Shown here: piece by piece, positions 1 through 64,000 of the stretch
Numbering within the stretch: position 1 is the stretch's first letter
How the letters are laid out: each line of letters opens with the position of its first letter
Assembly: GCA_016209685.1 (NCBI GenBank)
Contig: JACQVQ010000005.1
Coordinates: forward strand, 150,655-214,654
Origin: Planctomycetota bacterium
GTDB taxonomy: Bacteria; Planctomycetota; Brocadiia; Brocadiales; Bathyanammoxibiaceae
Reading direction: 5' to 3'
Length of the DNA stretch: 64,000 bases
Notes under the pieces: generated by a model
What the model was told of the DNA's origin: nothing
The model's input: the letters and a program-made list of their open reading frames with translations, nothing else
Databases searched by the model: none
Translations under genes and position numbers: made by a program

Positions 1-2
1 AT

Positions 3-101
3 CAAAAGGCAGACAAGGAACTAGATTTCTGCCACGCACTTGAAAAGACTATACGGGAAATCATATACCGCCAATATAAAAAGCCAGAGCAGAGCCAGTA
101 G
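3..101 (+). CDS. C-terminal fragment of an upstream ORF (truncated by window edge), ...FCHALEKTIREIIYRQYKKPEQSQ*
   Basis: Open frame from base 3; its TAG stop is the first TAG of a palindromic GTAGGGGC element. Confidence 0.4.
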   Translation, partial: QKADKELDFCHALEKTIREIIYRQYKKPEQSQ

Positions 102-135
102 GGGCACATTGTCCGCCTGAGGCGGATGCCCCTAC
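98..135. repeat. Family A palindrome with a family C palindrome nested inside
   Basis: gtaggggcacat-tgtccgcctgaggcgga-tgcccctac. Confidence 0.85.
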
Positions 136-157
136 TACTGAGGAGGGCAATTTCAAC

Positions 158-646
158 TTGAAGGCCGAGGAATTCCTGGACCTACTGGCGGCGGCGGGGT
201 ATAACTTCTTCACGGGCGTCCCCTGTTCCATCATTGGGGACCTAATACTCTTACTGGAGAAAGACCCCCGAATCCCTTACGTCCCTGCCGTTAGAGAGGA
301 CGTGGCCGTGGGGCTTGCGGCCGGGGCCTACCTGGGCGGGAAGACCCCATGCGTACTTATGCAAAATTCCGGCCTGGGCCAATGTCTTAATGCCTTGACC
401 TCTCTTAATCTTATCTATAAAATCCCTAGCCTCTTAATCGTTACCTGGAGGGGTTATAAAGACAAGGACGCACCTGAACATCTGGTTATGGGAAAGGCGT
501 GCACAAAGTTAATGGACTGTATAGGACTCCCTTACAGAGAACTCTCCACCAAAAACGTCGCTAAGTCTATTGAATGGTCCAGAGAGATGACCTCTCAGAG
601 ACAGATACCCGTTGCCCTGTTCCTGCCCAGGGGGGTGCTAGAGTGA
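158..646 (+). CDS. Sulfopyruvate/phosphonopyruvate decarboxylase alpha subunit (TPP Pyr domain)
   Basis: FFTGVPCS, AVREDVAVGLAAGAYLGG, MQNSGLGQ and WRG motifs; TTG start with AGGAGG upstream; next to beta subunit and AEP transaminase. Confidence 0.8.
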   Translation: MKAEEFLDLLAAAGYNFFTGVPCSIIGDLILLLEKDPRIPYVPAVREDVAVGLAAGAYLGGKTPCVLMQNSGLGQCLNALTSLNLIYKIPSLLIVTWRGYKDKDAPEHLVMGKACTKLMDCIGLPYRELSTKNVAKSIEWSREMTSQRQIPVALFLPRGVLE

Positions 647-668
647 AGACCACTGCCGAGGAATTTAA

Positions 669-722
669 GATTGGAAATTGGAAATTTTAAATTTGAAATT
701 TCCAATCTTCATTTTACAATTC
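669..722. repeat. Family E AT-rich inverted repeat
   Basis: attggaaattggaaattttaaatttgaaatttccaatc...ttacaattc. Confidence 0.85.
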
Positions 723-816
723 TTCCAGGAGGAATTTTTCTTTTTATAGTGTTGCCTATGTCCTTAAACTATACAAAGATGCAAGAATCTTTTGAGAGGA
801 CGGTGGGGGTACTCCA

Positions 817-1383
817 GTGAAGACCACTGCCGTATTAAAGACCATTATGGGAACACTAAGAGAAGAGTTAGTGGTGGCGGCCAACGGCAGGGTCTCCCGT
901 GAGGCCTTTACCCTTAAGGACAGGCCCCAGAATTTTTACATGATTGGCTCTATGGGCCTGGCCTCTTCCATTGCCCTGGGTCTTGCCCTCGCACGACCCC
1001 AACGTAAGGTAGTGATACTTGATGGCGACGGCAACGTACTTATGAACCTCGGGGGGCTGCCCCAGATAGGGGAACTCCTGCCACCTAACCTTGTCCACAT
1101 AGTCATTGATAATGAGACCTACGGCTCCACGGGCAGCCAGGCCACAATATCCAGGAAGATACCCCTGGAAAAGATAGCCCAGGCCTCTGGCTATCCTGTG
1201 GTAGAAAAGGTTACTGAAGAAAAAGACTTCAAGCTGACTTTAGAGAGATGCCTTGAGAAAGAAGGCCCTTCTTTTCTCCTGGTAAAGGTAGAGGCAGAGG
1301 AAGGGCCCGAAGGGCTTCCAAGGGTCAACCACAGCCCTGTCGTTATCAGGGATAGATTTATGGAGGCCATCAGAAGGAGTTAG
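817..1383 (+). CDS. Sulfopyruvate/phosphonopyruvate decarboxylase beta subunit (TPP-binding PP domain)
   Basis: GDGNVLMNLGGLPQI...IVIDNETYGSTGSQ TPP/Mg motif; GTG start. Confidence 0.8.
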   Translation: MKTTAVLKTIMGTLREELVVAANGRVSREAFTLKDRPQNFYMIGSMGLASSIALGLALARPQRKVVILDGDGNVLMNLGGLPQIGELLPPNLVHIVIDNETYGSTGSQATISRKIPLEKIAQASGYPVVEKVTEEKDFKLTLERCLEKEGPSFLLVKVEAEEGPEGLPRVNHSPVVIRDRFMEAIRRS

Positions 1384-1385
1384 AG

Positions 1386-3341
1386 ATGCAAGAGCCGTTT
1401 GAGAGGATGGTACTATTAAACCCCGGCCCGGTGGTGGTATCGGAGAAGGTCAGGAAGGCCCTCCTTCGGGGAGATATCTGTCACAGGGAGGAAGAGTTCT
1501 CCCGCATCCTTAAGAGGGTAAGGCAGATGCTCCTTGCGGCCTTTACGCCTGGAGGGGGGTACACCTCGGCGATACTTACGGGTTCCGGCACTGCCGCCAT
1601 GGAGTCCTCTATAGCCTCCTCCGTTGGGGAAGGTAAGGCCATCCTGATAATCAACAACGGTGTCTATGGCGAGAGGTTCTCCCGTATGGCCTCCATCTAC
1701 GGCCACCGCAAGTTTGAGCTAGTCTACGACTGGAGGAAGTTGCCAGACCCTGGCGACATTGAAAAGGCCCTCAGAGAGCACCCGGAGATACAGGTAGTAG
1801 CCCTTGTGCACCATGAGACCTCTACGGGCCTGATTAACCCCGTGAGGGAGATTGGCAAGATAGCCAAGAAATACGGGAAGGTCTTCCTGCTGGACTCCAT
1901 AAGCGGCCTCGGGGGAGAGGAGTTAGACCTGGAAGGATGTAACGTAGACCTCTGCGTCGGCTCGGCCAACAAATGTATACAGGGGCTCCCGGGCCTTTCC
2001 TTTGTATTGATTAAAAAAGAAGAGATGGAGAGGCTAAAGAAGATACCCCCCCGTTCCATGTACCTCCATATACCTACCCTCTGGGAGAGTCAGGAAAAGG
2101 GCACCGTCCCCTTTACCCCGTCTATCCCGATATTTTATGCCCTGGAGGCGGCCCTGGAGGAACTCCTGGAAGAAGGAGTCCAGGGCAGGATTGCCCGCTA
2201 CAGGAAGGCCGCCGAGATCCTGCGTAGCGGCTTCAGAGAGATGGGCCTCAAGCCCTATCTGCCTGAGAAGTTACTATCCAATACCATCACGACCCTTTAT
2301 CTCCCCACCGGGTTTGACTATCAGACCCTCCATGACGGGTTAAAGGAGAGTAGGTTTGTAATTTATGCCGGACAGGAACGCCTCAAGGGAGAAATCTTCA
2401 GGGTGGCCAACATGGGGGAACTTACCAGGAAGGACCTGGAAGGCTTCCTGGGCTGTCTAAGGAAGATAGTCTCCCGCCCCTCTGCCTCAAGTAAGGCCGG
2501 GAGGTCTACGGTACGTGCCATAATCCTTGCGGCAGGGGTAGGTAAGAGGCTCATGCCCATTACGGGCCAGAGGCCCAAATGCCTGATAGAAATCGGCGGG
2601 AAGACCTTGCTGGATAGATACCTGGAATCCCTGAAAGAATCTTCCATCACAGAGGTCACCTTTGTACTGGGCCACCTGAAGGAAATGATACTCCCAAGGC
2701 TCAAGGAGGCAGAAAATACGTTTAAGACCCACTACATATACAATGAAAATTACACGAGGGGCAGTATCACCTCCCTCTGGGAGGCCAGGGAAAGACTCCA
2801 GGGCGACGTCCTCATTATGGACGCCGATGTACTATTCCACCCCACCCTTTTAAAAAGACTGCTTGAGTCCCCTAAAAAGAGTTGTTTCCTGCTGGAGGAG
2901 GACTTCACGGATACGGGAGAGGAGATGAAGCTCTTCGTCCAGGGGGAGCGGGTAGCGGCCATCTCTAAGAATGCGGAATTCGGAATTCAGAATGCGGAAT
3001 CCCGCACTCGGCAATCCGCACTCCGCAATCCGCACTCCGCAATCCGCACTTTAATTGGAGAGGGGGTAGGGTTCCTGAAGCTAGCCGGGGAGTATTGCCC
3101 TCAGCTTAGAAATACCCTGGAGGATTTTATTCGGGAAGGAAGGCTGGACGCAGAATATGAGGAGGCCCTGGACAGGCTGTTATCCTGCTGTGAGGTGGGC
3201 TACGAACCCGTAGACGGCCTCCCCTGGATAGAGATAGACTTTGAGGAAGACATACAGAGGGCAGAGAAGGATATACTGCCGATGTTAGACGGCAACAAGG
3301 GTGAACTGAGCCACAAAAAGGGATTGAAAGGACGCCCATGA
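1386..3341 (+). CDS. Fused 2-aminoethylphosphonate-pyruvate transaminase / phosphonate nucleotidyltransferase (PntC-like)
   Basis: N-terminus LLNPGPVVVSEKV with PLP-lysine context SANKCIQGLPG; C-terminus VRAIILAAGVGKRLMPITGQRPKCLIEIGGKTLLDR (NTP-transferase signature). Confidence 0.82.
   Translation: MQEPFERMVLLNPGPVVVSEKVRKALLRGDICHREEEFSRILKRVRQMLLAAFTPGGGYTSAILTGSGTAAMESSIASSVGEGKAILIINNGVYGERFSRMASIYGHRKFELVYDWRKLPDPGDIEKALREHPEIQVVALVHHETSTGLINPVREIGKIAKKYGKVFLLDSISGLGGEELDLEGCNVDLCVGSANKCIQGLPGLSFVLIKKEEMERLKKIPPRSMYLHIPTLWESQEKGTVPFTPSIPIFYALEAALEELLEEGVQGRIARYRKAAEILRSGFREMGLKPYLPEKLLSNTITTLYLPTGFDYQTLHDGLKESRFVIYAGQERLKGEIFRVANMGELTRKDLEGFLGCLRKIVSRPSASSKAGRSTVRAIILAAGVGKRLMPITGQRPKCLIEIGGKTLLDRYLESLKESSITEVTFVLGHLKEMILPRLKEAENTFKTHYIYNENYTRGSITSLWEARERLQGDVLIMDADVLFHPTLLKRLLESPKKSCFLLEEDFTDTGEEMKLFVQGERVAAISKNAEFGIQNAESRTRQSALRNPHSAIRTLIGEGVGFLKLAGEYCPQLRNTLEDFIREGRLDAEYEEALDRLLSCCEVGYEPVDGLPWIEIDFEEDIQRAEKDILPMLDGNKGELSHKKGLKGRP
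2968..3051. repeat. Family D (CGGAATNCGCAATCCGCA) array in-frame in AEPT-PntC
   Basis: 27-codon insert NAEFGIQNAESRTRQSALRNPHSAIRT. Confidence 0.92.
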
Positions 3342-4654
3342 TAAGGCGGGCCATTGTCCTGGTAACGGCCCTGAGGTGGGCACTGGAAGACTGTGCAGGA
3401 TTACCCCTCTTCAAGCGTGCACTGCTGGCGGCCCAGAAAGGGGGAATAGAGGAGTTTTATATCGTTGCCAGGGAGGCCGCACAACTCCAGCCTTTGTTAC
3501 AGGACACAAGACTCAAGGCTACCTTGCGGTGGATTGAAGGGGGTCTGCCTGAAGAATTTTTTAAACCTGATACCAAGGCCGGCCCTGCCACCTCAACGGG
3601 GGTGTTGGTTATCAAAGCAGAATCGGTCTTTGATGCAAAGGTAATAGAAGGGGTACAGAACTGGGGGCTAGGGGAGGAGTCAGCCAGCCTGGCCGTCAGG
3701 AAGGGCACGGCAGAGCGGGGCACCTCTGTAAGGCTTGAGGGAGAAAAGGTTGCTGGCCTTGGGGAGGAAGAGGCAGATGCCCTGACGGCAGGGATTCTAC
3801 TGGTAAAGCCAGAGACCCTGAGGGGGATAGACCTTGGCGACCACAGGAACCCCATAACCTTTACGGAAGTAATCCGCCATCTGGCCAATAAAGGTACTGT
3901 AAGGGCGGTTAACGTTACCAAAGAGTTCTGCCAGGAAGTTACCTCTCTAGAGACCCTCAAGGGTGTAAAGAAGGCGCTGTATAAACGGTTGGGCCTCCCC
4001 ACTGATGGCCTAATGGCCATATATGTCAACAGAAAACTCTCCAGGTTTCTCACAAGGGTGTTAATAAGACTGCCAATTACCCCCAACCAGATAACCATTT
4101 GCAGTCTCCTTATTGGATTGACTGCCTGCTGGTTCTTCTGGCAGGGGGGTTACTGGTACGGCGTCTTTGCCGCATTGATATATCAGGCCTCGGTCATTGT
4201 GGATTTGAGCGACGGGGAGGTGGCCAGGCTGAAGTTTATGCAGTCCCGGTTTGGTGCCTGGCTTGATTCTGTCTGCGACAGTATAGTTTACGCAGGTATA
4301 TTCCTCGCCACTGCCCTGGCCCTCTCCAGACAAGGACATGCCAACGTCCTCTGGGCAGGCATTGTCTCTGCCACTGCCGCCCTCGTATGCCTCAACCTGG
4401 ATTCCTACTTGCTCATGCAAAAGGATACGGCAGGGGCGTCCAACACGTCAGCCCCTGTGGGGAGTGGTACTGCCACCTTTCTAGGAATGCTGTCCAACGT
4501 GGATACCTTCCAGATAATCCTCTTCCTCTTTGTATTTTCCGGACAGATGCTGTGGTTCACCTGGGGCATGGCGGTGGGATGGGGAGGTTATCTAACGGTC
4601 TCTCTTTCTAGACTCTTTCTAGGATGGATATGGAGAAGTCGTGCAGCGGCCTAA
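3338..4654 (+). CDS. CDP-alcohol phosphotransferase with N-terminal nucleotidyltransferase-like domain
   Basis: Exact CDP-alcohol phosphatidyltransferase motif D-LS-DG-EV-AR-x8-G-AWL-D-SVC-D plus TM segments; N-terminal half NTase-like but lacks LAAGxGxR. Confidence 0.8.
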   Translation: MIRRAIVLVTALRWALEDCAGLPLFKRALLAAQKGGIEEFYIVAREAAQLQPLLQDTRLKATLRWIEGGLPEEFFKPDTKAGPATSTGVLVIKAESVFDAKVIEGVQNWGLGEESASLAVRKGTAERGTSVRLEGEKVAGLGEEEADALTAGILLVKPETLRGIDLGDHRNPITFTEVIRHLANKGTVRAVNVTKEFCQEVTSLETLKGVKKALYKRLGLPTDGLMAIYVNRKLSRFLTRVLIRLPITPNQITICSLLIGLTACWFFWQGGYWYGVFAALIYQASVIVDLSDGEVARLKFMQSRFGAWLDSVCDSIVYAGIFLATALALSRQGHANVLWAGIVSATAALVCLNLDSYLLMQKDTAGASNTSAPVGSGTATFLGMLSNVDTFQIILFLFVFSGQMLWFTWGMAVGWGGYLTVSLSRLFLGWIWRSRAAA

Positions 4655-4657
4655 ACC
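4622..4657 (+). repeat. Direct repeat copy 1 at gene junction
   Basis: ggatggatatggagaagtcgtgcagcggcctaaacc; copy 2 at 4695-4730, 34/36 identical. Confidence 0.95.
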
Positions 4658-4680
4658 ACAAGTAGGGAGACATAGTCCAG

Positions 4681-6831
4681 GTGTTCCGCCACCTGGATGG
4701 ATATGGAGAAGTCGTGCATCGGCCTGAACCGCCAGGGGACGGTATAGTCCTGAGTGTCTGCCCCCACGACTGCCCGGACACCTGCAGTATCCTATCCCAC
4801 GTGAAGGGGGGCAAGCTAGTAAAAGTGAAGGGAAACCCCCAACACCACGTGACCAGGGGTTTCCTCTGTCCAAAGGTGAGGCACTATCCAGAAAGGGTCT
4901 ATAGCCCGGAACGGGTGTTATATCCCATGAAGAGGGTAGGCCCGAGAGGCTCAGGCCGCTTCCAGAGGATTTCGTGGGAAGAGGCCGTGGAGACCATTGC
5001 CTCCCGCTGGAAGGCTATTATCGCCAGGGAGGGCCCAAGGGCCATACTCCCCTATTACGGTTCTGGAACCCTGGGGATGGTGCATGGAAAACTGGCGGGG
5101 AAACGGTTCTTTAACCGCCTGGGAACGCTACAGCTTGACCGTACCATATGCACCAAGGCGGGACGGATTGGCTACCTCTACACCATGGGTACCTCGGAAG
5201 GGGCGGACCCAAGGGGCATCCCCTATTCAAGACTTGTCATAGCCTGGGGGACTAACACCTTTTCCACCAACGTACACCAACTACCCTTCCTCAGAGAGGC
5301 CAGGAGAAAGGGCGCCCTCTATGCCGTGGTGAACCCGTTTAGGGTAAAAGGGGCAGAGGTGGCGGATTTGTTCCTCCAGCCAAGGCCCGGCAGTGATGCG
5401 GCCCTGGCCCTCGGCATGATGCACATAATAATCAAGGAAGGACTCTTTGACAGGGACTTCGTCTCCCACTCCACCTCTGGTTTTGAGGAACTGCAGAGAC
5501 GGGTAGAGGAATATCCCCTGGAGCGAGTAGAGAAACTCACGGACATAGAGGCCCAAAAGATACGGGAATTTGCCAGGCTCTACGCCAGTAGTAAGCCCTC
5601 TTTTATCTATGTGGGTTCAGGCTGTCAGCATCATACTAATGGTGGCATGACCCTGCGGACGCTATCCTGTCTACCTGCCCTAGTGGGGACGTGGGGGAGG
5701 CCAGGCGGTGGTATCTTCTTCCCTACCAGCACTATATTTCCGGTGGACTGGGACTACCTGGAGGGGGAGGACCTGAGGCCCAACCCTCCGGCCTCATTTA
5801 ATATGAACAGCCTGGGCGAAATCCTCACGAATGGTAACCCCAGGATTAGCAGTCTTTATGTGTTCAATGCCAATCCTATGGCCGTACTATTTAACCAGAA
5901 CAGGTTGTTGACCGGGATTCTCAGGGAAGACCTCTTTACCGTAGTACATGAATTGTTCTTTACCGATACTGCGCATTATGCCGACATGGTTCTGCCGGCC
6001 ACTACCCAATTTGAGCAGGTAGACCTCCATGCCTCCTACTACCACCTCAGCCTCCAGCTCAACCAGCGGGCCATAGAACCCCTTGGGGAATGCAAGTCAA
6101 ATCTGGAGACCTTTAACCTCCTGGCCAGGGCAATGGGCCTTGAAGACCCCTGTTTTAAGCAAGACAGTTGGGACGTAATTGAGGAGATGCTGTCTACCAG
6201 GCACCCCGCCCTGGAAGGCATAACTCTGGAAAGACTCATTAAAGAAGGTCACGCCCCACTTAACCTTGAGATACCTTACGTGCCTTTTAAGGCTTGTAGT
6301 GAACTAGACAAATCTGACGGGCGATTTCCCACCCCTTCAGGGAAGATAGAATTTTACTCCCAAAAGATGGAAGCCGAGGGCCTTGACCCATTACCCACCC
6401 ACATACCGTTAAAGGAGGGTAGGGAGACTACGCCCTGGCTCTACGAAAGGTATCCACTCTATCTCCTCACCCCGTCAGCCCACTCCCTCTTGAACTCCAA
6501 TTTCGCCAGCGACCCCTGGCTGCACGGTAGGGGCACGTTGCAACGTGCCCCTACTATAGTTATTAACCCTGAGGAGGCCGCCTCAAGGGGTATAAAGGAT
6601 GGGGACCTCGTAAGTGTCTTTAACGACAGGGGCAGTTGCCTCCTCTGGGCCTCTGTGGAGGATAGGGTAAGGCCAGGGGTGGTGGTGAGCCTGGGCCAGT
6701 GGTGGAGCCGCCACTGCCCAGGAGGTAAGAACGCAAACCATACCACCCCGGACTTCCTCGCAGACATGGGTGGAGGCTCGGCCTTCAACACCAATCTGGT
6801 GCAGGTAGAAAAAACCCTGTGGAACGCTTAG
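4681..6831 (+). CDS. Molybdopterin-dependent oxidoreductase (DMSO reductase/formate dehydrogenase family)
   Basis: CPHDCPDTCSI...GFLCPKV Fe-S motif and C-terminal molydopterin dinucleotide-binding domain; contains an in-frame 28-bp palindrome. Confidence 0.85.
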   Translation: MFRHLDGYGEVVHRPEPPGDGIVLSVCPHDCPDTCSILSHVKGGKLVKVKGNPQHHVTRGFLCPKVRHYPERVYSPERVLYPMKRVGPRGSGRFQRISWEEAVETIASRWKAIIAREGPRAILPYYGSGTLGMVHGKLAGKRFFNRLGTLQLDRTICTKAGRIGYLYTMGTSEGADPRGIPYSRLVIAWGTNTFSTNVHQLPFLREARRKGALYAVVNPFRVKGAEVADLFLQPRPGSDAALALGMMHIIIKEGLFDRDFVSHSTSGFEELQRRVEEYPLERVEKLTDIEAQKIREFARLYASSKPSFIYVGSGCQHHTNGGMTLRTLSCLPALVGTWGRPGGGIFFPTSTIFPVDWDYLEGEDLRPNPPASFNMNSLGEILTNGNPRISSLYVFNANPMAVLFNQNRLLTGILREDLFTVVHELFFTDTAHYADMVLPATTQFEQVDLHASYYHLSLQLNQRAIEPLGECKSNLETFNLLARAMGLEDPCFKQDSWDVIEEMLSTRHPALEGITLERLIKEGHAPLNLEIPYVPFKACSELDKSDGRFPTPSGKIEFYSQKMEAEGLDPLPTHIPLKEGRETTPWLYERYPLYLLTPSAHSLLNSNFASDPWLHGRGTLQRAPTIVINPEEAASRGIKDGDLVSVFNDRGSCLLWASVEDRVRPGVVVSLGQWWSRHCPGGKNANHTTPDFLADMGGGSAFNTNLVQVEKTLWNA
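4695..4730 (+). repeat. Direct repeat copy 2 at gene junction
   Basis: ggatggatatggagaagtcgtgcatcggcctgaacc. Confidence 0.95.
6527..6554. repeat. Family A palindrome, in-frame in Mo-oxidoreductase
   Basis: gtaggggcacgttgcaacgtgcccctac, perfect 28-bp palindrome; reads RGTLQRAPT. Confidence 0.95.
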
Positions 6832-6859
6832 AATAATTATCAAGAGAGGGTAACAGCAG

Positions 6860-7306
6860 TTGAAGATATTGGAAATCGCAAGTATGGTTATCACCATTAT
6901 TGGCTTCGTTGCTACGATTATCTTCGGAATCCTCCCTCTACACGAACGCATGGACCGCATGGAAGAGGCAGTCTTATTAAAGCACTTTACAATTATTTAT
7001 CCGGTTAATAATACAATTGTGGAGTCCTCTCAAGTAATTAATGGCAGGACGCCTTTTCTAAAACTGAACCATTACATCTTATCGGCGCCGATGGAGACAA
7101 ATGACGTCTATGTCCAGGATGGGCCTCTGAAGGTCTCGGCGGGGGGCAATTGGGTGGGGGTAGCAAGGTTTGATGACGCTGGCGTAAGCAAGAAATTCCT
7201 CGTCCAGGTCGTTGCTACTAAGGCCGCACTACCACTAGGCCTTTTAACTAAACTACCCGGGGATGCGTTGTATTCTGAGGCAATAACGCTTGTCAAAAGG
7301 GAATGA
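6860..7306 (+). CDS. Small membrane-anchored protein of unknown function
   Basis: ORF with N-terminal TM segment (ASMVITIIGFVATIIFGILPL). Confidence 0.5.
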   Translation: MKILEIASMVITIIGFVATIIFGILPLHERMDRMEEAVLLKHFTIIYPVNNTIVESSQVINGRTPFLKLNHYILSAPMETNDVYVQDGPLKVSAGGNWVGVARFDDAGVSKKFLVQVVATKAALPLGLLTKLPGDALYSEAITLVKRE

Positions 7307-7352
7307 CCTGTCTACCTTAAAGTAAGAAAGGACTACCACGGATAAAACTCTC

Positions 7353-8597
7353 ATGACAACATTCAAAAAATATCTACTTCCAAAAGAGGGAGAGCCGATT
7401 ATCGTCCAGGGAAATCAGCTGAAGGTGCCGGATAATCCTATTATCCCCTACATTGAGGGGGACGGCATAGGTCCCGATATAATGGCCGTAGCCAGGCGGG
7501 TGCTGGACAAAGGGGTAGAGAGGGCCTACGGCGGGAAGAGGAAGATAGGCTGGTATGAGATATTCGCAGGCGCAAAGGCCAAAGAGCGTTTCGGGGAATT
7601 GCTACCAGAGGACACCTTTGAGGCCATAAGACAGTACCGTATCGCCCTGAAAGGGCCATTGAGCACGCCCATCGGAGGGGGGCACAGGTCCCTGAACGTT
7701 ACACTGCGTCAGGTGCTGGACCTCTATGCCTGTGTCAGACCCGTAAGGTACATCAAGGGCGCCCCCAGTCCCGTGAAGCGTCCTGAGAAGGTAGACATGG
7801 TCATCTTCAGGGAGAACACGGAGGACGTCTATGCTGGTATAGAGTGGCCCCAGGGGAGCAAGGAGGCTAAATCCATCATTGACTTCCTCAATAAAGACTA
7901 TAAGGCCAATATCCCCGCTGATTCTGGTATTGGGATAAAACCCATCTCCATTACCCGTACCAAGAGACTCATGAGGAAGGCCATAGAGTATGCCATTGCC
8001 CAAAAGAGGAGGTCTATCACCATAGTGCACAAGGGTAACATCATGAAGTACACGGAAGGGGCCTTCCGCAACTGGTGTTACGAACTAGCCAGGGAAGAAT
8101 ATGGTCACTGCACCATTACCGAGACCCAACTGACCGGGGAGTACGGAGGTAAACAGCCTGCGGACAGGATAGTGGTAAAGGACAAGCTGGCAGATGACAT
8201 GTTCAGGTTCGTACTGATGAGGCCGGAGGAGTGTGACGTACTGGCCATGCCCAATCTTAACGGCGACTACCTCTCGGACGCCTGTAATGCCCAGGTAGGT
8301 GGCATCGGCCTTGGCCCTTCGGCCAACATCGCCGACACCTGTGCCCTCTTTGAAGCGGCCCACGGCTCGGCCCCCAAATACGCCGGGCAGAACAAGGTGA
8401 ACCCCAGCGCCCTCATCCTCTCGGGGATAATGATGCTGGAGCACATGGACTGGAAGGAGACCGCCAAAAAAGTCCTTACCGCCCTGGAAAAGACCATCCT
8501 CCAGAAGAAGCTCACCTACGACCTTGCCAGACAGGTAAAGGGTGCCACGGAACTATCCACCTCCGCCTTTGGCGAAGAGGTTATCAGGAATATGTAA
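7353..8597 (+). CDS. icd: Isocitrate dehydrogenase (NADP-type)
   Basis: YIEGDGIGPDI, FRENTEDVYAGIEW and NLNGDYLSDACNAQVGGIGLGPSANI. Confidence 0.92.
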   Translation: MTTFKKYLLPKEGEPIIVQGNQLKVPDNPIIPYIEGDGIGPDIMAVARRVLDKGVERAYGGKRKIGWYEIFAGAKAKERFGELLPEDTFEAIRQYRIALKGPLSTPIGGGHRSLNVTLRQVLDLYACVRPVRYIKGAPSPVKRPEKVDMVIFRENTEDVYAGIEWPQGSKEAKSIIDFLNKDYKANIPADSGIGIKPISITRTKRLMRKAIEYAIAQKRRSITIVHKGNIMKYTEGAFRNWCYELAREEYGHCTITETQLTGEYGGKQPADRIVVKDKLADDMFRFVLMRPEECDVLAMPNLNGDYLSDACNAQVGGIGLGPSANIADTCALFEAAHGSAPKYAGQNKVNPSALILSGIMMLEHMDWKETAKKVLTALEKTILQKKLTYDLARQVKGATELSTSAFGEEVIRNM

Positions 8598-8687
8598 ACC
8601 AGGGGCCAGGGGTCAGAGGCCAGGGATCAGCAATCTTTTCCCCCAATCTCTGTTCCCTGACCCCTGTCCCCTGATTTTGGGGTGGTA

Positions 8688-8753
8688 AGCCCTGGTGGCG
8701 GAGCACCAGGGCTATAGCATTGGGGCTCTGCCCCCAATGCTCCGCCTCAGGCA
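8688..8753. repeat. Family B bipartite palindrome, intergenic
   Basis: agccctggtggcggagcaccagggctatagcattggggctctgcccccaatgct followed by a family C-like motif. Confidence 0.9.
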
Positions 8754-8873
8754 GGAATTGCCCCTACGATAGGTGTCCGAACTCGTATCCTAACATCAGA
8801 AAGAATACTTGAGTTTTGGGATATTCTCGTATATCATATTGGTTTTAAATTTTAAAAGATACAGAGGGCACTT

Positions 8874-9755
8874 TTGCAAAGCAGCACTGTAGAAAGGATA
8901 AAAGAGGCCGGTATCCTTCATAAGGGGCTGGGGCGGGTAGAGGCCTTTGATTTCGCCCGGGGAGGGCTAAGCCAGTTAAGGGGCGTACTTGACGGCTTAT
9001 ACGCCGAGGGTACCGAGAGCTTTAGCTTCCATGCCCCGGTACCCCGACCTGAGTACTTCCCTTTCTCAGGCGTAACCAGCTTCCTCCTGAACGAAGACCC
9101 TGCTAATAGACAACTCTCTTTCCGTCTCCTGGAGGATACCCTCAAGCAGGCCGGGGAATGGGGTGCAGAGTATGTGGTCTGTCACCTCACCTACAGGCTT
9201 ACCGACACCCAGGATGAGAGGATGGCTATGCGGCTGGCCGAACAGGCATGCCGCCGCCTTGCGGAGATGTCCCGCTCCCACGGTGTCCCCATCCACGCCG
9301 AGTTCACCTCTTATTCCAACGCCTTCCATAGGCCCAGCCAGTTTGTAGAAATGGTAGGGGCCCACACAGAGCTGGGTATATGCATTGACACGGGTCATGC
9401 CTTTCTGGGTGCACAGCAGCGGAATAAGAATTATCTTAAAGACATAGAGGCCCTGGCCCCCTATGCCAGGTCTATGCACCTCTGGAACGCCAGGGACTTT
9501 GAGCATTACAAGAAGCATGGACACGTCCCCTTACACCCCTCCCAGAGACCCCGTGAGGGGTGGATAGACGTAGAGAGGGTACTGGAGGTAGTGCTAGGCG
9601 CGAACAAGGAGGTTAAAATTATCTTTGAGTACCCCGTAAAGGAAGTAACCAGAGAGCTCCAAGAGGGGTTCGATTGGATAAAGGGGCTTGCGGAAAGATT
9701 TAATGGTCCAAAAGTTCAAGGACCCAAAAGTGGAAGAAATGAAGAAGGACTTTAA
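8874..9755 (+). CDS. Sugar phosphate isomerase/epimerase (AP endonuclease 2-like TIM barrel)
   Basis: HAEFTSYSNAF..., GICIDTGHAFL, SMHLWNARD; TTG start. Confidence 0.65.
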   Translation: MQSSTVERIKEAGILHKGLGRVEAFDFARGGLSQLRGVLDGLYAEGTESFSFHAPVPRPEYFPFSGVTSFLLNEDPANRQLSFRLLEDTLKQAGEWGAEYVVCHLTYRLTDTQDERMAMRLAEQACRRLAEMSRSHGVPIHAEFTSYSNAFHRPSQFVEMVGAHTELGICIDTGHAFLGAQQRNKNYLKDIEALAPYARSMHLWNARDFEHYKKHGHVPLHPSQRPREGWIDVERVLEVVLGANKEVKIIFEYPVKEVTRELQEGFDWIKGLAERFNGPKVQGPKSGRNEEGL

Positions 9756-11226
9756 AGTATTACTAATTAATTGCAACACCATGCTTGATACCCTCATTAC
9801 GGCGGGTATAGGCACCCTCTCCGCCTCCCTGAAGCAGGAGGGCATAGAAGTAAAACTCTTTGATACCACCTTTTACAAGACAAGAGATAAGACCGGAGAC
9901 GAGGTGCGGGCCTACACCCTCCAGGTAAAGAAAACAGACTTCAAAGAACTGGGCATCCTCCCCGAAGAAGGTGACGTCATTGAGGACTTCAGGAAAGAAG
10001 TGGAGTCCTACAGGCCCGACCTCATCGGACTATCCTGCATAGAGGTTACTTATTCCCTTGGCATAGAACTCCTGAAGGCCGTAAGGCACACAAAGATTCC
10101 TACCGTAGTAGGCGGGGTGTACGCCACCTTTTCTCCGGACATAGTAATTAAGGAGGATTGCGTGGACATGGTATGCATTGGGGAAGGGGAGATGGCCCTG
10201 GTGGAGCTTTGTAAGAGGATGAGGGCCAGTGAAGACGTTACACACGTACAGAACGTATGGGTCAAGCAAAATGGTATGCTGTATAAAAACCCTCTGAGAC
10301 GGACGATGGACATGAGGGAACTGCCCTTCCAGGACTGGGGCGTATACGACAAGAGGCGGTTCTGGAAGCCCATGGGGGGTAAGATCTCCGTAACAGGCAC
10401 CTTTGAAATGAACCGTGGGTGCCCATACAGTTGTTCCTTCTGCGTTAACTCAGGGTTCAATAAACTCTACAAAGGTCTGGGAGGTTACTACAGAGAGCAG
10501 GAAATCCCCAGGCTGATTGAGGAGATGCAGGAGAAAAAGGAGAAGTACAACCTGCAATTCGTTTACCTGGTAGCCGAGAGTTTCCTTACCACCAGCCGTA
10601 AGAGGATAGATGAATTTGCCAGGCTTTACCCCAGGGTAGGACTCCCCTTCTGGATAGAGGCCAGACCTGAATCCATCACAGAGGAATACGTGGAGCTACT
10701 GGCCTCCGTCGGCTGTGAGGGTATCAGTGTAGGGATAGAGAGCGGCAACTACGAGTTGAGGAAGAACGTATTGGGAAGGGACATAACGAACGAGAGGGTT
10801 ATCCAGGCCTTTGAACTGCTTGAAGGGAGCAGGATACGGGTAAGCGGCAACAACATCATCGGCTTCCCCACCGAGACCAGAGAAAAGATTTTTGATACCA
10901 TAGAACTCAACCGTCAGATAAAGGCCAAAGGGGTAATGGTAAGCTTTTTCAGCCCTTACAGAGGATGTGCCTTAAGGGAGGTATGCGAACTGGAGAAGTA
11001 TCTGAAGGAAGACGACATTGCCAACGACTACCGTCTGTCACCCACGCTAAATATGCCTCAGCTTACCAGTAGAGAATTAGCCGGGTTGCACAGGACCTTT
11101 CCCCTCTACGTCAGGTTCCCTAAGAGCGAATGGCCGCTCATAAAGATATGCGAAGGTAATGGCCCCCAGGCGGAAAGTCTTTATCAGGAATTGTCAAATA
11201 TATACACAGAGAAATTCATGAGATGA
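9739..11226 (+). CDS. B12-binding-domain radical SAM protein
   Basis: N-terminal cobalamin-like domain (LLINCNTML...IGLSCIEVTYSLG), CPYSCSFC motif; ATG at 9739 preferred over ORF start at 9688. Confidence 0.82.
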   Translation: MKKDFKVLLINCNTMLDTLITAGIGTLSASLKQEGIEVKLFDTTFYKTRDKTGDEVRAYTLQVKKTDFKELGILPEEGDVIEDFRKEVESYRPDLIGLSCIEVTYSLGIELLKAVRHTKIPTVVGGVYATFSPDIVIKEDCVDMVCIGEGEMALVELCKRMRASEDVTHVQNVWVKQNGMLYKNPLRRTMDMRELPFQDWGVYDKRRFWKPMGGKISVTGTFEMNRGCPYSCSFCVNSGFNKLYKGLGGYYREQEIPRLIEEMQEKKEKYNLQFVYLVAESFLTTSRKRIDEFARLYPRVGLPFWIEARPESITEEYVELLASVGCEGISVGIESGNYELRKNVLGRDITNERVIQAFELLEGSRIRVSGNNIIGFPTETREKIFDTIELNRQIKAKGVMVSFFSPYRGCALREVCELEKYLKEDDIANDYRLSPTLNMPQLTSRELAGLHRTFPLYVRFPKSEWPLIKICEGNGPQAESLYQELSNIYTEKFMR

Positions 11227-12233
11227 AGAGCATCCCGGCCGAAGTTAATCCCTTTCCTGCAAAAGGCTTCCAAAATTTGAAGTTGGCCCTCCTCTTGATG
11301 GGACTGGCAGGCTTTGCCTTCCTCCTATACAAGTTAGATGCCTCGGCCGTTTACGCAGATATCCGCATGTTAGGCATGTGGAAATTTCTCATAATACTAA
11401 TACCCTACACGATAGTCTTCGTCCTGGATACAATGGGATGGAGGTATGCCCTGAAAGACCTGACCCCAGACCTCAAGTTTGTTGGACTCTTTGCCGCCAG
11501 GATGGCCGGGGAATCTATAAACTGCCTCACCCCCTCCGCCTACCTGGGAGGAGAACCTCTTAAGGCCTATTTGCTAAAGACTTATAACGTCTCAACGATA
11601 GACGGTATGGCCTCAGTAGTAATCTCCCGTACGATAATGACCCTGGCCCAGGTGGTCTTCGTACTCATTGGGGTTGCCCTGGCCTTTTCCAGACTCAAAG
11701 ATACAAATTCCTTGCTGGCCATTACGGCTCTTACATTACTCCTGGGAATACCGCTTACCGGCATGATAATCGTTAGCCGGAAAAAGGGGCTTTTTACCGC
11801 CACCTTGAACCTCCTCAGGAGGTTCGGGATACACATCCGCTTCCTGGAAAAAAGGGCTGGCAGGCTCAAAGAACTGGACGACACCATAGCCGAGTTCTAC
11901 AGCACCAACAGAAGGGGATTCTACCTCTGCTTCCTCTTTTACTTCCTCGGGTGGCTGGCGGGGATGCTAGAGGTGTATCTAATACTGAACTTTCTCGGAG
12001 TACCTATAGACCTGACCAATGCGTTTATCATAGAGGCCCTCTTCACCGTGGCAAGGAGCGTATCCTCCTTCATCCCGGGAAGCCTGGGAGGACAAGAAGG
12101 GGGCGTACTGCTAGTCTTCCTGGCCCTCTCCCTCACCGCCCAGGTAAGTATGTCCTTTTGCATTATAAGAAGGATAAGAGAGGCCCTGTGGGTTGGGGCA
12201 GGGCTGGTAGTCCTGGCCAAGTGGCAGGCATGA
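11223..12233 (+). CDS. Lysylphosphatidylglycerol synthase TM/flippase-like integral membrane protein
   Basis: Multi-TM; LTPSAYLGGEPLKAYLLK and IPGSLGGQEGG motifs. Confidence 0.75.
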   Translation: MKSIPAEVNPFPAKGFQNLKLALLLMGLAGFAFLLYKLDASAVYADIRMLGMWKFLIILIPYTIVFVLDTMGWRYALKDLTPDLKFVGLFAARMAGESINCLTPSAYLGGEPLKAYLLKTYNVSTIDGMASVVISRTIMTLAQVVFVLIGVALAFSRLKDTNSLLAITALTLLLGIPLTGMIIVSRKKGLFTATLNLLRRFGIHIRFLEKRAGRLKELDDTIAEFYSTNRRGFYLCFLFYFLGWLAGMLEVYLILNFLGVPIDLTNAFIIEALFTVARSVSSFIPGSLGGQEGGVLLVFLALSLTAQVSMSFCIIRRIREALWVGAGLVVLAKWQA

Positions 12234-12359
12234 CCTAACTTCCTTTCATTTGCCGTCACAGTCTGCAATCTTCGCGTCTATATCCCCACCAGGGCTTAGG
12301 GGCTAGTAGCTCGTAGCCGGGGGGAGAAATTGCCTCGCAATGACAACACGACTATTTGC

Positions 12360-14117
12360 CTACCCAGGCTGGTTGGATATGAGGTGTATCCGCCTGTGGC
12401 CCACTGCGGCAGAGAGTAGATTGTAGACAGGAACCTTACTAGCCCCCTTCAAGGCGGCCAGTTGTGCATCCCCGATAATACAAAACACCCTCTCGCCCTT
12501 TGCTGATGGTGACCCTGCCCTGAATCGTCCCTTCTCCGCCTGAGGCGGACTCAAGGGCAGGTCTGGTTCAGGGCCAAGAAACTCTTCCAGCGCCCCCTGG
12601 TCGCTGAAGGTCTTTAACCGCCTCTTTGTATAGAACAAATAGGGCCCAATCTGGTGATACCCTATGCCGAAAATCCCTAGCGGCCTTTCTTTTACAACCC
12701 TTACGGCCTCCTGGCAAAAGGGCCTGGCAGAATTGCGGGGATTCAACTCCTTCTGGACAAAGGCGTGGTAATAGAATAATAGCAGCGAAAGGCCCACGAG
12801 GAGGGATATGAAGGCGGTCCACCGTTGGCGGAAATGGCCCTCCCGTCCGCCGTAGAGGAGTCCGAGGAAGAAAGACCCGCCCAGGAGGGTCAAGAAACTG
12901 CTGAGGGGGACAAACAGGGAGAGGTATTCGGGATATCTTTTTTTAACGAACCATAGCCCCAAGACCCCGACAAGGAGCATACACCCCGACATCACCCCTC
13001 CAGGTATCAGGACCCACCTCTTGTATGAGAGACACCCCTTGTTCAGAGTGCGGAATGTGGAATGCGGAGTGCAGAGTTCTTCCCAGAACCTCCCCACCAT
13101 CAGGGCCAGTGCGGGCATCATCGGTAAGAGGTACTTGGCCTGTTTAGCCTGGGCCAGGCTGAAGAAACAGAACATTACCACGGCCCAGGCCAGGAGGAAG
13201 TCCCTCTGAGGTCTCTCTTTCCCATTGAGAAACAGCAGATACACGGCGGATGGGAGAAACACCACCCAGGGGGAGAACTCCCAGGGCAGGTTCCAGAGGT
13301 AGTAATAAATGGGTTGCTTATGGCTCCAGGTCTCCAGGAACATCTGGAAATTGTGCTTGAGTATAAGCTCCCTGGTAAAATCAGCCCCTCCCCTACTGTA
13401 AGAGGCCAGATACCAGGGTATGGATACCACGAAGACTGCCACGATATAGAGGATTAGCCTGCGGTTAAGAAACTCTTTAATCCGCCCCTGGAGGGCAAGG
13501 AAGAGGGCGATTGTCAAGGAGGGGAGGATGATGGCCATAGGCCCTTTGGTAAGTACGCCCAGGCCCATACAGAAGGAGCCCAGGAGTAGGGGCACGTTGC
13601 AACGTGCCCCTACCGTGGGATTTGTGTAGCCATAATAAAAAAGGCTTAAAGATAGAGTAACAAAGGCACAGAGGAGCATATCCACCTGTACCCATCGTGC
13701 CTGGTGGAAATATATGGGGGTGGTAGCCAGCACCAGGGCTGAGAATAGGGCGGTCCTCCTATTACCATAAAGGGTCTTCCCCAGCCAATACGTGGCCAAT
13801 ACCCCAGCTAACCCCCCCAGGGCGGAAGGGAGTCGGGCAGTGACCTCTGTAACCTTCCCCAGGGGGAGGGATATTATTGCCACGGCCCAGTTAAAGAGGG
13901 GGGGTTTTTGGGCAGTGGGCTGGTCGTTCATCCTGGGTATTACCCAGTCGCCTGTATCAAGCATCTCCTGGGATATCTGGGCATACTCCCCTTCATCGGG
14001 GGCCCACAGGTCTCTCCCTCCCAGGTTAAAAAAGAATAGTACGATACACAGGGAGACAAGGAGGGCTATGCAGGGGCGGTCACTTTCAAATAACTCTTCT
14101 ATTGTTCCATTACCCAT
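12360..14117 (-). CDS. ArnT/PMT-like glycosyltransferase (GT83 family), paralog 1
   Basis: GGRDLWAPDEGEYAQISQEM...PPLFNWAV; carries several repeat insertions. Confidence 0.82.
   Translation of the reverse strand: MGNGTIEELFESDRPCIALLVSLCIVLFFFNLGGRDLWAPDEGEYAQISQEMLDTGDWVIPRMNDQPTAQKPPLFNWAVAIISLPLGKVTEVTARLPSALGGLAGVLATYWLGKTLYGNRRTALFSALVLATTPIYFHQARWVQVDMLLCAFVTLSLSLFYYGYTNPTVGARCNVPLLLGSFCMGLGVLTKGPMAIILPSLTIALFLALQGRIKEFLNRRLILYIVAVFVVSIPWYLASYSRGGADFTRELILKHNFQMFLETWSHKQPIYYYLWNLPWEFSPWVVFLPSAVYLLFLNGKERPQRDFLLAWAVVMFCFFSLAQAKQAKYLLPMMPALALMVGRFWEELCTPHSTFRTLNKGCLSYKRWVLIPGGVMSGCMLLVGVLGLWFVKKRYPEYLSLFVPLSSFLTLLGGSFFLGLLYGGREGHFRQRWTAFISLLVGLSLLLFYYHAFVQKELNPRNSARPFCQEAVRVVKERPLGIFGIGYHQIGPYLFYTKRRLKTFSDQGALEEFLGPEPDLPLSPPQAEKGRFRAGSPSAKGERVFCIIGDAQLAALKGASKVPVYNLLSAAVGHRRIHLISNQPG
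12513..12574. repeat. Family H element with nested family C palindrome, in-frame in GT83 paralog 1
   Basis: ccctgccctgaatcgtcccttctccgcctgaggcggactcaagggcaggtctggttcagggcc; cf. 48958-49010. Confidence 0.88.
13586..13613. repeat. Family A palindrome, in-frame in GT83 paralog 1
   Basis: Same 28-mer as 6527-6554; reads VGARCNVPL. Confidence 0.95.
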
Positions 14118-14190
14118 CCGCTACGCTCAAGATAAGTTTTAGGGCAGGTGCAAGTTGAAAAATCCGCCGTGTTTTGGGCGGGACCTGCCC

Positions 14191-14583
14191 CTACAAGGGG
14201 GTATCCCCCCGCCCAAAAGATGGCGAATTTTCAACTTTAACCCCTTGTTTCTTTTCTTTATGTATGAGTACCAGGTTACGGATATATATGAGGCTACCGC
14301 CGCTGTAGCCGAGGATAAAGATAGGGTCCTGGCGGTGGAGGGCGTAGAAGAGGAGCATGAGACTCCCCACAATACTCATGTACCAGAAGTAGACGGGTAT
14401 AATACTTTTACCCATCTTTTCTGAGGCAATCCATTGTATCACGAAACGGCCCATGAAGGTGAATTGCCCTACCAGGCCCAGCACTAGCCAAAAATCAGGC
14501 CTGAAGTTCACTATCCAGGGCCAAACGACGCTCGCAATTTCCATAGTCCCGCTTAATCCTCCTGGGAAATCAATTGTTCGCAA
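14191..14583 (-). CDS. Lipid A biosynthesis N-terminal domain (LABN-like) membrane protein
   Basis: GQFTFMGRFVIQWIASEKMGKSIIPVYFWYMSIVGS; C-terminus and stop codon come from a repeat element. Confidence 0.8.
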   Translation of the reverse strand: MRTIDFPGGLSGTMEIASVVWPWIVNFRPDFWLVLGLVGQFTFMGRFVIQWIASEKMGKSIIPVYFWYMSIVGSLMLLFYALHRQDPIFILGYSGGSLIYIRNLVLIHKEKKQGVKVENSPSFGRGDTPL

Positions 14584-14647
14584 AGATAATGTAGTAGAAG
14601 CATACAGAAAATCGTTTAAATTTCAAAAAGTTATCCGTTGCAACAGC

Positions 14648-15373
14648 TTATCTTCCTTCAACAACCAATACTTTTGTCGTCTTTTTCAATAAGCCTATTA
14701 AGATATAGGTGAACAATGCGAAAGGAAACATTACTTCCCAGGGTAAATCCAATACGAATTTACCTTGAGCAATCCTTTCTTCAATAACATCTATAAAGGT
14801 GAACACTGCAACTATTATAAAAAAGAGAGAATACTCCTTCTTGATACCAGCTTTAAGAGAGAATGGCAAACTCGGCGATTTCCAATTCTTGAATTTAGGT
14901 AAAATACAGGGGGTTTCTTCGGCCCATTCCAAAAATGTATTACCCCATTTCCCCCTTAAAAAACCTTCCTCGGTGAGCATTATCCTTTCATAACATAGCC
15001 AGTAAAGTAAAATGGTTATAAGGGTAAACCACCAGCACAGAACTGATAAAGATATTCCAAGCAAAATAAGGAAATTACCCAAGTAAAGCGGATGCCTAAC
15101 AATAGAGTACATCCCTGTGGTGTTCAAGACATCGGAAACCTGTTTTTCTGTATTCCGACTAGATGTCCTTCTGGGTGTACAGCCTATAGTATAGATGCGG
15201 ACGCCTAAGCCCAAAAGAGAGATACCTAGACAACCTATCTCCCATATATGACCGGGATACGCAAAGTTCCTCACAGCTGGGAGAAACAACATGACTAGAA
15301 GTAAAGGCACCAGAGAACCTCTATATCTAAAAAGCCAGCTCCCTTCCTTTGCAAGTTGTTCTCTTAATTCCAT
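14648..15373 (-). CDS. Isoprenylcysteine/phospholipid methyltransferase-like membrane protein
   Basis: GMYSIVRHPLYLGNFLILLG...YERIMLTEEGFLRGKWGNTFLEW. Confidence 0.75.
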   Translation of the reverse strand: MELREQLAKEGSWLFRYRGSLVPLLLVMLFLPAVRNFAYPGHIWEIGCLGISLLGLGVRIYTIGCTPRRTSSRNTEKQVSDVLNTTGMYSIVRHPLYLGNFLILLGISLSVLCWWFTLITILLYWLCYERIMLTEEGFLRGKWGNTFLEWAEETPCILPKFKNWKSPSLPFSLKAGIKKEYSLFFIIVAVFTFIDVIEERIAQGKFVLDLPWEVMFPFALFTYILIGLLKKTTKVLVVEGR

Positions 15374-15387
15374 CCCTTTAGTTTTAC

Positions 15388-17010
15388 CTATGGCAAATTT
15401 GAGACCAGTACAAACCTTGCCTTGTGAAGACCCTGGAGTTCCGCTACTTTGAATAGAGGGACCCTCCCTGTAGAGGTCAGCCCATTATAATCCGCCTCTG
15501 CCATAAGGCAATAGACCTTTTCCGGAGGGCCCAAGAAAGAAACGATTTCTTCCTCAGAAGAGATGACCTTGGGATGGGACTTAGTATAGTAGACCTGGGC
15601 GGGTCTGAAGATTCTGTACACAGCCCAGGGGGCGCCTGGTTCCATAAGCCCCTTCAATTCCTCACAATAGGCCCTCTCTGACCGATTTTCCTTCTCCCAG
15701 GGGAAGAGAAACCTGTTATAGGACATCTGGAAGCTGGAGGTGATGAGGAACGTAAAGACGAAGAGCACCTCCCACTGCTTATCCCTGAAAATCTGCCGTA
15801 CTGCAAGAGAAAGACTGAGGAACCCCACACCCATTGCCCCAATAATAAGATAAGAAAGGACTAGCTTATGGGTATGTAGTCCGAAGAATATCCAGGCAGA
15901 GAAGAGGCCAAGAAAGGGGGCCAGGCCCCAGCAGAGAGCCCCTTTAATAGACGTCCACTCCCTCAGGGCGGGGCGTCGTATGTAGCCCCCGCAAAAATGG
16001 GCCAAGATGAGGGCCACGGCAGGGTACAGGGGGAGGGTGTACCTGCTAAATTTCTGAAGGATTATAGAAAAAGTAATGAGTATCACAAAGAGCCACGTCC
16101 ATATGAAGTCCCTCTGAGGTCCTTTAGTCTGCTCCTTCCAATAGGCGTAGAAGGCAAAAGGGAGGAGGATAGACCAGGGTGAGCCATCCACAAATATCCC
16201 AGAGAAATAAAAGAGGAATTTATCAACCCCCAGGGGGGTAGTTACCTGGGAATTAAATTGCCCAAAGAGCCCCTCCATATAGGACCTTCCTACCGTTAGA
16301 TAGGCCGGGAGTAGCCACAGGGTTATGGGGGCTGCTGATAAGAAAAGTCCCAGGACGGGCCTGGTCTCCAAGAATAGTCTCAACTCCCCCCTCCTCCAGA
16401 GAAAGACCAGCACTGTAGCGCCTACCAGGATGAAGGCTATCGGGCCTTTTTCTGTAATAGCGGCCAACCCCAATAGAACCCAGCCCCAGAGGAAATAGCC
16501 CCTTTTTTTCTCTGGTTCGGAGTATCCGAAATAAAAGGCCGTTAATGCGGCCGTAATAAAGAAGGTGAAGGGGACGTTCAGCCTGGCCATACAGCTAAAG
16601 CTATGGAATTGGGGTAGCGTGGCCAGGATTGCCGCACCTAAGAAACCCGTGTCAGCGTCAAAGAGTCTCTTCCCCAGGGAGTAGGTTAGCAACATGGTCC
16701 CCAACCCGAAGAGACAGGCCGTAAGCATTGCAATAAACGGCGTAACGTCACCGTGGGGCAGGCTGAGGAGGGCCTCTGACCAGAAGTACAGGGGTGGCTC
16801 CCCATAATAGGGGGCTCCGTTAAGATGGAGGGCGAACCAATGCCCGTCCAGTAGCACCTCTCTGGCCACCTGGGCGTATTTAGGCTCGTCTGTCCCCGTA
16901 AGGTCTCTCCACCACAAGTTGGGGAGGTACAGTACTGCCCATATAGCTATCGTCAGGAGTACATAAGAACGGTTGCTTCCCGTAATAAATCTTCTCCTGT
17001 TTCCTGTCAC
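15388..17010 (-). CDS. ArnT/PMT-like glycosyltransferase (GT83), paralog 2
   Basis: WWRDLTGTDEPKYAQVAREVLL, PPLYFWSEALL. Confidence 0.82.
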   Translation of the reverse strand: MTGNRRRFITGSNRSYVLLTIAIWAVLYLPNLWWRDLTGTDEPKYAQVAREVLLDGHWFALHLNGAPYYGEPPLYFWSEALLSLPHGDVTPFIAMLTACLFGLGTMLLTYSLGKRLFDADTGFLGAAILATLPQFHSFSCMARLNVPFTFFITAALTAFYFGYSEPEKKRGYFLWGWVLLGLAAITEKGPIAFILVGATVLVFLWRRGELRLFLETRPVLGLFLSAAPITLWLLPAYLTVGRSYMEGLFGQFNSQVTTPLGVDKFLFYFSGIFVDGSPWSILLPFAFYAYWKEQTKGPQRDFIWTWLFVILITFSIILQKFSRYTLPLYPAVALILAHFCGGYIRRPALREWTSIKGALCWGLAPFLGLFSAWIFFGLHTHKLVLSYLIIGAMGVGFLSLSLAVRQIFRDKQWEVLFVFTFLITSSFQMSYNRFLFPWEKENRSERAYCEELKGLMEPGAPWAVYRIFRPAQVYYTKSHPKVISSEEEIVSFLGPPEKVYCLMAEADYNGLTSTGRVPLFKVAELQGLHKARFVLVSNLP

Positions 17011-17013
17011 CTG

Positions 17014-17790
17014 TTACCTGTCTCCTTGCTTTCGTTTCTCAACAATGCCCTTGATTATAATAGTGTGTCCTTTAACAAACCTGGACAGCAATAGGTCTTC
17101 AAGGCGTGATATTTTATACATGAAAGGGAAGATAATGTAACGGTATAATTTAAAAAAGAAAGACCTGTCTGCGTCCCGGAGGCTTGCCTGGGAGGTATAA
17201 TCCTTCTTGACTAGAAACAGCATGAGCTTTAACGCCTCCAAGAATACCTCTCCCAATAGAGTAACGGCATACCGCACCTCCACCACCCTTACGTTGTGCC
17301 TCTCTAAAAGTCCCTTTAAATCGTCTAAGGTGTAACCGTTTCTAACGTGGTACTCTGGCGAACCCTTCTCCGAGTGAAAGAGTCTGTGGAGTCGGGTACT
17401 GCTTAGCAGGCCGTCTCTGGAGGGGACGGAAATGACCAGCAAGGACTTATCCCTTGCTATCCTGCAGAGTTCACTGATTACCCTCTCGTCCTCTTCTACA
17501 TGCTCAAGGACGTCTGCCAGGAGGGCCTTCTCTATTGTATTATCCTTAATGGGGACGTCCGTAACGCTCCCGCAAATAAACGCAGCGGGCACGTTATCCC
17601 TGGCGAGGCCAAGAGAACGCCTGTCGGTATCAATCCCGCAGCACCGTGCCCCATTCTCGGCAATCCTCTCGGTAAAATAACCCGCCCCACAGCCCAGGTC
17701 CAGGATGCACTCCCCCTCTTTTGGCTCAAGCATCTCCAACAGGTGTGGCTCCCTTAATCTTGCGTATAAGGAATAGGTATGGGGGTTCAT
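17014..17790 (-). CDS. Class I SAM-dependent methyltransferase
   Basis: ILDLGCGAGYFTERIAENGARCCGID. Confidence 0.82.
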   Translation of the reverse strand: MNPHTYSLYARLREPHLLEMLEPKEGECILDLGCGAGYFTERIAENGARCCGIDTDRRSLGLARDNVPAAFICGSVTDVPIKDNTIEKALLADVLEHVEEDERVISELCRIARDKSLLVISVPSRDGLLSSTRLHRLFHSEKGSPEYHVRNGYTLDDLKGLLERHNVRVVEVRYAVTLLGEVFLEALKLMLFLVKKDYTSQASLRDADRSFFFKLYRYIIFPFMYKISRLEDLLLSRFVKGHTIIIKGIVEKRKQGDR

Positions 17791-17811
17791 CTGGTATCAC
17801 TATTGAGAAAA

Positions 17812-17862
17812 ATTGCAAATTGTAAATTTAAAATTTTAAATTTCCAATTCACAATTTACAAT
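17812..17862. repeat. Family E AT-rich inverted repeat
   Basis: ttgcaaattgtaaatttaaaattttaaatttccaattcacaatttacaatg. Confidence 0.85.
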
Positions 17863-17870
17863 GTTTTTCC

Positions 17871-19499
17871 TTAAGGCCTGTTGGAGAGGAGGAGGAGCTT
17901 ACCCCCATACTTGCCCGGCCTCTGAAACTCCTTTACCTTATAAACATTTGTCTTATTAACATCGGCCTCTGACCCCAGAGAGGGGAGGGCCTCTTCATCC
18001 GTAAGGCAATAGACCCTCTCACTGGAAGAGAAGAAGTTCAAAAGCCCCTCTCTGGAAGAGAGCTCCTTAACCCTGCCTTTCATGTACCAGACGTAATCTT
18101 GATTAAATGATTGGTAAGTGGTCAGGGAGGCGCCTGGCTCCATGACCTGTAGTATCTCCTGGCAGAGGGCCCTTTCCTGTCCAGCATGGCTCTCTCTGGG
18201 CAAGACGAGCTGGCAATAGGTGGTCTCAAAGGCCATGGCAAAGAGGAAGAGACTGCCAAAGAGCACCATGTATTGGCGGGACCAGAGGGCGAGGAGCATC
18301 AAGGCCAGGACGCATAACCCCACCAGTAACACTATCCAGCTTACGGGCAGTCCAGCATAGACTAGCCCCAGGAATGAACCCCCGCAAAAACCAAAGGCGA
18401 GGACCGTGGCCCACCTCTCCCACGTCCATAGGGGGGCGGCCCTGGATATGTAATAGTTCCACAGGGTCCCCAGCATCAAGGCCAGCGCCGGGTAGAGGGG
18501 CAGGAGGTACCGGCTCCTCTTTTCCATACTGATGGAAAAGAGGATGAAGGTGGCCAGAAACCATACCGCTGGGAATCGCAGGGGATCCCTCTCCTCTGCC
18601 TTGCTCCTCTTCCAGTAGGCATACAGGCCAATAAGTATGAGAGACCATGGGAGCGTCCCTGCCAGGACCTCCCTCGTATAAAAAACGGGTTTAAAGAGGT
18701 TGGCAGGTTTGCCTACGTGGTATTTAAAGTGCCCCACCAGGCCCCCCGTATAACTTATACCTCCATACAACTGGGCCGGGAGGAGCCAGCATAGTAAGAG
18801 GGAAACGAAGAGGAGGCCGCCAAGGAATGGCTCCATCTCCCTCCATCGGTAGAGTTCCCTTCGGCTAAGGAGGTAGAGGCCCAACACCGGAGGGATGATG
18901 AGGATACCAATGCCCTTAGTGAAGACGGATAGGGCAAGGAAGGCCCATCCCCAGAGGAAATACCATCTCTTGCCCCGTACCTTATTGGTACAGGGCTTGT
19001 GAGACGCAGAATCAAGGCCAAAATAGAAGCAGGCCAGGCTGGCAGTGACGAAGAAGGTCAAGAGCATCTCCAGTTTGGCCACACAGGCATACTTCTGGAA
19101 CTCGGGACTGCTGGCCAGGATAAGCCCCGCCAGGAAGCCTCCCCCCGCACCGATGAGTACCTCACCTAGAGAGAAGACCACAAGCACGGTACCTATGGCC
19201 GCCAGGGCAGAGGGCAATCTAAGGGTAAATTCCGTTACGTCCCCCCAGGGCTTACTTAACAGGGCTATCACCCAGAAGTACAGGGGCGGTTTGTTGAAAT
19301 ATATCTCCCCATTAAAGTGGGGCACAATCCAATTCCCCTGGAGTGTCTCCCTGGCCACCTGGGCGTAGAGGGTCTCCCTCCCTGCCCAGAGGTCCCTCCC
19401 CCCAAGATGGGGGAGATACAGGGTCAGACATATCACCACCAGTGCGAGCTTTAGCGATAGCACTCTGGAAAAACTCTCTCTAATATAGGCAAATCTCAT
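17871..19499 (-). CDS. ArnT/PMT-like glycosyltransferase (GT83), paralog 3
   Basis: GGRDLWAGRETLYAQVARETLQ, KPPLYFWVIALL. Confidence 0.82.
   Translation of the reverse strand: MRFAYIRESFSRVLSLKLALVVICLTLYLPHLGGRDLWAGRETLYAQVARETLQGNWIVPHFNGEIYFNKPPLYFWVIALLSKPWGDVTEFTLRLPSALAAIGTVLVVFSLGEVLIGAGGGFLAGLILASSPEFQKYACVAKLEMLLTFFVTASLACFYFGLDSASHKPCTNKVRGKRWYFLWGWAFLALSVFTKGIGILIIPPVLGLYLLSRRELYRWREMEPFLGGLLFVSLLLCWLLPAQLYGGISYTGGLVGHFKYHVGKPANLFKPVFYTREVLAGTLPWSLILIGLYAYWKRSKAEERDPLRFPAVWFLATFILFSISMEKRSRYLLPLYPALALMLGTLWNYYISRAAPLWTWERWATVLAFGFCGGSFLGLVYAGLPVSWIVLLVGLCVLALMLLALWSRQYMVLFGSLFLFAMAFETTYCQLVLPRESHAGQERALCQEILQVMEPGASLTTYQSFNQDYVWYMKGRVKELSSREGLLNFFSSSERVYCLTDEEALPSLGSEADVNKTNVYKVKEFQRPGKYGGKLLLLSNRP
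18970..18997. repeat. Degenerate family G palindrome in GT83 paralog 3
   Basis: tgccccgtaccttattggtacagggct. Confidence 0.65.
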
Positions 19500-19585
19500 C
19501 TCAGTTGTCAGTCTTCAGTTGTCAGTCTTCAGACAACCGACCACTGCCTACCCCCTACTCCCTACTCCCTACCCCCTACTCCCTA

Positions 19586-21187
19586 TTACGGCCTATTGGA
19601 GACAAGGACAAAAGAAGGGGGGCCTTTCTCCCTGGGATTGGGAATTTCGGCCACCTTGTAGACCGATGCCCCTAACCCCCTGTAATCTGCCTCACCCAGG
19701 AGGCAATAGACCTTCTCCCTGGAGGAGAGAAGGGCCGTGAACTGCTCTTCCATGTATATACTACCTGGAAAGGTGTGGGTGTAATAGGTAAATGAGGGAC
19801 GATAATACTTATACACGGCCCACTTAGCCCCTGGTTCCATAATACCTAGTAGCTTCTGACATAAGGGCCTGTCAGAATTGGCGTTGTTCTGTAACGGCAG
19901 GAGAAACTGGCAATAAATCGCTTGATAGACGGACAGGACGAGCAAGATGACCCCAAAGAGGAGCTTCACCTGCGAGGCCCTGTAAGCCAGGTATACGGCT
20001 ATCAGCATACCTGCAACGACTAGAGAGAGGCCCAGGGCGGGATAGGGGAGCCGTCCCCCTTCAAACAAGGCCACCGCCACACCCGTCAAGGCGGCGATTA
20101 CAAGGACAGGCAGGCACTTTTGCCAGGACCATAAAGGAGGGCTCTTTGCCCAGTAGCCCTCCCACATCTGGGCCACCATCAGTGCCCCCGCCGGATAAAT
20201 GAACAAGATATATCTGCCGTGCTTGGTGCTAAGGAGACTAAATGCAATAAGGCCGACCAGTAACCAGAGAACAGGCAACGGGGATAAAGGTTTTCCTATT
20301 CCCTGTCCCCTGTCCCCTGTCCCCTGTTCCCTGTCTCTTGTCTCCTTATAGTATGAGTACAGGACCAGTGGTATAAAGATAGACCAGGGGGCCATGCTGA
20401 CCAGGAATTGGGGGAGATAGAAGTAGAAACTCTCAACGTGGTATTCCTCCTCCTTCAGGTACCATACCCCCCAGTTAAACAGGCCATTGAGGTAAGGCCC
20501 TGCCTTAAAATAAACAGGGACTAGCCAGAGGCATATAGTGCCAAAGAACACCAAGGCTCCCAGGAGAGGGAGGGTCTCCTTCAAGCGGTGTAACTCTTTT
20601 CTGAAGACCATGTAAGAGGACAGGGTAAGGACAATAATAAGTGGATAGACGGGCCCTTTTACCAGGCAGGAGAGGGCGGCAGAAAACCAGCCCAATAGAA
20701 ATAACCACCTCCTGGAGGTAGCAAGCCCTATATAGAAGCTGGCCAGGCTCAGGGTAAAAAAGAAGGCCACTGGCACGTCTATCCTTACCATGCAAGCAGA
20801 CCTGAAGAACCCAGGGGAGCTCAGGAGTATCAGGGCGGCCAGGAGTCCCGCCCGTTCGTTCAGCAGGGCCTTGCCCAGGAAGTACACTACGATTACCGTG
20901 CCCAGTGCGGCAAGGGCTGAAGGGAGGCGGGCGGTAAATTCCGTAACATCTCCGACAGGCAGACTGGCCAGGGCCATAAGCCAAAAGTACAGGGGGGGCT
21001 TTTCATTGTAGAGACCGCCATTGAAGTGGGGTACTAACCACCCCCAAGAGGTGGAGTGGAGGGCCTCTCTGGCCACCTGGGCATATTCCGTCTCTACGGT
21101 GCCCCAGAGGTCTCTGTTCCCCAATGCAGGCAGATAAAGGACAAGGCATAGGGAGGATAACAGCAGTACCCGGTGACTATCTCTCAT
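19586..21187 (-). CDS. ArnT/PMT-like glycosyltransferase (GT83), paralog 4
   Basis: GNRDLWGTVETEYAQVAREAL, KPPLYFWLMALAS. Confidence 0.82.
   Translation of the reverse strand: MRDSHRVLLLSSLCLVLYLPALGNRDLWGTVETEYAQVAREALHSTSWGWLVPHFNGGLYNEKPPLYFWLMALASLPVGDVTEFTARLPSALAALGTVIVVYFLGKALLNERAGLLAALILLSSPGFFRSACMVRIDVPVAFFFTLSLASFYIGLATSRRWLFLLGWFSAALSCLVKGPVYPLIIVLTLSSYMVFRKELHRLKETLPLLGALVFFGTICLWLVPVYFKAGPYLNGLFNWGVWYLKEEEYHVESFYFYLPQFLVSMAPWSIFIPLVLYSYYKETRDREQGTGDRGQGIGKPLSPLPVLWLLVGLIAFSLLSTKHGRYILFIYPAGALMVAQMWEGYWAKSPPLWSWQKCLPVLVIAALTGVAVALFEGGRLPYPALGLSLVVAGMLIAVYLAYRASQVKLLFGVILLVLSVYQAIYCQFLLPLQNNANSDRPLCQKLLGIMEPGAKWAVYKYYRPSFTYYTHTFPGSIYMEEQFTALLSSREKVYCLLGEADYRGLGASVYKVAEIPNPREKGPPSFVLVSNRP
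20297..20346. repeat. CCCTGTC heptamer array in-frame in GT83 paralog 4
   Basis: ttccctgtcccctgtcccctgtcccctgttccctgtctcttgtctcc; reads ETRDREQGTGDRGQGIG. Confidence 0.9.
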
Positions 21188-21908
21188 CCAGTTCCTCTAC
21201 AACCTCGTAATCTATGCGTCTGTTCTGCATCCACTTTACGGCCAGGAGGTCTACCAGGAATTTGAAGAGGCGGTTTCTGATATTGTATTTGGACTCACCG
21301 AACTTCCTGGGGAAGTGGGAGATGGGTATCTCTATCACCTTAAAACCCTCCATCCGGCAAAGGGTGGGGTAGAAGCGGTGGAGACCTTTGAATAGTTTGA
21401 CCTTCTGTACCACCTCGCGGCGCATGACCCTGAGGGGCGAACCTGCATCCCTGGCATTATCTCCCATAATCACCTGCCTGAGGGTATTGCCGCCCCAGGA
21501 CACAAGACGCCTCAGCCACTCATCTTTTCTTTCGGCCCTCAGCCCCCAGGCCACGTCGTATTCTTTCAGTTTTTCCAGGAGGCCGGGTATATCCTTTGGG
21601 TCACTCTGGAGGTCGGCATCCATGGCCACTATCATGTCTCCCCTGGCGGCCTTAAAGCCCGCCTCCAGGGCTGCTGACTCCCCACAGTTCTTTTTGAACC
21701 GAATAACCCGCACGTGCGGGTTATTGGCACGCAGTTCTTTCATCACCCCCCAACTCCTGTCCGTACTGGCGTCGTCCACAAAGATTACCTCGTAAGGCCG
21801 ATTCAAGCCCTTGAGGACTGGCAGGAGACGAGAGAGGAGTTCTCCAAGGCTATCCGCCTCGTTATGTACAGGGAACACTACAGATAGATTTTTACGGGAG
21901 ACGTCCAT
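21177..21908 (-). CDS. GT2 family glycosyltransferase (dolichol-phosphate mannosyltransferase/ArnC-like)
   Basis: VVFPVHNEADSLGELL, VIFVDDASTDRSW, MDADLQSDPKDIPGLLEKL. Confidence 0.85.
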   Translation of the reverse strand: MDVSRKNLSVVFPVHNEADSLGELLSRLLPVLKGLNRPYEVIFVDDASTDRSWGVMKELRANNPHVRVIRFKKNCGESAALEAGFKAARGDMIVAMDADLQSDPKDIPGLLEKLKEYDVAWGLRAERKDEWLRRLVSWGGNTLRQVIMGDNARDAGSPLRVMRREVVQKVKLFKGLHRFYPTLCRMEGFKVIEIPISHFPRKFGESKYNIRNRLFKFLVDLLAVKWMQNRRIDYEVVEELDER

Positions 21909-21923
21909 TATCAGAACCTATTG

Positions 21924-22041
21924 TAGAATGCGGAGTGTGGATTGCGGATTACGGAATTCTGAGTGCAGAATTATTCCGCATTCTGCATTCCGCAATCCGC
22001 ATTTGGAATAATTCCGCACTCGGAACGCATTCCGAAATCCT
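21924..22041. repeat. Family D array, intergenic
   Basis: gaatgcggagtgtggattgcggattacggaattc...attccgcactcggaacgcattcc. Confidence 0.9.
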
Positions 22042-22108
22042 AACTCCAAATTCACCATTGTCCGCCTCAGGCGGCATGCCTGAGGCACGACAATATGCCC
22101 CTACTAAC

Positions 22109-23233
22109 CTAACTGATATGGACTCTAATGGCCTCCGCCACTGCCTCTACTTGTTCCACCCGCATCTCAGGGTAAAGGGGAAGGCTGAGTACCTTTGACG
22201 TGGCCTCCTCCGCCATGGGGAAAGTACCCTTAGGAAGGCCCAAATGGGCATAGGCCGGCTGGAGGTGGAGTGGGAGGGGATAGTGGATACCAGTCTGGAT
22301 ACCCATCTCCTTCAGTTTCTTTTTCAACCCATCCCTGTTTTCTACCTTTATGGCGTAGATATGATACACGTGCCTTACCCCGTGGAGTACCCTGGGTATG
22401 GTTACCCCTTGTACAGGGGATAGGAGTACGTCGTATTGCCTTGCCCTCTCCCTCCTCTTTTCGTTCCAGCCTTCCAGGTATTTCAGTTTAATGGACAGGA
22501 TGACCGCCTGGATGGCGTCCAATCGGCTGTTATATCCTTCAATCTCATGGATGTATTTTTCCTTCCTGCCATGGTCTCTTAGCATACGGACCTTCTCCGC
22601 TATGAGCGGGTCGTTAGTAACCACTGCCCCCCCATCCCCGTAGGCCCCCAGGTTCTTGGAGGGATAGAAACTGAAACAGGCCGCCTCGCCCAGGTTTCCT
22701 ACCCGTACTCCCTTGTATTCGGCACCGTGGGCCTGGGCGGCGTCCTCAATCAACCTCAGCCCGTAGCTCATGGCAAGCTCCTTGAAGGCATCCATATCGG
22801 CAGGTTGGCCGTACAGGTGCACCGGTATGATGGCCTTGGTCCTGGAGGTTATGGCCTTCTTGACCTTTTCCGTATCCAGGTTATATGTCTCGGGGTTAAT
22901 ATCGGCAAAGACCACCTTTGCCCCGGCAAGGCCAATGGCCTCGGCAGTAGGGGCCGCAGAGTTGGGGGCGGTAATCACCTCGTGACCCGGTCCAATCCCC
23001 ATGGCCCTGAGGGCAAGGATGAGGGCGTCCGTACCATTGGCTACCCCCACGGCGTATCTGGCCCTGCAAAAGCTGGCAAAGGACTCTTCAAACTCCTTCA
23101 CGTACTTACCGAGGATAAAGGCCCCTTCTTCAATCACCTTCCTTATGGAGGAGTGTACCTCTTCCTGGATACCCTGGTACTGGGTCTGCAGGTCTACTAG
23201 CTGTATCTTCTCCATTACTATGGTGTTCCTCAT
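22109..23233 (-). CDS. DegT/DnrJ/EryC1/StrS-family aminotransferase
   Basis: GVANGTDALILALRAMGIGPGHEVITAPNS, EDAAQAHGAEYKG, SFYPSKNLGAYGDGGAVVT. Confidence 0.9.
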   Translation of the reverse strand: MRNTIVMEKIQLVDLQTQYQGIQEEVHSSIRKVIEEGAFILGKYVKEFEESFASFCRARYAVGVANGTDALILALRAMGIGPGHEVITAPNSAAPTAEAIGLAGAKVVFADINPETYNLDTEKVKKAITSRTKAIIPVHLYGQPADMDAFKELAMSYGLRLIEDAAQAHGAEYKGVRVGNLGEAACFSFYPSKNLGAYGDGGAVVTNDPLIAEKVRMLRDHGRKEKYIHEIEGYNSRLDAIQAVILSIKLKYLEGWNEKRRERARQYDVLLSPVQGVTIPRVLHGVRHVYHIYAIKVENRDGLKKKLKEMGIQTGIHYPLPLHLQPAYAHLGLPKGTFPMAEEATSKVLSLPLYPEMRVEQVEAVAEAIRVHIS

Positions 23234-23245
23234 GGGTTCCTTCTT

Positions 23246-24286
23246 TCAGCGTGATTTACCTGCTGCGCCCGGGGTGGATAGGGCTGGCAGGGTTTGTTTT
23301 GTCCCACCCCTCTTCAGCGACGTCTGCGCCGCCTCTAGTACCCTTACTACCCTGAGGCCATTCAGGCCATCGGTACGGGGTCTCTGTCCCTTCTCTATAC
23401 ATTCCAGGAAGTGGGCACATTCCAGTAGTAACGGCTCCCCTCCTTCCAGTTGGGGGGTTATCACCTCCCCTTTTTTCTTTACGTACTTGTCTTTTTTCTG
23501 CTCAAAGCCGTCGGCGCAGAGTTCATTCCTCACGAGTTTCACCTTGCCATCGGCAGAAAGCTCATCATATATTACCATATTCTTACTGCCCACCACAGTG
23601 GTAGTCCTTATCTTCCGTGGACTGAGCCAGCTTACGTGTACCTCCGCATTGACACCGGATGGGAACCCCATGGTTAGATGCACCATGTCCTCAATCCCCT
23701 CCTGGAGGTAGCTGAACCCCTGGGCGCAGACCCATAGGGGTTCCTCCCCCAGCCAGTACAACAGGATGGAGACGTCGTGGGGGGCGATGTTCCACATGGC
23801 ATTCACGTCGGCCTTGACCGTACCCAGGTCCATCCTCTCAGAGTAAAGATAATACACCTTCCCCAACGTGCCCTGCTGGAAGTATTCCTTTACCTTAAGG
23901 ACGGCAGGGTTGTACTCAAAGACGTGTCCTACCATAAGGACAAGTTTCTTGTCCTCAGCCAGTTGTATTAAGTCCTCGCACTCCCTGGTATTAACGGCGA
24001 GGGGTTTCTCCACAAAGACGTGTCTCCCTGAGGCCAGGGCCGCCCTGGCCACCTCATGGTGGTAGGCCGGCTGGACGACTACCACTACGGCCTCCACCTC
24101 TTTGTCTTCAAGGAGGTGGGGGTAGTCCTCATAAACCCTTAGTTGCGGGTACGTCTGGGCTATCATTTCCCTTCGGGCCTTGCTCTTGTCACAGATAGCA
24201 CGGACCGATTGGGGGTCTATCCTTAGAAAGTCTCTTATAAGGTTGGGCCCCCAGTAACCCGCCCCGATTACTCCCAGTTTTACCAT
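23246..24286 (-). CDS. Gfo/Idh/MocA-family oxidoreductase
   Basis: GVIGAGYWGPNLIRDF..., GRHVFVEKPLAVN. Confidence 0.87.
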   Translation of the reverse strand: MVKLGVIGAGYWGPNLIRDFLRIDPQSVRAICDKSKARREMIAQTYPQLRVYEDYPHLLEDKEVEAVVVVVQPAYHHEVARAALASGRHVFVEKPLAVNTRECEDLIQLAEDKKLVLMVGHVFEYNPAVLKVKEYFQQGTLGKVYYLYSERMDLGTVKADVNAMWNIAPHDVSILLYWLGEEPLWVCAQGFSYLQEGIEDMVHLTMGFPSGVNAEVHVSWLSPRKIRTTTVVGSKNMVIYDELSADGKVKLVRNELCADGFEQKKDKYVKKKGEVITPQLEGGEPLLLECAHFLECIEKGQRPRTDGLNGLRVVRVLEAAQTSLKRGGTKQTLPALSTPGAAGKSR

Positions 24287-24616
24287 CTTCCTGTCAACCC
24301 TTCTTTGGGAGATAGACGTAAAGTGCTATAATAAACAGGTTATATACTATCCTGGTCAAACCCATAATGGTTCTTTCCGATGCAAGGTTAATCTAACCAA
24401 ATCAGGGTTAAAACAAAATAGAATATCCTGGCAGGGCAAAAAGTCAATCATTTTTTATTGGTAAGTTGGGCTAGGGAAAATGTCAATCCGCCTGAGACGG
24501 ACCAATGGTGAATTTGGAGTTCGGATTGTTGAAAATCCGCCTCAGGCGGGCGGAATTTAACTCTGCATTCTACATTCCGCAATGAGTCGGGGTGGGGTTA
24601 TCCCCCCCTACAGGTA

Positions 24617-24832
24617 TCAGCAGGGCACCTCTATCCTCATAAAATAGAGGTCCACTCCTTCTTTGGGATATTCTTCTGGTGGAATGGTCTTAAGATAAGA
24701 TTCCAGTGCCTTACAGAGATTATCTCTGGCCTCTTCCTGGGTGGCCCCCCTGGCCAATATCTCCGTCTCCATGCAGTGGGCTAGATAGCCCTCACCCTCT
24801 CTTCTTATAAGGACTGTGAATTGGCGTGACAT
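24617..24832 (-). CDS. HicB-like antitoxin-family protein (no adjacent HicA seen)
   Basis: EGEGYLAHCMETEILARGATQEEARDNLCKALESYL. Confidence 0.65.
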   Translation of the reverse strand: MSRQFTVLIRREGEGYLAHCMETEILARGATQEEARDNLCKALESYLKTIPPEEYPKEGVDLYFMRIEVPC

Positions 24833-24905
24833 TTCTTTCCCTCTTAAGCGTATTTTATCACCTCTCTATATCTTATGGTAGGGGTTTTTCGGGGGTATGG
24901 GGTAT

Positions 24906-25775
24906 TCAGATAAACTCTTCCAGCAATCTCTCAAGCCTGGAGCGGTCTGGTCCGCCCGCGGCAGACTTTACCAGCGGTGCCTCCCTTATGGCATGTATCT
25001 GCTCCTCCATGGTGGGCCTTTTGGGGTTGGTGTAGATAACACCAATGGGAATTTTACTGTCCCACTCCTGGGCCTTCTGGAAGGCCGCAACCCTATCTGT
25101 CGGGTCATACTTGCCGCCCTCATCCAATTTATAAACCCTCTCCTTATACCAGGCAAAGGTGTTCAGTTTGTTAAAACTGGGGCAAGGCTGGAGGACGTCC
25201 ACCAGGGCGAAGCCTTTGTGCCGCACGGCCTTCTGTATCAGGCCCACCAGGTGGTCCTTCTCACCGGTAAAGCCCCTGGCTACAAAACTGGCGTCCATGG
25301 CCGCCGCCGCCAGGACTGGGTTAAAGGGGGCAAGGATTACTCCCTCTGGCTGTATCTTGGTGGCAAAACCCGTATCGCTGGTAGGCGAGGCCTGTCCCTT
25401 TGTCAGGCCGTACACCTGATTATCATGCACTATCAGGGTTATGTCTATGTTCCTTCGTATGGCGTGGATAAAATGGTTCCCACCCTCACCGTAGCAATCC
25501 CCGTCTCCGGCGATGGCCAATACCGTCAGTTCGTGGTTGGCCAACTTTGCCCCGGTAGCAGGCGGCAAGGTACGGCCGTGGAGGCTGTTGAACGTGTTGC
25601 ATCTCAGGTAGTGAGGGAGCTTGCCTGCCTGCCCGATGCCAGAGACAAGGAGTACCTCGTGCGGCTCCTTCCCCAGGCCCACCAGGGCCTCCTGTACCGC
25701 CCTGAGGAGCATGAAATTCCCGCACCCCGGACACCAGGCCGTCGGCCCGCCTGCATAGTCTTTTAACGTAACCAT
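24906..25775 (-). CDS. korB: 2-oxoacid:ferredoxin oxidoreductase, beta subunit
   Basis: WCPGCGNFMLLRAVQEAL, GIGQAGKLPHYLRCNTFNSLHGRTLPPATGAKLAN, GDGDCYGEGGNHF. Confidence 0.88.
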   Translation of the reverse strand: MVTLKDYAGGPTAWCPGCGNFMLLRAVQEALVGLGKEPHEVLLVSGIGQAGKLPHYLRCNTFNSLHGRTLPPATGAKLANHELTVLAIAGDGDCYGEGGNHFIHAIRRNIDITLIVHDNQVYGLTKGQASPTSDTGFATKIQPEGVILAPFNPVLAAAAMDASFVARGFTGEKDHLVGLIQKAVRHKGFALVDVLQPCPSFNKLNTFAWYKERVYKLDEGGKYDPTDRVAAFQKAQEWDSKIPIGVIYTNPKRPTMEEQIHAIREAPLVKSAAGGPDRSRLERLLEEFI

Positions 25776-25799
25776 TACTATCTCCCTACTCCTTGGTTC

Positions 25800-25825
25800 C
25801 CAGGTGGCGGAGCACCTGGGCTATA
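25800..25825. repeat. Family B half element
   Basis: ccaggtggcggagcacctgggctata. Confidence 0.85.
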
Positions 25826-25844
25826 TCTCCCTACTCCCTACCCC

Positions 25845-27605
25845 CTATTTTATTCCCTCCATAACATATTCCGGACTAAAAGGAAGCCCGTCAAACTTGA
25901 GTATCTTCCCCGTAACGGCCTTACCCGTCTCCCTTCGTATAAGCCTTGCCAGTTGGCCTGTGGCGTTATTTTCCACGACAAAACATGCCCTGGCAGATTC
26001 CAGGGCCGTGGCAACCGCCCCGGACGGAAATGGCCATATCTCGCTTAGGTGCATCATGCCAACCTTCTGCCCCTGGGACTGGAGGAGGTCTACGGCCTCC
26101 CTGATTGCGCCGTAGGTGGAACCCCAGCCAATCAGTAGTACCTCAGGGTTGACCGCACCATAAAATTTGGGCGGAGAAATCTCCTGGGCCAGACCTATCT
26201 CTTTCCTCATCCTCTTGAGCATCATCCTGGTACGGAGTCCTGTGTCTTCCGTGAGGTGGCCCTCCTCGTCGTGCTCGTCGCTATCGGTAACCACGGTTAT
26301 ACCAGGATACCCCGGCAGGGCCCTGGGGGAGATACCAGAGTGTGTAATGGCATGTCGCTTGTAACCCACCAGTTTCTCCGTCTCCTCCGGCCGTATAAGC
26401 TGGCCTCTATCAATAATAATGCGGGACATGTCCAGGGTATCTATCGTCCAGTAGGAATCTGCCAGGTGCTGGTCACTCATAACGATGACCGGGGTCTGGT
26501 ATTTCTCGGCCAGGTTGAAGGCCTTGGCCATCGTGTAGAAGGCCTCTTCCGAGGTGCCTGGGGCTAAGACCGCCCTCGGGAATTCGCCATGGGAGGCATG
26601 GAGCACGAACTCAAGGTCGGACTGCTCAGTCCTGGTGGGTAGTCCAATGGCAGGCCCTGGTCTCTGGGCCTCTACCACCACGATGGGCGTCTCTGTCATC
26701 CCCGCCAGGCCCAACCCCTCCACCATGAGGCAGAAACCCCCGCCAGAGGTGGCCGTCATGGCCCGTACCCCTGCGAAGGAGGCGCCGATGGCCATGGTAA
26801 TGGCCGCTATCTCATCCTCTGCCTGCTCCACGATTATGTCCCACTCCCTGGCCTTCCCTGCCAGGTAGGTCATTATCCCCGTAGCGGGGGTCATGGGGTA
26901 GGCGCTCACAAACTTACAGCCTGCGGCAAGTGCCCCCAGGGCCAGGGCCTCACTACCAGCTATCAGCATACGCCGCCTGTCGTCCAGGGGCTTAAACTTC
27001 CAGGGGAATTGGGAGTGGCCGTTCCTTGTAGTAAAGTCATAACCGGCCCTGGCGGCCTTGACGTTATCCTCTGCCACAGTGCCTTTCTTACCGAAGACGT
27101 CCCTGAGTACCTCTGCCAGGGGCTCAAAGGCGTAACCCAGTAGGCCCAGGGCCGCCCCTGCCGCCACGGAATTGCCGTACAACCTGTTCCCGCCCTCCTG
27201 GGCCAACCTGTCCAGGGGGACACTCAAGAGGTCTTGATGGGCCTCTACCTTTATCTTCTCACCGTCGTAAATAATTACTCCCCCCTCATAGAGTTCACCC
27301 TTGTGTAGGTCTATGGTCTCCTTGTTGAGGGCGATGAGGATATTTACGCCACGGGTCATGGAAAAGACAGGAGATTCCCTTATCCTTAACTCGGAAAAGT
27401 TGTGCCCGCCACGGATGCGGGACTGGTAGTCCTGGACGCTGAACACGTGCAGTCCTCCCCTTGTGAACACGTGGGCAAGGGTGTGACTGATGGTCTGCAT
27501 CCCCTGGCCTGCCTCTCCGCCTATTTTTATCTTGAGGTCTAACACCGGCTCTTTCCCTCCTGAACAATAATCCGAGACCTCTGAAAAAGTTTTAAGAGGT
27601 CGCAC
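25845..27605 (-). CDS. korA: 2-oxoacid:ferredoxin oxidoreductase, alpha subunit with N-terminal gamma domain (likely start near 27545)
   Basis: KIGGEAGQGMQTISHTLA N-terminal domain; YPMTPATGIMTYLA, TSGGGFCLMVEGLGLAGMTETPIVV. Confidence 0.87.
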   Translation of the reverse strand: MRPLKTFSEVSDYCSGGKEPVLDLKIKIGGEAGQGMQTISHTLAHVFTRGGLHVFSVQDYQSRIRGGHNFSELRIRESPVFSMTRGVNILIALNKETIDLHKGELYEGGVIIYDGEKIKVEAHQDLLSVPLDRLAQEGGNRLYGNSVAAGAALGLLGYAFEPLAEVLRDVFGKKGTVAEDNVKAARAGYDFTTRNGHSQFPWKFKPLDDRRRMLIAGSEALALGALAAGCKFVSAYPMTPATGIMTYLAGKAREWDIIVEQAEDEIAAITMAIGASFAGVRAMTATSGGGFCLMVEGLGLAGMTETPIVVVEAQRPGPAIGLPTRTEQSDLEFVLHASHGEFPRAVLAPGTSEEAFYTMAKAFNLAEKYQTPVIVMSDQHLADSYWTIDTLDMSRIIIDRGQLIRPEETEKLVGYKRHAITHSGISPRALPGYPGITVVTDSDEHDEEGHLTEDTGLRTRMMLKRMRKEIGLAQEISPPKFYGAVNPEVLLIGWGSTYGAIREAVDLLQSQGQKVGMMHLSEIWPFPSGAVATALESARACFVVENNATGQLARLIRRETGKAVTGKILKFDGLPFSPEYVMEGIK

Positions 27606-27612
27606 CTCTTTC

Positions 27613-27885
27613 TTAATGACGAATTTCTTTTTTTACCCTCTCTATCAGGAACATCTTTAATAGAGACTGGTAGGGAACGTCCCTCTTATTGGCCAGGACC
27701 TTGAGGTGTTCAATGAGGGATTCTGGCAGTCTCAAGGAGATGGTTCTGGTAGATGGCTTCAGCTTTGGCAGTAATACCCTTTTTGCTTTGGAATAATCTA
27801 CATATTCCATTGAATCATGGGTTGCCCAGAATTCAGACTCCTCTTTTTCGCTCTTGAATTTAGGCACGTTTTTCGATTTGCTCAT
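27613..27885 (-). CDS. BrnA-like antitoxin
   Basis: ESEFWATHDSMEYVDYSKA...TISLRLPESLIEHLKVLANKRDVPYQSLLKMFL; next to BrnT-like ORF. Confidence 0.75.
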   Translation of the reverse strand: MSKSKNVPKFKSEKEESEFWATHDSMEYVDYSKAKRVLLPKLKPSTRTISLRLPESLIEHLKVLANKRDVPYQSLLKMFLIERVKKEIRH

Positions 27886-28168
27886 AGTAAATTTTCCTTT
27901 CTTTCCTGCTCATATCCCTTGCCGACACGACCCCTAGCTTGTTTTTTCTTATCGTAAAAATCACGAAAAGCAATCGCCCGCTATTGGTCTTACCCAATAC
28001 ATAATAACGGGGTTCTTCTTTGGAATGTGGCTCATCTTCCTTGACAACGAGGGGCTTGTTAAAAAATACCTCCTCACATTCTAAAAAGCCAACCCTGTGC
28101 CTTTCCCAGTTCTTTTCAATGTTACCTCTATCCCAATCAAAACCTTCAGCACGAGATAATATGTCCAT
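27860..28168 (-). CDS. BrnT-family toxin
   Basis: GFDWDRGNIEKNWERHRVGFLECEEVFFNKP...RLLFVIFTIRKNKLGVVSARDMSRKERKIYYE. Confidence 0.8.
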   Translation of the reverse strand: MDILSRAEGFDWDRGNIEKNWERHRVGFLECEEVFFNKPLVVKEDEPHSKEEPRYYVLGKTNSGRLLFVIFTIRKNKLGVVSARDMSRKERKIYYEQIEKRA

Positions 28169-28361
28169 TTAAGTACGCCTCTTTGTATATATCAAAGATA
28201 TACAAATTAGCTTGGCATGTCAAGCCCTGTGAGGGTGAGCGAGGACATTCCTTTATCCTTCCTTGACAATTCTACTTGCTATGCTAATATCTCGCTATGT
28301 CAAATTCGCCCGCCCGTAACCATGTCAAGGACAAGTCCGTCTAAGGCAAAAATGACTACCG

Positions 28362-29390
28362 ATGAAAGAGGCACTACTAGAACTAAGAGAGAAGGCACTG
28401 GAGGAGCTTAAGAGTCTCCGTTCTGCCGAGGAACTGGAACTCTTCAGGGTAAAATATCTAGGCAGGAAGGGCCTCCTCAGCGAGTACATGGCCCAACTGT
28501 CCACCCTCCCACCAGATGAAAAGCGTGTAGTAGGAAAACTGGCCAACGAGATTAAGGTGGAACTTACCAGGGGGCTTGAGGAGGCTTGTAGGGGCGTATT
28601 GCAATACGCCCCTGCGAAGGTATCGCCTGTGATTGACGTCTCCCTCCCCGGTCACATACCCCCCCGTGGGCGTACCCACCCCCTGGTCCAGACCATCCAG
28701 GAGATAAAGGAAATCTTTGGCCGTATGGGCTTTCAGGTGGTCTCCGGGCCGGAGGTGGAGCTTGAGTATTTTAATTTTGAGGCACTCAACATACCCCCTG
28801 ACCACCCCTCAAGGGACGACTTTGACACCTTCTACGTCTCCGACGACGTCCTCCTGAGGAGCCAGACCTCTACTGTCCAGATTAGGGTAATGCAGAAACA
28901 GAAACCCCCCATAAGGATAATTGCCCCAGGCAAGGTATTCAGACCCGATACGGTGGATGCCCGCCATTCCTTCATGTTCCACCAGATAGAAGGGCTGATG
29001 GTGGGCGGTAGCACCGCAGGCGAAGGGGTAAATTTTGGACACCTCAAGGGGGTGCTTTCTCTCTTTATCAAGACCTATTTTGGCCCTGATACCAGGATGC
29101 GCCTCAGGCCCTCCTTCTTCCCCTTTACCGAGCCCAGTGCCGAGGTAGAAATCTCCTGCAGTCTCTGTAAGGGAAAGGGGTGCAGTGTGTGCGGTGGCAG
29201 TGGGTGGCTGGAGATACTGGGGGCGGGCATGGTACACCCCAACGTATTCAAGGCCGTGGGCTACGACCCTGAGCAGTACACAGGCTTCGCCTTCGGCATG
29301 GGGGTGGAGAGGATAGCCATGCTCAAGTATGGCATTGATGACATAAGGCTCTTCTTTGAGAACGACGTGAGGTTCCTAGCCCAATTCTAG
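28362..29390 (+). CDS. pheS: Phenylalanyl-tRNA synthetase alpha subunit, with an in-frame palindrome insertion
   Basis: IDVSLPGHIPPRGRTHPLVQTIQEI, FMFHQIEGLMV, GAGMVHPNVFKAVGYDPEQYTGFAFGMGVERIAMLKYGIDDIR. Confidence 0.95.
   Translation: MKEALLELREKALEELKSLRSAEELELFRVKYLGRKGLLSEYMAQLSTLPPDEKRVVGKLANEIKVELTRGLEEACRGVLQYAPAKVSPVIDVSLPGHIPPRGRTHPLVQTIQEIKEIFGRMGFQVVSGPEVELEYFNFEALNIPPDHPSRDDFDTFYVSDDVLLRSQTSTVQIRVMQKQKPPIRIIAPGKVFRPDTVDARHSFMFHQIEGLMVGGSTAGEGVNFGHLKGVLSLFIKTYFGPDTRMRLRPSFFPFTEPSAEVEISCSLCKGKGCSVCGGSGWLEILGAGMVHPNVFKAVGYDPEQYTGFAFGMGVERIAMLKYGIDDIRLFFENDVRFLAQF
28588..28615. repeat. Family A palindrome, in-frame in pheS
   Basis: gtaggggcgtattgcaatacgcccctgc; reads CRGVLQYAPA. 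Confidence 0.95.
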
Positions 29391-29429
29391 TAAAACAACG
29401 CAGGCTAAAGCCTGCGGCTACAGACTAAA

Positions 29430-29457
29430 GTAGGGGCGTATTGCAATACGCCCCTGC
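29430..29457. repeat. Family A palindrome between pheS and pheT
   Basis: Identical 28-mer to 28588-28615. Confidence 0.95.
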
Positions 29458-29462
29458 GACAC

Positions 29463-31508
29463 ATGAAAGTAACGTATAACTGGTTAAAGGAATACTGTGA
29501 CTTCAAGCTCTCGCCAGAGGGGCTGGCAGAGGTACTGACCGGCGCCGGCTTCGTGGTGGCAGGTATGAGGGCAACCCCTGACGGGGACCACGTACTGGAG
29601 ATAGAGGTTACCTCCAACCGCCCTGACTGTCTGGGGGTAATCGGGATTGCCCGTGAGATGGCGGCCCTCACCAGGAACCCCCTGAAGCCCCCTCCCCTGA
29701 GGTACAATGCGGGGAAAAAGGCCGTAGAGGTAAAAGTAACGGTAGAGGAGCCGGAGCTCTGCCCCAGATATACGGCGAGGGTGCTTCGCGGGGTAAAGAT
29801 TGGACCCTCCCCCGCCTGGCTCCAGCAGAGGCTTGAGGCAGTCGGCCTGAGACCGATTAACAACGTAGTGGACGTTACCAACTACGTCCTTATGGAGTGG
29901 AGTCAACCCCTCCATGCCTTTGACCTGGACAGACTTGAGGGTAAAGAAATCATAGTAAGGCGGGCACTGTCGGGGGAGAGGCTGGTAACCATAGATGGTG
30001 CCAAACTAGACCTTAACCCTGAGGTACTCGTGATTGCCGACACCTCAAGGCCCGTAGCCCTGGCCGGGGTGATGGGAGGGAGGGATACGGAGGTACACGA
30101 GGGGACGTGCAACGTCCTCCTGGAGTCGGCCAGGTTCGGGCCTGCTACTGTAAGGAGGATGGCGAGGAGGTTCGGCCTGAAGACAGAGTCCAGTTACCGC
30201 TTTGAGCGGGGGGTGGACATAGAGGGGGTGGACCTTGCCTCCCGGCGGGCAACGGCCCTTATCCTTGAGCTGGCCGGTGGAGAGGCGGCTAAGGATTCCG
30301 TAGACGTAAGGACAGTTGTAGGGGCACGGCATGCCGTGCCCCTACGATTATCCCGCCTGAACGCCGTCCTCGGCACCAACCTGGAGGAGGAGGCGGTCAG
30401 GGATACCCTCTGCCGTCTGGGTTTTGAGATAAAGGGCGGGAAACGGGGTGTCTTAGAGGTCGCCGTGCCTAGCTTCCGTGGGGACGTTGCACAGGAGATA
30501 GACCTCATTGAGGAGACTGCCAGGGTTCACGGCTATAACAATATCCCCACCAATACAGGTCTCCCCATACACGTCAGCCCCATAGGGAGACAGGAGCGGG
30601 TGGAGGAACGGGTCAGGGGGCTACTGGCCGGGTGTGGGTTCTTTGAGGCAGTTACTTATAGTATCGTAGAGGGTAATGAGACTGGGAGGGCAGGGTTGTT
30701 TCCCGGGGGGAGTCCCCTCCGTATAAGGAACCCGATACGAGCAGGAGAGGATTGTCTGAGACAGACCCTCCTGGGTAACCTGCTTCAGGCCAAGAGACAC
30801 AATCAAGACTACGGCACACCCAGGGTGAGACTCTATGAACTCTCAAAGGTCTATCTCCCCGAAGAGGGACAGAAACTCCCTATGGAAAAGACGTGTCTTG
30901 GGATTCTTTATGAGGAAGACTTGACTGTAATCAAGGGACAGGCTGGTAAAGACCCATTTTACGCCTTGAAGGGCCTTATGGAGGGCCTGCTGTCGGCCCT
31001 GGGTGCAAAGGGGGACATTCGTTGGGAGGGCCTGGCCAATCCATTCTTTACCAGAGAGAGGTCTTGTAAGGTAAACTTAGGGGGGGAACCCCTGGCTATC
31101 CTGGGGGAAGTGAGCGAGGAGATAGTGAAGGCTTACGACCTGCGGGACACGCCCTGCCTTGCGGAGATAAATTTTGACCTATTGGTTGAGAAGGCAGACA
31201 TGACCAGCACCTTTCAGAGACTCCCCCTCTACCCCCCGATTGACAGGGACGTTGCCATCGTAGTGGACGAGGGCGTAACCTGGGCAGAGGTAGAGTCCTG
31301 TGTAAGGGAGGCAGGGGCAAAATTTCTGGAGAAGGTGGAATTCTTTGACCTCTATCGTGGCAAGCAGGTTCCTCCAGGTAAAAAGAGCGTTGCCTTCAGA
31401 ATCCACTTTCGCACCCCTGACCGCACACTGACGGGAGAGGAGGCCGATAGGGCACAGGGCCTAATAATAGAAAGTCTGAGCAAGGCCCTGGGGGCCGTAT
31501 TAAGGTAA
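29463..31508 (+). CDS. pheT: Phenylalanyl-tRNA synthetase beta subunit, with an in-frame palindrome insertion
   Basis: Adjacent to pheS; LEIEVTSNRPDCLGVIGIARE, NNVVDVTNYVLMEWSQPLHAFD, C-terminal anticodon-binding domain. Confidence 0.95.
   Translation: MKVTYNWLKEYCDFKLSPEGLAEVLTGAGFVVAGMRATPDGDHVLEIEVTSNRPDCLGVIGIAREMAALTRNPLKPPPLRYNAGKKAVEVKVTVEEPELCPRYTARVLRGVKIGPSPAWLQQRLEAVGLRPINNVVDVTNYVLMEWSQPLHAFDLDRLEGKEIIVRRALSGERLVTIDGAKLDLNPEVLVIADTSRPVALAGVMGGRDTEVHEGTCNVLLESARFGPATVRRMARRFGLKTESSYRFERGVDIEGVDLASRRATALILELAGGEAAKDSVDVRTVVGARHAVPLRLSRLNAVLGTNLEEEAVRDTLCRLGFEIKGGKRGVLEVAVPSFRGDVAQEIDLIEETARVHGYNNIPTNTGLPIHVSPIGRQERVEERVRGLLAGCGFFEAVTYSIVEGNETGRAGLFPGGSPLRIRNPIRAGEDCLRQTLLGNLLQAKRHNQDYGTPRVRLYELSKVYLPEEGQKLPMEKTCLGILYEEDLTVIKGQAGKDPFYALKGLMEGLLSALGAKGDIRWEGLANPFFTRERSCKVNLGGEPLAILGEVSEEIVKAYDLRDTPCLAEINFDLLVEKADMTSTFQRLPLYPPIDRDVAIVVDEGVTWAEVESCVREAGAKFLEKVEFFDLYRGKQVPPGKKSVAFRIHFRTPDRTLTGEEADRAQGLIIESLSKALGAVLR
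30318..30345. repeat. Family A palindrome, in-frame in pheT
   Basis: gtaggggcacggcatgccgtgcccctac; reads VGARHAVPL. Confidence 0.95.
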
Positions 31509-31519
31509 TAATATAATGC

Positions 31520-31834
31520 ATGATAAGCATTGATGACATTAGAAAGAGGGTGGGAAAGAAGGAGTATGAAATTAGCCTCCACGCTGAAAAGGAGAGATAT
31601 GTAGAGGATATAACTATCTCTGATATAGAGTCCGTCATTGACACGGGTGAGGTATTAGAATATTATCCAGGTGACCCAAGAGGAAAAAGTTGCTTAGTCC
31701 TGGGTTATTCCAGGAATCGGCCCATTCATATAGTTTGTGGCTATACTCGGCTGGGATGGGTCAGGATAATAACCGTTTACATACCAAAGGCCCCCAAATG
31801 GTTGGACGAAAGAACCAGGAGGAAAGGGAAGTAA
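31520..31834 (+). CDS. DUF4258-type putative toxin
   Basis: ISLHAEKERYVEDITISDIESVIDTGEVLEYYPGDPRGKSCLVLGYSRNRPIHIVCGY. Confidence 0.72.
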   Translation: MISIDDIRKRVGKKEYEISLHAEKERYVEDITISDIESVIDTGEVLEYYPGDPRGKSCLVLGYSRNRPIHIVCGYTRLGWVRIITVYIPKAPKWLDERTRRKGK

Positions 31835-32088
31835 TGAAGGTACACGAATATGGAGATTGCTCCTTCTGTCAAGGAGAGGTAAAGGAAGCAAGGGTGGAGC
31901 TGGATTATCGCTATAAAGGAAGACTGTACGTATTCCAGAATGTGCCCACCGGTGTGTGTCAGCAATGTGGGGAGAAATATCTTACTGCCAGAATTGCAAA
32001 AGAAATAGAAAAGAAGATTCAAAAGAAGAAATGGGCTAAGACCATTGCTGTCCCTGTGGAAGTCTTCACAGAAGAGGCTTCTGTTTAG
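31834..32088 (+). CDS. YgiT-type (MqsA-like) zinc-finger antitoxin
   Basis: CSFCQGEVKEARVELDYRYKGRLYVFQNVPTGVCQQCGEKYLTARIAKEIE; ATG overlaps upstream TAA. Confidence 0.75.
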   Translation: MKVHEYGDCSFCQGEVKEARVELDYRYKGRLYVFQNVPTGVCQQCGEKYLTARIAKEIEKKIQKKKWAKTIAVPVEVFTEEASV

Positions 32089-32090
32089 GA

Positions 32091-32214
32091 GTGCCCATTT
32101 CCCTTCCACTTTCGCTCCCTTGACCGCACACTGACGGGGGAGGAGGCAGATAGGGCACGGGGGGTAATAATTGATGGGCTGGCTAAGAGACTGGGGGCTA
32201 TCGTAAGACAGTAG
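32091..32214 (+). pseudogene. Displaced second copy of the pheT 3' end
   Basis: Translates as FHFRSLDRTLTGEEADRARGVIIDGLAKRLGAIVRQ*, homologous to the pheT C-terminus IHFRTPDRTLTGEEADRAQGLIIESLSKALGAVLR*. Confidence 0.85.
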
Positions 32215-32234
32215 TGTATAATGCCGTAAAAGCA

Positions 32235-32262
32235 GCAGGGGCACGTTGCAACGTGCCCCTAC
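32235..32262. repeat. Family A palindrome next to the C11 peptidase stop
   Basis: gcaggggcacgttgcaacgtgcccctac. Confidence 0.9.
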
Positions 32263-32263
32263 A

Positions 32264-33547
32264 TTATTTTTGGGTCTTCTCCAATCCACCCAGAGTGGAC
32301 ACCCTCTCCTCCACGAAGGCGTACCATGGGCTATTTCTGGAGAAGGGGAGGTCCTTGTAACCCTCCAGTTCTGCCCCCATTGAGAAGAGGGTCAGCCCGG
32401 CCAGGGAGAGTTTTCTCTCGGGCAGGTCTTGATGCCTTTCCTTTATTACAACCTTTTTTAGGACCTTCTGTAATTCTACAGCCTTTTTGTTTATGGCTGG
32501 GTTATCTCTGAACTTTAGTCTCAGGGCATTCAGAAAACTACCCAGGTCGTAATGCATACTGTAAGGGATGTAGCGTCCGGCGATATGGGCACTGACGGTA
32601 AAAGAATCTGTGAGCATATCCACTTCTTTAAACCTCTTCACGGCCTGAGGCGATCCGCCGAAGGCGGACTTTAAAGTTAGGGCCAACTCCCCCAGTGGTG
32701 GCATTATTTCCGTAAAGGCCGCCAGGTCTATCACGGCTACGGTCAGTATATTGTCCAGCCTGGCAGGGGAGTACGAGGTAGTGTCTATGTAGGCGTCGGC
32801 TATGCGGGAGGCGATGTGGGGTGCGGGCATGGAAGGGTCTTCCATGAAGGCCATGAGGACGTCTCCGTAGGGCCAGCCGTCCAGGGCCTCCTCGTTCTCG
32901 GAGGCTATGACGTAACTGGCATAGTCCTTGATGGAAAACAAGACCTCCACCATGGCCAGGTAGCAGGCGTCCAGCCCCAGGATGTCAATCTTGTCCTTAC
33001 CATTAACCTTCTTTATTGCCCTGACGATACTGCCGAGGGCCTCTTCCAGTTCCGGGAGGCTCAAGACGTCCACTATCCCCTGTCCATCATTTAAGTCATG
33101 AAGCATACCCATCCATCCCTCGCCGTACCCACCGAGGAGCAGGAGGTAATTCTGGGCAGGCAGGTTCTCCACGGCCCATGTGGCAAAGGTGATTAGGGTC
33201 TGGGGGGCGCCTGTATTTAGTTCCTTACCCCTCCAGGAGGGGTCTATATCCTCTACGGGTAGTTCCAGCAGGTAGCCGTTTCTGACCTCGTAGAGATGTC
33301 CTCCCTTATCCAGCTTATCTACCAGGACTACCGTGCGGACGTCATAGCTTGCCGTGCCATGGCCCTCCCTGAGTTCTTCCAGGTTCTGCTGTGTGAACCA
33401 GTCCAGGAAGTTATCTCCGGCAAGGTATACTATGCAGGTCCATTTTGGAAGGGTCTTTATCTCCTGCCCGTGGCAATAGGCAGTAGGCAACAGGCAGTAG
33501 GCAGTAGACAGTAAGCAAAAAATGGCCTGCGGCGCAAATCTTCTCAT
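32264..33547 (-). CDS. Clostripain-like (C11) cysteine peptidase, secreted
   Basis: WTCIVYLAGDNFLDWF, ILGLDACYLAMVEVLFSIKDYASYVIASE; repeat-encoded signal peptide. Confidence 0.78.
   Translation of the reverse strand: MRRFAPQAIFCLLSTAYCLLPTAYCHGQEIKTLPKWTCIVYLAGDNFLDWFTQQNLEELREGHGTASYDVRTVVLVDKLDKGGHLYEVRNGYLLELPVEDIDPSWRGKELNTGAPQTLITFATWAVENLPAQNYLLLLGGYGEGWMGMLHDLNDGQGIVDVLSLPELEEALGSIVRAIKKVNGKDKIDILGLDACYLAMVEVLFSIKDYASYVIASENEEALDGWPYGDVLMAFMEDPSMPAPHIASRIADAYIDTTSYSPARLDNILTVAVIDLAAFTEIMPPLGELALTLKSAFGGSPQAVKRFKEVDMLTDSFTVSAHIAGRYIPYSMHYDLGSFLNALRLKFRDNPAINKKAVELQKVLKKVVIKERHQDLPERKLSLAGLTLFSMGAELEGYKDLPFSRNSPWYAFVEERVSTLGGLEKTQK
33474..33516. repeat. GGCAGTA heptamer array encoding the C11 peptidase signal-peptide core
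   Basis: aataggcagtaggcaacaggcagtaggcagtagacagtaagc; reads LLSTAYCLLPTAYC. Confidence 0.88.
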
Positions 33548-33567
33548 ATATTTCTACCCCCTACCCC

Positions 33568-33620
33568 CTGCACCACGTAGGGTGCATGGCAGGCCGTGAA
33601 CCCCACGTGGTTCACGGCCT
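33568..33620. repeat. Family K double palindrome
   Basis: tgcaccacgtagggtgca ... aggccgtgaaccccacgtggttcacggcct. Confidence 0.85.
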
Positions 33621-34080
33621 ACCCCCTTTCCTTCTCCTCCTCAAGGAGGGTAGACTCTAGCGATTGGATCTTTCCCGCCAATTCGTTTATCAGTTCGTGG
33701 ACCCTTGCAATCTTTATAACTAGTTCATCTGCCTGTCTTAACCTATTGGCCAGGGCCTTCATTACTATGAGGACGCATGAGGGGATGTTGGCAAAACACT
33801 GGTCGCAGTGTTTTCTGTCCAGGGCCATCACCGTGGAGTCGGTAGTGGCACGGGCGGTGGCACTCCTCGTGCCGCCTCCTATTACGGCCACCTCTCCCAG
33901 GAACTCCCCTTGTATCAACTCCCCTAACTTTATGTTTCTATTCAGTATCCTCTTGGTTACACTGAGCCTCCCACTCTCTAAGTAGAACATCTCGTTAGCA
34001 GGGGTACCCTCGTAGAAGAGTATATCTCCCTTCTTCAGGGAGTGGGTCTTCGTGACTTTGCACGTAGGTGATAGGGGCAT
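33619..34080 (-). CDS. Cyclic nucleotide-binding domain protein (CRP/FNR-like sensor domain)
   Basis: LKKGDILFYEGTPANEMFYLESGRLSVTK...GEFLGEVAVIGGGTRSATARATTDSTVMAL. Confidence 0.75.
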   Translation of the reverse strand: MPLSPTCKVTKTHSLKKGDILFYEGTPANEMFYLESGRLSVTKRILNRNIKLGELIQGEFLGEVAVIGGGTRSATARATTDSTVMALDRKHCDQCFANIPSCVLIVMKALANRLRQADELVIKIARVHELINELAGKIQSLESTLLEEEKERG

Positions 34081-34204
34081 GCTTCTTTCCTCCTATTTGT
34101 CTCCGTAGACTGATTAGGGGTTAGGGGCCAGGGGGCAGGGACTAGAATTCAGAATACAGAATTCAGAATTCAGAATATTTTGTATTCTGTATCCTTTCTT
34201 CTCC

Positions 34205-35710
34205 CTACTCTATGCTCTTCAGTTCAATAGTCTTGACCTCTCCAAACTCGCTGAGGGGGCGGTCAAACTTGTCTTTATTCCCTACCACCAGGAGGGTGAC
34301 GTTATCGGGCTGGAGATATTTCCCGGCCACTCTTAATATGTCTTCCCTGGTGACGGCATTTACCTTAGCTACGTATGTGTCCAGGTAGTCAAGGGGGAGA
34401 CCTTGATACTCTATGTTTACCATGTGAGATGCGATGGCCGAACTGGAGGTAAAAAGGAAGACAAATTGGTTGGTAAAGGTATCCTTGGCAGTGGCCAGTT
34501 CGTCCTCCTCTACGGGCTTCTCTTTTATCTTCCGGATTTCCTCCAGGGTCAGGGATATGGCCCTGCTGGTGGATTCGGACTTGGTCTGACAGCTTACGAA
34601 AAAGAACCCCTTGTCTCTTGGGGTATGGAAGGCGCTGTAGACGCTGTAGGCCAGGCCCTCGTCACTCCTTACCTTTCCAGGGATCCTGGAGGCGAAGCTT
34701 CCCCCCCCAAGGATGAAGTTCATGAGCATGGCGGGAAAGTAGTCAGGGTTGGTCCTCTCTATGGCCACATGGCCGAGGACGACGTTAGACTGGTCAATGT
34801 CCTTGTATATGTAATTTATGGACTTATTAAATCCTTCTTTGACGTTCGGGACGGCAGGGAATGAGACCTCGGCCCTGGGCCAGTCCTTAAAGAGTTTCTC
34901 TAACTTCTCCAGCATCTCCTGGGTATTAAAGTCTCCAGCCACCCCCATCAGGACGTTGTTGGGGTGAAAGTACCTCTTGTGGAACTCTACCATGTCCTCC
35001 CTGGTTATCCTGCCCAGGGTATCGGGGTATCCCTCTACCTTCCTTCCGTAAGGATGAGGCTCGTAGATGAGCTTCCTGAACTCCCTGAACACGATACCGC
35101 CAGGGCTATCGTTCTCCCTCCGTATGCCCTCCAGTACCTCTTCCTTTCTCTTCTTTATCTTGTCTTCAGGGAAGTTAGGGTTCCTGAGGACGTCGGCGAA
35201 TATCTCCAGTGCCTTGTCCAGGTCCTTCTTCATGGTAGAAAGGCCGGCAGTACCCTCCTCTCTCCCTATGGCCGTCTCCACCGAGGCGGCCATGTATTCC
35301 AGCTCCTCATTAATCTTCTCTACACTGCGGGTGGTAGTCCCACCTGAGCGCATGACGTGGCCCGTCAGGGAGGCCAGCCCCGCCTTTTCTGCAGGTTCAT
35401 AGATGGCACCAGTCCTGATGGTGGACGTAATGTTTACGATGGGGAGGTCGTGGTCTTCAAGGAGGTACAACACCATGCCGTTAGAGAGTACCTTCCGTTG
35501 TGCCTTTGGTGGCGTAAACTCCAGGGGGTTGAAGTGTAGTTTAGAGACTATCTGTGCCCCTGGAGACTGAGGCTTTACGAAAGGCGACTCCTCTGCGGGG
35601 CGCCCGTGCTGGGCGTAGAGCGGGGCGGTAAGCAGTAGGCAGTAGGCAGTAAGCAGTAGGAAGGTAGCCGCAGGCTTTAGCCTGCGTGTAGGTAGTAAAA
35701 ATCTTTTCAT
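34205..35710 (-). CDS. M16-family peptidase, non-catalytic partner
   Basis: M16 fold motifs but no HxxEH (LASLTGHVMRSGGT); paired with active M16; repeat-encoded signal peptide. Confidence 0.8.
   Translation of the reverse strand: MKRFLLPTRRLKPAATFLLLTAYCLLLTAPLYAQHGRPAEESPFVKPQSPGAQIVSKLHFNPLEFTPPKAQRKVLSNGMVLYLLEDHDLPIVNITSTIRTGAIYEPAEKAGLASLTGHVMRSGGTTTRSVEKINEELEYMAASVETAIGREEGTAGLSTMKKDLDKALEIFADVLRNPNFPEDKIKKRKEEVLEGIRRENDSPGGIVFREFRKLIYEPHPYGRKVEGYPDTLGRITREDMVEFHKRYFHPNNVLMGVAGDFNTQEMLEKLEKLFKDWPRAEVSFPAVPNVKEGFNKSINYIYKDIDQSNVVLGHVAIERTNPDYFPAMLMNFILGGGSFASRIPGKVRSDEGLAYSVYSAFHTPRDKGFFFVSCQTKSESTSRAISLTLEEIRKIKEKPVEEDELATAKDTFTNQFVFLFTSSSAIASHMVNIEYQGLPLDYLDTYVAKVNAVTREDILRVAGKYLQPDNVTLLVVGNKDKFDRPLSEFGEVKTIELKSIE
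35629..35687. repeat. GGCAGTA array plus family F palindrome encoding the M16 signal peptide
   Basis: gtaagcagtaggcagtaggcagtaagcagtagg ... gcaggctttagcctgc. Confidence 0.85.
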
Positions 35711-35744
35711 GTCCCTTTTCTCCTTGTTTCTCAGTCCTTACTCC

Positions 35745-37382
35745 CTACTGTTTACTGCCTTCTTTAGCCTCTTCTTTTGCCACCTTGACCAGCGTGGCCA
35801 CGGTGCGGTTAGTCTTGGTTAAATACTTCCTGGCCACGCGCATAACGTCCTCAGCAGTAACGGCCTTAATCTTTTCAAGGGCGATATTTATATATTCCCA
35901 GCCGGCAATGGATTCATAGTAACCGATTTCATCTGCAAGGCCGTTGTTGGAATCCAGCCCGCGAATGAAGCCGGCCTCCAGTTGGTTTTTTATCTTTTCC
36001 AGTTCCCATTGGGAAGGAGGTTCCTTCTTCAATTTTTCTATTTCTTCGTATATGACCTGCTCCACCTCCTCGGCGGTGTGGGGGTGTCTGGGGGTCACAA
36101 AGACATAGAAGGTGTCCGGGTATCTGGAGGCCCCGGCATAGGACCTGACCATAACGGCCATCCTCTTCTCTTCTATGAGGGTCTTGTATAGTCTTGCCGT
36201 ACGTCCACTGGAAAGGAGTGACTCTACGACCTCAAGGGCATACTGGTCAGGGTGGGTTACCTGAGGTTTGTGATAAGCTATGGCCACGTTGGGGTTGGCG
36301 TCATATTCTACGTATACTCTCCTCTCACCCCTCTGCTCCGGCTCCACTGTCTCCACCTCTGGTATGGGGGGTTGGGAGGGGATGTCGCTAAAATATTTTT
36401 CTACCAGTTTTATGAACTCTTGCGTCTGGAAGTCCCCAACGGCTATTAGTACGGCATTGTTAGGGGCATAGTATCTGGTGAAGTACTCCTTGGTCCCTTC
36501 CTTAGTAAGTGCGTTTATGTCGGACCTCCAGCCTATTACCGGCCAGCTGTAGGGGTGGGCAGTAAAGGTGGCCGCCCTGAGCTGTTCAAGGAGCAGCCCG
36601 AAGGGGCTGGTCTCAGTCCTCAGCCTCCTCTCCTCCATTACCACGTCCTTTTCCGAGTAGAACTCCCTCAAGACCATGTTCTTCATCCTGTCAGACTCAA
36701 TAAGGCCCCATAGCTCCAGCTTGTTGGTAGGGAGGTCGCAGTAATAAAAGGTGGCATCTTCCCCGGTAGAGGCATTTAACCCTGTGCCGCCATGGCTCAT
36801 GTATATGGACCATAATTCGTCTTTGACCGTTACGTCCTTTAACTTCTTCCTTACCTCCTCCAGCTCGGTCTCCAGGGCCTTAATCTTCCCCTGGTCTGCC
36901 GACGCCCCTTTGTGCCTCTCCCCCTCTACGGCCACCACCAGTTCGTCCTCTCTCTTCAGTAAGGGTTCTTCTATGCTCCAGTCCTTGGTGCCGAAGAGTT
37001 TCGTACCCTTGAACATCATGTGCTCAAAGAGGTGGGATACGCCGGTAATGCCAGGCCGTTCGTTCACGGAGCCTACCTTGTACACTATTCTCAGGGAGAC
37101 GGTGGGGGACTTGTGCCTCTCCAGGGTCAATACCTTCAGCCCGTTTTTCAGCACGTGCTCCTTTACGTCTAGCTTTAGCTCCTGGGCAAGGAGGGGTAGC
37201 GGTGGGACAAGTAAGAGGCAGAACAGTAGTGTACAGATTAGGAGTCTGCCGAGGAAGGATTTGTCACCCTGAGCAGGGCGAAGGGTCTCGTGCGGAGATT
37301 CTTCGCTTCGCTCAGAATGACGGCCGTAGAATTTATTACCCATAGCTTGCCTCCTCAAGGCCTTTCGTAAGGGCGTATGCAA
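35745..37382 (-). CDS. M16-family zinc peptidase (true start probably downstream of 37382)
   Basis: GVSHLFEHMMFKGT (HxxEH); N-terminal SERSEES stretch is repeat-derived. Confidence 0.85.
   Translation of the reverse strand: MHTPLRKALRRQAMGNKFYGRHSERSEESPHETLRPAQGDKSFLGRLLICTLLFCLLLVPPLPLLAQELKLDVKEHVLKNGLKVLTLERHKSPTVSLRIVYKVGSVNERPGITGVSHLFEHMMFKGTKLFGTKDWSIEEPLLKREDELVVAVEGERHKGASADQGKIKALETELEEVRKKLKDVTVKDELWSIYMSHGGTGLNASTGEDATFYYCDLPTNKLELWGLIESDRMKNMVLREFYSEKDVVMEERRLRTETSPFGLLLEQLRAATFTAHPYSWPVIGWRSDINALTKEGTKEYFTRYYAPNNAVLIAVGDFQTQEFIKLVEKYFSDIPSQPPIPEVETVEPEQRGERRVYVEYDANPNVAIAYHKPQVTHPDQYALEVVESLLSSGRTARLYKTLIEEKRMAVMVRSYAGASRYPDTFYVFVTPRHPHTAEEVEQVIYEEIEKLKKEPPSQWELEKIKNQLEAGFIRGLDSNNGLADEIGYYESIAGWEYINIALEKIKAVTAEDVMRVARKYLTKTNRTVATLVKVAKEEAKEGSKQ
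37262..37322. repeat. SERSEES-type repeat (gtcaccctgagc...cgctcagaatgac) in the 5' region of an M16 ORF
   Basis: Inverted repeat encoding HSERSEESPHETLRPAQGDKSF. Confidence 0.85.
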
Positions 37383-37393
37383 TACGCCCCTAC
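37367..37393. repeat. Family A palindrome supplying the argJ stop
   Basis: gtaagggcgtatgcaatacgcccctac. Confidence 0.9.
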
Positions 37394-38661
37394 GTATGAT
37401 ACCTGGCGTTAATGGTCACGTACTTCTCAGAGAGGTCACAGGTCCAGACCTCGGCCTCTGCGCGGCCCAGCCCCAGTTCCAGCCGTAAATCTAGTTCTTT
37501 TCCTTGCATAATGTTTTTGAGCATTGGGGGCAGAGCCCCAATGCTATAGCCCTGGTGCTCCGCCACCAGGGCTTGGATAGGGCTGGCCACAGACGTTCCT
37601 CCCTCAAAAATTAACGACTCGCCAATATATAGCCTGAGCCTTTTTTCGTCAAGGGTAATACCCGTGGCCCCTGCCGCAGATATGATTCGGCCCCAGTTGG
37701 GGTCCTCCCCGTTTATGGCTGTCTTTACCAGGGGAGAGTTGGCAATGGCCCGTGCGATAACCCCGGCCTCTTTTTCCTTCTTAGCCCCTTTGACTATAAC
37801 CCTTACGAACTTGGTGGCCCCCTCGCCGTCCTTTACGATGGCCCTGGCCAGCACCTGGCAGAGGTGTCCAAGGGCCTCCTGGAAGGCGGTCAGGTCTCTG
37901 CCTCTAAGGCATGGCCCCCCACTGGCCCCATTTGCCATGAGGATTACCGTGTCATTGGTGCTCATGTGTCCGTCAATGGTAATCTGGTTGAAGGAGCGAC
38001 TCACTGCCCTCTGTAGACACGCCTTTGACTGTCTCCTGGTGAGCGTGGCATCGGTGGTGATAAAGGCGAGCATGGTAGCCATATTGGGGGCTATCATCCC
38101 TGCCCCCTTTGCCGCCCCTCCAAGGGTGATGGTACGGCCCCCTGTGTCTATCTTCAGCGCAAGCTCCTTGGGGCTGGTATCGGTGGTCATAATCGCCCTG
38201 GTAAACGACCTGCCGTGCTCGGGGTCCCTGCTCATCTTCTGACCGGCCTCTCTTATCCCTGCAAGTATCTTTTCCATGGGAAGCGGTTGACCTATGATGC
38301 CCGTGGAGGCCACAAGGACTTCGGAGGGGGAGAGGCCGAGTTCCCTGGCCGTGGCCTCTGCCATTGCCATGGCGTTGAGGTGGCCCTGGGCACCTGTGCA
38401 GGCGTTGGCGTTACCGCTATTTACTACCACTGCCCTGATGGGTCCCCTCTTGACGGTCTCCCTGCTCAATCTTACCGGGGCGGCCACTATCTGGTTGGTA
38501 GTAAAGAGGGCCGCCGCCCGGGCGGGGCGGTTGGATAGCAGGAGGGCCAGGTCGTAGCCCCCTTGTTTAATGCCACAGGCGCAGGCCCCGGCCAGGAAGC
38601 CAGAGGGTGCCACCACGCCACCAGAAACTTCTTGTATATTGTCTTTAGACATAGATAACAT
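37390..38661 (-). CDS. argJ: Bifunctional ornithine acetyltransferase/N-acetylglutamate synthase
   Basis: VVVNSGNANACTGAQG, GAAKGAGMIAPNMATMLAFITTDA, DPNWGRIISAAGATG. Confidence 0.92.
   Translation of the reverse strand: MLSMSKDNIQEVSGGVVAPSGFLAGACACGIKQGGYDLALLLSNRPARAAALFTTNQIVAAPVRLSRETVKRGPIRAVVVNSGNANACTGAQGHLNAMAMAEATARELGLSPSEVLVASTGIIGQPLPMEKILAGIREAGQKMSRDPEHGRSFTRAIMTTDTSPKELALKIDTGGRTITLGGAAKGAGMIAPNMATMLAFITTDATLTRRQSKACLQRAVSRSFNQITIDGHMSTNDTVILMANGASGGPCLRGRDLTAFQEALGHLCQVLARAIVKDGEGATKFVRVIVKGAKKEKEAGVIARAIANSPLVKTAINGEDPNWGRIISAAGATGITLDEKRLRLYIGESLIFEGGTSVASPIQALVAEHQGYSIGALPPMLKNIMQGKELDLRLELGLGRAEAEVWTCDLSEKYVTINARYHT
37521..37574. repeat. Family B palindrome in-frame in argJ
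   Basis: agcattgggggcagagccccaatgctatagccctggtgctccgccaccagggct; reads ALVAEHQGYSIGALPPML. Confidence 0.92.
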
Positions 38662-38752
38662 CCGCCTCGGGTGAAATAGCCAGTAGCTAGTAGCTGGTAG
38701 CTAGGGGTTGGATTTTTCTCCTAGCTACTAACTCCTAGCTACTAGTTACTGG

Positions 38753-39721
38753 CTATTCCACCAGACCCTGCACAAAATTTGGTAACGCAAAACTCCCCCA
38801 ATGGACCTTGCTATTGTAATACTTGGTGGGGAGTTTCAGGCTGTCGTATTTTTTTTGGAGAAAACCAGTTATCGGGTCATATTTCTTGGAACAGAATGCG
38901 AAACTCCATGTCCCGCTCGGATAAGTCGGTATGTGGGCCAGATACATCTTTACGATAGGGAAGATGTCTTTCAGGTTTTTGTATACCTTCTCAATCGTCT
39001 CGCCGTGGAATATCGGGGATTCTGACTGCGCAACGAATATCCCATCGGGAGATAGTGAGTCACTAATCATCTCGTAAAAGTTCTTCTGGAATAAGACCTC
39101 AGCCGGCCCGACTGGGTCTGAAGAATCACATAAAATCAGGTCGTATTTATTTTTGTTATTAACCAGGAATTTAGCCGCATCCTCAAAGAGGACTCCACCC
39201 CTGGGATTATCAAAACCACAACTAACCTCAGGGAAGAACCTCTTACAGACGTCAACCACCATCTCGTCAATCTCCACCACGAGGGCCTTTTTGACCTCCG
39301 GGTGTCTCAGGACTTCCCTGAGGGTCCCCCCATCTCCGCCCCCGATTATCAGTACCTCCTTCGGGTCAGGGTGGACGAACAAGGGGACGTGCGAAAGCAT
39401 CTCGTGGTATATAAACTCGTCCCTCTCCGTTATCATGATAGAACCGTATAGTACCAGTACCTTCCCAAATTCCTCCGTATCAAGTACGTCAATCCGTTGG
39501 AAGTCGGATTTACCACTGAACAAGACGTCCTTTATCTTAATTGTAAGGCCGACCGTCCTCTTATGTAACTCTGAGAACCAGAGGTTCCATAAGTCTCCCA
39601 TAGATTCTTCTCTGATTATCCCTGCCATCTTGTTAATTCTCTCTGGTTCTAGGTCCTGAATGTTATGGAGTCCAGTCCGCCTAAGGCGGATGTGGCTGGG
39701 AATATCCACTGACGCAGTCAA
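38753..39721 (-). CDS. speE: Spermidine synthase (likely start about 39628)
   Basis: YHEMLSHVPLFVHPDPKEVLIIGGGDGGTLREVLRHPEVKKALVVEIDEMVVDVCKRFFPE. Confidence 0.9.
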   Translation of the reverse strand: MTASVDIPSHIRLRRTGLHNIQDLEPERINKMAGIIREESMGDLWNLWFSELHKRTVGLTIKIKDVLFSGKSDFQRIDVLDTEEFGKVLVLYGSIMITERDEFIYHEMLSHVPLFVHPDPKEVLIIGGGDGGTLREVLRHPEVKKALVVEIDEMVVDVCKRFFPEVSCGFDNPRGGVLFEDAAKFLVNNKNKYDLILCDSSDPVGPAEVLFQKNFYEMISDSLSPDGIFVAQSESPIFHGETIEKVYKNLKDIFPIVKMYLAHIPTYPSGTWSFAFCSKKYDPITGFLQKKYDSLKLPTKYYNSKVHWGSFALPNFVQGLVE

Positions 39722-39736
39722 TGGACTCCAAAAAAC

Positions 39737-40855
39737 TCAGTCCACTACGACGGTGGGGGTTCTTTTATGACAGTTGAATTCTGAGGCACTGCAACTGGTA
39801 TACGCCCCCATGCTCGTTACCAGCAATAAATCCCCCATCTCTAGTTCAGGCAAGACCTTTTTAGTGGATATTACGTCAAACGAATCGCATGTCGGACCAG
39901 CCACCACGCACTGCTCCCTGTTCCTGGTCTTTTCCGAGATGATATTATAATCTGTGTTGTCGTACACCTTTCCGGAAAACGAGTTGTACAACCCATCGTC
40001 AAGGAAATACCACTGCACGTCCTTCCGCCTTGATTTGCCGATGACCTTGGTAATAAGGACGATGGCATCCCCCACCAGAAACCGCCCAGGCTCGGCAATG
40101 ATGCGGGTATCCGGGGGGAAATTGTCCAGCGCCTCATTTATGGGCTCGCAAAATTTTTCAATTGGCATGATACTGCTGGTATACGCTACGGGGAACCCAC
40201 CGCCAATATCTAACAGGTCCAGCCTAATACCTCTTGACGTCAACCTGTCGGCTATCTTCTTGCACGTCATTATCGTGTCCACGTAGGGTTGGGGATTAGC
40301 GGTCTGAGAACCCACGTGGAAGCAGAGACCCTTTACGTTGAGACCAAGAGATACGGCCTCTGAAATTAGTGGTTCAGCCTCACCAGCCTCAGCCCCAAAT
40401 TTGTAACTAAGGTTGACCACACAGTGCGGGTTGGATACCTCAAGCCTCAACAGGACGTTACCCCCTGGTGCAGATTGGGCTATCTTCCGGAGTTCCAGGC
40501 TATTGTCAAAGACGAATAAATCAATCCCCTGCCCGTGTATGAACCTTATCTCCTCCTCTTTCTTGGTGGGATTGGTGTAGATAACTCTGCCGTTACCGGT
40601 ATTAATCTGCAGCCCTTGTAACGTATTAAATTCACCTATTGAGCATATATCAAAATTACTCCCCACCTCGTTCAGTATTCTTACCACTTCAACGTACGGG
40701 TTGGCCTTCAGGGCATAATACAGGCTTACTCTTGGAAGGGCATTGGAAAGTTTACTGTACTTCTCAATGACCTTCTGTTTAGACAGCACGAGCACAGGCG
40801 TGCCGTGCTTCTTAGCAATGTCTCTTGCCTGGTCAAAATCTAAAAAACTATGCAT
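39737..40855 (-). CDS. Fold-type III PLP decarboxylase (ornithine/lysine decarboxylase)
   Basis: YYALKANPYVEVVRIL, FHVGSQTANPQPYVD, LDIGGGFPVAY, GPTCDSFDVI; adjacent to speE. Confidence 0.85.
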   Translation of the reverse strand: MHSFLDFDQARDIAKKHGTPVLVLSKQKVIEKYSKLSNALPRVSLYYALKANPYVEVVRILNEVGSNFDICSIGEFNTLQGLQINTGNGRVIYTNPTKKEEEIRFIHGQGIDLFVFDNSLELRKIAQSAPGGNVLLRLEVSNPHCVVNLSYKFGAEAGEAEPLISEAVSLGLNVKGLCFHVGSQTANPQPYVDTIMTCKKIADRLTSRGIRLDLLDIGGGFPVAYTSSIMPIEKFCEPINEALDNFPPDTRIIAEPGRFLVGDAIVLITKVIGKSRRKDVQWYFLDDGLYNSFSGKVYDNTDYNIISEKTRNREQCVVAGPTCDSFDVISTKKVLPELEMGDLLLVTSMGAYTSCSASEFNCHKRTPTVVVD

Positions 40856-41106
40856 CTAAGGAAACGTGCGGTTGCTCAGTCCTCAGTACGGAGTCTTCGG
40901 ACAACCGGCAACTATCTTACAACCTCCTTTAGTGAAAATACAGAAAGAGCAGATTTGAGATTTTTATTAAACGGGAAAATTCAGGAAAGGTCAAGTCCAT
41001 TTTTCTACTGCCCTTTTTGTTGGTCCCTACCCCCTACTCCCTAGCTTAACTATTTCCTTTACAATAAAGATATTTACCCTAAAATCTTGTAGTGTAGGAT
41101 GCAAAA

Positions 41107-42840
41107 ATGGACGATGTGATCCTGCCCAGAAGATACCTGGTGGGTTTTGATACTGCCCAACTGCCCGAACTTTTTACCGAGGTACTGGTAATTGGCAGTG
41201 GGGTGGCCGGGCTTTCAGCGGCCCTCTCAGCGGCCGAGGTGGCAGGGCCACTCCCGACTAGGGCGTCATCCGCCTCCTCAGGCGCACACCCGGCAAAGAT
41301 ACTCATAGTCTCTAAGGATAAGCTCGGGGAAAACAATACCATGCGGGCCCAGGGGGGTATCGCCGTAGTGCTCTCCCCCGGGGATAGCTTCAGGTGCCAC
41401 ATAAAAGATACCCTGGAGGCAGGACAGGGCCTGTGTGACCAAAAGGTGGTAAAAGAGGTGATACGCAACGGGCCTGTCAGGATAAAAGAGTTGATAGGAC
41501 TGGGGGCGAACTTTGACCGTGCGGTCAACTCTGTACCTCACGGCACGGGACATGGGCCACCCCCGCCTGAAGACGGCCCGCTAGCCCTGTACCGTTCTGG
41601 TACAGGGCTGGACCTGACCAAAGAAGGGGGACACAGCCGCCCCAGGGTGATACACGGCAGGGGAGATTCCACCGGGATGGTGGTAGAAGAGACCCTACTG
41701 GAGGCGGTGGAAGGCAACACCAACATAGACACCATGGACCACTGCTTTGCCATAGACCTTTTAGTGGTAGAAGGGGCCTGTCGTGGGGCGCTACTGTGGC
41801 ACAAACAGAAGGGGAGGTTCATCGTCTGGGCCGGAGAGACCATCCTGGCCACGGGGGGCTGTGGTCAGCTCTACAGGGAGACTACCAATTCTGTGGTGGC
41901 CACCGGAGACGGTACGGCAATGGCCTACCGGGCCGGGGCCACACTGCAGGACATGGAGTTCGTCCAGTTCCATCCCACTACCCTTTACATCGCAGGGGCC
42001 ACCAGGGCACTGATTACCGAGGCCATGCGGGGCGAAGGGGCCATCTTGAGGAATAAATGGGGCGAGCGCTTCATGCCCAGGTATCACCCCATGGCTGAAC
42101 TGGCCCCCAGGGACGTGGTCAGTCAGAGCATACTCCACGAGATGCAGCTCACCGAGCATACCCACGTGTACCTGGACGTAACCCATCTGCCGAGAGAGTT
42201 CCTGGGCTCCCGCTTTCCCCATATCTGCTCCACCTGCAAGTCTTTCCATATAGACATCTCAAAGGAATTAATCCCGGTGAGGCCAAGCGCCCACTACATG
42301 ATGGGGGGTATAAAGGTGGATGCCAGGACACGCACAGGTATCCCACACCTCTATGCCTGTGGAGAGACGGCCTCTACCGGGATGCATGGGGCCAACCGCC
42401 TGGGCAGTAACTCCTTATTGGAGGGACTGGTATACGGTCATAAAGCAGGCAGGGAGGCCTCTCTCTCGTCAAAGCGGCGGCATGGTAAGGTGAGGCCCTA
42501 TCCCCTGGAGGTAAGTATGGAGGCCAAGAGGCTGCGGAGGCTGGACCTGGAGGACATAAGGGACTCCTTAAAGAGCCTTATGTGGAGGTGTGCCGGGGTG
42601 GAGAGAGACGAGAAACACCTCAAGGAGGCTACGGACACCCTGGCCCAGTGGTGGGAATACGTCATGGATAAAGAGTTTCATACCCCTGAGGGCTGGGAAC
42701 TCCAGAACATGATACTCTTGGCAGGCCTCGTTATAAGGGCAACACAGGACAGAAAGGAGAGCAGGGGTGCCCATTACAGGAAGGACTATCCTCAAAGGGA
42801 CGACCGACATTGGAAGAGGCATATCACCTTTAGGGGGTAG
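41107..42840 (+). CDS. nadB: L-aspartate oxidase
   Basis: VLVIGSGVAGLSAALSAAE, NTMRAQGGIAVV, EGGHSRPRVIH, HYMMGGIKVDARTRTGIPHLYACGETASTGMHGANRLGSNSLLE. Confidence 0.88.
   Translation: MDDVILPRRYLVGFDTAQLPELFTEVLVIGSGVAGLSAALSAAEVAGPLPTRASSASSGAHPAKILIVSKDKLGENNTMRAQGGIAVVLSPGDSFRCHIKDTLEAGQGLCDQKVVKEVIRNGPVRIKELIGLGANFDRAVNSVPHGTGHGPPPPEDGPLALYRSGTGLDLTKEGGHSRPRVIHGRGDSTGMVVEETLLEAVEGNTNIDTMDHCFAIDLLVVEGACRGALLWHKQKGRFIVWAGETILATGGCGQLYRETTNSVVATGDGTAMAYRAGATLQDMEFVQFHPTTLYIAGATRALITEAMRGEGAILRNKWGERFMPRYHPMAELAPRDVVSQSILHEMQLTEHTHVYLDVTHLPREFLGSRFPHICSTCKSFHIDISKELIPVRPSAHYMMGGIKVDARTRTGIPHLYACGETASTGMHGANRLGSNSLLEGLVYGHKAGREASLSSKRRHGKVRPYPLEVSMEAKRLRRLDLEDIRDSLKSLMWRCAGVERDEKHLKEATDTLAQWWEYVMDKEFHTPEGWELQNMILLAGLVIRATQDRKESRGAHYRKDYPQRDDRHWKRHITFRG
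41583..41609. repeat. Family G palindrome in-frame in nadB
   Basis: agccctgtaccgttctggtacagggct; reads ALYRSGTGL. Confidence 0.9.
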
Positions 42841-42904
42841 AGCATAGGGGGTAGGGGCTAGCAATCTTTTACTACTCCCTACTCCCTATCCCCTACTCCC
42901 TAAT

Positions 42905-44152
42905 TTACCCCTCAAACCTGCCTGTCACCAGGCTTACGTTATGCCCGCCGAAGCCAAAGGAATTGCTCATAGCCACCTTTATAGCCATTTCCCTGGCATT
43001 GTTGGGGACGAAATCCAGATTGCCGCACTCCGGGTCCGGGTGCTCATAATTAATAGTAGGGGGCACTACGCCCCGTTGTATGGCCAGTACACAGATAATC
43101 AGCTCCACCGAGCCGGCAGCGCCCAGCAGGTGGCCCATCATGCTCTTGGTAGAACTGACAGGTACACGGGGGGCAGAGTGATTAAAGACCCTGTTAATAG
43201 CCCTGGCCTCTATCTCGTCCCCCAGGGGGGTAGAAGTGGCATGGGCATTAATATAATTAACGGCCTCGGGGTTACACCTGGCATCGGCCAGGGCACTGTT
43301 CATGGCATTAACGGCCCCTCTACCACCAGGCTCAGGGGCGGCCATGTGACTCCCATCGGCACTGAGGCCATAGCCCATCAACTCTGCATAAATAGGTGCC
43401 CCGCGCCTCCGGGCGTGTTCCATCTCCTCCAGGATTACAATACCCGCCCCCGCTGCCAGGACAAAACCATCCCTCTCCTTATCAAATGGTCTTGAGGCCC
43501 TTTGGGGCTCATTATTTCTAGTGGAGAGAGCCTTCATATTCATAAAACCTGCCACTCCTAGAGGGGTAATCACCGCCTCTGTACCTCCGGCAATGACCAC
43601 ATCGGCCTCATCCCTCTGGATGAGCCTCAGGGCCTCACCGACGGCGTGGGCACCCGTGGCACAGGCACTTACTACGCCAAGGTTAGGGCCGTGGAGTCCG
43701 TACTCTATAGCCACCATAGCAGCGGAGGCATTTATCATGAGCTTGGTAATCATAAAGGGGGAGACCCTGGAGGGCCCCCGTTCCAGGAGGGTCCTGTGTT
43801 GCTCTTCTAGTTCGTGGAGTCCCCCCATGCCAGAGCCTATAATGCACCCGGCACGCGTAGTATCAATTTTACTGAAATCCAGGCCCGAATCCTTCACGGC
43901 CATCCTGGCGGCCGCCACTGCATACTGTACAAAGGGGTCTAACCTGCGGGCCTGCTTGGGGTCAAACCATTGGTTCGGGTCAAAGCCCTGAACCTCCCCC
44001 GCAAAGTGGACGTCATGCTTACTCGTATCAAAACTCTTTATCTCTCTTATACCACTCTTGCCCTGACAGAGGGCCGACCATAGGGTTTCTTTGTCGCTCC
44101 CCAGGGGGGTAACGACTCCCAGGCCGGTAATCACTACCCTTTCTTTTCGCAC
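42905..44152 (-). CDS. fabF: Beta-ketoacyl-ACP synthase II
   Basis: [75 protein letters not shown]. Confidence 0.95.
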
Positions 44153-44388
44153 TTCCCAGCCCGCTCCTCAATGTACTTAATAGCGTCCTCTACGGTCTTG
44201 ATCTTCTCCGCATCCTCATCCGGGATATTCATATCAAAGACATCCTCAAGCTCCATGATGAGTTCCACCACATCCAGAGAGTCAGCCCCAAGGTCGTTGA
44301 TAAAGGACGTCTGCGGGGTAATCTTTCCTGCACTTATACCCATCTGTTTGCTTACGAGCTCTATGACTTTTTCTTGAACGGATGGCAC
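44134..44388 (-). CDS. acpP: Acyl carrier protein
   Basis: [44 protein letters not shown]. Confidence 0.95.
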
Positions 44389-44613
44389 GCCTTACCCTCC
44401 TTTAAAGGACCCTCAAAAGGGAAATACTTTTCTCAAAAGATGCTACTATAATAAATGCCAGGACGTATGTCAAGCAGTCTACGTTGACTTTTTGGGTTCA
44501 GGGACAAGGGGCAGGAACTAGGGGTCAGGGATTAGGGGTCAGAGGTCAGGGATTAGGGATTAGAAAAAGTTTATTTCCCTAATCCCTGGTCCCTGTTCCC
44601 TGTCCCCTAGTTC

Positions 44614-45738
44614 CTAGCTCCTGGCAAGGAACCTCAAGGCGTCAAAGAGGGGGCGTGGATGGAGCTCCCATAGATAGGAAGACTCCAGCGTCCCGGCATC
44701 GGCGCAAAGGGCACATGACTCGGCCCTCCTTATGAAATCTTTGTATCCAGCACCCCCTATTATCTCCCTCAAGCCCTTCTCCCTTACGTTAGCCATTACC
44801 CGTCCAGGACGGGTACAGTCAATGACATCCCCGTTGGTATCTACCCTGAAGACCAGCTTCTTGTAATGGCATCTGTAATGACCATTTGCATTAAATGTAG
44901 CGTACATGCCCAGGCGACGGAGCGCCTGGGCTATAGGGTTGGGGCTCTGTCCCCAACCCCCGACCAGAGCTTCGGGCCGAAGGCTTGTCTCGCACGTTTT
45001 TATAAAGGTATTTAAATACTCGTAAGAATTCAGCACAGGGAACCCCCTGTTCTTGGCGTGTCTGATAAGCTTAAAGGCACTTGACTGTCCTTCCTGAGAG
45101 GGTACTGCATCGGGGTCTATGGGCCTGGGAGAGACTGCATAGTCCAGGGTGTTTATTGCCTGAAAGATAATGGGAAGCCCCTCCTTACGACTGAACCCCA
45201 GTAGACCCTCCACCTCCTGGAGGTTCTCCCTTGTGATTACTGAGATAATTATAGGTCTTACCCCGGCAAAGTCTGCCCTGATAGACCTTATACCGTCTAC
45301 AGCCCTTCTAAAACACCCCGGCAGGCGGCGCATGGTATCATGGAATTCGTTTGGGGCGTCAAAGGATACAAGGAGGGTATCCAGATATGGCCCTATCTCC
45401 CCCACCCTTTCTGGCAGGTTGTAACCGTTGGTAATGATCGTAGTCTTTAGGCCCGCCTCCCTGGCCGAAAACAGCACCTCCCCCAGGTCCTCCCTCAACA
45501 GGGGTTCTCCACCCCAGATTACCACGCTCAGGAAGCCCGACCTCCCAGCCTGGGCATACAAATTCTTCACCTGCCCACTATCCAACTCCACTCCCTCCCC
45601 TTTCCATAGACAGAAGGGGCAGTCAGCATTACATCGGCGGGTGATGAGGTGGGAGAGTATAAAGGGCCTGCCCAGAAACCGGGCAGTCGATAGGGCCCTG
45701 GATAGTCCGGCTATATCTCTAAGTGCTTCTACCCTCAC
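44614..45738 (-). CDS. Radical SAM protein
   Basis: LITRRCNADCPFCLWKGEG, VVIWGGEPLLRED; contains in-frame repeat at 44908-44958. Confidence 0.82.
   Translation of the reverse strand: MRVEALRDIAGLSRALSTARFLGRPFILSHLITRRCNADCPFCLWKGEGVELDSGQVKNLYAQAGRSGFLSVVIWGGEPLLREDLGEVLFSAREAGLKTTIITNGYNLPERVGEIGPYLDTLLVSFDAPNEFHDTMRRLPGCFRRAVDGIRSIRADFAGVRPIIISVITRENLQEVEGLLGFSRKEGLPIIFQAINTLDYAVSPRPIDPDAVPSQEGQSSAFKLIRHAKNRGFPVLNSYEYLNTFIKTCETSLRPEALVGGWGQSPNPIAQALRRLGMYATFNANGHYRCHYKKLVFRVDTNGDVIDCTRPGRVMANVREKGLREIIGGAGYKDFIRRAESCALCADAGTLESSYLWELHPRPLFDALRFLARS
44908..44958. repeat. Family B palindrome in-frame in radical SAM
   Basis: gcccaggcgacggagcgcctgggctatagggttggggctctgtccccaacc; reads GWGQSPNPIAQALRRLG. 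Confidence 0.92.
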
Positions 45739-46126
45739 GTTTAGATAAGAAACTCTTTACCCACTCTTTTATCCGTTCTGCGGAATCTCTTGCCTTAACA
45801 GCAACTTCCTCGGTATAGCTACTGGGCCAATGTACAGGGTAACGTGTATCAACATAGAATGGGTTTAGGTAGCGACAGGGTTCCTCTATCGCTTTAATTT
45901 TTGGCTCTTTTTGCTTGCAAATCTCTAATAGTTCCAGGAGGTTATGAATAGGTCTAAATTCTAGCCGGTTGGCGATGATGAAAGCCTTAAGGTATTTCTC
46001 TGCCGATTGTTGAAAGTGGAAGCAGACCTGGGGAAAATACCCCATTTCCTTCAAGCCCAAAGAGGCAAACCCAAAGTCTTCTTCAGCCTTTTCAATCCAT
46101 TCCTTTACCACCTCATCCTGCGGCAT
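45719..46126 (-). CDS. HEPN-domain protein (HEPN/MNT module)
   Basis: WIEKAEEDFGFASLGLKEMGYFPQVCFHFQQSAEKYLKAFI. Confidence 0.82.
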   Translation of the reverse strand: MPQDEVVKEWIEKAEEDFGFASLGLKEMGYFPQVCFHFQQSAEKYLKAFIIANRLEFRPIHNLLELLEICKQKEPKIKAIEEPCRYLNPFYVDTRYPVHWPSSYTEEVAVKARDSAERIKEWVKSFLSKREGRST

Positions 46127-46442
46127 AAAGAACTTTCCCCTCTTTAAGGATACTCTTAATAAATGGGTCGCCCAATTTCACCCTCTGGCTCATCTCCTGT
46201 GGTTTATATACTATGAAATCTGTGGCAAGCTTATACTTAATCAGTGTATCTAACTGACGAATCCTATCAACCCCCAAGTCGGGAATGTCCCGTTTGATGA
46301 TAAAGAGGTCAATGTCCGTTCCTTCCCTCCTCTCACCCCGCGCCAGAGAACCAAAGAGTATAACCTTTTCAGGTTTGTATACCCTTATAAGCTGTTCTAA
46401 AATACTTCGTATTTCTTTATCAAATTTATCTTCAGCAATCAC
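46113..46442 (-). CDS. Minimal nucleotidyltransferase (MNT)
   Basis: VILFGSLARGERREGTDIDLFIIKRD; overlaps HEPN ORF. Confidence 0.85.
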   Translation of the reverse strand: MIAEDKFDKEIRSILEQLIRVYKPEKVILFGSLARGERREGTDIDLFIIKRDIPDLGVDRIRQLDTLIKYKLATDFIVYKPQEMSQRVKLGDPFIKSILKEGKVLYAAG

Positions 46443-46692
46443 CTTATGCCCCTTTCCAATGTTAAAATATTTTAGACGTATTATAACCCATCTCTATTAA
46501 CTCCACAATCACTACCCATTTGATTGATTTTTACCTGGACAGGGGTTAAGCTATGGTTTATCTTGGGAAGGGTTTCTGTTCCCACACGGCAGAGCGTGTG
46601 GGCTCTGCCCCACACGGGATAAAGAAAGTGTGTTCACGGCTACTACGAATCGGCAAGAGGTGAATCATTCCCCCTAAAGAGGGTCTTTTTTC

Positions 46693-47649
46693 ATGCAAAT
46701 GGTAATAACCGGGGGTGCTGGCTTCATAGGCTCGCACTTGTGTAAATATCTCCTTAATAAAGGACACTCCGTCGTCTGCATAGACAACCTCTGTACGGGT
46801 TCCGAGGATAACTTCCCCTCCCCCTCCGGGACCAGGGAATTTAAATTCATAAAACATGATGTTACCGAGAAAATCTATCTGGAGGGGGACATAGACTGCG
46901 TCTTGCACCTGGCCTCTCCAGCCAGCCCTGTGGATTACCACAGATTACCCATTCAGACCCTTAAGGCAGGGGCGTTAGGGACCCTGATGGCCCTGGGACT
47001 AGCCAAGCACAAAAAGGCCAGGTTCCTCCTGGCCTCCACCTCAGAGGTCTACGGCGACCCCCTGGTCCACCCCCAGGTGGAGACCTACTGGGGGAACGTC
47101 AACCCCATAGGGCCAAGGGCCGTGTACGACGAGGCCAAACGCTTTGCCGAGGCCCTTACCATGGCCTATCACAGGGTCCACGGGATAGACACACGTATAG
47201 CCCGCATCTTTAACACCTATGGCCCCGGGATGCGACTGGACGACGGCAGGGCACTGCCCACCTTCATCTCCCAGGCCCTGAAGGGAGAAGACCTCACCGT
47301 ATTCGGCTCAGGGGAACATACCAGGAGCTTCTGTTACATCTCCGATATGGTGGAGGGCCTCTACAAACTCCTTTTGTCAAAGGAGCACGAACCAGTTAAC
47401 CTGGGTAACCCTGAGGAGGTCTCTATCCTGCAATTGGCCAGGGAGGTAGCGGAACTGTCCTCCAGCAAGAGCAAGCTAATTTTCAAACCCCTTCCGGAAG
47501 ACGACCCAAAGGTGAGGAGGCCGGACATCTCCAAGGCAAAGAGGCTCCTGAACTGGGAGCCAAAGGTGGGACGTAGAGAGGGGTTCCTGGAGACCATAGA
47601 ACATTTCGCCAGGAGGCTTAGGGGTCAGGGGGTAGGGGTTAGGGAATAA
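46693..47649 (+). CDS. NAD-dependent epimerase/dehydratase (UDP-glucuronate decarboxylase-like)
   Basis: [60 protein letters not shown]. Confidence 0.88.
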
Positions 47650-47654
47650 AATAG

Positions 47655-47717
47655 TATTGCAAATTGGAAATTGCAAATTTCAAATTTAGAATTTCCAATT
47701 TTCAATTTACAATTCTT
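47655..47717. repeat. Family E AT-rich inverted repeat
   Basis: attgcaaattggaaattgcaaatttcaaatttagaatttccaattttcaatttacaattc. Confidence 0.85.
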
Positions 47718-47756
47718 TTAGTCAGTGGGGAACTCCCCCTTACGTCTAGTTTCTTA

Positions 47757-48401
47757 ATGTCTTTAAATAAAGAAACCATTATAAAGAAGAAGCTCCTCGC
47801 CATAGCAGGAAGCCCCAGGAGGGGGGGCAATACAGACCTCCTCCTTCAGGAGGCCCTGAGGGCCGCCAACCAGGCAGGGGTGGACACGCTACTGTTACGG
47901 GTGAGTGAACTAAAAATTTCCCCCTGCACTGCCTGCGGGGCCTGCTGGAAGAGCGGGGAGTGCGTCCAGCAGGACGATATGCAGACCGTTTACGCCCACC
48001 TCCTGGACTCCCATTACATAGTCATCGCCTCACCCCTCTACTTTATGGGGGTGAGCGCCCAGCTCAAGGCACTCATAGACCGTTGCCAGGCCCTCTGGGC
48101 CAGACGTTACATGTTAAAGAAGGAACTCCGCAACGATCAGGTCAGACCCGGGGGCCTGTTCATCTCCGTAGCCGCCTTGAATAAAGGGGACAAGATATTC
48201 GCAGGCTCAATCCAGACCGTAAAGGCCCTCTTCCACGTACTGGGGGTGGAGTACAAAGGGGAGATACTCTGCTGTGGACTTGAAGAAAAGGGGGCAATCC
48301 AGTCCGCCTCAGGCGGACCCGAACTCCTGGAAAAGGTCCACCAGGCCACCCTGCAACTCTTTGAGCCTTTAGCCCAACCCGCACTAACCCGTCCGTCTTA
48401 G
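47757..48401 (+). CDS. NADPH-dependent FMN reductase/flavodoxin-like protein
   Basis: LLAIAGSPRRGGNTDLLLQEAL, CTACGACWKSGECVQQDDMQ, SPLYFMGVSAQLKALIDRCQ; ATG 47757 preferred because the upstream ORF extension is AT-rich repeat. Confidence 0.82.
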   Translation: MSLNKETIIKKKLLAIAGSPRRGGNTDLLLQEALRAANQAGVDTLLLRVSELKISPCTACGACWKSGECVQQDDMQTVYAHLLDSHYIVIASPLYFMGVSAQLKALIDRCQALWARRYMLKKELRNDQVRPGGLFISVAALNKGDKIFAGSIQTVKALFHVLGVEYKGEILCCGLEEKGAIQSASGGPELLEKVHQATLQLFEPLAQPALTRPS

Positions 48402-48439
48402 GCGGATAAGCTTGCATACTACAATGCCTGTCCTGTCAA

Positions 48440-48817
48440 TTAAATATTTTGTTCCAGCAGAGAGTCTATAATGATGGAACTAGGATAGGCCCTAGGATGG
48501 CGGGCCTTGACGAATTTTAATGCCTCTTCCAGGTCCATCCCGATGGACATAAGATAGACAATGGCCGCCGAAGGGCTCCTGGACACACAGGCATCACAGG
48601 CCAGGCAGACGTTCTTACCCTCGCTTATCCACCTGTACACCGTATTCTTTATCTTTGAGACAACTTCTGCATCCCAGGGTACGTCATCATCTATTGCAAT
48701 CCTCACCCCGCGGTTTGTGGGCATCTGACTGAGGATGAGCACCTCAAAATCCTCAGGCAGTTCCTCAGCCTCCTTTCTAGTAGTCAGATATAGCCTGGAA
48801 AGGATTTGATAAATCAT
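48440..48817 (-). CDS. Dual-specificity phosphatase-like protein
   Basis: CDACVSRSPSAAIVYLMSIGMDLEEALKFVKARHP resembles the C-x5-R P-loop, but the residue before Cys is Ala rather than His. Confidence 0.65.
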   Translation of the reverse strand: MIYQILSRLYLTTRKEAEELPEDFEVLILSQMPTNRGVRIAIDDDVPWDAEVVSKIKNTVYRWISEGKNVCLACDACVSRSPSAAIVYLMSIGMDLEEALKFVKARHPRAYPSSIIIDSLLEQNI

Positions 48818-48957
48818 CTCTGCTCCTCTGCCCTAGCCTTTCTAGCTGAAAGTCCGCCTCGGGCGGGTTGATAATCCTTCTTTCCTGATGTCATTCTGAA
48901 CGGAGTGAAGAATCTAGGGTTATTAACTACTTATACACCCTTTCGCCCAATTTTGCC

Positions 48958-49010
48958 AGCCCTGAACCGTCCCTTCGCTCCGCTCCAGGGCAGGTCTGGT
49001 TTAGGGCCAG
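48958..49010. repeat. Family H element, intergenic
   Basis: agccctgaaccgtcccttcgctccgctccagggcaggtctggtttagggcc. Confidence 0.85.
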
Positions 49011-49065
49011 TGGGGGTTTGGTAGGGTTGCTTTTTGCCTAAAGGGCTTCTATTATATGGCCCGGT

Positions 49066-49929
49066 ATGCAAAAGATTAGACGCAAGTCTTTGCTTTATAA
49101 AAGCAGAGTAGAATTCGCCGACTTCTGCATCAACCACGTGGAGGGGTGTTCTCATGGATGTAGATACCCCTGTTACGCCATGATGATGAAGAAAAGGTGT
49201 GGCGTAATTTCTTCTTATGAGGATTGGTGCAGGCCAAAGATCGTTGAGAATGCCCTTGAACTGCTAGAAAGGGAGTTATCAAGATACAATGGTAAAATCA
49301 AATCAGTCCACCTGTGTTTCTCTACAGACCCGTTTATGTTCGGGTATGATGAGATAGGACAGTTAAGTCTAAGGCTAATGAGGAGGTTAAACAGCGAAAA
49401 TATCCCCTGTACCGTTCTCACAAAAGGCGTTTACCCAAAGGAGATTGCCTTGCCTGCCCTGTACCCTCATGGTACAGGGGATGAGAGGATGTCGCCAGCC
49501 CAGGTGACGGAGCACCTGGGCTATAGGGTTGGGGCTCTGCCCCCAACCCTGCCTCAGGCACGGAGGAGAAACAAGTTTGGCATAACGCTCGTCTCCTTAG
49601 ATGAGGACTTCAGGAGAGATTACGAACCTAATGCCGCCGGATTTGAGGAACGTATTAAGTCCCTTAGATACTTACATGAAAAAGGCTTCAAGACGTGGGT
49701 GAGCATGGAACCATACCCCACGCCCAATATAATAAGGCAAGACCTGCTTAAAATCCTGGAGGCGGTATCGTTTGCCGATGAGATTATCTTCGGGAGGTTA
49801 AACTACAGCCCCAGGACAAGGGTCTTTTCGCATTCAAAGACCTTCTATAATGACCAGGCAAAGGCTGTAGTAAATTTTTGCAAGAGAAATAATATTTCGT
49901 ATTATATCAAGGATGGGACTATAACTTAA
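49066..49929 (+). CDS. Radical SAM protein, spore photoproduct lyase-related, with CX3CX3C motif
   Basis: VEGCSHGCRYPCYAMMM; repeat-derived in-frame insert at 49456-49560. Confidence 0.72.
   Translation: MQKIRRKSLLYKSRVEFADFCINHVEGCSHGCRYPCYAMMMKKRCGVISSYEDWCRPKIVENALELLERELSRYNGKIKSVHLCFSTDPFMFGYDEIGQLSLRLMRRLNSENIPCTVLTKGVYPKEIALPALYPHGTGDERMSPAQVTEHLGYRVGALPPTLPQARRRNKFGITLVSLDEDFRRDYEPNAAGFEERIKSLRYLHEKGFKTWVSMEPYPTPNIIRQDLLKILEAVSFADEIIFGRLNYSPRTRVFSHSKTFYNDQAKAVVNFCKRNNISYYIKDGTIT
49456..49560. repeat. Family G + B + C-like elements in tandem, in-frame in radical SAM
   Basis: gccctgtaccctcatggtacagggg ... cccaggtgacggagcacctgggctatagggttggggctctgcccccaaccct ... gcctcaggca. Confidence 0.92.
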
Positions 49930-49934
49930 TTTAT

Positions 49935-49988
49935 AGCCCAGGTGACGGAGCACCTGGGCTATAGGGTTGGGGCTCTGCCCCCAACCCT
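49935..49988. repeat. Family B palindrome, intergenic
   Basis: agcccaggtgacggagcacctgggctatagggttggggctctgcccccaaccct. Confidence 0.95.
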
Positions 49989-50078
49989 CTCTACGTAGTT
50001 CACTACCTCTTTAAAAGTCTCATTGGTAAAGGGCAATCCCCTGTCTTACAATGGTACTTTGCATTAGTAATGTGGTTG

Positions 50079-50921
50079 CTAGCCGATGCAGTTACATCCC
50101 TGGAATGTCCAACCTAATTCCTCCCATACTTCATTAGTCTCTTTGCAAAGGGAGGGTTGGAAACCAAGCCATTCTGCTATCTTGTTATAGGCATTGACTC
50201 TTATATCCCGTAGATAACGCATCCTGCCGTCAGCGGCCTCCTTTAAGCCACAGCGAGGGGCATTTGGGGAAAAACGGTATAGCCCACGATACGGTCTCAA
50301 ACTGCTAATAGTCACCGTTTCCGGGGCAAGTTCGGCCACTCTCTGACATATCTCCTTATATGTTGTGAAAGCATCGTTTCCGTTGAGTATTATCGGGTCA
50401 AGTCTGATGCGAGTTCTCCAACCCTCTTCCTTCAATTTTGCCGCGGCTTTTAGGCGCTCTACCGGGTCAGGGGTTAAATGTTCATATTTACTCCAGGCCT
50501 CCATACTGTTTACAGAGAAAGAGACCACTACTTGTGGTGAAGGTTTATGAGCGAGCAAAGCCCCGATATTGCTACTTTTTGTAACCAGAATGAGGTATCT
50601 ATCTCTTTGAGAACTAAACCATTTTAAGGCAGGCTCAAAGTTTGGAGGTACAATGGCTAGAGAATCAGCGAGTATTCCAGTTACAAAATTGCCTTTGGGG
50701 AGGAGCGAAAGCTCTTTCTCAATCTCCTGCCACTGATTGGTAAAGAGGACGGGTTTTTTATTACCCTTAAAAGTTAGTTTGAGGTAGCAATATGAACAAT
50801 TATAGGGGCAACCGTTGGAAAGAATAAGCTCGTAGAAGTGCGGGCAGATAACTCCTTCTGGAGTCTTATCAAAGAGCCTTACGAAATTGCTTTTTCTTTC
50901 TCTGAGGAGAGGCGAATTCAC
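50079..50921 (-). CDS. Radical SAM protein, spore photoproduct lyase-like
   Basis: ILSNGCPYNCSYCYLKLTF, RTRIRLDPII. Confidence 0.8.
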   Translation of the reverse strand: MNSPLLRERKSNFVRLFDKTPEGVICPHFYELILSNGCPYNCSYCYLKLTFKGNKKPVLFTNQWQEIEKELSLLPKGNFVTGILADSLAIVPPNFEPALKWFSSQRDRYLILVTKSSNIGALLAHKPSPQVVVSFSVNSMEAWSKYEHLTPDPVERLKAAAKLKEEGWRTRIRLDPIILNGNDAFTTYKEICQRVAELAPETVTISSLRPYRGLYRFSPNAPRCGLKEAADGRMRYLRDIRVNAYNKIAEWLGFQPSLCKETNEVWEELGWTFQGCNCIG

Positions 50922-51027
50922 AAGGCCAAATTATAGCCACCCACCACCGCTACGTCAAAGGATTTTGGGGAGAGGTCTCTGAAAAAATATGAATGAATGA
51001 CGGTTTTGTCCTGAGTTTTTCAGAGGT

Positions 51028-51137
51028 CTAGTAATAAAAACATACGGTTACCCCCTCCGCCGTCTCCCCACTGTCTACGGCCGTTACCTTAAGACCGAGT
51101 TTATGGGAAAGACTGTGGGAGAGGATGTCATTCATGC
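51028..51137 (-). pseudogene. Orphan C-terminal fragment homologous to the end of ORF 52107..53225
   Basis: HSLSHKLGLKVTAVDSGETAEGVTVCFYY* vs SFAASDRLGLKVVAVDSGETAEGLGVLLGYY*. Confidence 0.82.
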
Positions 51138-51387
51138 GGGTTAATATTGACTATTCTGTACCAGAGTGCCGCTGGTGTAACTATGTGTCTTTACTTAGTT
51201 CTTTGAATTTTCTTTATTGCTTGTTTGTGTAGGCATCTCAGTACAGGGAAAAAGAATCCAAAGGCACAAAGTACTCTTATTCCTTCGGATTTGGTAAAAT
51301 CATCAGGCCAGTAATGTAGCACTAAATATATTATTAAACCTAGAACACCTGCTTTCCCGGTCAGATGGAAGGGAAACCCGTTAGTCA

Positions 51388-51693
51388 TTACTTTCCTAAA
51401 TAATGGAATAATCCAGCTAATATTCCTAGTAGACCAAGAGAGGCGTAATAAACATCGGCTTGCACAACACCGAGGATTGTGAAAGAAAGCCCGGCAATTA
51501 ACAGAAACCCGACTAGAACGACGTCTTCAGTAATTACCTGTTTGATGTTCCGGGCAGGAGGAGCTTTAGGGTAATTCTCTGAACCACAATACAAAAACCT
51601 TATAGCCTCTGAAGAATCTTCAACGCATGTGTCTTTACTTACCCAGCGGGTGTTATTACCTTGGAAGGAATATCTAGTGGCTACTGTGTACAT
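51388..51693 (-). CDS. Small membrane protein, unknown
   Basis: ORF with two C-terminal hydrophobic segments. Confidence 0.45.
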   Translation of the reverse strand: MYTVATRYSFQGNNTRWVSKDTCVEDSSEAIRFLYCGSENYPKAPPARNIKQVITEDVVLVGFLLIAGLSFTILGVVQADVYYASLGLLGILAGLFHYLGK

Positions 51694-51696
51694 CTC

Positions 51697-51951
51697 TTAT
51701 ACCTTCCTTTTTAGATTATCAGGAGAGGAAACAGCTATCACATTGCTTGACTTAACAATATACATTGGATTATCATCACTATCATATCGCCCATCTACTC
51801 TCACAATCTCTGTTACTACAAGCTTCATCTTTACAACACTACCATCTTCTAGAAGGTATTCGCTCCAATTTTCTGAAGAAGATGTTCTTTCAATGGAGGT
51901 ACCCTCAAAAACCTCATTCCCAAGCTTAATCTTAACTTTATTCCTCCCCAC
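51697..51951 (-). CDS. Small hypothetical protein
   Basis: ORF on module strand, compact head-to-tail spacing. Confidence 0.45.
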   Translation of the reverse strand: MGRNKVKIKLGNEVFEGTSIERTSSSENWSEYLLEDGSVVKMKLVVTEIVRVDGRYDSDDNPMYIVKSSNVIAVSSPDNLKRKV

Positions 51952-52106
51952 TATTTACGCTCCCCAGATATGCCATCTTTATTATATCGTATTCCAATAC
52001 CACTTATACTACATAAATGCCTATCCAACGTCAAGTGAATTTGGGCCTATCCTAAACTTGCAAAACAACCAATTTCAGATAGCCATGTACTTGCCTAAAA
52101 ACTAGT

Positions 52107-53225
52107 TTAATAATAGCCTAATAACACCCCTAGCCCCTCCGCCGTTTCCCCTGAATCCACGGCCACGACCTTGAGGCCGAGCCTGTCGCTTGCGGCGAAG
52201 GAGAGGCCAGGGGATAAAGTGGTTGACTGGTAGAGACTGCCTGCATTGAGGGTGGCTACCTTGCCGGTGGCCACACCATTCTTGAGTATCTCTATCTGGA
52301 GATTGCTTCCACTGGGGGCGCTCCTGGCAGAGAGGGTAATCTTATCAATGATAACGGCCTCGGCGAAGTAGTGGCCATCAAAGAATACGTCATTGAGTAT
52401 CGGGAAGCCCTCCAGATGGGCGGTAAGGTAGCGATGTTCCGTAACAGGGGCTTTTAAGAAGGCTCGGTAATCAGTGATGTCTGAACCCTGGACGTCCTTT
52501 ATCGTCCCTGCCCCGCCTGTGCCGTCGTCCTGAACCGTTACCATGCAGACGGGCATCTCGCCTGCTGGTAGGCTGGGGGCTACCACTGTCTCTTTTGTCT
52601 GGGCCTGTGTGCCTTCATATTTTTTTAGAAGGGCAGAGCCGTTCACCGTGAAAAGTATCTTGTTGTAGTAGTTGGCGGTGAGGGCGGAGACCTGGTATTC
52701 GCCACCTGTGCCGAGCCTGACGTTGGAGTTGCCCAGGTAGTTGACCCTGGTAGTCCCGATAAAGAAGAACCCTGGCTCTATCCAGATGGATTTATTGGCC
52801 GTGTCTTGTGGACGGGGGCGGAGGGCGTTGGTGATGCCCCTTGCAACGCCCAGGTGTTCATAGACCTTGTTCATGTCCTCTGCGTCTACAAGACTGCCCT
52901 TGCCAAAATAGATGGGCTGGACTACCTTGTCTGCGTCCGAGGAGTGGAACCAGACGTAGCCCATGACCCAGTCCACATAGAACTGACCCGCCTGGGTGGG
53001 GAGGGCCAGGTTCTCCGTGTAGCCTGAGATAGTTAGCCCTGAGTCCTTGTCGGGGAGTTCGTCCAGGCGGATACGATAGGGGCTGGAACTGGGGATGACC
53101 TTGTACTCGGTGTTGATGTACTGGAGGGTATCCCTTCGGTTGACCTCAAGAGAGGCGAAGGGGTCTTTCATCTCCTTTGTGATGGCTCGGAGGTCTAGTT
53201 TTAGGTCAATTAGGGTCGTTGGCAT
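52107..53225 (-). CDS. Phage-like structural protein (tail fibre/receptor-binding candidate)
   Basis: Beta-rich repetitive composition; in collinear structural module. Confidence 0.5.
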   Translation of the reverse strand: MPTTLIDLKLDLRAITKEMKDPFASLEVNRRDTLQYINTEYKVIPSSSPYRIRLDELPDKDSGLTISGYTENLALPTQAGQFYVDWVMGYVWFHSSDADKVVQPIYFGKGSLVDAEDMNKVYEHLGVARGITNALRPRPQDTANKSIWIEPGFFFIGTTRVNYLGNSNVRLGTGGEYQVSALTANYYNKILFTVNGSALLKKYEGTQAQTKETVVAPSLPAGEMPVCMVTVQDDGTGGAGTIKDVQGSDITDYRAFLKAPVTEHRYLTAHLEGFPILNDVFFDGHYFAEAVIIDKITLSARSAPSGSNLQIEILKNGVATGKVATLNAGSLYQSTTLSPGLSFAASDRLGLKVVAVDSGETAEGLGVLLGYY

Positions 53226-53240
53226 TTTTCGTTCCTCTTT

Positions 53241-53267
53241 GTAGGGGCGGGGTAACCCCGCCCCTAC
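53241..53267. repeat. Family A palindrome supplying the stop of ORF 53264
   Basis: gtaggggcggggtaaccccgcccctac. Confidence 0.9.
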
Positions 53268-53830
53268 TTCACGTGCAATTTAATCAAGACGTCTTTTCGG
53301 GCAGGGGTAAACCCTGCCCCTACATATCTCCCGTACATGGCCTTACCCCAGGCGGTAGAGCCGTAGACAACACTCCTGAGTAGCTCAATCTTTAGCCCAA
53401 TCATGTTCAGGCCCACGGGGGTCTGGGCGCCCTGGGGCATATTGAACTGGAAGTCTACGGTCTTTTTGGAGTTGGGCCAGAAGTCGCCGAGAGAAAGTCC
53501 CGTTGACACAGTCAGCGGACTCCATACAGAGGAGGTGGAGAGCTTTGCTTTCAGGTAGCCGTTCTGGACTATCTCCTGCCCCAGTTCATTGCTTGCCCCA
53601 TAGGTAAATGCTGACAGCCTCACTTCCTCCACCCTGTCGGCCTCCTGTCGTCTGGCGTACCAGAGGTCAAGGGACCACGTCCTGGTCTGGCCCTTCTCGT
53701 ACCAGTCTATGGGGATGGTGAGGATTTCTACATCGGTCTTGCCTGCGGGATAGAGTTCCAGGTACTCCTCCCCCAGCCTGCGATTTGCGGGGTCAAAGAT
53801 AGTCGTGAAATTAAGCGTCAGTGGGGGCAT
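53264..53830 (-). CDS. Phage-module structural protein, unknown
   Basis: Module context; C-terminus and stop are repeat-derived. Confidence 0.5.
   Translation of the reverse strand: MPPLTLNFTTIFDPANRRLGEEYLELYPAGKTDVEILTIPIDWYEKGQTRTWSLDLWYARRQEADRVEEVRLSAFTYGASNELGQEIVQNGYLKAKLSTSSVWSPLTVSTGLSLGDFWPNSKKTVDFQFNMPQGAQTPVGLNMIGLKIELLRSVVYGSTAWGKAMYGRYVGAGFTPARKDVLIKLHVK
53299..53323. repeat. Family A variant in-frame in ORF 53264
   Basis: gggcaggggtaaaccctgcccctac; reads VGAGFTPA. Confidence 0.85.
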
Positions 53831-53835
53831 TTTTC

Positions 53836-53906
53836 AAATGCGGAGTTCGGAATACGGAGTGCGGAATTGAAACAACTCCGCAATCCGCATTCTGCATTCC
53901 GCATTC
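53836..53906. repeat. Family D array
   Basis: aatgcggagttcggaatacggagtgcgg...ccgcattctgcattccgcattc. Confidence 0.9.
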
Positions 53907-53908
53907 CT

Positions 53909-54253
53909 CTAGGGTACATATTCATACATCACTCCTTGTACTGGTGGTACGGCCAAATCCCACGCATCTATCTCTGCCTGTACGTTCTCCTCATAGGCCC
54001 AGGGCTGGGGGGGCCTGACTTCTATCTCATAGCTTGCCGGCGTTCCAGAGTATTTAAAATAAGGGCTGGTGGAATCATAGGTATTGACTCCATGAGAATC
54101 TGTTACCTTTACCTTCACCGTCCCGATTGCCACCCCTGGCCCATCGCTCTTAATTGTAAACCTTACACCGTCGCTTACAGGGACGTTGGTCTGGCCGTCC
54201 TGGGGGATAGGGTATCGCATTATGTATGGGCCTGGAATTGGGTCTCTAGGCAT
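53909..54253 (-). CDS. Ig-like/Big-domain protein of phage-like module
   Basis: PQDGQTNVPVSDGVRFTIKSDGPGVAIGTVKVKVTDSHG. Confidence 0.55.
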   Translation of the reverse strand: MPRDPIPGPYIMRYPIPQDGQTNVPVSDGVRFTIKSDGPGVAIGTVKVKVTDSHGVNTYDSTSPYFKYSGTPASYEIEVRPPQPWAYEENVQAEIDAWDLAVPPVQGVMYEYVP

Positions 54254-54705
54254 TATTTGTCCTCGCCTTTTAGGGCAGGGGCGGTCTCCACCCCTACAAA
54301 TTCCAGCGTATCAGGGTTCAATCTCCACTTCCCGTCCAGCCCACAGCCTTCAGTGATTCCCCTTACCAGCCCTTCCCTCTCTGCCTGCAAGCCTGCCGTC
54401 TCTATCTGCAACGCCCTGGCCCTCTCGTTTAGCAGGGCAAGCTGTAGATTAATGTTGCTGATTGAGAGGTTCAGCCTCTCTAGCTTTAATCTGTCTAGCT
54501 CTTTGAGTTCGGGCTTGGTCTGGGGCTTATGCAATAAGCCCCTACAGTTCCCCTGACCCCTATTCCCTATTTTTTGTTCCACGAAGACCTCCTTTTCAAA
54601 TGCGGATTGCGGATTGCAGATTGCGGAGTTCAATTCCGCACTCCGCACTCCCCATTCCGCACTCGGAACGCATTCCCCATTCCCCACCCCGCATTCGTTA
54701 CGCAT
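54253..54705 (-). CDS. Coiled-coil protein of phage-like module (N-terminal part repeat-derived)
   Basis: LKELDRLKLERLNLSISNINLQLALLNERARALQIETAGLQAEREGL. Confidence 0.5.
   Translation of the reverse strand: MRNECGVGNGECVPSAEWGVRSAELNSAICNPQSAFEKEVFVEQKIGNRGQGNCRGLLHKPQTKPELKELDRLKLERLNLSISNINLQLALLNERARALQIETAGLQAEREGLVRGITEGCGLDGKWRLNPDTLEFVGVETAPALKGEDK
54596..54703. repeat. Family D array overlapping the N-terminus of ORF 54253
   Basis: aaatgcggattgcggattgcagattgcgg...cgcattcgttacgcat. Confidence 0.9.
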
Positions 54706-56431
54706 AGGCCACCTCTGCCGTTACCAATGTACCATCCGATTTTTTGATTCTGAATTTTAACTTGCCCGCCGCCTCATCAAGCCAAGCAGTAGTCTCACTA
54801 TTGGAGAGGTCGGCATCTGTGGGGGCTGAGTTCGGCACCCCAAGGCTGAGCCTGCCTGCCACGTGGGCCAGAAACTTTGGGGCAGTCGTACCAATGCCTA
54901 CCTTGCCATCGGTCAGGATGTTGAATGGTTCGCTTGTCCCGATTACCCCTATCGTAAAGCGGTCGCTCCCCCCTGAGCCATACCTGTATATACCCCAGGT
55001 AGAGCCGCCTGACCTGCCTAGACGCATGGCCACTACCCCATCGGCCTGATTATGCAGATGGAGTCTTGCACTTGGGCTGTTAGTGCCGATACCCAGATTC
55101 TTACTTGAATTGTCCCAATAAAGATACCCGTTATCCTCTGTGAACAATCCGCCTGTACCAATGAATGGCACAGAGCCAGTGGTGAGGGACGTGGCCTTGA
55201 GGCTACCAGCCGCTATGGTCGCCCAGGAATCATTTATGTTTTTCACCTGGAGCGTCTCATCAATGTTTTGGAGTAAGAGGTCTGTAACAGGAGTGGCATC
55301 CACGTCCTTGAGTCTGAATCTGCCGTTACAATATAATCGCCCTGCCCCCTGTGGCCTCATCTCTATATCTATGTCTGTGTCCGTCCCGTATGCCGCAATC
55401 CCTAAAAACCCATCACTGGCAGGGATAGCAAGACGGCCATATTTAGCAGCGTTATACTGCCCCCATTCAAGCCATCTTCTTATGCCTACATCGCCTATAT
55501 TATCTGCGCTGAATACTGTATCCGTATTGTTGGTGAATGAAAATAATGGCTGCCCGCCAGGGACGGCCTTTGTATCTTTGATACGGAAGAGTGCGCCTAA
55601 TACTGAAGTATCCCCCTCTGCGTTAACCAACCCATCTACGGTCGGCGTACCTACAGCTAATTGTGATAGTATCAATGGGGCATAGGCGGTATTGGTGGAG
55701 TTTCTGGCCCTTAGGGCACCGTCTATCACGTCAAGGAGTACATCACCAACCGGCGTAGCATCCACATCTTTAATCTTGGGACTCTGCAAGAGCTTGTTGA
55801 GGAGGGTCTGGACATCAGTAGTCCCAACAAGTGAGCCACTAACCCCATGAACGCCAGAGGAGGCCCCCAGGTGGGTATCAATTTGAGCGTGGGTGTTTGA
55901 GCCTATGTCGCTAAGGACGGTATGGGACTTGGTAGTGATGTCCGCAAGACTGGAGACGGTCTTGTCTATATACCCCCAGGGGTAGTCCCCCAATTGGGGC
56001 ACCACTGCCCCTGTCCTGCCGAAGACGGAGAGGACGGTATCAGTAGGAGTAAGGAGTTCGCTCCAATCAGCCATAGTACCAGCCGTACCGCCGTTGTGGG
56101 CGTAGGATTTATTCTGGTCGGTGCGGATGGCGATGTCGCCCTCCTGAGCGGTGAGGGCAAGTTGTGCCACCTCGGAGGCCACCGTCCATATATCCGTCAG
56201 GGCCAGGGCAGGGAGTTGGGAGGAGGGGACCTTACCCCCGCTATCCAGTTCCGCAAGGCCGTTGGGCTGTCCTGGTTCACGACCGTCTACCTTGTCGGCA
56301 TCCAGGCCAGAGCCTGCACCCTGGTTGGTCTTGGTAACGGCTAAAATGTCTATTATGTCGCCTGAGCCTAGTTTATGTTTGACTGGCATTTGTTTGTCCT
56401 TTCCGTAGGGGCGAACGGCCCTATACCACAA
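54698..56431 (-). CDS. Tail fibre-like protein
   Basis: LDSGGKVPSSQLPALALTDIWTV, SVFGRTGAVV, internal KDVDATPVxDxLLxxID repeats. Confidence 0.7.
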   Translation of the reverse strand: MWYRAVRPYGKDKQMPVKHKLGSGDIIDILAVTKTNQGAGSGLDADKVDGREPGQPNGLAELDSGGKVPSSQLPALALTDIWTVASEVAQLALTAQEGDIAIRTDQNKSYAHNGGTAGTMADWSELLTPTDTVLSVFGRTGAVVPQLGDYPWGYIDKTVSSLADITTKSHTVLSDIGSNTHAQIDTHLGASSGVHGVSGSLVGTTDVQTLLNKLLQSPKIKDVDATPVGDVLLDVIDGALRARNSTNTAYAPLILSQLAVGTPTVDGLVNAEGDTSVLGALFRIKDTKAVPGGQPLFSFTNNTDTVFSADNIGDVGIRRWLEWGQYNAAKYGRLAIPASDGFLGIAAYGTDTDIDIEMRPQGAGRLYCNGRFRLKDVDATPVTDLLLQNIDETLQVKNINDSWATIAAGSLKATSLTTGSVPFIGTGGLFTEDNGYLYWDNSSKNLGIGTNSPSARLHLHNQADGVVAMRLGRSGGSTWGIYRYGSGGSDRFTIGVIGTSEPFNILTDGKVGIGTTAPKFLAHVAGRLSLGVPNSAPTDADLSNSETTAWLDEAAGKLKFRIKKSDGTLVTAEVAYA

Positions 56432-56497
56432 GGGTACAGGGCAGGGATGCAGGGTAAGCCCTGAACCGTTTCTGGTTCAGGGGCCGTTCGCCCCTAC
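56405..56497. repeat. Composite nested palindrome
   Basis: Outer arms gtaggggcgaacggcc/ggccgttcgcccctac enclosing ccctatacc..ggtacaggg and ctgaaccgtttctggttcag. Confidence 0.85.
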
Positions 56498-56500
56498 CGG

Positions 56501-57613
56501 TCAATCAAAAAATCCCTGGTCTATATCAGCAATCAGGGTCTTTTTCATCTGTCCGTTGCCTAGCCTTTTTATCAGATAATTCTTGAGGGTGGGCTCCCAT
56601 ATACTTACTATCTCCCCCTCATTGCCCCTACTCCGTACCCATGCACCACCACCGCCAGCATAATAAGGTGGGTTGTATGCCTCGGAGATAATATCATCTG
56701 TAGCATCGTCATAATGGGCATTGCTCACGGCGACAGAAAGATTCTTATGCGTCTTGGAGAGTATCAGGGAGGCCAACTCTTGGATGATGGCCGTATAGGC
56801 TGGCGAAAGCCGGTTAAGGCTATAGGTATCCCAGGTCTTATCATAGACCCAGGGGCCTTCAAGGCTATTGGCTTTGTACTGGACAAGGTTCTCAGAATAA
56901 GGATTCCAGGGAATACCGTAGATACCACTGTCTTGCTTATAAATTACTATCTTGTAGCCATAATTAGGGTCAGAGTTATCTACATAGAGCCAACCCAGAG
57001 AATAGAAAGCCTTTTGACTATCCTGTATTGCAACCTTGACTTCCTTTGTCTCTGTCTTTTTTGTATTTAACTTTGCGTAGTAGATAGCATCGGTGAAATT
57101 ATAAGGGGCCCAGAAGAAGACATAGTCTTTAAAGAAAATAGGGTAATTGTTGGTTGTGAGAGTAATCCCCTCAAACATGTTCCCGATTGGAATCCACCCC
57201 CACCCACCACCTTCAAGGGGAACTAACCGCTTTGTGGCCTGTGCCTCCGCACTCCAGTTTTTAAGTTGAATGCTTTGTAAATAAGGGGCGTCCACCCACC
57301 CAGTATATTTATACAAAAGGTGTACCCCATCGGGGTTTGTGGTGCTGGATTTCTTAAACAGGTTGGCTACCTGGATGTTATGCTCTGTAGGGCTAAAGAC
57401 TCCCTGGTTGAACTTGTGGATATAGCTGAAGACCGTTACCAGTTCCTCCGGTGGCCTCCTGAAAATGGGCTGGTGGGCGAACCTCTGCTCGGGGAGGACC
57501 TGCTCAATGGGAACAAAGCCCTTGTCTGCCATCATGAAGTTGCCCATCCTGGTGGCATTCGGGAGGAGCCTGTATTGACCCTTATTATCTTGGTAGACGT
57601 AATCTTTTCTCAT
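56501..57613 (-). CDS. Phage-module structural protein, unknown
   Basis: Long ORF; 5' end present in two further truncated copies upstream. Confidence 0.55.
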   Translation of the reverse strand: MRKDYVYQDNKGQYRLLPNATRMGNFMMADKGFVPIEQVLPEQRFAHQPIFRRPPEELVTVFSYIHKFNQGVFSPTEHNIQVANLFKKSSTTNPDGVHLLYKYTGWVDAPYLQSIQLKNWSAEAQATKRLVPLEGGGWGWIPIGNMFEGITLTTNNYPIFFKDYVFFWAPYNFTDAIYYAKLNTKKTETKEVKVAIQDSQKAFYSLGWLYVDNSDPNYGYKIVIYKQDSGIYGIPWNPYSENLVQYKANSLEGPWVYDKTWDTYSLNRLSPAYTAIIQELASLILSKTHKNLSVAVSNAHYDDATDDIISEAYNPPYYAGGGGAWVRSRGNEGEIVSIWEPTLKNYLIKRLGNGQMKKTLIADIDQGFFD

Positions 57614-57626
57614 AGCCTAAAAACAT

Positions 57627-57666
57627 TGTAAATTGGAAATTGGAAATTTAAAATTTGAAATTTACA
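57627..57666. repeat. Family E AT-rich repeat
   Basis: tgtaaattggaaattggaaatttaaaatttgaaatttac. Confidence 0.85.
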
Positions 57667-57741
57667 GAAGCCCCCTATCCTCTCGGCGTTCTGGAGGAGC
57701 TTGTACTGGCCTTTATCTTGATAAACGTAATCTTTTTTCAT
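57667..57741 (-). pseudogene. Truncated extra copy of the 5' end of ORF 56501..57613
   Basis: MKKDYVYQDKGQYKLLQNAERIGG vs MRKDYVYQDNKGQYRLLPNATRMGN. Confidence 0.85.
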
Positions 57742-57751
57742 AAAACTCTAG

Positions 57752-57838
57752 ACCCTTCGCTACGCTCAGGGTGACACTTCGTGTCAGATTCTTCGCTCCC
57801 CCTTCGCTACGCTCAGGGCTTCGGCTCACTCAGAATGA
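57752..57838. repeat. SERSEES-type repeat
   Basis: cccttcgctacgctcagggtgac...cagattcttcgct...cactcagaatgaca. Confidence 0.85.
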
Positions 57839-57841
57839 CAA

Positions 57842-57918
57842 GGAGGGGTGGCGTTCTGGTAGGGGCGGGGTTACCCCGCCCCTACGTCTTTATCTTGATA
57901 GACGTAATCTTTTTTCAT
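57842..57918 (-). pseudogene. Second truncated extra copy of the same 5' end, interrupted by a palindrome
   Basis: MKKDYVYQDKD then GTAGGGGCGGGGTAACCCCGCCCCTAC then QNATPP. Confidence 0.8.
57859..57885. repeat. Family A palindrome
   Basis: gtaggggcggggttaccccgcccctac. Confidence 0.9.
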
Positions 57919-57930
57919 AGCCTAAAAACA

Positions 57931-57966
57931 TTGGAAATTGGAAATTTAAAATTTGAAATTTACAAT
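57931..57966. repeat. Family E AT-rich repeat
   Basis: ttggaaattggaaatttaaaatttgaaatttacaat. Confidence 0.85.
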
Positions 57967-58236
57967 TCATTCCCCTGTCTGCTGACCCCTGACTGCTGAC
58001 TGCTGATTCCTGTCTTTCTTCAACTTATCCAGCTTCTTTGCAATCTCAAACTGCTGGTGGAAGCCCAGGCGACAGAGCGCCTGGGCTATAGGGTTGGGGC
58101 TCTGCCCCCAACCCTGGGCCAGGACAAAGAAGCCCAGTATCCAGCACAGGGTCAGGGCTATAGTAACCAGGGTATCTAGCATTTTAATTCCGAATTCCGA
58201 AGTCCGAATTCCGAATTCGGGCTTCTGTCCGTACAC
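57967..58236 (-). CDS. Small TM protein largely assembled from dispersed repeats
   Basis: FGIRTSEFGIK + MLDTLVTIALTLCWILGFFVLAQ + GWGQSPNPIAQAL + NQQSAVRGQQ. Confidence 0.4.
   Translation of the reverse strand: MYGQKPEFGIRTSEFGIKMLDTLVTIALTLCWILGFFVLAQGWGQSPNPIAQALCRLGFHQQFEIAKKLDKLKKDRNQQSAVRGQQTGE
58063..58114. repeat. Family B palindrome in ORF 57967
   Basis: gcccaggcgacagagcgcctgggctatagggttggggctctgcccccaacc. Confidence 0.92.
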
Positions 58237-58342
58237 TCCTTCTTGCAGTATTCAATCTCCACCGTCTTTCCCAGGAACTTACAATAGGTCCTGGGGGTTC
58301 CGCCCTCGTCCCTATACCTCGCGGCCATTGTGCACCAGAAGG

Positions 58343-58528
58343 TCATGGTCTCTTTATCTCCGGTGGGCGGGGTAACCCCGCCCCTACGTTATAAATCCGC
58401 CAGGAGAAATGACAGCCCTCGCAGATCCATATCTGATACGAGCCGTTATCCTCCAGTAACTTTGCCACTAAACTTTTGCAACGGGGGCATTCTTCTGGCC
58501 GAACTTCTTTTGTCTCTCCCTCTCCCAT
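58343..58528 (-). CDS. Small zinc-ribbon protein with repeat-derived C-terminus
   Basis: CPRCKSLVAKLLEDNGSYQIWICEGCHFSW + VGAGLPRPPE. Confidence 0.5.
   Translation of the reverse strand: MGEGETKEVRPEECPRCKSLVAKLLEDNGSYQIWICEGCHFSWRIYNVGAGLPRPPEIKRP
58363..58387. repeat. Family A variant in-frame in zinc-ribbon ORF
   Basis: gtgggcggggtaaccccgcccctac. Confidence 0.85.
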
Positions 58529-59313
58529 TGGACCTCCTTAACTCTGGCGTTCATATCTAGCGGGGTGGATGAATGCCTCTCCGCTAGGGTGGCGTTGATT
58601 TCCTCTCTCATGTCGGGATGCTTGACCTTCAAATCTTCAACCCCTTCAATGGTATCTATGTTGGCCTTCTTCTCCCTCCTGGCCCGTCTCAAGAGCCAGG
58701 CGCTGACACCTCCGCCTGTACCGGCGGTTGCGAGGCCAATGGCCCAGGGAAGGATGTCATTGAACGTCCACTTGGCGATACCTTTCATCTGCTCTATGGC
58801 CTGAGGATAGGCCTGCATACCTATGGCCCCCTGCATACCTGCGTAGGCGAGATACTGGGCAGTGGAGGTCTCCGTGCTATCAATTCCCCTGCCTGCTATC
58901 CCGCTCACGGCCTTTGTCGTACCGTCCACTGTTCCGATTTCTCGCAGCACTTTATCTTCCAATCCCACTCTAACTATGCCCGCCACTGCATTGGCGTTGA
59001 TGTTGGTCAGGGCCTCGGGGTCCTTAGTGTTCTTTGCCGATTCGGTGGCGACGGTCTTTATGGCCTCCACCTTCGCCTGGGCAATGGGGACAGCCACCTC
59101 CTTCATGGCTGTTACCTTCTCCTTCTGTGCCTCAGCCACGGCCTTGACGGACTCAATAGAGATTTCCTTGCTGGCCTGTACCTGGTGTTCCTTTGGCCCC
59201 GGGGCCTGGACTATCGGGAAGGACATACAACCGCTGAGTAGTAGTAGTCCGCCTGAGGCGGATATGTATCTGCCCACAATTTGTAAAGACTTTTTCATAC
59301 GTTCCTCCTTCAC
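58468..59313 (-). CDS. Lipoprotein of phage-like module
   Basis: GGLLLLSGC lipobox; Ala/Lys/Glu-rich helical region. Confidence 0.55.
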   Translation of the reverse strand: MKEERMKKSLQIVGRYISASGGLLLLSGCMSFPIVQAPGPKEHQVQASKEISIESVKAVAEAQKEKVTAMKEVAVPIAQAKVEAIKTVATESAKNTKDPEALTNINANAVAGIVRVGLEDKVLREIGTVDGTTKAVSGIAGRGIDSTETSTAQYLAYAGMQGAIGMQAYPQAIEQMKGIAKWTFNDILPWAIGLATAGTGGGVSAWLLRRARREKKANIDTIEGVEDLKVKHPDMREEINATLAERHSSTPLDMNARVKEVQWERERQKKFGQKNAPVAKV

Positions 59314-59403
59314 AGGCTAAAGTCATGCCAAAGGCAGACCTGCCTCAGGCACGGCCTGCGGCTACTATTCCCTGACCCCTAAGTTCATGCCCAATCAAAC
59401 CTC

Positions 59404-59452
59404 GGTGAACCACGTGGGGTTCACCGCTATGCACCCTACGTGGTGCATAGCA
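59404..59452. repeat. Family K double palindrome, opposite order
   Basis: ggtgaaccacgtggggttcacc ... tatgcaccctacgtggtgcata. Confidence 0.85.
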
Positions 59453-59468
59453 ATCAATAGACTCCAAA

Positions 59469-60122
59469 TCATATCCAATCAAACCTCAAGGCAAAGACAG
59501 GGTTGGCGTTAAAAGGCCCCGCCCCTGCCGGGACCCTGATGGCCAGGTTAAAGTAAAGTTCCGTTGGGCCAGTCAGGGGAGTGGCTGAGAGTATCAGGCG
59601 GTTGGCGTCTGCACTGCCTGCCAGGCTCTTTGCCTCACCGCCTGCCACCCAGTCGGGATTTATGGGGCCTGCACCGGTGGTGGCTATGCCCTTGATAAAA
59701 GAATTATCGGGCGTACCACTGCCCAGGGCTTTTGAGTTTATGGTGTTGTGGTTTGAATTGTCCCAGCACTCCAGATAGACAGGCCCTGACGTAGGGCCGT
59801 CAAAGTGGACGCAGAAGGGATAGCGTGTAGCCCCGCCTGACTGCTTGCCCTGGTTCGTCCCTGCCAGGGGGACCTGCTCTATGGTGGAGCCGTTGTCTAT
59901 ATAGGTCTCGTCTACCTCCACAGAGCCAGAGTCAGGGACAACGATATTATCCCTGGTATTAGCAGGGTCACCGTCGGTTGCGGCCTGACCTGTGGGGGCA
60001 AAGAGGTGTCCTGAGGCCCCGGCGGTGATGAGTTTAAAGTTAGCGTCTTCCGCAGGGCCGGCGGTCTTAGCTACATCATTCGTACCCTGATTATAGAACC
60101 AATAGACGTTCGGTTGTGGCAT
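59469..60122 (-). CDS. Phage-module structural protein, unknown
   Basis: Beta-rich ORF ending FALRFDWI*. Confidence 0.5.
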   Translation of the reverse strand: MPQPNVYWFYNQGTNDVAKTAGPAEDANFKLITAGASGHLFAPTGQAATDGDPANTRDNIVVPDSGSVEVDETYIDNGSTIEQVPLAGTNQGKQSGGATRYPFCVHFDGPTSGPVYLECWDNSNHNTINSKALGSGTPDNSFIKGIATTGAGPINPDWVAGGEAKSLAGSADANRLILSATPLTGPTELYFNLAIRVPAGAGPFNANPVFALRFDWI

Positions 60123-60359
60123 CTAAGTTAATCCTTTCTGACCCGCATTGAGCCAGTCTTTATGTTCCTTCTTGCATCCTTTAGTGCAACATGGGTAGTG
60201 GGAACTTTTTACTAGTCGCCCTCCACAGATGACACAAGTCCTCCTGTTGGGCAGACTGGCATAAAGGGCGTCACTCAACAGCGTGGCTGAAAAGACGTCC
60301 TCTACGGCCCGTGTACCGAAATTTAAAAACCCTTCCCGTCTCCTATGGCTAGTTTTCAT
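60123..60359 (-). CDS. Small Cys-rich (zinc-finger) protein
   Basis: CVICGGRLVKSSHYPCCTKGCKKEHKDWL. Confidence 0.5.
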   Translation of the reverse strand: MKTSHRRREGFLNFGTRAVEDVFSATLLSDALYASLPNRRTCVICGGRLVKSSHYPCCTKGCKKEHKDWLNAGQKGLT

Positions 60360-60377
60360 TAGGTTTGCTCCATCTGT

Positions 60378-60482
60378 ATTCCGAGTGTGGAATGGGGAAT
60401 GCGGAATGCGGAATGCGAAGTTATTTTAATTCCGCATTCCGCAATCCGAAATCCGCATTTAAAACATTCCGCATTCCGCATT
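60378..60482. repeat. Family D array
   Basis: gaatgcggaatgcggaatgcg...attccgcattccgcatt. Confidence 0.9.
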
Positions 60483-60735
60483 ACCCGTGATGTACCCTCA
60501 GGTACCATGCCAGGAGGGTGGTGAAGGCCGCCCCGAAGAAGCCCGCCATACCCAGGACGACGTGCCACCTGGTCTTCAGGGCCACCAGGTCATTGTGGTC
60601 CCTAAGGAATACGGCTATTAGGTCCTCCAGGTGGCTGACCTTTTCTTCCAGGCGGGCTACCTTCTCCGCTACCCCTGAGGTCTGTCTTATAAGCCCCTCC
60701 AACTCTTCCAGAATACGCCCCTCGCAGTTCCTCAC
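60481..60735 (-). CDS. Small coiled-coil protein with C-terminal TM (XhlA/holin-like)
   Basis: ARLEEKVSHLEDLIAVFLRDHNDLVALKTRWHVVLGMAGFFGAAFTTLLAWYL. Confidence 0.55.
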   Translation of the reverse strand: MRNCEGRILEELEGLIRQTSGVAEKVARLEEKVSHLEDLIAVFLRDHNDLVALKTRWHVVLGMAGFFGAAFTTLLAWYLRVHHG

Positions 60736-60811
60736 CCTCTTCTCCTTTTCAATTGGTGGACTATTGACATTGGACTTTAGACTTTAGACTTTGGACTCTG
60801 GACCTTTCCTC

Positions 60812-60888
60812 TTAATGCGGATTGCAGATTGTGGATTGCGGAGTTGTTTTAACTCCACATTCCGCACTCCCCATTCCACACTCCACAT
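60812..60888. repeat. Family D array
   Basis: ttaatgcggattgcagattgtggattgcgg...cacactccacat. Confidence 0.88.
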
Positions 60889-60909
60889 GTTTAGTCCATA
60901 GTCCATAGT

Positions 60910-61113
60910 TCATACCCCACGTATCTCTCCCAGAAATAGTAGTTCATCAGCATTACCGTTCAGTGGGATAGCTACCCCCACGTTCTTGCTAAACTGGTTC
61001 AGCAGAGAGATAGAGGAGATTAGTCCTCCGGTGCCCAACCTCCCCACCAGATTACTGGCCAGTACTGGGCCTACCTCTTTTCCCCCACCTGAGACTGGTA
61101 CCATTTCTTTCAT
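60910..61113 (-). CDS. Small hypothetical protein
   Basis: ORF directly downstream of 61115..63043. Confidence 0.4.
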   Translation of the reverse strand: MKEMVPVSGGGKEVGPVLASNLVGRLGTGGLISSISLLNQFSKNVGVAIPLNGNADELLFLGEIRGV

Positions 61114-61114
61114 T

Positions 61115-63043
61115 TCAAGCCAACCTCCCCTTTACCGTGAGCCTTGTAAGGGCAGTACCCTCAAAGACGTCCTTTTCTACCTCGTAGCCCACTACTATAG
61201 GAACCGAGGCGAGGCCGGGTGAAGAAATGACCTCCATACCGTCCAGACTGGAAAAGGCAGGCATGTCTACCTGAAGCCCAAGGGCCACGTTTAATTCTCC
61301 AAAGACCTCGTAGGTGCGGACTACCTCGTCATGGCCCAGGTCTTCCTCCAGGAGCGGCAGGATAGTCTCCAGAGACTCCCAACTGGGGGTGTTCACTGCA
61401 ACCTCCAGGGCAGGGGACTCCATTGGGCCTTCACTGCCTATCCCCTTCTCGGCATAAACCTGCATCTTCCTGAACTCCACAGGAGAACCCTGCACCGCCC
61501 CCGCCTGCACTATCTGCACGTCTACACTGGTGGAGTACCTACCCTCGCGGTTCAGCCTCGTATGCTCCCGCCTGACACCGTAGGAATCCCTGCTTAGTTG
61601 ATAATAGGACACTGACTCCACACGTAGGATCTTTCGCTTGACGGTGCCATCGGGAGAGATGTCGTCCTTATTAAGAGAACTCAGTGGACTGAAGGTCTCG
61701 TCATCCTCGGTATAAACCGGCCCGGAGGTGATGGTGTACTGGGCCGCCAGCTCCCCGTGGGGGCTGTACCAGTAATAGGTAGAGGTTTCTTCCGGGACAC
61801 GGTAAAGCCCAAAGACCACCTCCCCATTGGATGGATAGAACATCGCCTGGTACAGGGTGCTCACCCGCCCCGGCCTGGCATTGAAGTCCTGTCCCACCAC
61901 GTTGCCGTACTCCCTGGGGGAGGCAAAGCTCCCGTGGGTATTTTCGTACAGAAAGGCGGTATCCTGTATGGAATACACGATGGAATGAAGGCCTGATTCC
62001 GTCTGCCTCCAGCGATGGGTAACATGGTATTCACTCAAAAGGGAGGTGACCTTACCAAAGACGTCCTTACCTCTCAATACGGAGACCACCTCCAGAGAGA
62101 AATTGTTTACTATCCCGGAATCAGGGTCCACTCCGTTTGCATCAACGTCTATGAAAGATACGCTGTCCGTCCCGGTAACGAAGCTATCCCGTGTCGTGCC
62201 GTAGCAGTAGTTGCTGGCCAGGATACTACCTGCTGGGGCTTCCACCTTCTGGAAGGGTTCGGGGCTCAGGATGCCTTTATATCGCTCAGACCTGAAACCC
62301 CCCAGGTTGCCCGTGAGGCGGAGACGGCCTGCCCTGGCTGAACTGTTCCCCCTCTTTACCTCCTCCCCCACCATCCTTACCCCCTGGAGGCCCAACGTGT
62401 TACCTGAAACGGTCCCCCTCCCCATATCCATCTCTGCTACAATAAAGACCTCTCCCTCCACACTGTAGAGAAGGGGTTTCAAAGGGGAGACCAACTCCAG
62501 GATGGCCCCCAGAAAGGTAGCGGAGGGTTTTACTGTAAATTGCTTTACCCAGTAGGCAGGTAGACCTATGCGGACATTTATCCCCAGGAGACCTGCCAGT
62601 ACCTGGATGATACTGTTGGAGTCCCATCCCCTCTCCCCAAATGCATTCCCCAGTCGTATCAGGGGCCTGAATTCCAGGCTATCCTCCTTCCCCCCATATT
62701 CCACCTGAAACTCTTCATACTCCCTGGCGGTAAGGGTGAGGAAGAGTTGGGTCTTCCCGGGGGAACGTCTGGCTTCCTTACTCAGAGAGGAGAGGAGACT
62801 GAGTTCCTGGGCCAGGCCCCCCGGGAGTAGTCTCTTGTCCAGGCCCTCCACCAGGAAGGCCCTGTCCTGTCCACCTACGGACACTGACACCTCCTGGCCG
62901 GGCTGGTAACCCCCTCCGAGGGTAGAGAGGGTAAGCGTGGCCCCCTCGACCCACTCCCCCGCCCGATGTCTGAGGTTCAGTCTGGTTATGTTCTCGTTTA
63001 TCTGCATGGTATAGATGTACCTTGTCAAAATAAAAAGGCCCAA
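61115..63043 (-). CDS. Large structural protein, possible tail/baseplate-associated protein
   Basis: GQEVSVSVGGQDRAFLVEGLDKRL N-terminus, long beta-rich ORF; assignment by context only. Confidence 0.45.
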   Translation of the reverse strand: MGLFILTRYIYTMQINENITRLNLRHRAGEWVEGATLTLSTLGGGYQPGQEVSVSVGGQDRAFLVEGLDKRLLPGGLAQELSLLSSLSKEARRSPGKTQLFLTLTAREYEEFQVEYGGKEDSLEFRPLIRLGNAFGERGWDSNSIIQVLAGLLGINVRIGLPAYWVKQFTVKPSATFLGAILELVSPLKPLLYSVEGEVFIVAEMDMGRGTVSGNTLGLQGVRMVGEEVKRGNSSARAGRLRLTGNLGGFRSERYKGILSPEPFQKVEAPAGSILASNYCYGTTRDSFVTGTDSVSFIDVDANGVDPDSGIVNNFSLEVVSVLRGKDVFGKVTSLLSEYHVTHRWRQTESGLHSIVYSIQDTAFLYENTHGSFASPREYGNVVGQDFNARPGRVSTLYQAMFYPSNGEVVFGLYRVPEETSTYYWYSPHGELAAQYTITSGPVYTEDDETFSPLSSLNKDDISPDGTVKRKILRVESVSYYQLSRDSYGVRREHTRLNREGRYSTSVDVQIVQAGAVQGSPVEFRKMQVYAEKGIGSEGPMESPALEVAVNTPSWESLETILPLLEEDLGHDEVVRTYEVFGELNVALGLQVDMPAFSSLDGMEVISSPGLASVPIVVGYEVEKDVFEGTALTRLTVKGRLA

Positions 63044-63139
63044 AGGTCTTTCTGCGTCAAAAAGACCTTCGGGCCTCTTGGAATCCTGTCCGCCTTAGGC
63101 GGATGGAACCTTCGGTTACCGTTTCTCAGGAATCAGGGA

Positions 63140-63167
63140 GTAGGGGCGGTTCGCGAACCGCCCCTAC
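63140..63167. repeat. Family A palindrome
   Basis: gtaggggcggttcgcgaaccgcccctac. Confidence 0.9.
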
Positions 63168-63348
63168 AATCTTTCTGCTGTCTGCTGACTGCTGACTACT
63201 GACTGCTGTCTCCTGTCTGCTGACCCTACACCTCTTTATATAACATATCTTTCAAAAGAGTAAATGGCTGGATTCAACAGGATGCCACCGGATTTAACAG
63301 GGGAGTCAAAAATAAGTGATATTGGGTGCGTCCAGACGCACCTTACTA

Positions 63349-63825
63349 CTAATAGGCAAACGTAAAGAACCCACCGAAACCGTTATAGATAAAGACAGTT
63401 TTAGCCAGTATATCTCTGCCAATTAGTGCAATGAGGGGTTTATCGCCTACGCCTTGTCCCTTGAGGTTTACTCCGATTGCTGAATTAAACTCAACCTCAA
63501 ACCCATGTACGGGAAATCGTAGCCTAGCAGGATAAAGACTCTGCTGAACTGGACCAGCAGCAGTCATGGTAGTGGTAGTGCCTATTGGATTAACCCCTAA
63601 TGTGGAGACGGCTTGTTCGTCTATGCAACTTCGTGTAGCACCAGTATCTATAAGCGCAAAACCAGACACTGACGGTGGGATAGAGAGATTTTGTGTTGTT
63701 AAATACTGGACAAGTGCAGAAGGAACAGCAATTTCAACTTCTAGCACAGGGCCTACGTGAGCCAACAAATTTGGATTGGGTCGGTTACTCCTTGTATCAA
63801 TATAATGACGATTATAAACGGGCAC
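63349..63825 (-). CDS. Retropepsin-like aspartic protease-domain protein
   Basis: GFALIDTGATRSCIDEQAVSTLGV (D-T-G-A), ALIGRDIL; GTG start. Confidence 0.7.
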   Translation of the reverse strand: MPVYNRHYIDTRSNRPNPNLLAHVGPVLEVEIAVPSALVQYLTTQNLSIPPSVSGFALIDTGATRSCIDEQAVSTLGVNPIGTTTTMTAAGPVQQSLYPARLRFPVHGFEVEFNSAIGVNLKGQGVGDKPLIALIGRDILAKTVFIYNGFGGFFTFAY

Positions 63826-64000
63826 CGATTAGACCCAATACAAGTGCTGGGAACCTTGAAACTTCCTCTTCTTTTGCTACCCTTTTAATCAAGAAGGGAG
63901 TATTCCCGAATTTTTGAATACCTGCTTGATAGGCTTCTTCTTCCGTCGTATAACTACCTGCGAAAGAAGTCCCCTTTATCAACACAAATTGACCCTCATA
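63812..64000 (-). CDS. Partial small protein upstream of the protease ORF (truncated by window edge)
   Basis: YEGQFVLIKGTSFAGSYTTEEEAYQAGIQKFGNTPFLIKRVAKEEEVSRFPALVLGLIGARL*. Confidence 0.6.
   Translation of the reverse strand, partial: YEGQFVLIKGTSFAGSYTTEEEAYQAGIQKFGNTPFLIKRVAKEEEVSRFPALVLGLIGARL

Follow-up and report, generated by a model that had tools for sequence, protein, structure and literature searches.

Four related glycosyltransferase genes lie side by side in the window, the stretch of 64,000 nucleotides analysed here, and the first of them, paralog 1, was predicted from the sequence to carry several repeat insertions in its reading frame that its three siblings lack. The question is whether mobile repeats have indeed entered a working gene, and whether the siblings can serve as an internal control. 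We compared the window genome (G000, 2.02 Mb) with two congeners found by a genome search, G001 and G002, and with more distant relatives. The kinship given by this search, same genus, puts the window genome, an uncultured relative of the anammox bacteria, in 2-12-FULL-52-36, a genus placed in the family named Ca. Bathyanammoxibiaceae of the order Brocadiales (PMC9723696). The gene cluster is as follows.

12360-14117, minus strand: paralog 1, predicted ArnT-fold (GT83/PMT-like) glycosyltransferase bearing the insertions (Pfam, AlphaFold model, dN/dS)
15388-17010, minus strand: paralog 2, insert-free in the window genome
17871-19499, minus strand: paralog 3, with a 27-bp hairpin insertion in the window genome
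19586-21187, minus strand: paralog 4, with a CCCTGTC heptamer array in the window genome

The host gene

The open reading frame of paralog 1 is intact (585 aa). It matches the Pfam PMT profile with E 1e-22 and also PMT_2, its sequence matches the ArnT of Cupriavidus (5ezm) with E 3e-35, and its AlphaFold model (mean pLDDT 86) has ArnT 5f15 as the best PDB match (TM 0.73/0.78). Profile matches and predicted fold together assign the product to the PMT/ArnT glycosyltransferase superfamily. It is not recognised as ArnT proper, the L-Ara4N transferase, scoring 191 bits against the equivalog cut-off of 567 bits of NF009784. Outside the inserts, dN/dS is 0.09-0.17 among the congeners and 0.11-0.14 to G006 and G005; thus the decorated gene is under purifying selection. 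The search of window positions 12000-22300 for known structured RNAs, such as introns and riboswitches, gave no Rfam match above the gathering score.

With an identity of only about 30% each to paralog 1, paralogs 2-4 are weak controls, the decisive ones being the orthologs in G002 (92% identity), G001 (91%), G006 (78%), G005 (62%), G004 (54%) and G007 (53%). The protein alignment covers all six orthologs, the DNA alignment G000, G002, G001 and G006 only.

Insertion sites in paralog 1

Five insertion sites, S1-S5, were found within the gene, and a further element directly upstream of it.

13586-13613: S1, a perfect family A palindrome GTAGGGGCACGTTGCAACGTGCCCCTAC of 28 bp, encoding VGARCNVPL (ortholog alignment, copy count)
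13469-13478: S2, empty in the window genome, GAAACTCTTT (alignment with G001 and G002)
13041-13078: S3, a TCCGCA/TGCGGA heptamer stretch, TPHSTFRTLN (alignment, repeat matches)
about 12825-12851: S4, a 21-bp insertion with GGCGGA/TCCGCC arms, YGGREGHFRQ (ortholog alignment)
12495-12575: S5, a nested composite FLGPEPDLPLSPPQAEKGRFRAGSPSAKGE of 81 nt, net +72 nt (24 aa) relative to the insert-free ortholog
about 12517-12575: outer hairpin of S5, CCCTGAAcC/GGTTCAGGG, enclosing the family C palindrome
12535-12549: family C palindrome TCCGCCTGAGGCGGA, nested in S5, in the window genome only (congener alignment)
14133-14193: 61-bp element with ends TAGGGGCAGG...CCTGCCCTA, directly upstream of paralog 1 (congener alignment)

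Repeat matches, set against control stretches, confirm that the segments are repeat-derived and in frame at all three places named originally. The extra residues, estimated at about 25, are the outer hairpin of S5 with its nested family C palindrome, the element announced in TVGARCNVPLL is the family A palindrome of S1, and the family D stretch TPHSTFRTLN is the heptamer stretch of S3. Sites S2, which is filled in both congeners, and S4, as well as the upstream element, are additional. The sequences of S1, S2, S3 and S5 belong to repeat families with other copies in these genomes; single-copy control stretches of paralog 1 match only themselves.

The claim of insertion into a reading frame is borne out by the orthologs. 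All five sites are empty in G006, G005, G004 and G007, and S1, S2, S3 and S5 vary between the two congeners and the window genome. The original prediction was to be abandoned if the segments proved conserved in ArnT homologs free of such repeats, and in the ortholog alignment they are not conserved there.

The palindrome of S1, in the context YTNP/TVGARCNVPLL, is present in G000 and G002 with a net gain of 9 nt. The G001 gene has ancestral-like QKAF codons in its place. Precise excision as the origin of the G001 state was rejected, as G001 retains these codons, which the palindrome displaced. At S2, which follows QGQI/QGRI, the 10 bp of the window genome are replaced in G001 and G002 by the 28 bp of GTAGGGGCACGG(C/G)GCGCCGTGCCCCTAC, net +18 nt. 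The heptamer stretch of S3 is in the opposite orientation in both congeners, is shorter in G001, and is absent from the outgroups. S4 is present in all three congeners and absent from the outgroups. The copy search in the sampled DNA of the genomes found no other copy of S4, and its assignment to a repeat family was rejected for lack of a second copy. The upstream element is present in G000 and G001.

The sharing patterns conflict, S1 being common to G000 and G002, S2 to G001 and G002, and the upstream element to G000 and G001, so that some parallel insertion, loss or recombination is also needed. Site patterns are mosaic across the cluster, with counts of 213, 248 and 330 for the three possible groupings of the congeners. 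Lineages may have sorted incompletely or recombined, or insertions may have occurred in parallel.

Whether the inserts fall in loops was assessed on the predicted structure of an insert-free ortholog (pLDDT 90), with a mixed outcome. Four of the five sites map at most one residue from coil, and S1 maps near a tight helix-helix turn, with the alignment gap placed ambiguously, 6 residues away. Tested against random placement of the sites, P is about 0.07, and thus the preference for loops in the model is suggestive only.

The composite insertion S5

S5 precedes the final strands of the C-terminal domain, and its net length is +72 nt in G000, +63 in G002, +39 in G001 and 0 in G006 and beyond. The layers can be followed from genome to genome. 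The G001 gene has the outer CCCTGAACC-AGAAC-GGTTCAGGG hairpin only. In G002, the loop of the outer hairpin contains a 24-bp insert, and in G000, the middle of this loop insert is the TCCGCCTCAGGCGGA palindrome. Partial matches to S5 occur at 20 sites in the sampled DNA of G000 (about 455 kb) and at 35 sites in that of G001 (about 917 kb). The RNA folding z-score of S5 is -2.1. In the model of the window protein the segment is mostly of low confidence (pLDDT below 50 at residues 519-536), as expected of disorder.

Insertions in the other paralogs

The three-way alignment of the cluster (G000/G001/G002) did not uphold the notion that the siblings lack inserts. Two elements were found in them in the window genome itself.

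18973-18999: hairpin of 27 bp inserted into the S1-equivalent loop of paralog 3 (empty sites in the congeners)
about 20295-20343: CCCTGTC heptamer array in paralog 4, encoding REQGTGDRGQG (alignment, repeat match)

Because two of the three siblings have repeat insertions of their own, the gene cluster of the window genome provides no internal control. Paralog 2 is the only sibling for which the claim stands, and it stands in G000 only, its orthologs in G001 and G002 being filled. Each of the four paralogs has been hit in at least one of the three congeners. Inserts in the S1-type loop occur in paralog 1 (G000 and G002), paralog 2 (G001 and G002), paralog 3 (G000 only), and paralog 4 (G002, palindrome A). 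Paralog 1 has an insert at the S5-type position, and so, by independent events, does paralog 2 of G001, G002 and G006. The hairpin of paralog 3 has clean empty sites in G001 and G002.

At window position 21183 both congeners have a 140-bp insertion. Here the end of a glycosyltransferase gene (21177-21908) overlaps the start of paralog 4, and a 14-bp duplication CTGGATGAGAGATA, intact in G001, preserves both the stop and the start.

Repeat families in the genomes

The window genome has 44 exact copies of the 28-mer of family A; allowing up to three mismatches gives 69, and the reversed-pattern control none. The general form GTAGGGGC-N12-GCCCCTAC occurs 125, 111 and 156 times in the three congeners, G000 having 125 copies. 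In 58 other Brocadiales genomes it has from 0 to 59 copies (59 in G004, 30 in G006, 0 to 24 in the rest), with zero matches to the reversed-pattern controls in all genomes. The exact element is absent from 120 other genomes drawn across the phylum. Among the 12-nt cores in the sampled DNA, 101 of 121 are perfect palindromes, with about ten different sequences.

Family A copies are under-represented in ORFs, with 30 of 61 copies in G000 where about 51 are expected, and 50 of 124 in G001 where about 102 are expected. The 63 copies inside ORFs of at least 150 aa are read as VGA... (39) or RG... (24) and never in the phase that reads TAG, although the open frame partly follows from the choice of ORFs. 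Ten palindrome-bearing genes were checked against Pfam, and these include PheT, a fused AroD-AroE, Lnt, AddA- and AddB-like helicase-nucleases, and a molybdopterin oxidoreductase.

The AddB-like gene (L182:5562-8939) and the AddA-like gene (the next ORF), both with counterparts in L126, contain several family A palindromes each, three and three in G001, which echoes the published intragenic REPs in repair genes. Two further families were observed in the window. A 56-bp double hairpin (AGCCCTGGTGGCGGAGCACCAGGGCTATAGCATTGGGGC...) forms a 100% identical inverted pair at 8687-8742 and 37519-37574, 28.8 kb apart, and has additional diverged copies. The AT-rich AATTGGAAATTTAAAATTT family, of about 60 bp, occurs at 663-724, 17805-17866, 47656-47717 and 57625-57686, several copies having 61-85% identity.

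Junctions, nesting and core exchange

About 190 kb of G000/G001 synteny and 20 kb of G000/G002 yielded 50 clean comparisons of indels of at least 12 bp, a few of which are the same site in both congeners; 31 of the 50 are multiples of three. Insertion of family A is imprecise, target bases usually being missing at the filled sites. As the element has 28 bp, not a multiple of three, and target bases are usually lost, the net change in coding regions is a multiple of three between +9 and +30: the unshared coding sites differ by 9, 12, 15, 18, 21 or 30 nt.

Direct repeats at the junctions are absent in some cases; in others they have 4 bp (CAAG at the paralog 3 hairpin), 5 bp (the upstream element, with one copy of CTTGT at the empty G002 site and two in G001), 7 bp (L111:549) or 14 bp (the 140-bp insertion at 21183). 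Such variation matches no single transposase.

Insertions at or next to the centres of palindromes were observed at L125:14147, L111:9105 and window position 63097. In a scan, about 15 copies of family A had complementary arms separated by longer inserts, one of which, of 24 nt, recurs. Several orthologous positions in G000 and G001 have the same outer arms with different cores (window position 6527, L111:2785 and L126:18101), and differences between species in the cores of orthologous palindromes are paired or near-paired. Tentatively, the conserved outer arms GTAGGGGC/GCCCCTAC might be a docking frame, inside which the core would be replaced or lengthened time and again as other palindromes are copied into the tip of the hairpin, but we regard this as doubtful. 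If true, layered, species-specific hairpins would evolve by core replacement, beyond insertion and decay alone.

Candidate RAYT genes

The window genome has three Y1_Tnp genes. Two of them pass the 80-bit cut-off of the NCBIfam profile for REP-associated tyrosine transposases, NF047646, with 198.7 and 83.4 bits, and the third, with 68.2 bits, falls below it. Both genes above the cut-off are flanked by GTAG-tagged palindromes. One, in L202 (G000:C9:113000-118500; ORF at about 2508-2993; G000:C9:115579), has GTAGCCGCAGGCTTTAGCCTGCG (family E), a stem-loop with a GTAG tail, on both sides in opposite orientations, as is typical of GTAG-REPs, and the same layout is seen in G002 (L205). The other is flanked by GTAGGGTGCGTC...GACGCACCC palindromes.

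The third RAYT-like gene, in L201 (G000:C11:251500-257000), contains a GTAGGGGCAGGTTT/AAACCTGCCCCTAC palindrome inside its own ORF at 2701-2733 (IVGAGFKPAPT). This related palindrome, GTAGGGGCAGG, does not stand at the gene ends.

Family A flanks are found at none of the three RAYT-like genes of G000, and mobilisation of family A in trans is thus something that we infer. The link to RAYT is circumstantial, since the palindromes flanking these genes differ from the families in paralog 1.

Origin of the segments

On balance, we favour the explanation that the extra segments of paralog 1 are short REP-like palindromic mobile repeats without genes of their own, moved by RAYT in trans and inserted into a still-working gene, where the in-frame, tolerated copies survive. 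The segments are absent in the outgroups and vary among the three congeners, the repeats have dispersed copies, and the host gene is open and constrained. Judging from the sequences, filled and empty sites in close relatives show recent insertions that a working enzyme appears to tolerate. The hairpin would be mobilised as single-stranded DNA by RAYT (Y1/HuH REP-associated) transposases; most insertions into genes would be lost, leaving those that keep the frame in tolerant loops; and new palindromes could insert at the centres of old ones, or swap into them, via strand exchange at the hairpin tip or template switching. For the transferase itself the elements are probably without function. Evidence against this explanation is that the RAYT genes have palindromes of other families at their flanks, that the GTAG of family A pairs with CTAC, that junction repeats vary, that S4 is a single copy, that site sharing conflicts, and that the two heptamer-type inserts are tandem arrays rather than simple hairpins and may have a different way of spreading.

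It is possible, if rather unlikely, that no transposase is involved, and that host replication and repair copy palindromes by template switching and gene conversion between hairpins. Perfectly palindromic cores, nesting and core swaps would also arise in this way, and the different cores at orthologous positions, the paired or near-paired core differences, the insertions at exact palindrome centres, the replaced target DNA and the variable junction repeats all agree with it. However, whole elements of 27-28 bp were gained at palindrome-free sites (S1, S2 and paralog 3), RAYT genes are present, and template switching alone does not readily account for the repeated arrival of one element at unrelated sites.

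That the hairpins are retained as useful, through mRNA structure and expression or through an altered transferase, seems to us very improbable. The RNA folding is strong (z -5.7 for S1, z -6.7 for the paralog 3 hairpin), and the same two loops are hit recurrently in different paralogs; on the other hand, the same site differs or is empty between congeners, unrelated genes are also hit, and ORFs contain fewer copies than expected (30 of 61 against 51).

We give even less credit to the view that ordinary indels, or slippage during replication, filled permissive loops with segments that resemble repeats by chance. The single-copy S4 would fit, as would the arrays of short period at S3 and in paralog 4, which slippage could extend, but S1, S2 and S5 match many dispersed copies where control stretches match only themselves, and for these three sites the copy counts refute it. 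An artefact of assembly or binning is scarcely credible: although the assemblies of all three congeners are drafts in 14 to 370 contigs and repeats can be misassembled, independent assemblies agree on S1 (G000 and G002), S2 (G001 and G002) and the outer junctions of S5, and all frames are intact.

Comparison with known systems

GTAG-REPs are palindromes of 20-40 bp with many copies, a GTAG end, and sub-families that differ by complementary changes in the stem (Di Nocera et al. 2013, PMC3733652). Intragenic copies are documented, including those in recBCD/UvrD-type helicases and tRNA synthetases (PMC3733652). The repeats considered here are similar in being small multicopy palindromes with a GTAG end, in a genome with RAYT genes, with sub-families that likewise differ by complementary stem changes, and with copies in ORFs, in this case of AddA, AddB and PheT. 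Family A, as seen in S1 and S2, is a stem-loop of matching size and abundance (28 bp, 125 copies of the general form in G000). In contrast to canonical GTAG-REPs, in which GTAG is unpaired at one end of the stem, its GTAG pairs with the terminal CTAC in a fully symmetric 28-bp palindrome, and none of the three candidate RAYT genes in G000 is flanked by this same repeat. Other differences are that here several paralogs have been hit in the same loops, that palindromes sit at each other's centres, and that orthologous sites have exchanged their cores.

The intragenic repeats of R. conorii correspond to RPE-4 and RPE-6, and proteins bearing RPE-1 are reported to be expressed (PMC3733652). Rickettsia palindromic elements (RPE) likewise are palindromic repeats in frame in genes of varied function. 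They differ in belonging to another phylum, and family A has 28 bp and a symmetric core; this comparison is by description.

REPINs are non-autonomous palindromes whose movement is ascribed to RAYT transposases (PMC3116915). The likeness lies in the RAYT genes flanked by GTAG-tagged palindromes, and the difference in that the paralog 1 elements are single palindromes, not paired REPs, and that the RAYT genes found have other flanks than family A.

The small dispersed repeats (SDR) of cyanobacteria are very small mobile repeats at many sites. Their likeness to the paralog 1 elements, by description, is a lead only. The behaviour of in-frame intragenic palindromes, that is, an empty ortholog and a filled gene with the frame kept, is seen here. 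The part of the literature that was covered contains no earlier description of the element sequences or of the nested palindromes.

Peptides such as VGARCNVPL or RGTLQRAPT in these proteins should be annotated as translated mobile DNA, not as protein domains. The way in which REP-like palindromes spread is not settled, mostly because few insertions can be dated. This cluster has filled and empty sites of several families in the same genes of three close species and outgroups, so that one can see directly how junctions look, what target is lost, how frames are filtered and how elements nest. The phenomenon in paralog 1 is real, and its general kind, intragenic REP-like palindromes, has been described before. 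Its less familiar sides are how many families one gene contains, the hot loops common to paralogs, the nesting at centres, the exchange of cores at orthologous sites, and the imprecise, target-replacing insertion.

Follow-up and report, generated by a model that had tools for sequence, protein, structure and literature searches.

The window, a 64,000-nucleotide stretch of DNA from a Planctomycetota bacterium of the anammox order Brocadiales, encodes two peptidases whose leaders contain dispersed repeats. A clostripain-family (C11) peptidase gene occupies 32264..33547 on the minus strand (PF03415, E 7e-37), and its leader, MRRFAPQAIFCLLSTAYCLLPTAYCHGQE, is encoded by 33461-33547. A GGCAGTA heptamer array of six units with four mismatches lies at 33472..33513 on the plus strand; its complement encodes the leader core, CLLSTAYCLLPTAYC, such that codons ~11-25 of the gene are in-frame array. 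An M16 peptidase gene (PF00675/PF05193) occupies 34205..35710, also on the minus strand, with the RBS AAGGAG preceding its ATG. Its leader, MKRFLLPTRRLKPAATFLLLTAYCLLLTAPLYAQ, is encoded by 35609-35710. A five-unit GGCAGTA array with three mismatches (35624..35658, plus strand) provides the core, FLLLTAYCLLLTA, through its complement. A REP element, a family F palindrome with a GTAG tag, lies within the same leader at 35664..35686 on the plus strand (palindrome GCAGGCTTTAGCCTGC at 35670-35685) and encodes the charged n-region RRLKPAAT. The first-pass annotation had described both leaders as encoded by the array, that of M16 with a family F palindrome in addition, and both descriptions are confirmed at these coordinates.

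Another heptamer array, in the opposite orientation (35739..35759, minus strand), lies at the 3' end of an upstream M16 paralog and provides its stop codon. It is complementary to the M16-leader array, with arms at 35644-35663 and 35741-35760 and 77 nt between them. Special RNA structure in the M16 and C11 leaders was ruled out (z about -0.3 to -0.5), unlike intergenic paired arms, for which z is -5 to -7.

A putative lipoprotein gene at 58468-59313 (minus strand) carries a family C palindrome in its leader at 59247..59263 on the plus strand (TCCGCCTCAGGCGGA at 59248-59262). This placement, noted in the first pass, is real. The palindrome encodes SASGG, not the hydrophobic core, and it is one of many coding insertions: among 66 copies in 837 kb, 31 lie inside genes and only 5 of these are N-terminal. 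Family C was therefore rejected as a leader element.

The coding properties of the heptamer follow from its length. Since 7 and 3 share no common factor, a strand reads the same in whichever frame it is translated. As read from the sequence, the TACTGCC strand yields LLPTAYC in each of its three frames and the GGCAGTA strand yields AVGSRQ-stop in each of its own, so the earlier attribution of the hydrophobic stretch to one frame was wrong. Two-unit near-matches number 28 in the window against 5.6 expected, with none of 100 shuffles as high, and 56 real matches occur genome-wide against 0 for a reversed-pattern control. Tandem arrays of 7-bp units number in the hundreds across the genome, dispersed and for the most part between genes. 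Arrays span 21-56 bp in 7-bp units and have a complementary arm in 16 of 51 cases; those in leaders are short and degenerate, with 3-8 units and 2-7 mismatches. The strict array pattern is present in genomes G000, G001, G002 and G006 and has no match in G003, G004, G005, G007 or G008. In the collection of papers searched, none contains the peptide strings TAYCLL, LLTAYC or LLPTAYC.

In the 837 kb of genome sampled, in stretches chosen partly for arrays so that frequencies are not genome averages, sense-strand (open-orientation) arrays occur in 12 genes. Every one is N-terminal and in an exported protein, and none lies in a gene interior. The 12 proteins are OEP, a CxxCH cytochrome, S41, S13, C11, M16, TPR, a TPR lipoprotein, FGE, Peptidase_MA, Memo/AMMECR1 and the product of locus L049. 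Arrays coding for hydrophobic sequence are found at exported N-termini only, and those coding for hydrophilic sequence in cytosolic proteins. Periodicity at lag 7 was seen in 9 of 191 signal-peptide-like N-termini, 3 of 381 other N-termini and 1 of 1144 interior stretches.

Signal function for the array leaders is suggested by hydropathy, cleavage regions and orthologs. Sec-type features were scored by a crude hydropathy and charge rule, partly circular when applied to array leaders, which 8 of the 11 array-led genes scored passed; the cytochrome, L099 and FGE narrowly miss it on core hydropathy or n-region charge. Judged by eye, the arrays are followed by c-regions such as LYA-Q, LHA-E, IYA-E, LWA-S and LAG-C. 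A home-made program called the gene starts; S41 and FGE start at TTG and L106 has no clear RBS, and some n-regions are accordingly uncertain. A common start module, ATGARAAGAYTT, was considered and rejected, as only 4 gene starts match it; these probably reflect ordinary MKR/MRR convergence.

Orthologs from array-free sister genera were compared for nine families. In all nine, an ordinary, non-repeat signal peptide stands where the array leader does and shares its cleavage region, which in several families stays conserved as far as the edge of the array. The C11 array recurs unchanged in the congener G002 and is absent in G006, G005 and G004, all of which have ordinary leaders. The M16 array is common to G002 and absent from the orthologs in G006, G005, G004, G003 and G008; array-free M16 orthologs retain an LYAQHG-type or similar cleavage region. 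The 5' end of the G002 M16 gene matches G000:C10:49603-49749 at 90% identity. This segment comprises another gene's 3' end and its array, and the match reflects a rearrangement mediated by repeats or else a chimera in the MAG. For S41, congeners G001 and G002 have a non-array core and the order of events is ambiguous.

We consider the best reading, with a probability of about 0.83, to be that dispersed repeats are tolerated in signal peptides, where only bulk chemistry is selected. Where TACTGCC-family arrays reach into the start of a gene in open orientation, they form the hydrophobic core of its leader. Such arrays may expand, or be copied, into gene starts, and the h-region of the signal peptide would be the coding position that tolerates a Leu/Ala/Tyr/Cys heptapeptide polymer, since selection on Sec signals acts on hydrophobicity and charge and not on sequence. 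The repeat would overwrite the old signal peptide and then assume its function as a putative export signal. Other modules may provide the n-region. For M16 this would be the REP palindrome; three genes would use the opposite hairpin arm (DSRQ..), and the Peptidase_MA/TPR gene and Nitrospinota M16 would use A-rich heptamers.

The first-pass annotation had proposed that repeats seed secretion signals for exported proteins. That leaders of exported proteins are built of dispersed repeats stands, for the 12 genes in 837 kb and in other phyla. Seeding is not supported: since the array-free orthologs of all nine families already have signal peptides, the comparison of sequences indicates that arrays very probably overwrote pre-existing signals and did not create secretion. 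It is accordingly improbable that signal peptides arose de novo from repeats, with export of formerly cytosolic proteins as the result, even though an array encodes a ready hydrophobic core whatever the frame and the comparison covers nine of the twelve array-led genes, with the L099 and L106 TPR proteins and Memo outside it; most of the mature proteins are, moreover, of obligately extracytoplasmic types. There is somewhat more room, still small, for the analogy-based suggestion that arrays are retained as contingency loci, in which gain or loss of a 7-bp unit would shift the frame and switch expression of an export protein, as with CTCTT in Neisseria opa leaders. The short, degenerate leader arrays disfavor slippage, the C11 arrays of G000 and G002 do not differ, and no out-of-frame allele was seen in the assemblies, which are consensus assemblies only. 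On the other side, gaining or losing a 7-bp unit would toggle the downstream frame, since 7 is no multiple of 3 and no frame of the array is closed, and an unrelated repeat does act in this way in opa leaders (PMC3960869).

Genuine start codons downstream of the repeats, or ortholog leaders independent of repeats with the array in untranslated sequence, had been named in the first pass as observations that would count against repeat-built signals. Ortholog leaders are indeed independent of repeats in the nine families. That the arrays are untranslated 5' sequence is highly improbable. For most genes the first start past the array falls inside or beyond the mature protein (codon 126 in C11 and codon 79 in M16, both within the conserved domain), and without the array these exported proteins would have no signal, whereas their orthologs have one. 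What speaks for such an annotation artefact is that any upstream start would read through a stop-free open strand, and that arrays do adjoin the start codons of cytosolic genes, e.g. pth, dnaE and a YdjC-like gene. Chance resemblance of Leu/Ala-rich cores to heptamers can be given almost no weight. CTG, CTT and CTA codons are abundant in signal peptides, but the periodicity is at lag 7 only and runs across codon positions, with no equivalent at lag 6, 8 or 9 seen in leaders. The unit is also high-copy between genes, the cores repeatedly contain Tyr, Cys and Pro, and the reversed pattern returned nothing.

Under the preferred reading, tolerance of repeats in signal peptides, these leaders are a sequence-level case of signal-peptide turnover with function kept, in which ordinary and repeat-derived leaders can be compared at one site in sister genera. 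A testable rule is that coding repeats persist where the encoded chemistry fits the local constraint, which places hydrophobic-coding heptamers in signal peptides and hydrophilic-coding ones in loops and tails. For annotators, low-complexity leaders such as LLPTAYC are not contamination, nor necessarily wrong starts.

The precedents in Yersinia, Neisseria and Rickettsia are single cases or involve other repeat types. An RU-2/YPAL element forms part of the YPO1552 signal peptide in Yersinia (Delihas 2007, PMC2759123; review PMC2229807). The logic is identical, a dispersed repeat serving as signal peptide where orthologs have unrelated signals, as found here in nine families. RU-2 is, however, a 168-bp MITE-like element with one main locus, whereas the heptamer is a 7-bp tandem unit in at least 12 genes of one genome, open in every frame and recurring independently in several phyla. 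The opa CTCTT repeat and the leader arrays are both short tandem repeats within the coding sequence for exported-protein leaders, and in both the unit length is not divisible by 3. The opa repeats belong to one gene family and drive phase variation (PMC3960869), whereas the heptamer arrays are degenerate, occur in unrelated genes and consist of a unit that is also scattered between genes. Rickettsia palindromic elements (RPE; Ogata et al. 2000 via PMC2229807) lie within genes of many kinds; as presented in that review, they too are dispersed, hairpin-forming, in-frame repeats whose encoded peptide is tolerated, comparable to the hydrophilic-coding heptamers here, and the portion of PMC2229807 consulted describes no preference of RPEs for signal peptides. 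The arrays were not assigned to the RPEs, which are 105-146 bp with terminal inverted repeats, given array lengths and the scarcity of complementary arms. TAACTGA heptamers in Beggiatoaceae (PMC4679880) and cyanobacterial short tandemly repeated repetitive (STRR) sequences resemble the arrays as abundant intergenic 7-bp tandem repeats with orientation rules set by stop codons. PMC4679880 suggests that TAACTGA repeats might be tolerated at either terminus of a protein; the open direction was not linked there to signal peptides, whereas the different unit described here encodes a hydrophobic peptide in export leaders.

Leaders of the same design are found in other groups, among them Nitrospirota, Nitrospinota and Bacteroidota; of the leader ORFs outside the genus that Pfam could identify, all 13 encode exported or N-terminally anchored proteins. 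In four Nitrospinota M16 orthologs, one heptamer family makes up the n-region and another the h-region. Which families are used differs between species, and these leaders, made of heptamer families other than the one described here, are convergent. Whether conversion of signal peptides to heptamer-repeat DNA is a general, recurrent evolutionary route in heptamer-rich bacteria is evenly balanced. On that view, entire signal peptides would be rebuilt, repeatedly and separately in several phyla, from modules whose chemistry suits each part: A-rich heptamers coding for Lys/Arg, or REPs, for the n-region and TACTGCC-type units for the h-region, e.g. in Brocadiales and in Nitrospinota M16.

Palindrome F, GTAGCCGCAGGCTTTAGCCTGCG, resembles GTAG-tagged REP/RAYT systems (PMC2817692, PMC3733652). 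It starts with GTAG and occurs in the genome as 58 near-copies, a high copy number as expected of REPs, and has copies in opposite orientation on both sides of an ORF for a putative Y1 (HuH) transposase at G000:C9:115579-115887 (PF01797, 24.2 bits against a cut-off of 23). It differs in that one copy lies in frame within a signal peptide and is not extragenic.

Two exported peptidases in the window, a C11 protein (32264-33547; PF03415) and an M16 protein (34205-35710; PF00675/PF05193), owe the hydrophobic cores of their leaders to tandem GGCAGTA/TACTGCC heptamers, at 33472-33513 and 35624-35658 respectively, as the first-pass annotation had proposed. It had also placed a copy of a dispersed palindrome, palindrome F, in the M16 leader. 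The copy is present and contributes the residues RRLKPAAT, so that most of this leader is repeat-derived; an FGE protein in G006, a genome of the same family, is led by the same composite of REP and array. Genuine starts downstream of the repeats had been considered as an alternative; the first start codons after the arrays, codon 126 of C11 and codon 79 of M16, fall within the conserved domain.

Because seven is coprime to three, (TACTGCC)n gives the same stop-free cyclic heptapeptide, LLPTAYC, in any frame, and its complement, whatever the frame, gives AVGSRQ-stop. The hydrophobic reading, earlier ascribed to one frame, thus belongs to every frame of one strand. Arrays were classified in 837 kb of the source genome, G000 (2.02 Mb, 14 contigs), comprising the window, at G000:C3:150655-214654, and 40 further stretches, many picked for carrying arrays, so that the sample is array-enriched. 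Gene calls came from a home-made hexamer model with heuristic starts, and the genomes are MAG assemblies. Tandem Repeats Finder reported 349 repeat loci, 264 of them with a period of 7n; 197 of these lie between genes (22% of bases), 28 at the 3' ends of genes and 24 at N-termini, leaving 15 in gene interiors, which make up 67% of bases. Among 51 TACTGCC-family arrays of at least three units, 29 are intergenic, and 11 are found where genes end, oriented so that they carry the stop; the gene's stop codon is thus often provided by the repeat (L028-L030, L106, L108, L110, L113 and other stretches of G000). The remaining 11 are open-oriented and fall in 10 genes, none of them beyond roughly codon 45.

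Besides C11 and M16, array leaders in G000 belong to OEP/TolC (L034:4375), a CxxCH cytochrome (L047:5602), a TPR protein (L099:10675), S41 (L103:18997), a TPR lipoprotein with LAGC (L106:8646), an S13 D-Ala-D-Ala carboxypeptidase (L111:5353), an FGE-type protein (L112:6691) and a Peptidase_MA protein with TPR (L115:11231). Two more leaders, outside these 10 genes, belong to a Memo/AMMECR1 protein (L103:15795-17597) and, on L049, to an exported protein without a name. By eye, the array is followed immediately by a lipobox or canonical cleavage region in most array-led genes, and most of those other than C11 and M16 have no start codon between the array and the mature protein. Where arrays adjoin cytosolic genes (pth, DnaE, a YdjC-like protein), they stay outside the ORF. 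We infer that the array-made leaders act as export signals.

When every in-frame array was translated, those with mean hydropathy above +1 were all of the TACTGCC family and all N-terminal in exported proteins. Heptamers coding for hydrophilic peptides (CCGCACT, ATTCCGC, CAGGGGT and others) occur in protein interiors or N-terminal tails, with TruA, CoaBC, MutL, UvrC, a Mur ligase and PfkB among the hosts; these in-frame insertions resemble Rickettsia palindromic elements. Two such arrays lie in the window, at 2969-3050 (gene 1386-3341) and 20301-20346 (gene 19586-21187), and similar insertions occur elsewhere in G000 in TruA, UvrC, an MqnA-like protein, a Mur ligase and PfkB. A motif-free criterion, at least 18 of 21 matches at 7 nt, was reached by 9 of 191 signal-peptide-like N-termini, against 3 of the 381 remaining N-termini and 1 of 1144 stretches from interiors (Fisher 0.004 and 2e-7). 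For array leaders, the rule that defines signal-peptide-like N-termini carries some circularity, from which the ortholog and Pfam evidence is free. Lags of 5, 6, 8, 9 and 10 essentially never gave such periodicity in the same sequences.

The strict array pattern RGCAGTARGCAGTA has 45 matches in G000, 23 and 35 in its congeners G001 and G002, and 14 in G006, and none in G003, G004, G005, G007 or G008 of the same family. Nine protein families were compared (M16, C11, OEP, cytochrome, S41, S13, FGE, Peptidase_MA and the L049 protein), and in all of them array-free genomes have ordinary predicted signal peptides at the equivalent position. M16 begins MMKKGTWQVIVIALILSLAPHLYAQHG in G005 versus ..FLLLTAYCLLLTAPLYAQHG in G000; the matching OEP pair reads ..LFCLTILMPITLHAEGVEF in G006, which has fewer arrays, versus ..LLHIVYCILPTTLHAEGVEF in G000. 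Thus the proposal that dispersed repeats make secretion signals holds as to what the leaders are made of and finds no support as to seeding: most likely, on this comparison, the signal peptides are older than the repeats that overwrote them. Array leaders common to species (C11 in G000 and G002, the cytochrome in G000 and G001) or to genera (Peptidase_MA and FGE in G000 and G006) indicate persistence in frame over long times, and the non-array core of S41 in G001 and G002 indicates leader turnover.

Given the observed anatomy, position, orientation, protein class and state in relatives of the arrays, overwriting could proceed as follows. Arrays would spill or be copied into gene starts, where the open orientation would supply a hydrophobic core from any reading frame; signal peptides alone would accept such a core, since selection on export signals acts on bulk properties; the former core would then decay or be replaced, and the cleavage region would stay. 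In principle the arrays could support phase variation like that of Neisseria opa (PMC3960869), but they are short and degenerate. Earlier reports already describe heptamer arrays and repeats lying in frame (PMC4679880, PMC2229807), and in one Yersinia gene a dispersed repeat forms part of a signal peptide unrelated to those of its orthologs (PMC2759123). The apparent novelties are the scale, a heptapeptide that does not depend on frame, the chemistry rule and convergence across phyla; none of the openly accessible papers searched carries the strings TAYCLL, LLTAYC or LLPTAYC.

Within the phylum the array is patchy, occurring in 23 of 392 sampled genomes. Named genomes were also scanned by pattern, requiring ATGA 25-55 nt ahead of three units. 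Among the matches listed, at least 13 ORFs outside the genus have a Pfam identity, and each of these 13 is of a type that is exported or anchored in the membrane at its N-terminus: OEP (twice), cytochromes c, LptE, LptC, CcmH, PpiC, HlyD-type, M16 (twice), carbonic anhydrase with a leader and ATP synthase b. Their hosts are Nitrospirota, Nitrospinota, Bacteroidota and Deltaproteobacteria. The rest of the open frames among these matches lack a Pfam identity and probably include spurious ones. The Nitrospinota M16 is a convergent case: four orthologs (L387-L390) build the n-region from one heptamer family (AAAGTTC, AGTCAGA, AGACAGA or AATTTCA) and the h-region from another (TTACTGC, ACTATTC, TTCACTC or GCCTGTT), with 18-21 of 21 matches at lag 7 in each leader half. 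Each whole signal peptide consists of two heptamer families, which vary by species.

Strong hairpins of the form (RRCAGTA)n-loop-(TACTGYY)n have some of the intergenic arrays as their arms, with folding z of -5 to -7 in three examples. A complementary arm accompanies 16 of the 51 arrays on the expected side, none on the other side and none in controls. In S41, Memo and the L049 protein both arms are translated, the left as a polar stretch, DSRQ.., in which the in-frame TAG is altered; the M16 and C11 leaders contain one arm each, and their folding does not exceed that of shuffled sequences. Palindrome F, a REP tagged with GTAG, has 58 near-copies in the genome; in the 837 kb, 19 of 22 copies are intergenic. 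Inverted copies flank a Y1-transposase ORF (G000:C9:115579-115887), which makes this palindrome the probable REP of a REP/RAYT system resident in the genome (G000:C9:115476-116088, L356; RAYTs are described in PMC2817692); two other Y1-transposase ORFs have no copies nearby. Palindrome C, TCCGCCTSAGGCGGA, had been cited as a further leader component in a lipoprotein. That copy exists (59248-59262), and 65 other sites occur in the 837 kb; no preference for leaders emerges, since 31 of the 66 copies are in coding sequence, 35 are between genes and only 5 are N-terminal.

The M16 start sits in a 77-nt loop between the leader array (35644-35663) and a second array (35741-35760), located where the upstream gene ends. 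The two are 90% complementary over 20 nt and form a possible translational-coupling hairpin. In this upstream M16 paralog (35745-37382, minus strand), an ordinary hydrophobic core is preceded by an N-terminal extension, RHSERSEESPHETLRPAQGDKS, the kind of peptide that a different dispersed repeat typically encodes; the G002 ortholog of this paralog (L122) has a TACTGCC-array leader instead. The DNA immediately 5' of M16 in G002 (L052:1-1399, G002:C336) is 90% identical to G000:C10:49603-49749, which precedes a TPR lipoprotein gene, and this 5' end may reflect a chimeric contig or a repeat-mediated rearrangement.

Follow-up and report, generated by a model that had tools for sequence, protein, structure and literature searches.

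A 54-bp double hairpin, probably mobile, is read in frame within argJ of a Brocadiales-type planctomycete

Most descriptions of translated palindromes come from Rickettsia and Wolbachia, and the way such palindromes insert is not established in the accounts cited here (PMC2229807, PMC10969869). Rickettsia palindromic elements (RPEs; Ogata 2000, 2002) are 105–146 bp long, form long stem-loops and are translated in frame with their hosts, of which the enzyme gmk can stay active (PMC2229807, PMC10969869); target duplication is listed as unknown for them in the 2007 review, where the Wolbachia protein-coding palindromes (WPEs; Ogata 2005) are likewise summarised as in-frame and translated (PMC2229807). 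Paired short hairpins are also found in the REP/BIME repeats with their RAYT enzymes (PMC3733652, PMC8266576), and the TnpA-REP of E. coli cleaves REP single strands at CT (PMC8266576). ERIC/RU, Correia and other small ORF-bearing MITEs are non-autonomous repeats of ~100–200 bp that can be fused in frame and mostly have TA ends and target duplications (PMC2229807). The literature searched, which covered few subscription papers, contained no account of such elements in anammox-group planctomycetes.

We analysed a 64-kb window (the whole stretch of DNA under study) from a Brocadiales-type planctomycete MAG, a draft genome of 2.02 Mb in 14 contigs and 94.6% complete (G000), and compared it with relatives that are metagenome assemblies. 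Its argJ gene contains one of several copies of a bipartite palindrome, family B, in the window:

37390–38661, minus strand: argJ, bifunctional glutamate N-acetyltransferase/amino-acid acetyltransferase, the host gene, intact, 423 codons
37520–37573, minus strand: family B bipartite palindromic element, in frame in argJ as ALVAEHQGYSIGALPPM; AGTTCT target (6 bp) replaced
37548–37573, minus strand: hairpin 1 in argJ mRNA sense, AGCCCTGGTG-gcggag-CACCAGGGCT
37520–37545, minus strand: hairpin 2 in argJ mRNA sense, AGCATTGGGG-ctctgc-CCCCAATGCT
8688–8741, plus strand: intergenic family B copy, identical to the argJ copy
25797–25822, plus strand: half copy consisting of one subfamily-2-type hairpin, just upstream of where ORF 24909–25820 (minus strand) probably starts
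44907–44960, plus strand: subfamily-2 copy, in frame (GWGQSPNPIAQALRRLG) in the radical SAM/SPASM ORF 44617–45756 (minus strand)
49497–49550, plus strand: subfamily-2 copy, in frame (AQVTEHLGYRVGALPPT) in the radical SAM ORF 49042–49926 (plus strand)
49935–49988, plus strand: subfamily-2 copy, intergenic, a few bp past the radical SAM ORF stop
58062–58115, plus strand: subfamily-2 copy, in frame in the small membrane-protein ORF 57970–58251 (minus strand); site empty (GGAACT) in two congeners

Comparison of the copies with each other and with empty sites defined the argJ element as a 54-bp double hairpin at 37520–37573, one base pair away from the position given in a first-pass annotation (37521–37574), which had its length right. 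The same annotation had seen two consecutive palindromes joined by CTATAG; the palindromes are there, the joiner is AT, and the remaining letters are flanking stem bases. Both hairpins are perfect, with 10-bp arms and 6-nt loops (AGCATTGGGGgcagagCCCCAATGCT and AGCCCTGGTGctccgcCACCAGGGCT). The window holds exactly two occurrences of the 52-bp core, at 8689–8740 (plus strand) and 37521–37572 (minus strand), where shuffled sequences lead to an expectation of zero. The intergenic copy at 8688 had thus been assigned to the right class, and the one at 49935, also intergenic as described, belongs to it only as a member of a diverged subfamily, with differences at 7 of 54 bases and paired changes in the stems. 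The copies at 44907, 49497 and 58062, all in frame within ORFs, and the half copy at 25797 had gone unmentioned, and bring the in-frame insertions in window ORFs to four, argJ included. An Rfam search with the element returned no match.

The element is read through in argJ, as first proposed, and translates as ALVAEHQGYSIGALPPM followed by L. At this site the congener G002, whose ArgJ is 94% identical, has CCA-AGAACT-CAAGAAC, whereas the present genome has CCA-[54 bp]-CAAAAAC, so that QELKN becomes Q-ALVAEHQGYSIGALPPM-LKN in the protein. The predicted addition of about 18 residues matches the length of the element, but with 6 bp (AGTTCT) given up for the 54 bp, the sequence grew by 48 bp net, or 16 residues. 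Of the six possible readings of the main element, four contain no stop, and argJ therefore gained 16 codons without truncation. The segment is also missing from the ArgJ of G006 (79% identical), and its residues, which repeat-free orthologues would share if they predated the repeat, occur in none of the 29 ArgJ sequences aligned. The nearest named ArgJ relatives are those of 'Candidatus Brocadiaceae bacterium Yes70-17' and other planctomycete MAGs, followed by Scalindua, Jettenia and Brocadia. On these alignments, the segment is evidently a real insertion rather than ancestral sequence.

A search of the whole source genome gave 31 matches to the element, ~25 of them full length, and the congeners G001 and G002 hold 8 and 13, respectively. 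One diverged copy was found in G005, from another genus of the same family, and none in the remaining relatives searched. The copies fall into two subfamilies split by paired stem changes; across the stems, 97.7% of cells are paired, and 19 two-sided changes compare with 5.4 in shuffles, with no slid control coming close. We counted at least 15 independent in-frame insertions into ORFs, 11 of them in G000. The hosts in this genome are argJ, a Big_1-like ORF, an Ada-metal-binding-like ORF and a small membrane protein, together with ORFs with Pfam matches to glycerate kinase (the element lying between DUF4147 and MOFRL), prohead protease, radical SAM (two ORFs), GvpL/F, phosphodiesterase and cytochrome b561. 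Those of G002, kdtA (KDO transferase), a DUF1848 ORF and dacB (S13 peptidase), and that of G005, a dCache/GGDEF protein, have Pfam matches as well. The gvpL/F copy (L021, G000:C8:431121–431195) has part of the element duplicated internally, in frame, a feature that its orthologous copy in G002 (L070) lacks.

That these copies arose by misassembly is very improbable. The genome is a draft and its relatives are metagenome assemblies, but a typical read is longer than 54 bp, both flanks of the argJ copy are colinear with the congener, and filled sites are found again at orthologous positions in genomes assembled separately (gvpL/F in G002, the Ada-like ORF in G001).

Ten pairs of filled and empty sites revealed the same event each time, (A)GNNCT being replaced by AG-50bp-CT with a net gain of 48 bp. 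The empty hexamers, written on one strand, are:

AGTTCT, argJ
AGCACT, L009
AGACCT, L014
TGAACT, L016
AGGTCT, gvpL/F (L021)
GGCCCT, kdtA (L064)
AGGGCT, dacB (L068)
AGGGCT, L012
AGACCT, L015
GGAACT, L023 (the 58062 copy)

Seven of the ten are exact AGNNCT (chance ~3e-15 at window frequencies) and all ten fit NGNNCT; none of the pairs has a target-site duplication, the six target bases being replaced. A gain of 48 bp keeps the downstream frame whatever the phase. L012 and L015 appear to be intergenic and also gained 48 bp, so selection in genes does not by itself account for this length; with two apparently intergenic pairs behaving like the others, it looks as if the frame is preserved as a side effect of how the element inserts, to judge from these pairs. 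At the cytochrome b561 site (L025), an exception, 9 bp were replaced (AGTCGGACT) and the frame was still kept, and four complex sites (L003, L006, L024 and L066) have no clean single-event replacement.

These data also bear on whether the 16 residues could be a loop of ancestral origin that the relatives have lost, with palindromes that arose by convergence. Variability of this one ArgJ loop was all that we found in its favour, whereas the argJ copy is identical in DNA to an intergenic copy, every relative compared within and outside the genus is without the segment, and replacement of 6 bp by 54 bp is seen repeatedly, in unrelated genes as in apparently intergenic DNA; we consider this explanation hardly credible.

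Compared with the described systems, the element resembles RPEs in being a short palindrome, with several families and many copies, found in frame in unrelated conserved genes: its 15 independent insertions are in unrelated protein genes, and close orthologues have the empty site. It differs from them in its length of 54 bp, outside the 105–146 bp of RPEs, in its two tandem hairpins and in the (A)GNNCT replacement, and Rickettsia belongs to another phylum, the comparison being one of descriptions. With WPEs, also from another phylum and likened here by their cited description, it shares the in-frame, in its own case predicted, translation of a palindrome. It is like REP/BIME in its paired short hairpins, the CT dinucleotides at its ends, the possibility of single-strand HUH processing and the target duplication not being seen; unlike REP/BIME, it ends in AG...CT without a GTAG tag, is often intragenic and flanks no RAYT gene. 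ERIC/RU, Correia and similar MITEs are, like the element, small non-autonomous repeats fused in frame, but it has neither their TA ends nor target duplications. The element thus fails the tested definitions of both a GTAG REP and a target-duplicating MITE. By analogy, it appears to work like the Rickettsia and Wolbachia palindromes at about half their size and with a defined target rule. Since clean pairs among the planctomycete sister genomes define target, replacement and net length, the insertion mechanism becomes testable.

The best explanation, which we consider highly probable, is that the element is a mobile but non-autonomous DNA palindrome, translated whenever a gene is its landing site. 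The double hairpin took the place of the 6-bp (A)GNNCT, leaving AG-50bp-CT, and may be moved by a trans-acting enzyme that works on the folded single strand and cuts at CT dinucleotides; given the AG...CT ends, target and element are both edged by a CT dinucleotide on either strand. The host would gain little or nothing from the element, which would be selfish DNA tolerated where it does no harm. The CT edges, the CT cutting by TnpA-REP and the presence in the genome of three Y1 transposase (RAYT) genes (loci L192–L194) together make an HUH enzyme acting in trans a reasonable guess. The palindromes that flank these genes are others, including one of GTAG type (L194), and no element was found within ~1.5 kb on each side of the three Y1_Tnp loci.

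Overlapping with the mobile-palindrome explanation, and differing from it in naming the enzyme and the family, is the reading that the element is REP/BIME proper, spread by a resident RAYT (TnpA-REP), with argJ as an accidental landing. Its double hairpins are of REP size, Y1 transposases are present, a GTAG-type palindrome flanks one RAYT locus and TnpA-REP cleaves at the CT adjoining REP (PMC8266576). We nevertheless regard this reading as doubtful, given ends that lack the GTAG tag, the absence of the element from RAYT loci and the 11 of ~25 full-length copies that lie in frame in ORFs and not extragenically.

A proposal that we make tentatively, holding it to be somewhat short of probable, is that the insertion chemistry of the mobile palindrome is itself frame-preserving, an enzyme recognising (A)GNNCT, a small palindrome in itself, and swapping in AG-50bp-CT, with a gain of 48 bp and no target duplication. 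If this is true, such elements could invade coding DNA at little cost, nest in earlier palindromes and extend proteins stepwise. The insertions observed also illustrate how putatively selfish DNA can lengthen conserved enzymes by 16 residues at a time.

Two further ideas were rejected. A link of the element to the resident RAYTs was dropped on finding other palindromes in their flanks, and a role as the end repeats of a composite transposon on finding that the sole inverted pair, 1.5 kb apart (C2:69542/71081), shows no transposase over the stretch read. The main ORF of this stretch resembles a secreted nuclease by eye. The RAYT gene at L194 is flanked by GTAGCCGCAGGCTTTAGCCTGCGGCTAC copies (1346–1420 and 1917–2011), which are GTAG-type REP, and that at L192 by AGGGTGCGT...ACGCACCCT inverted repeats (1286–1454 and 2031–2090).

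Among the 15 genic copies, 12 are read in the phase that yields ALVAEHQGYSIGALPPM or ALGAEPQCYSPGAPPPG (or the subfamily equivalents), three in the other open phase and none in the stop phase, compared to 93:98:42 for background AGNNCT sites of window ORFs in the same three phases. The bias between the open phases (12 vs 3) is modest (p ~0.014) and suggests screening at the level of the peptide, for which translation would be required. Avoidance of the stop phase (0/15, p ~0.05) is not significant by itself, because AGNNCT is rare in that phase. RNA of the element has a strong predicted fold (−38.1 kcal/mol, z −4.5), and several copies adjoin the 5' side of ORFs, as might be expected if the element had been recruited for a function such as mRNA hairpins tuning argJ expression or stability. 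Recruitment is improbable in our view, since the argJ insertion is found only in this genome among those compared, the host genes are functionally unrelated and the 12:3:0 phase bias suggests selection against harm at the protein level. Two strong hairpins in the coding strand could also let ribosomes bypass the segment, or RNA removal excise it, to yield ArgJ without it; with the frame kept without skipping and no genic copy in the stop phase, even if chance alone accounts for the latter at ~0.05, we give this little credence.

The ArgJ protein with the insertion scores above both NCBIfam ArgJ cut-offs (485 bits against an equivalog cut-off of 351), and T196, which we take to be the conserved autoproteolysis threonine and cleavage site, is invariant in the ArgJ alignment. 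Pairwise dN/dS against G002 is 0.16, and the two branches carry 11 and 7 amino-acid changes. This value comes from a single pair and mixes the periods preceding and following the insertion; by this ratio, argJ is evidently under purifying selection. An AlphaFold2 model (mean pLDDT 92) places the insert in a low-confidence loop between two short helices (50–62 in the 10-residue blocks over residues 364–380) of an otherwise confident fold, whose best structural matches are solved ornithine acetyltransferases. The insert site is a naturally variable segment ahead of the last strands of the beta chain. Judged by dN/dS and the modelled fold, argJ appears functional, and we infer that the cell produces ArgJ with the extra loop and that the enzyme retains its activity.

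The 54-bp element has also inserted into a second hairpin family, GCCCTGAACC-n5-GGTTCAGGGC, which has 44 copies in G000 and whose arms vary in pairs (GAACC/GGTTC, GCACC/GGTGC, GTACC/GGTAC). In dacB the layers can be read across genomes: the product has ...YGSGLAQQ in G000 and ...GLALNQNGSGLAQQ in G001, and in G002 the 54-bp element lies inside the GLALNQNGSGLAQQ stretch; kdtA is layered in the same way. In the copies L071, L069 and L073 of G001, further hairpins are nested within the GCCCTGGTG hairpin. A short palindrome, TCCGCCTCAGGCGGA, has many copies across the window (e.g. at 112, 12535, 48303 and 59248) and is present in congeners also within the loop of the 54-bp element. Next to argJ, the M16 peptidase ORF 35745–37382, as listed, starts with read-through of another apparent repeat at 37270–37340 (HSERSEESPHETLRPAQGDKS); its true start is probably further downstream.

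Follow-up and report, generated by a model that had tools for sequence, protein, structure and literature searches.

The window, a stretch of 64,000 nt from a Planctomycetota bacterium (order Brocadiales) whose genome measures 2.02 Mb, contains a radical SAM gene that reads as a single open frame of 287 codons across three palindromic motifs: a G palindrome, a B element and a GCCTCAGGCA motif (Table 1). A preliminary description of this DNA had already placed the three motifs in one frame and a second B copy directly downstream of the gene, and both observations held. The encoded protein, at 287 aa, is longer than its full-length homologues (about 252-256 aa); it scores under the cut-offs of the nearest NCBIfam models, and a PDB sequence search returned no relative of it. 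For the source genome, the sequence used was that of contig 3 and matched stretches.

The interrupted radical SAM gene

A scan of species genomes yielded 37 related loci, and 31 full-length homologues from several phyla were aligned. The 33 extra codons (99 nt) of the focal gene are missing in all 31. Within the same genus, the counterpart in genome G002 is 89% identical and insert-free. The comparison with orthologous radical SAM genes that the preliminary description had proposed therefore found the insert in none of the homologues aligned, and repeat-free homologues do not carry it. Alignment with G002 at the DNA level divides the 99 nt into two pieces, of 27 nt and 72 nt. The encoded peptide had been taken for a single unbroken insert of ~35 residues; it is instead 33 codons in two pieces with the native GGATGAGAGGATGT between them, since the DERM at its centre is ancestral (the sister gene has DEGM).

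The first piece corresponds to the G palindrome, whose palindrome proper spans 49455-49481 and whose consensus is AGCCCTGTACC-N5-GGTACAGGGCT. The second consists of CGCC, the 54-nt B element and the tail GCCTCAGGCACGGA. The 13-mer GCCTCAGGCACGG at the start of this tail occurs 5 times, whereas the reversed control sequence yields no copy. The focal stretch folds much more stably than shuffled versions of it (DNA z = -4.56, 0/200), and Rfam gave one sub-threshold match only over 49400-50050 (19 bits, cut-off 29).

Table 1. Features of the window considered in this study
Feature	Position in window	Strand	Remarks
B element	8688..8741	+	crossed by no long ORF
B in frame in argJ	37520..37573	-	sister site AGAACT, +48 nt
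G in frame in nadB (L-aspartate oxidase; gene 41098-42837)	41583..41609	+	+27 nt relative to sister genome; extra relative to solved structures
B and second palindrome AGCTTCGGGCCGAAGGCT, composite in frame in second radical SAM gene (44617-45756, - strand)	44907..44960	+	+75 nt
Radical SAM gene, host of insertions	49066..49929	+	Pfam PF04055, CX3CX3C motif GCSHGCRYPCY
Insertion 1, G palindrome, 27 nt net	49452..49478	+	alignment with G002
Native spacer GGATGAGAGGATGT, 14 nt	49479..49492	+	common to both genomes (element-free sister gene)
Insertion 2, 72 nt net	49493..49564	+	B nested in 24-nt residue attributed to E (CGCC-AG..CT-GCCTCAGGCACGGA)
B element, 54-nt double hairpin AG..CT-AT-AG..CT	49497..49550	+	translated as AQVTEHLGYRVGALPPTL
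GCCTCAGGCA motif	49551-49560	+	part of tail
Tail GCCTCAGGCACGGA	49551..49564	+	first 13 nt also in copies at window 59342, C14:15883, C2:84691, C8:402757
Second B copy	49935..49988	+	identical to first B, just past stop codon, absent from sister genome
B element	58062..58115	+	crossed by short ORFs only
E copy with B-free AGACCT	59334..59354	+	within GTAG-type REP (CAGGCTAAAG..CCTGCGGCTAC)

The B family and its insertion target

The consensus of B, 54 nt long, is AGCCC(A/T)GG..GGAGC..CC(T/A)GGGCT-AT-AG(CATT/GGTT)GGGGCTCTGCCCCCAA..CT, and each of its two hairpins opens with AG and closes with CT. Among 36 copies, most start with AGC and end with CT, and stem positions covary: positions 6/21 are T-A in 30 copies and A-T in 6, positions 31/52 C-G in 28 and G-C in 6, and positions 32/51 A-T in 27 and G-C in 5. 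A terminal GTAG/CGTC tag is absent from all 36, as it is from the G consensus. Forms carrying the first hairpin alone also exist. We counted about 33 matches to B in the source genome and 8 and 17 in two other genomes of the genus; the core pattern occurs in 3 of the 62 genomes of the order, all from this one genus, and in none of the other 59. B is thus a mobile-looking family limited to one genus. G is present at 15 places in the source genome, and elements of both families are found between genes too. Four B copies of the GGGTTGGGG subtype (window 44907, 49497, 49935 and 58062) lie within 14 kb, hinting at local spread of this subtype; most others are of the GCATTGGGG subtype.

Besides the focal gene, ten genes carry B or G in frame, and for nine of them a sister genome shows the site without the element. 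G is in nadB, and B is in argJ, a MOFRL glycerate kinase gene, kdtA (in G002) and the genes for GvpF, an FdoI-like cytochrome b, a DUF1848-type protein, a second radical SAM protein, a prohead protease and a Big_1-like protein; the names KdtA, GvpF, FdoI, DUF1848-type, prohead protease and Big_1-like are presumptive, assigned by reading the sequences. The glycerate kinase gene is the exception without an element-free counterpart, both genomes carrying B. In PDB-based alignments the glycerate kinase insert makes a clean break at residues 354-375 relative to 1x3l/2b8n, and the NadB insert is placed in the same way; for ArgJ the alignment with 1vz6 is compatible and less sharp. The nadB gene of G002 has a different in-frame insert, of 33 nt, near residue 57. 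Counting indels of at least 12 nt, 25 of the 28 that fall within long ORFs of both genomes are multiples of three, the pattern that survival of in-frame events alone would produce; elsewhere the figure is 13 of 37 (a 13/12/12 split). All three interior exceptions are in stretches where the alignment is poor; two of these are separated by 18 nt and together make 48.

Comparison of filled and B-free sites shows where B enters. Since B measures 54 nt yet adds 48 nt net, AG and CT must be common to element and target and two bases must be lost: B replaces the middle of AGNNCT, so that AG-NN-CT becomes AG-N50-CT. Five of the seven resolved sites follow this rule exactly, resolved meaning that the flanks are clear on both sides, with four nested or diverged loci, read from alignments, left out. 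Sister-genome comparison gave AGAACT in argJ, AGACCT in the GvpF gene and AGCCCT in an H palindrome (described below), while the sites AGGTCT of the prohead protease gene and AGCACT of the Big_1-like gene are identical in both sister genomes. The two sites off the exact rule are GGCCCT in kdtA (GGNNCT) and AGTCCGACT in the FdoI-like gene (AG-N5-CT). A given site would match exactly by chance about once in 256 cases, so the agreement is not coincidence, though the sample is small. Three B insertions in complex contexts, in the second radical SAM gene and at both DUF1848 sites, give no readable target. MITEs derive from an IS and have terminal inverted repeats and a target-site duplication; the resolved B sites show no direct duplication, two bases of AGNNCT being replaced instead. 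The G sites in nadB and the focal gene show no AGNNCT target.

Other repeats crowd the same region. Arrays of 7-nt units (TCCGCAT-like, CTACTCC-like, CAGGGGT-like), frequently arranged in a pair of inverted arms, lie at 2964-3044, 19541-19585, about 44501-44623, 53831-53906, 54593-54703 and 60378-60497 of the window; one array of 123 nt is absent from G002, so such arrays too come and go. Near-perfect GTAGGGGC..GCCCCTAC palindromes lie at window 6527, 13586, 28588, 29430, 30316, 32235, 37366, 53241, 57859 and 63140, and number 21 in 215 kb of contig 3, where shuffling gives none.

Apparent nesting of elements at the focal locus

How did B come to lie in the focal gene? The sister sequence offers no AGNNCT at the exact insertion spot. 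At other loci, palindromes that offer such a site are shown to be favoured hosts of B. The H palindrome (AGCCCTGAACC-N5-GGTTCAGGGCT) opens with AGCCCT, and at least 7 B copies sit exactly at this hexamer and are followed by the rest of H. In kdtA both states are available: H is empty in G000 and has B inside it in G002, with a gain of 48 nt. Nesting extends to further families, since a 24-nt palindrome (CCCTTCGCTCCGCTCAAGGGCAGG) occurs in an H loop and, in G002 and not G000, in a CCGCCTGAGGCGG palindrome of the glycerate kinase gene, and in genome G001 two further palindromes lie within the first hairpin of B. Close to the focal gene, at window 48961-49010, an H carries the 24-nt palindrome in its loop, and at L031 a further palindrome, CGCCTCAGGCGGAT, occupies the inner loop.

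The repeat E (..AAAGGCAGACCTGCCTCAGGCACGG) would have played the part of host in the focal gene. E lies in a GTAG-type REP at window 59334 onward and on contig C14, with AGACCT directly before GCCTCAGGCACGG, and both in the focal gene and at C2:84694 B sits at this AGACCT junction. The focal B thus appears to lie inside the AGACCT of E. The 24-nt residue around it matches E solely on the AG..CT-GCCTCAGGCACGG side, its left end being CGCC against the AAAGGC of E. Since the E copies that lack B have AGACCT precisely at this point, we infer that B arrived after E and that G was a separate hit; the order at the focal locus is drawn from copies elsewhere, as no compared genome has the focal gene with E or G alone. 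Taken together, the focal gene very probably received two separate insertions of short mobile palindromes, one of G and one made up of B apparently nested in an earlier E, and its frame was kept throughout.

The sequential insertion of elements into elements that the preliminary description had envisaged is supported. Its preferred landing spot fits B in the form of the short site AGNNCT, often supplied by other palindromes, and does not fit the focal gene as a hot spot. Nor do G and B make one fixed unit, an arrangement it had asked about: both occur alone elsewhere, and here 14 nt of native sequence separate them. A single G+B+E unit is rejected because of this native spacer and the solo copies. 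The tail of E and B, on the other hand, may partly form a unit, given that the two also occur together at C2:84694, where the B variant is similar.

This pair is the basis of a different account, in which B and E move as a ready-made composite, so that insertion 2 was a single event and no nesting took place within the focal gene. At C2:84694, B is followed directly by GCCTCAGGCACGG and is a closely similar variant (GGTGACGGAGCACC). However, that locus has the longer flank of E (..CCTGCGGCTAC) and a duplicated CTATAGGG, both lacking in the focal copy; E stands without B, its AGACCT intact, at window 59342 and C14:15883, and nearly every B copy is free of E, the identical one 438 nt from the focal B among them. 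We therefore consider a ready-made composite unlikely, if worth keeping in mind.

Much less probable is that the focal gene is a decaying pseudogene tolerating junk. It is not obviously essential and carries 33 extra codons, yet its frame is intact, the CX3CX3C motif is kept, and similar insertions are found in ArgJ, NadB and KdtA. Purifying selection acts on the gene outside the insert, with a dN/dS of 0.09 over 247 codons (55 synonymous and 25 non-synonymous changes) in comparison with the element-free G002 gene; part of that signal may be older than the insertion. Slighter still are the chances that the encoded peptide, A-V-EH-GY--GALPP, was favoured by selection as a functional module: this reading (ALVAEHQGYSIGALPP or similar) is found in six genes, but at least five other in-gene copies use two other frames (LGAEPQ.YSPGAPPPG and WGQSPN.IA..LR..G), and the B stems covary at the DNA level. 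That the insert is ancestral and was lost from relatives by deletion between repeats is hardly credible, for although palindromes are deletion-prone and the common AG..CT ends could be footprints, the 31 full-length homologues from several phyla are without it, two other loci have identical B-free sites in two sister genomes, and H occurs without B where another genome has B inside H.

Mobilisation and relation to known palindromic repeats

We return to two separate hits, the second nested, as the preferred reading. At other loci B enters a 6-bp AGNNCT, displacing its central two bases with a gain of 48 nt; the AG/CT ends would represent either the cut site of an enzyme or microhomology. The elements might copy as folded hairpins in single-stranded DNA, at replication forks or through an HUH/Y1 transposase acting in trans; we would guess at either a RAYT acting in trans or a template switch at AG/CT microhomology. 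Net gains such as 21, 24, 27, 48, 69, 72 and 75 nt preserve the frame, disruptive insertions would be lost, and in-frame ones would persist as peptide inserts in tolerant loops. Benefit to the host need not be assumed.

The source genome has three RAYT-like genes, two of them flanked by their own hairpins (GTAGGGTGCG.. and GTAGCCGCAGGC..); none of the three is flanked by B. About 240 nt downstream of one RAYT lies a G palindrome, with no B there, and no mobilising enzyme could be tied to B in this genome. The RAYT genes at L086 1447-2014 and L088 1402-1911 are flanked by GTAG-tagged hairpins (GTAGGGTGCGT..ACGCACCC and GTAGCCGCAGGCTTTAGCCTGCG) and are likely genuine REPtrons in this genus.

Short palindromes lying in frame in many unrelated, unbroken genes are known from Rickettsia and Wolbachia (PMC10969869, PMC3733652). 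Rickettsia palindromic elements (RPEs) are about 150 bp long (PMC10969869), and RPE-4 and RPE-6 end in CGTC (PMC3733652). Like them, the present elements are inserted in frame in several unrelated functional genes (the focal one and ten others). Unlike RPEs, here compared by description, B is a 54-nt double hairpin, untagged, found in a planctomycete-type genus and with a resolved AGNNCT site. REPs are usually extragenic (PMC12306157); intragenic GTAG/CGTC REPs or their dimers contribute 20-30 aa to ORFs of Opitutus terrae and Rickettsia conorii, sometimes two per ORF (PMC3733652), and the focal ORF likewise holds two insertions. In contrast with these REPs, B has no terminal GTAG or CGTC and flanks no RAYT, whereas the GTAG hairpins of this genome adjoin two RAYT genes. 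Like BIMEs (paired REPs), B combines two imperfect palindromes of opposite orientation in a single unit, although its spacing and sequence are constant at 54 nt and GTAG is missing. Organelle genomes contain hairpin elements that can lie nested in each other and leave very short target marks, which in yeast are AG or ACT; examples are mitochondrial GC clusters, double-hairpin elements and Volvox palindromic repeats (PMC4478555, PMC2670323). Yeast GC clusters show a putative AG duplication, while B is bordered by AG and CT, with loss of two bases.

In its way of working B resembles RPEs and intragenic REPs, and nested palindromes are familiar from organelles. Literature word searches, of incomplete coverage, found no report of such elements in Brocadiales. 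We propose tentatively, and with slightly more doubt than conviction, that B typifies an undescribed bacterial class of mobile hairpins that replace the middle of AGNNCT, prefer other hairpins with AGNNCT at their ends or in their loops, build nested composites and are a steady source of in-frame peptides, in multiples of three nucleotides, in housekeeping enzymes.

The in-frame palindromes of Rickettsia genes have been described as a puzzle lacking a mechanism. Here, a lineage far from Rickettsia supplies paired filled and element-free sites in sister genomes, which fix one element's insertion at base-pair resolution, reveal nesting and include inserts carried by the enzymes ArgJ, NadB and KdtA. 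What moves small palindromes, and how often their inserts feed new protein segments, are now testable questions.

Follow-up and report, generated by a model that had tools for sequence, protein, structure and literature searches.

Palindromes nested at the centres of GTAG REP sequences in the genome of a Planctomycetota bacterium

An element of nested palindromes between two genes

The stretch of DNA analysed here (the window) covers 64,000 nt of one contig (C3:150655-214654) of a 2.02-Mb genome assembled in 14 contigs; below, C and a number before a colon denotes a contig of this genome (G000), and L denotes a fetched locus. Two minus-strand genes, both without Pfam matches, flank a 111-bp gap that contains a 93-base element (Table 1), to which Rfam assigned no family. 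Its outer arms (56405-56421 and 56481-56497) are perfectly complementary over 17 bp, and as single-stranded DNA either strand folded better than 200 of 200 shuffled sequences (z scores of -8.4 and -9.4). The arms carry a 28-bp palindrome, GTAGGGGCGAACGGCCGTTCGCCCCTAC, which is split 14|14 by a 65-nt insert at 56419-56483 with no host base lost. These features bear out the nesting of palindromes that the original prediction had placed at 56405-56497.

The insert is a twin hairpin, that is, two hairpins and a 17-nt joint. The second hairpin had been taken for a half of a family H palindrome; CCCTGAACCGTTTCTGGTTCAGGG is a complete hairpin, of the B/H family. Guest twin hairpins of this family (B) end in CCCT..AGGG in every aligned copy, and none has a GTAG foot. 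At the window nest, a target-site duplication of as many as 4 bp (GGCC) would look the same as none, given that GGCC is itself palindromic.

Table 1. Positions in the window of the 93-base nest and its parts, of other nests and of heptamer repeats
Feature	Position	Strand	Remarks
Whole composite element	56405..56497	.	takes up most of the gap of 111 bp; full-length relatives elsewhere
Host double-foot GTAG REP, left half, GTAGGGGCGAACGG	56405..56418	.	
Guest hairpin 1, CCCTATACCACAAGGGTACAGGG	56419..56441	.	B family, ACAA loop
17-nt spacer in guest twin-hairpin module	56442..56458	.	sequence
Guest hairpin 2, CCCTGAACCGTTTCTGGTTCAGGG	56459..56482	.	B/H family
Host double-foot GTAG REP, right half, CCGTTCGCCCCTAC	56484..56497	.	
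38-bp composite, C palindrome in GTAGGGGCACRTTG.. REP	98..135	.	C palindrome at 112-126; host shorter by about 5 nt
CCCTGAATC../..GGTTCAGGG hairpin with 33-nt insert	12517..12574	.	C core at 12535-12549
GTAG REP of the type flanking the C9 RAYT, holding d-type twin palindrome	59313..59365	.	
Heptamer tandem repeats	3002-3050, 19501-19585, 20301-20346, 33472-33518, 38682-38743		
Heptamer tandem repeats (continued)	44494-44563, 53837-53905, 60391-60459, 63174-63222		

The window also contains heptamer-based tandem repeats, several of them arranged as long inverted repeats (e.g., the GGAATGC, GTAGCTA and AAATTGG types), which we take to resemble the heptanucleotide repeats of cyanobacteria.

The host is a dispersed double-foot GTAG REP

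The outer 28-mer is a double-foot GTAG REP and belongs to a dispersed family of palindromes (A): within the 20-40 bp range of such palindromes, it has the GTAG foot at one end and the complement CTAC at the other. The same arrangement of foot and complement is given for TnpA-REP subclass 2.4 in the description by Quentin et al. 2018 (PMC6006769), where double-foot REPs are a trait of that subclass, as are REPs in frame within the gene. Allowing two mismatches and an A/C variant, we found GTAGGGGCGAACGGCCGTTCGCCCCTAC at about 37 places in this genome; there were 24 copies in the same-genus genome G001 (corresponding to Planctomycetes bacterium RIFCSPHIGHO2_12_FULL_52_36, with contig C101 matching L130), 18 in G002 and 11 in the same-family genome G004 (corresponding to RIFCSPLOWO2_12_FULL_50_35, with contig C98 matching L113). 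The identical 28 bases are also present in 12 or more phylum-level groups (loci L101-L212), among them cyanobacteria, Chloroflexi, Nitrospirae, WOR-3, Omnitrophota and Uhrbacteria. Our observations suggest that the 28-mer has spread widely by horizontal transfer, jointly with the RAYT.

Repeats were surveyed by pattern searches and in a 464-kb sample of the genome, whose stretches were selected partly for the presence of A copies. Across many sub-families in this sample, GTAGGGGC/GCCCCTAC are invariant in the host REP and the inner 5-6 bp differ, with full compensation. Palindromes are dense, with 79 hairpins over 124 kb as against 4 in a Markov control.

Repeats of this kind can break assemblies: contigs C2 and C13 each start 24 nt before the same 28-mer (C2:25-52 and C13:25-52), which suggests that the assembly breaks there. 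We nevertheless give almost no credence to the nests being products of chance or of assembly, since shuffle and Markov controls exclude the former and the same composites recur in several independently binned genomes.

The site in related genomes

The same two-gene gap lacks a GTAGGGGC palindrome in G002, holds a simple palindrome, GTAGGGGCGGCCGACCGGCCGCCCCTAC, in G001, with a spacing to the start codon similar to that of the nest, and holds the nest in the genome under study. These three states fit a stepwise filling of the site, with a difference of stem sub-family between G001 and this genome. Because the G001 palindrome is of another sub-family (GGCCG) than the window host, the window nest may not descend directly from it.

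Full-length relatives of the 93-bp nest lie at three other places in this genome, at three in G001 and at one in G005 (cut by a contig end). All of them combine GTAGGGGCGACCCGCC../..GGCGGGTCGCCCCTAC arms with a related guest, and the similarity among them ends at the element borders; at L027 and L031, from two species, 90 bp are identical and the flanks are unrelated. The arms of the window nest are of a sub-family other than that of these relatives. The window guest shares 78% identity with the h-type guests, which are themselves 84-87% identical to some un-nested B-dimer guests. Judging from arm sub-family and guest identities, the window nest looks like a separate insertion event.

Other nests and their copying as units

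Two further nests had been predicted with a C palindrome as guest, inside A at 98-135 and inside H at 12513-12574; both are present, the latter at 12517-12574. A third, at 59333-59364, is likewise a nest, but not a C-like motif within family F as had been proposed: a 32-nt d-type twin palindrome (59323-59354) lies between the arms CAGGCTAAAG (59313-59322) and CCTGCGGCTAC (59355-59365) of a CAGGCTAAAG|CCTGCGGCTAC REP. Nests of three layers also occur, for example at C11:83811-83878, where A encloses d and d encloses C, and at C8:404131, where C lies within the 93-mer. Off-centre nests are found at L051:6883 and L069:8729. A 54-bp twin palindrome, AGCCCTGG..CCAGGGCT-AT-AGCATTGGGG..CCCCAATGCT or close variants of it, lies in the window at 8688-8741, 37520-37573, 49497-49550 and 58062-58115; at L051:6883 and in G001 (L046), one copy is interrupted away from its centre by a double hairpin, with the same junction at both loci.

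The nest at 98-135 is one of six copies in the 464-kb sample, and many more exist in the genome and in G001, with identical junctions throughout. The fixed junctions of the 38-bp nest and of the relatives of the 93-bp nest at unrelated loci indicate that composites have spread as units. As a result, nest counts overstate the number of insertion events.

A different history would make the 93-mer the original long element, a REPIN- or MITE-like hairpin, and the 28-mer the product of its central deletion, with no insertion at all. Double-foot REPs can form when an inverted REP dimer loses its central part (PMC6006769), and the whole 93-mer can fold as a single long hairpin in which hairpins 1 and 2 pair. 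Inverted REP pairs with GTAG outermost are, moreover, frequent in this genome, an arrangement shared with REPINs (PMC3116915), although the inner hairpins of the window nest differ from those of REPINs in lacking a GTAG foot and in belonging to another family. We regard such a deletion as unlikely. The guest modules also occur alone elsewhere, without GTAG arms; three unrelated guest kinds occupy the same A centre; the 28-mer is abundant in phyla in which a scan of wider genome contigs found no 93-mer pattern (near relatives possibly lying outside the scan); and the h-type guests are closer to un-nested B dimers than to the window guest.

Loop preference differs among guests

We then considered where guests lie within their hosts, with counts that are not independent, as copies share ancestry, and with pattern searches that detect only nests or junctions leaving 8 intact nt at either end. 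In A-type REPs, six nest classes are loss-free, and their junctions lie no more than about 2 nt from the centre (p = 0.003 against a uniform distribution over visible positions). When classes that lose 3-10 nt are included, 10 of 12 nest classes have junctions that come to 2 nt or less from the centre (p = 0.002 in the same comparison). Insertion at palindrome centres above expectation, as had been predicted, thus stands for nest classes in A palindromes, but many individual nests are copies of one composite.

Central junctions might also arise by survival, if guests insert anywhere and only central insertions leave the REP arms paired, and so mobile or detectable. Indeed, the amplified nests (the 38-mer, the 58-mer and the 93-mer h) all retain both intact feet. 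We find this explanation rather improbable, as the single-copy nests (the window nest, C4:2601 and C8:316042) are central too and d-type guests are still mostly in REP loops when the host is disregarded.

The d-type guest is a 30-32 nt twin palindrome, TCRTGCCNNAGGCAGA plus YYCGCC..GGCGAA, with 41 copies in the genome. We sampled 30 copies in contig order, irrespective of host, scoring as enclosed any copy within a stem of 7 bp or longer; random places gave a null expectation of 2.2%. Sixteen of the 30 were enclosed, by six different host palindromes, an enrichment that remains at about p = 4e-6 after collapsing hosts. In clear cases the host is complete on both sides of the guest, and d-type insertions have no target-site duplication. 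The bias was weaker for C, the 15-nt palindrome TCCGCCTNAGGCGGA: 6 of 36 collapsed copies were enclosed against the same 2.2% (p = 1e-4), and the majority lie outside palindromes, some apparently in genes. In C nests, 4-6 host nt are replaced, mostly with G before and T after the guest.

By contrast with d and C, A palindromes showed no loop enrichment as guests (2/55 against the 2.2% null), and only 1 of 21 single B hairpins was enclosed in a loop. The proposal that palindrome loops are preferred targets therefore holds in part: loop preference is real for particular guests and is not a general property of the repeats. We also considered nesting as a by-product of repeat-dense intergenic DNA, which is ruled out by the lack of enrichment of the A palindromes located there.

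The nests might, alternatively, have been created by template switching during replication or by hairpin repair, with no need for guest transposition. The replacement of 4-6 host nt near the loop in C nests is in line with this, as is the mixing of arms from two REP sub-families in some nests (C8:425244). On the other hand, the host is complete in B, d and the 50-bp class, and the guest families are dispersed and number dozens of copies, so that we hold this route to be quite improbable.

RAYT genes and the host palindrome

The prediction had called for a RAYT or Y1 transposase, and such genes are present, with five or more Y1 genes in the genome, one of which is flanked by the host palindrome and also contains it. 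This gene, C14:33136-33729, was missed by a Pfam Y1 search alone and was recovered by a protein search of the fetched loci. The window's 28-mer flanks it upstream and recurs in frame, where it encodes VGANGRSPL between the HuH and Y motifs, as in subclass 2.4; the G001 orthologue is likewise flanked by the same REP. The protein scores just above the cut-off of Pfam Y1_Tnp, and a PDB sequence search with it found nothing. A Foldseek search with its predicted model gave as best PDB match 4er8, the E. coli RAYT in complex with a REP hairpin (E = 1.3e-6); the REP-encoded stretch is modelled as a low-confidence loop.

The 28-mer is also in frame in RAYTs of G001, a WOR-3 bacterium, a Wallbacterium and two cyanobacteria, and the RAYT on C11 has a different A sub-family at the equivalent position. 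RAYTs at L069:8130-8729 (C14:33130-33729), L065:8901-9554, L130, L111, L140, L192 and L206 each carry their own REP sub-family in frame. The encoded peptides, VGANGRSPL or VGAGFKPAPT, directly follow the HUH motif, and at several loci the in-frame REP matches the flanking one. We dropped the idea that in-frame REPs are a new trait, as the account of TnpA-REP subclass 2.4 in PMC6006769 already includes them.

Other RAYTs have other palindromes as neighbours. The one on C9 has ..CGCAGGCTNNAGCCTGCG.. REPs on either side, of the same type as the host in the nest at 59313-59365, and the one on C13 is flanked by GTAGGGTGCG.. palindromes. At the relatives' RAYT loci obtained by Pfam search, no GTAGGGGC palindrome adjoins the gene, and among the RAYT loci examined none is flanked on both sides by guest family B, C or d. 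From its sequence and setting, the C14 RAYT is a plausible mobiliser of the hosts; its links are to the host palindromes, and none to the guests was found.

Discussion

We think it probable, on balance, that guests enter the exact centre, or loop, of GTAG REPs and that the resulting composites are then mobilised in turn as new units. The host is a single double-foot GTAG REP, and palindromes of this kind are mobilised by TnpA-REP/RAYT enzymes. Its hairpin or cruciform, extruded on supercoiled or single-stranded (lagging-strand) DNA, would expose the loop, and a second mobile palindrome, here the twin hairpin CCCT..AGGG, would enter the REP centre with host bases kept, most likely by strand transfer into single-stranded DNA. 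The guest would presumably be moved by an HUH enzyme. B twin hairpins, d-type twin palindromes and the 15-nt C would be several guest families that do so in this genome. Because both host feet are intact, as is the stem, the composite could be mobilised by the host's TnpA-REP, provided that the RAYT is still functional, and further layers could follow. Since C nests lose 4-6 host nt, unlike those of B and d, a single mechanism may not fit all guests, and C nests may need another route. More tentatively, the gene-less guest palindromes of 15-65 nt could be specific parasites of REPs, which enter the single-stranded loops of several unrelated GTAG-REP families and are mobilised again by the host TnpA-REP into three-layered elements.

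Palindromes within palindromes have been described before. In the GTAG-15 dimers of A. variabilis, and in GTAG-23 of T. roseum and CGTC-1 of H. neapolitanus (Di Nocera et al. 2013, PMC3733652), palindrome dimers lie within larger or target palindromes. There the REPs are the guests and no free target palindromes were found in two of the three cases, whereas in the present genome GTAG REPs act as hosts, both hosts and guests are also common in the free state, and there are up to three layers. Insertion at the symmetry axes of REPs is known for IS elements (Tobes and Pareja 2006, PMC1525189); those guests are complete IS elements that encode a transposase of their own, with direct repeats in the cases described, whereas those reported here are gene-less palindromes of 15-65 nt without a clear target duplication. 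The available text of Quentin et al. 2018 (PMC6006769) describes neither centre-nested palindromes nor composites spreading as units. In the open-licence literature we found no report of a quantified loop bias of gene-less guests over several REP families, or of composites that spread as units.

For the question of how REPs and tiny palindromes spread, nested copies with intact host halves provide exact insertion sites, before and after. The loop bias seen in some of the guest families suggests that hairpin or single-stranded DNA is the target, and a genome rich in free hosts, free guests and composites, with several RAYT genes, makes the question testable.
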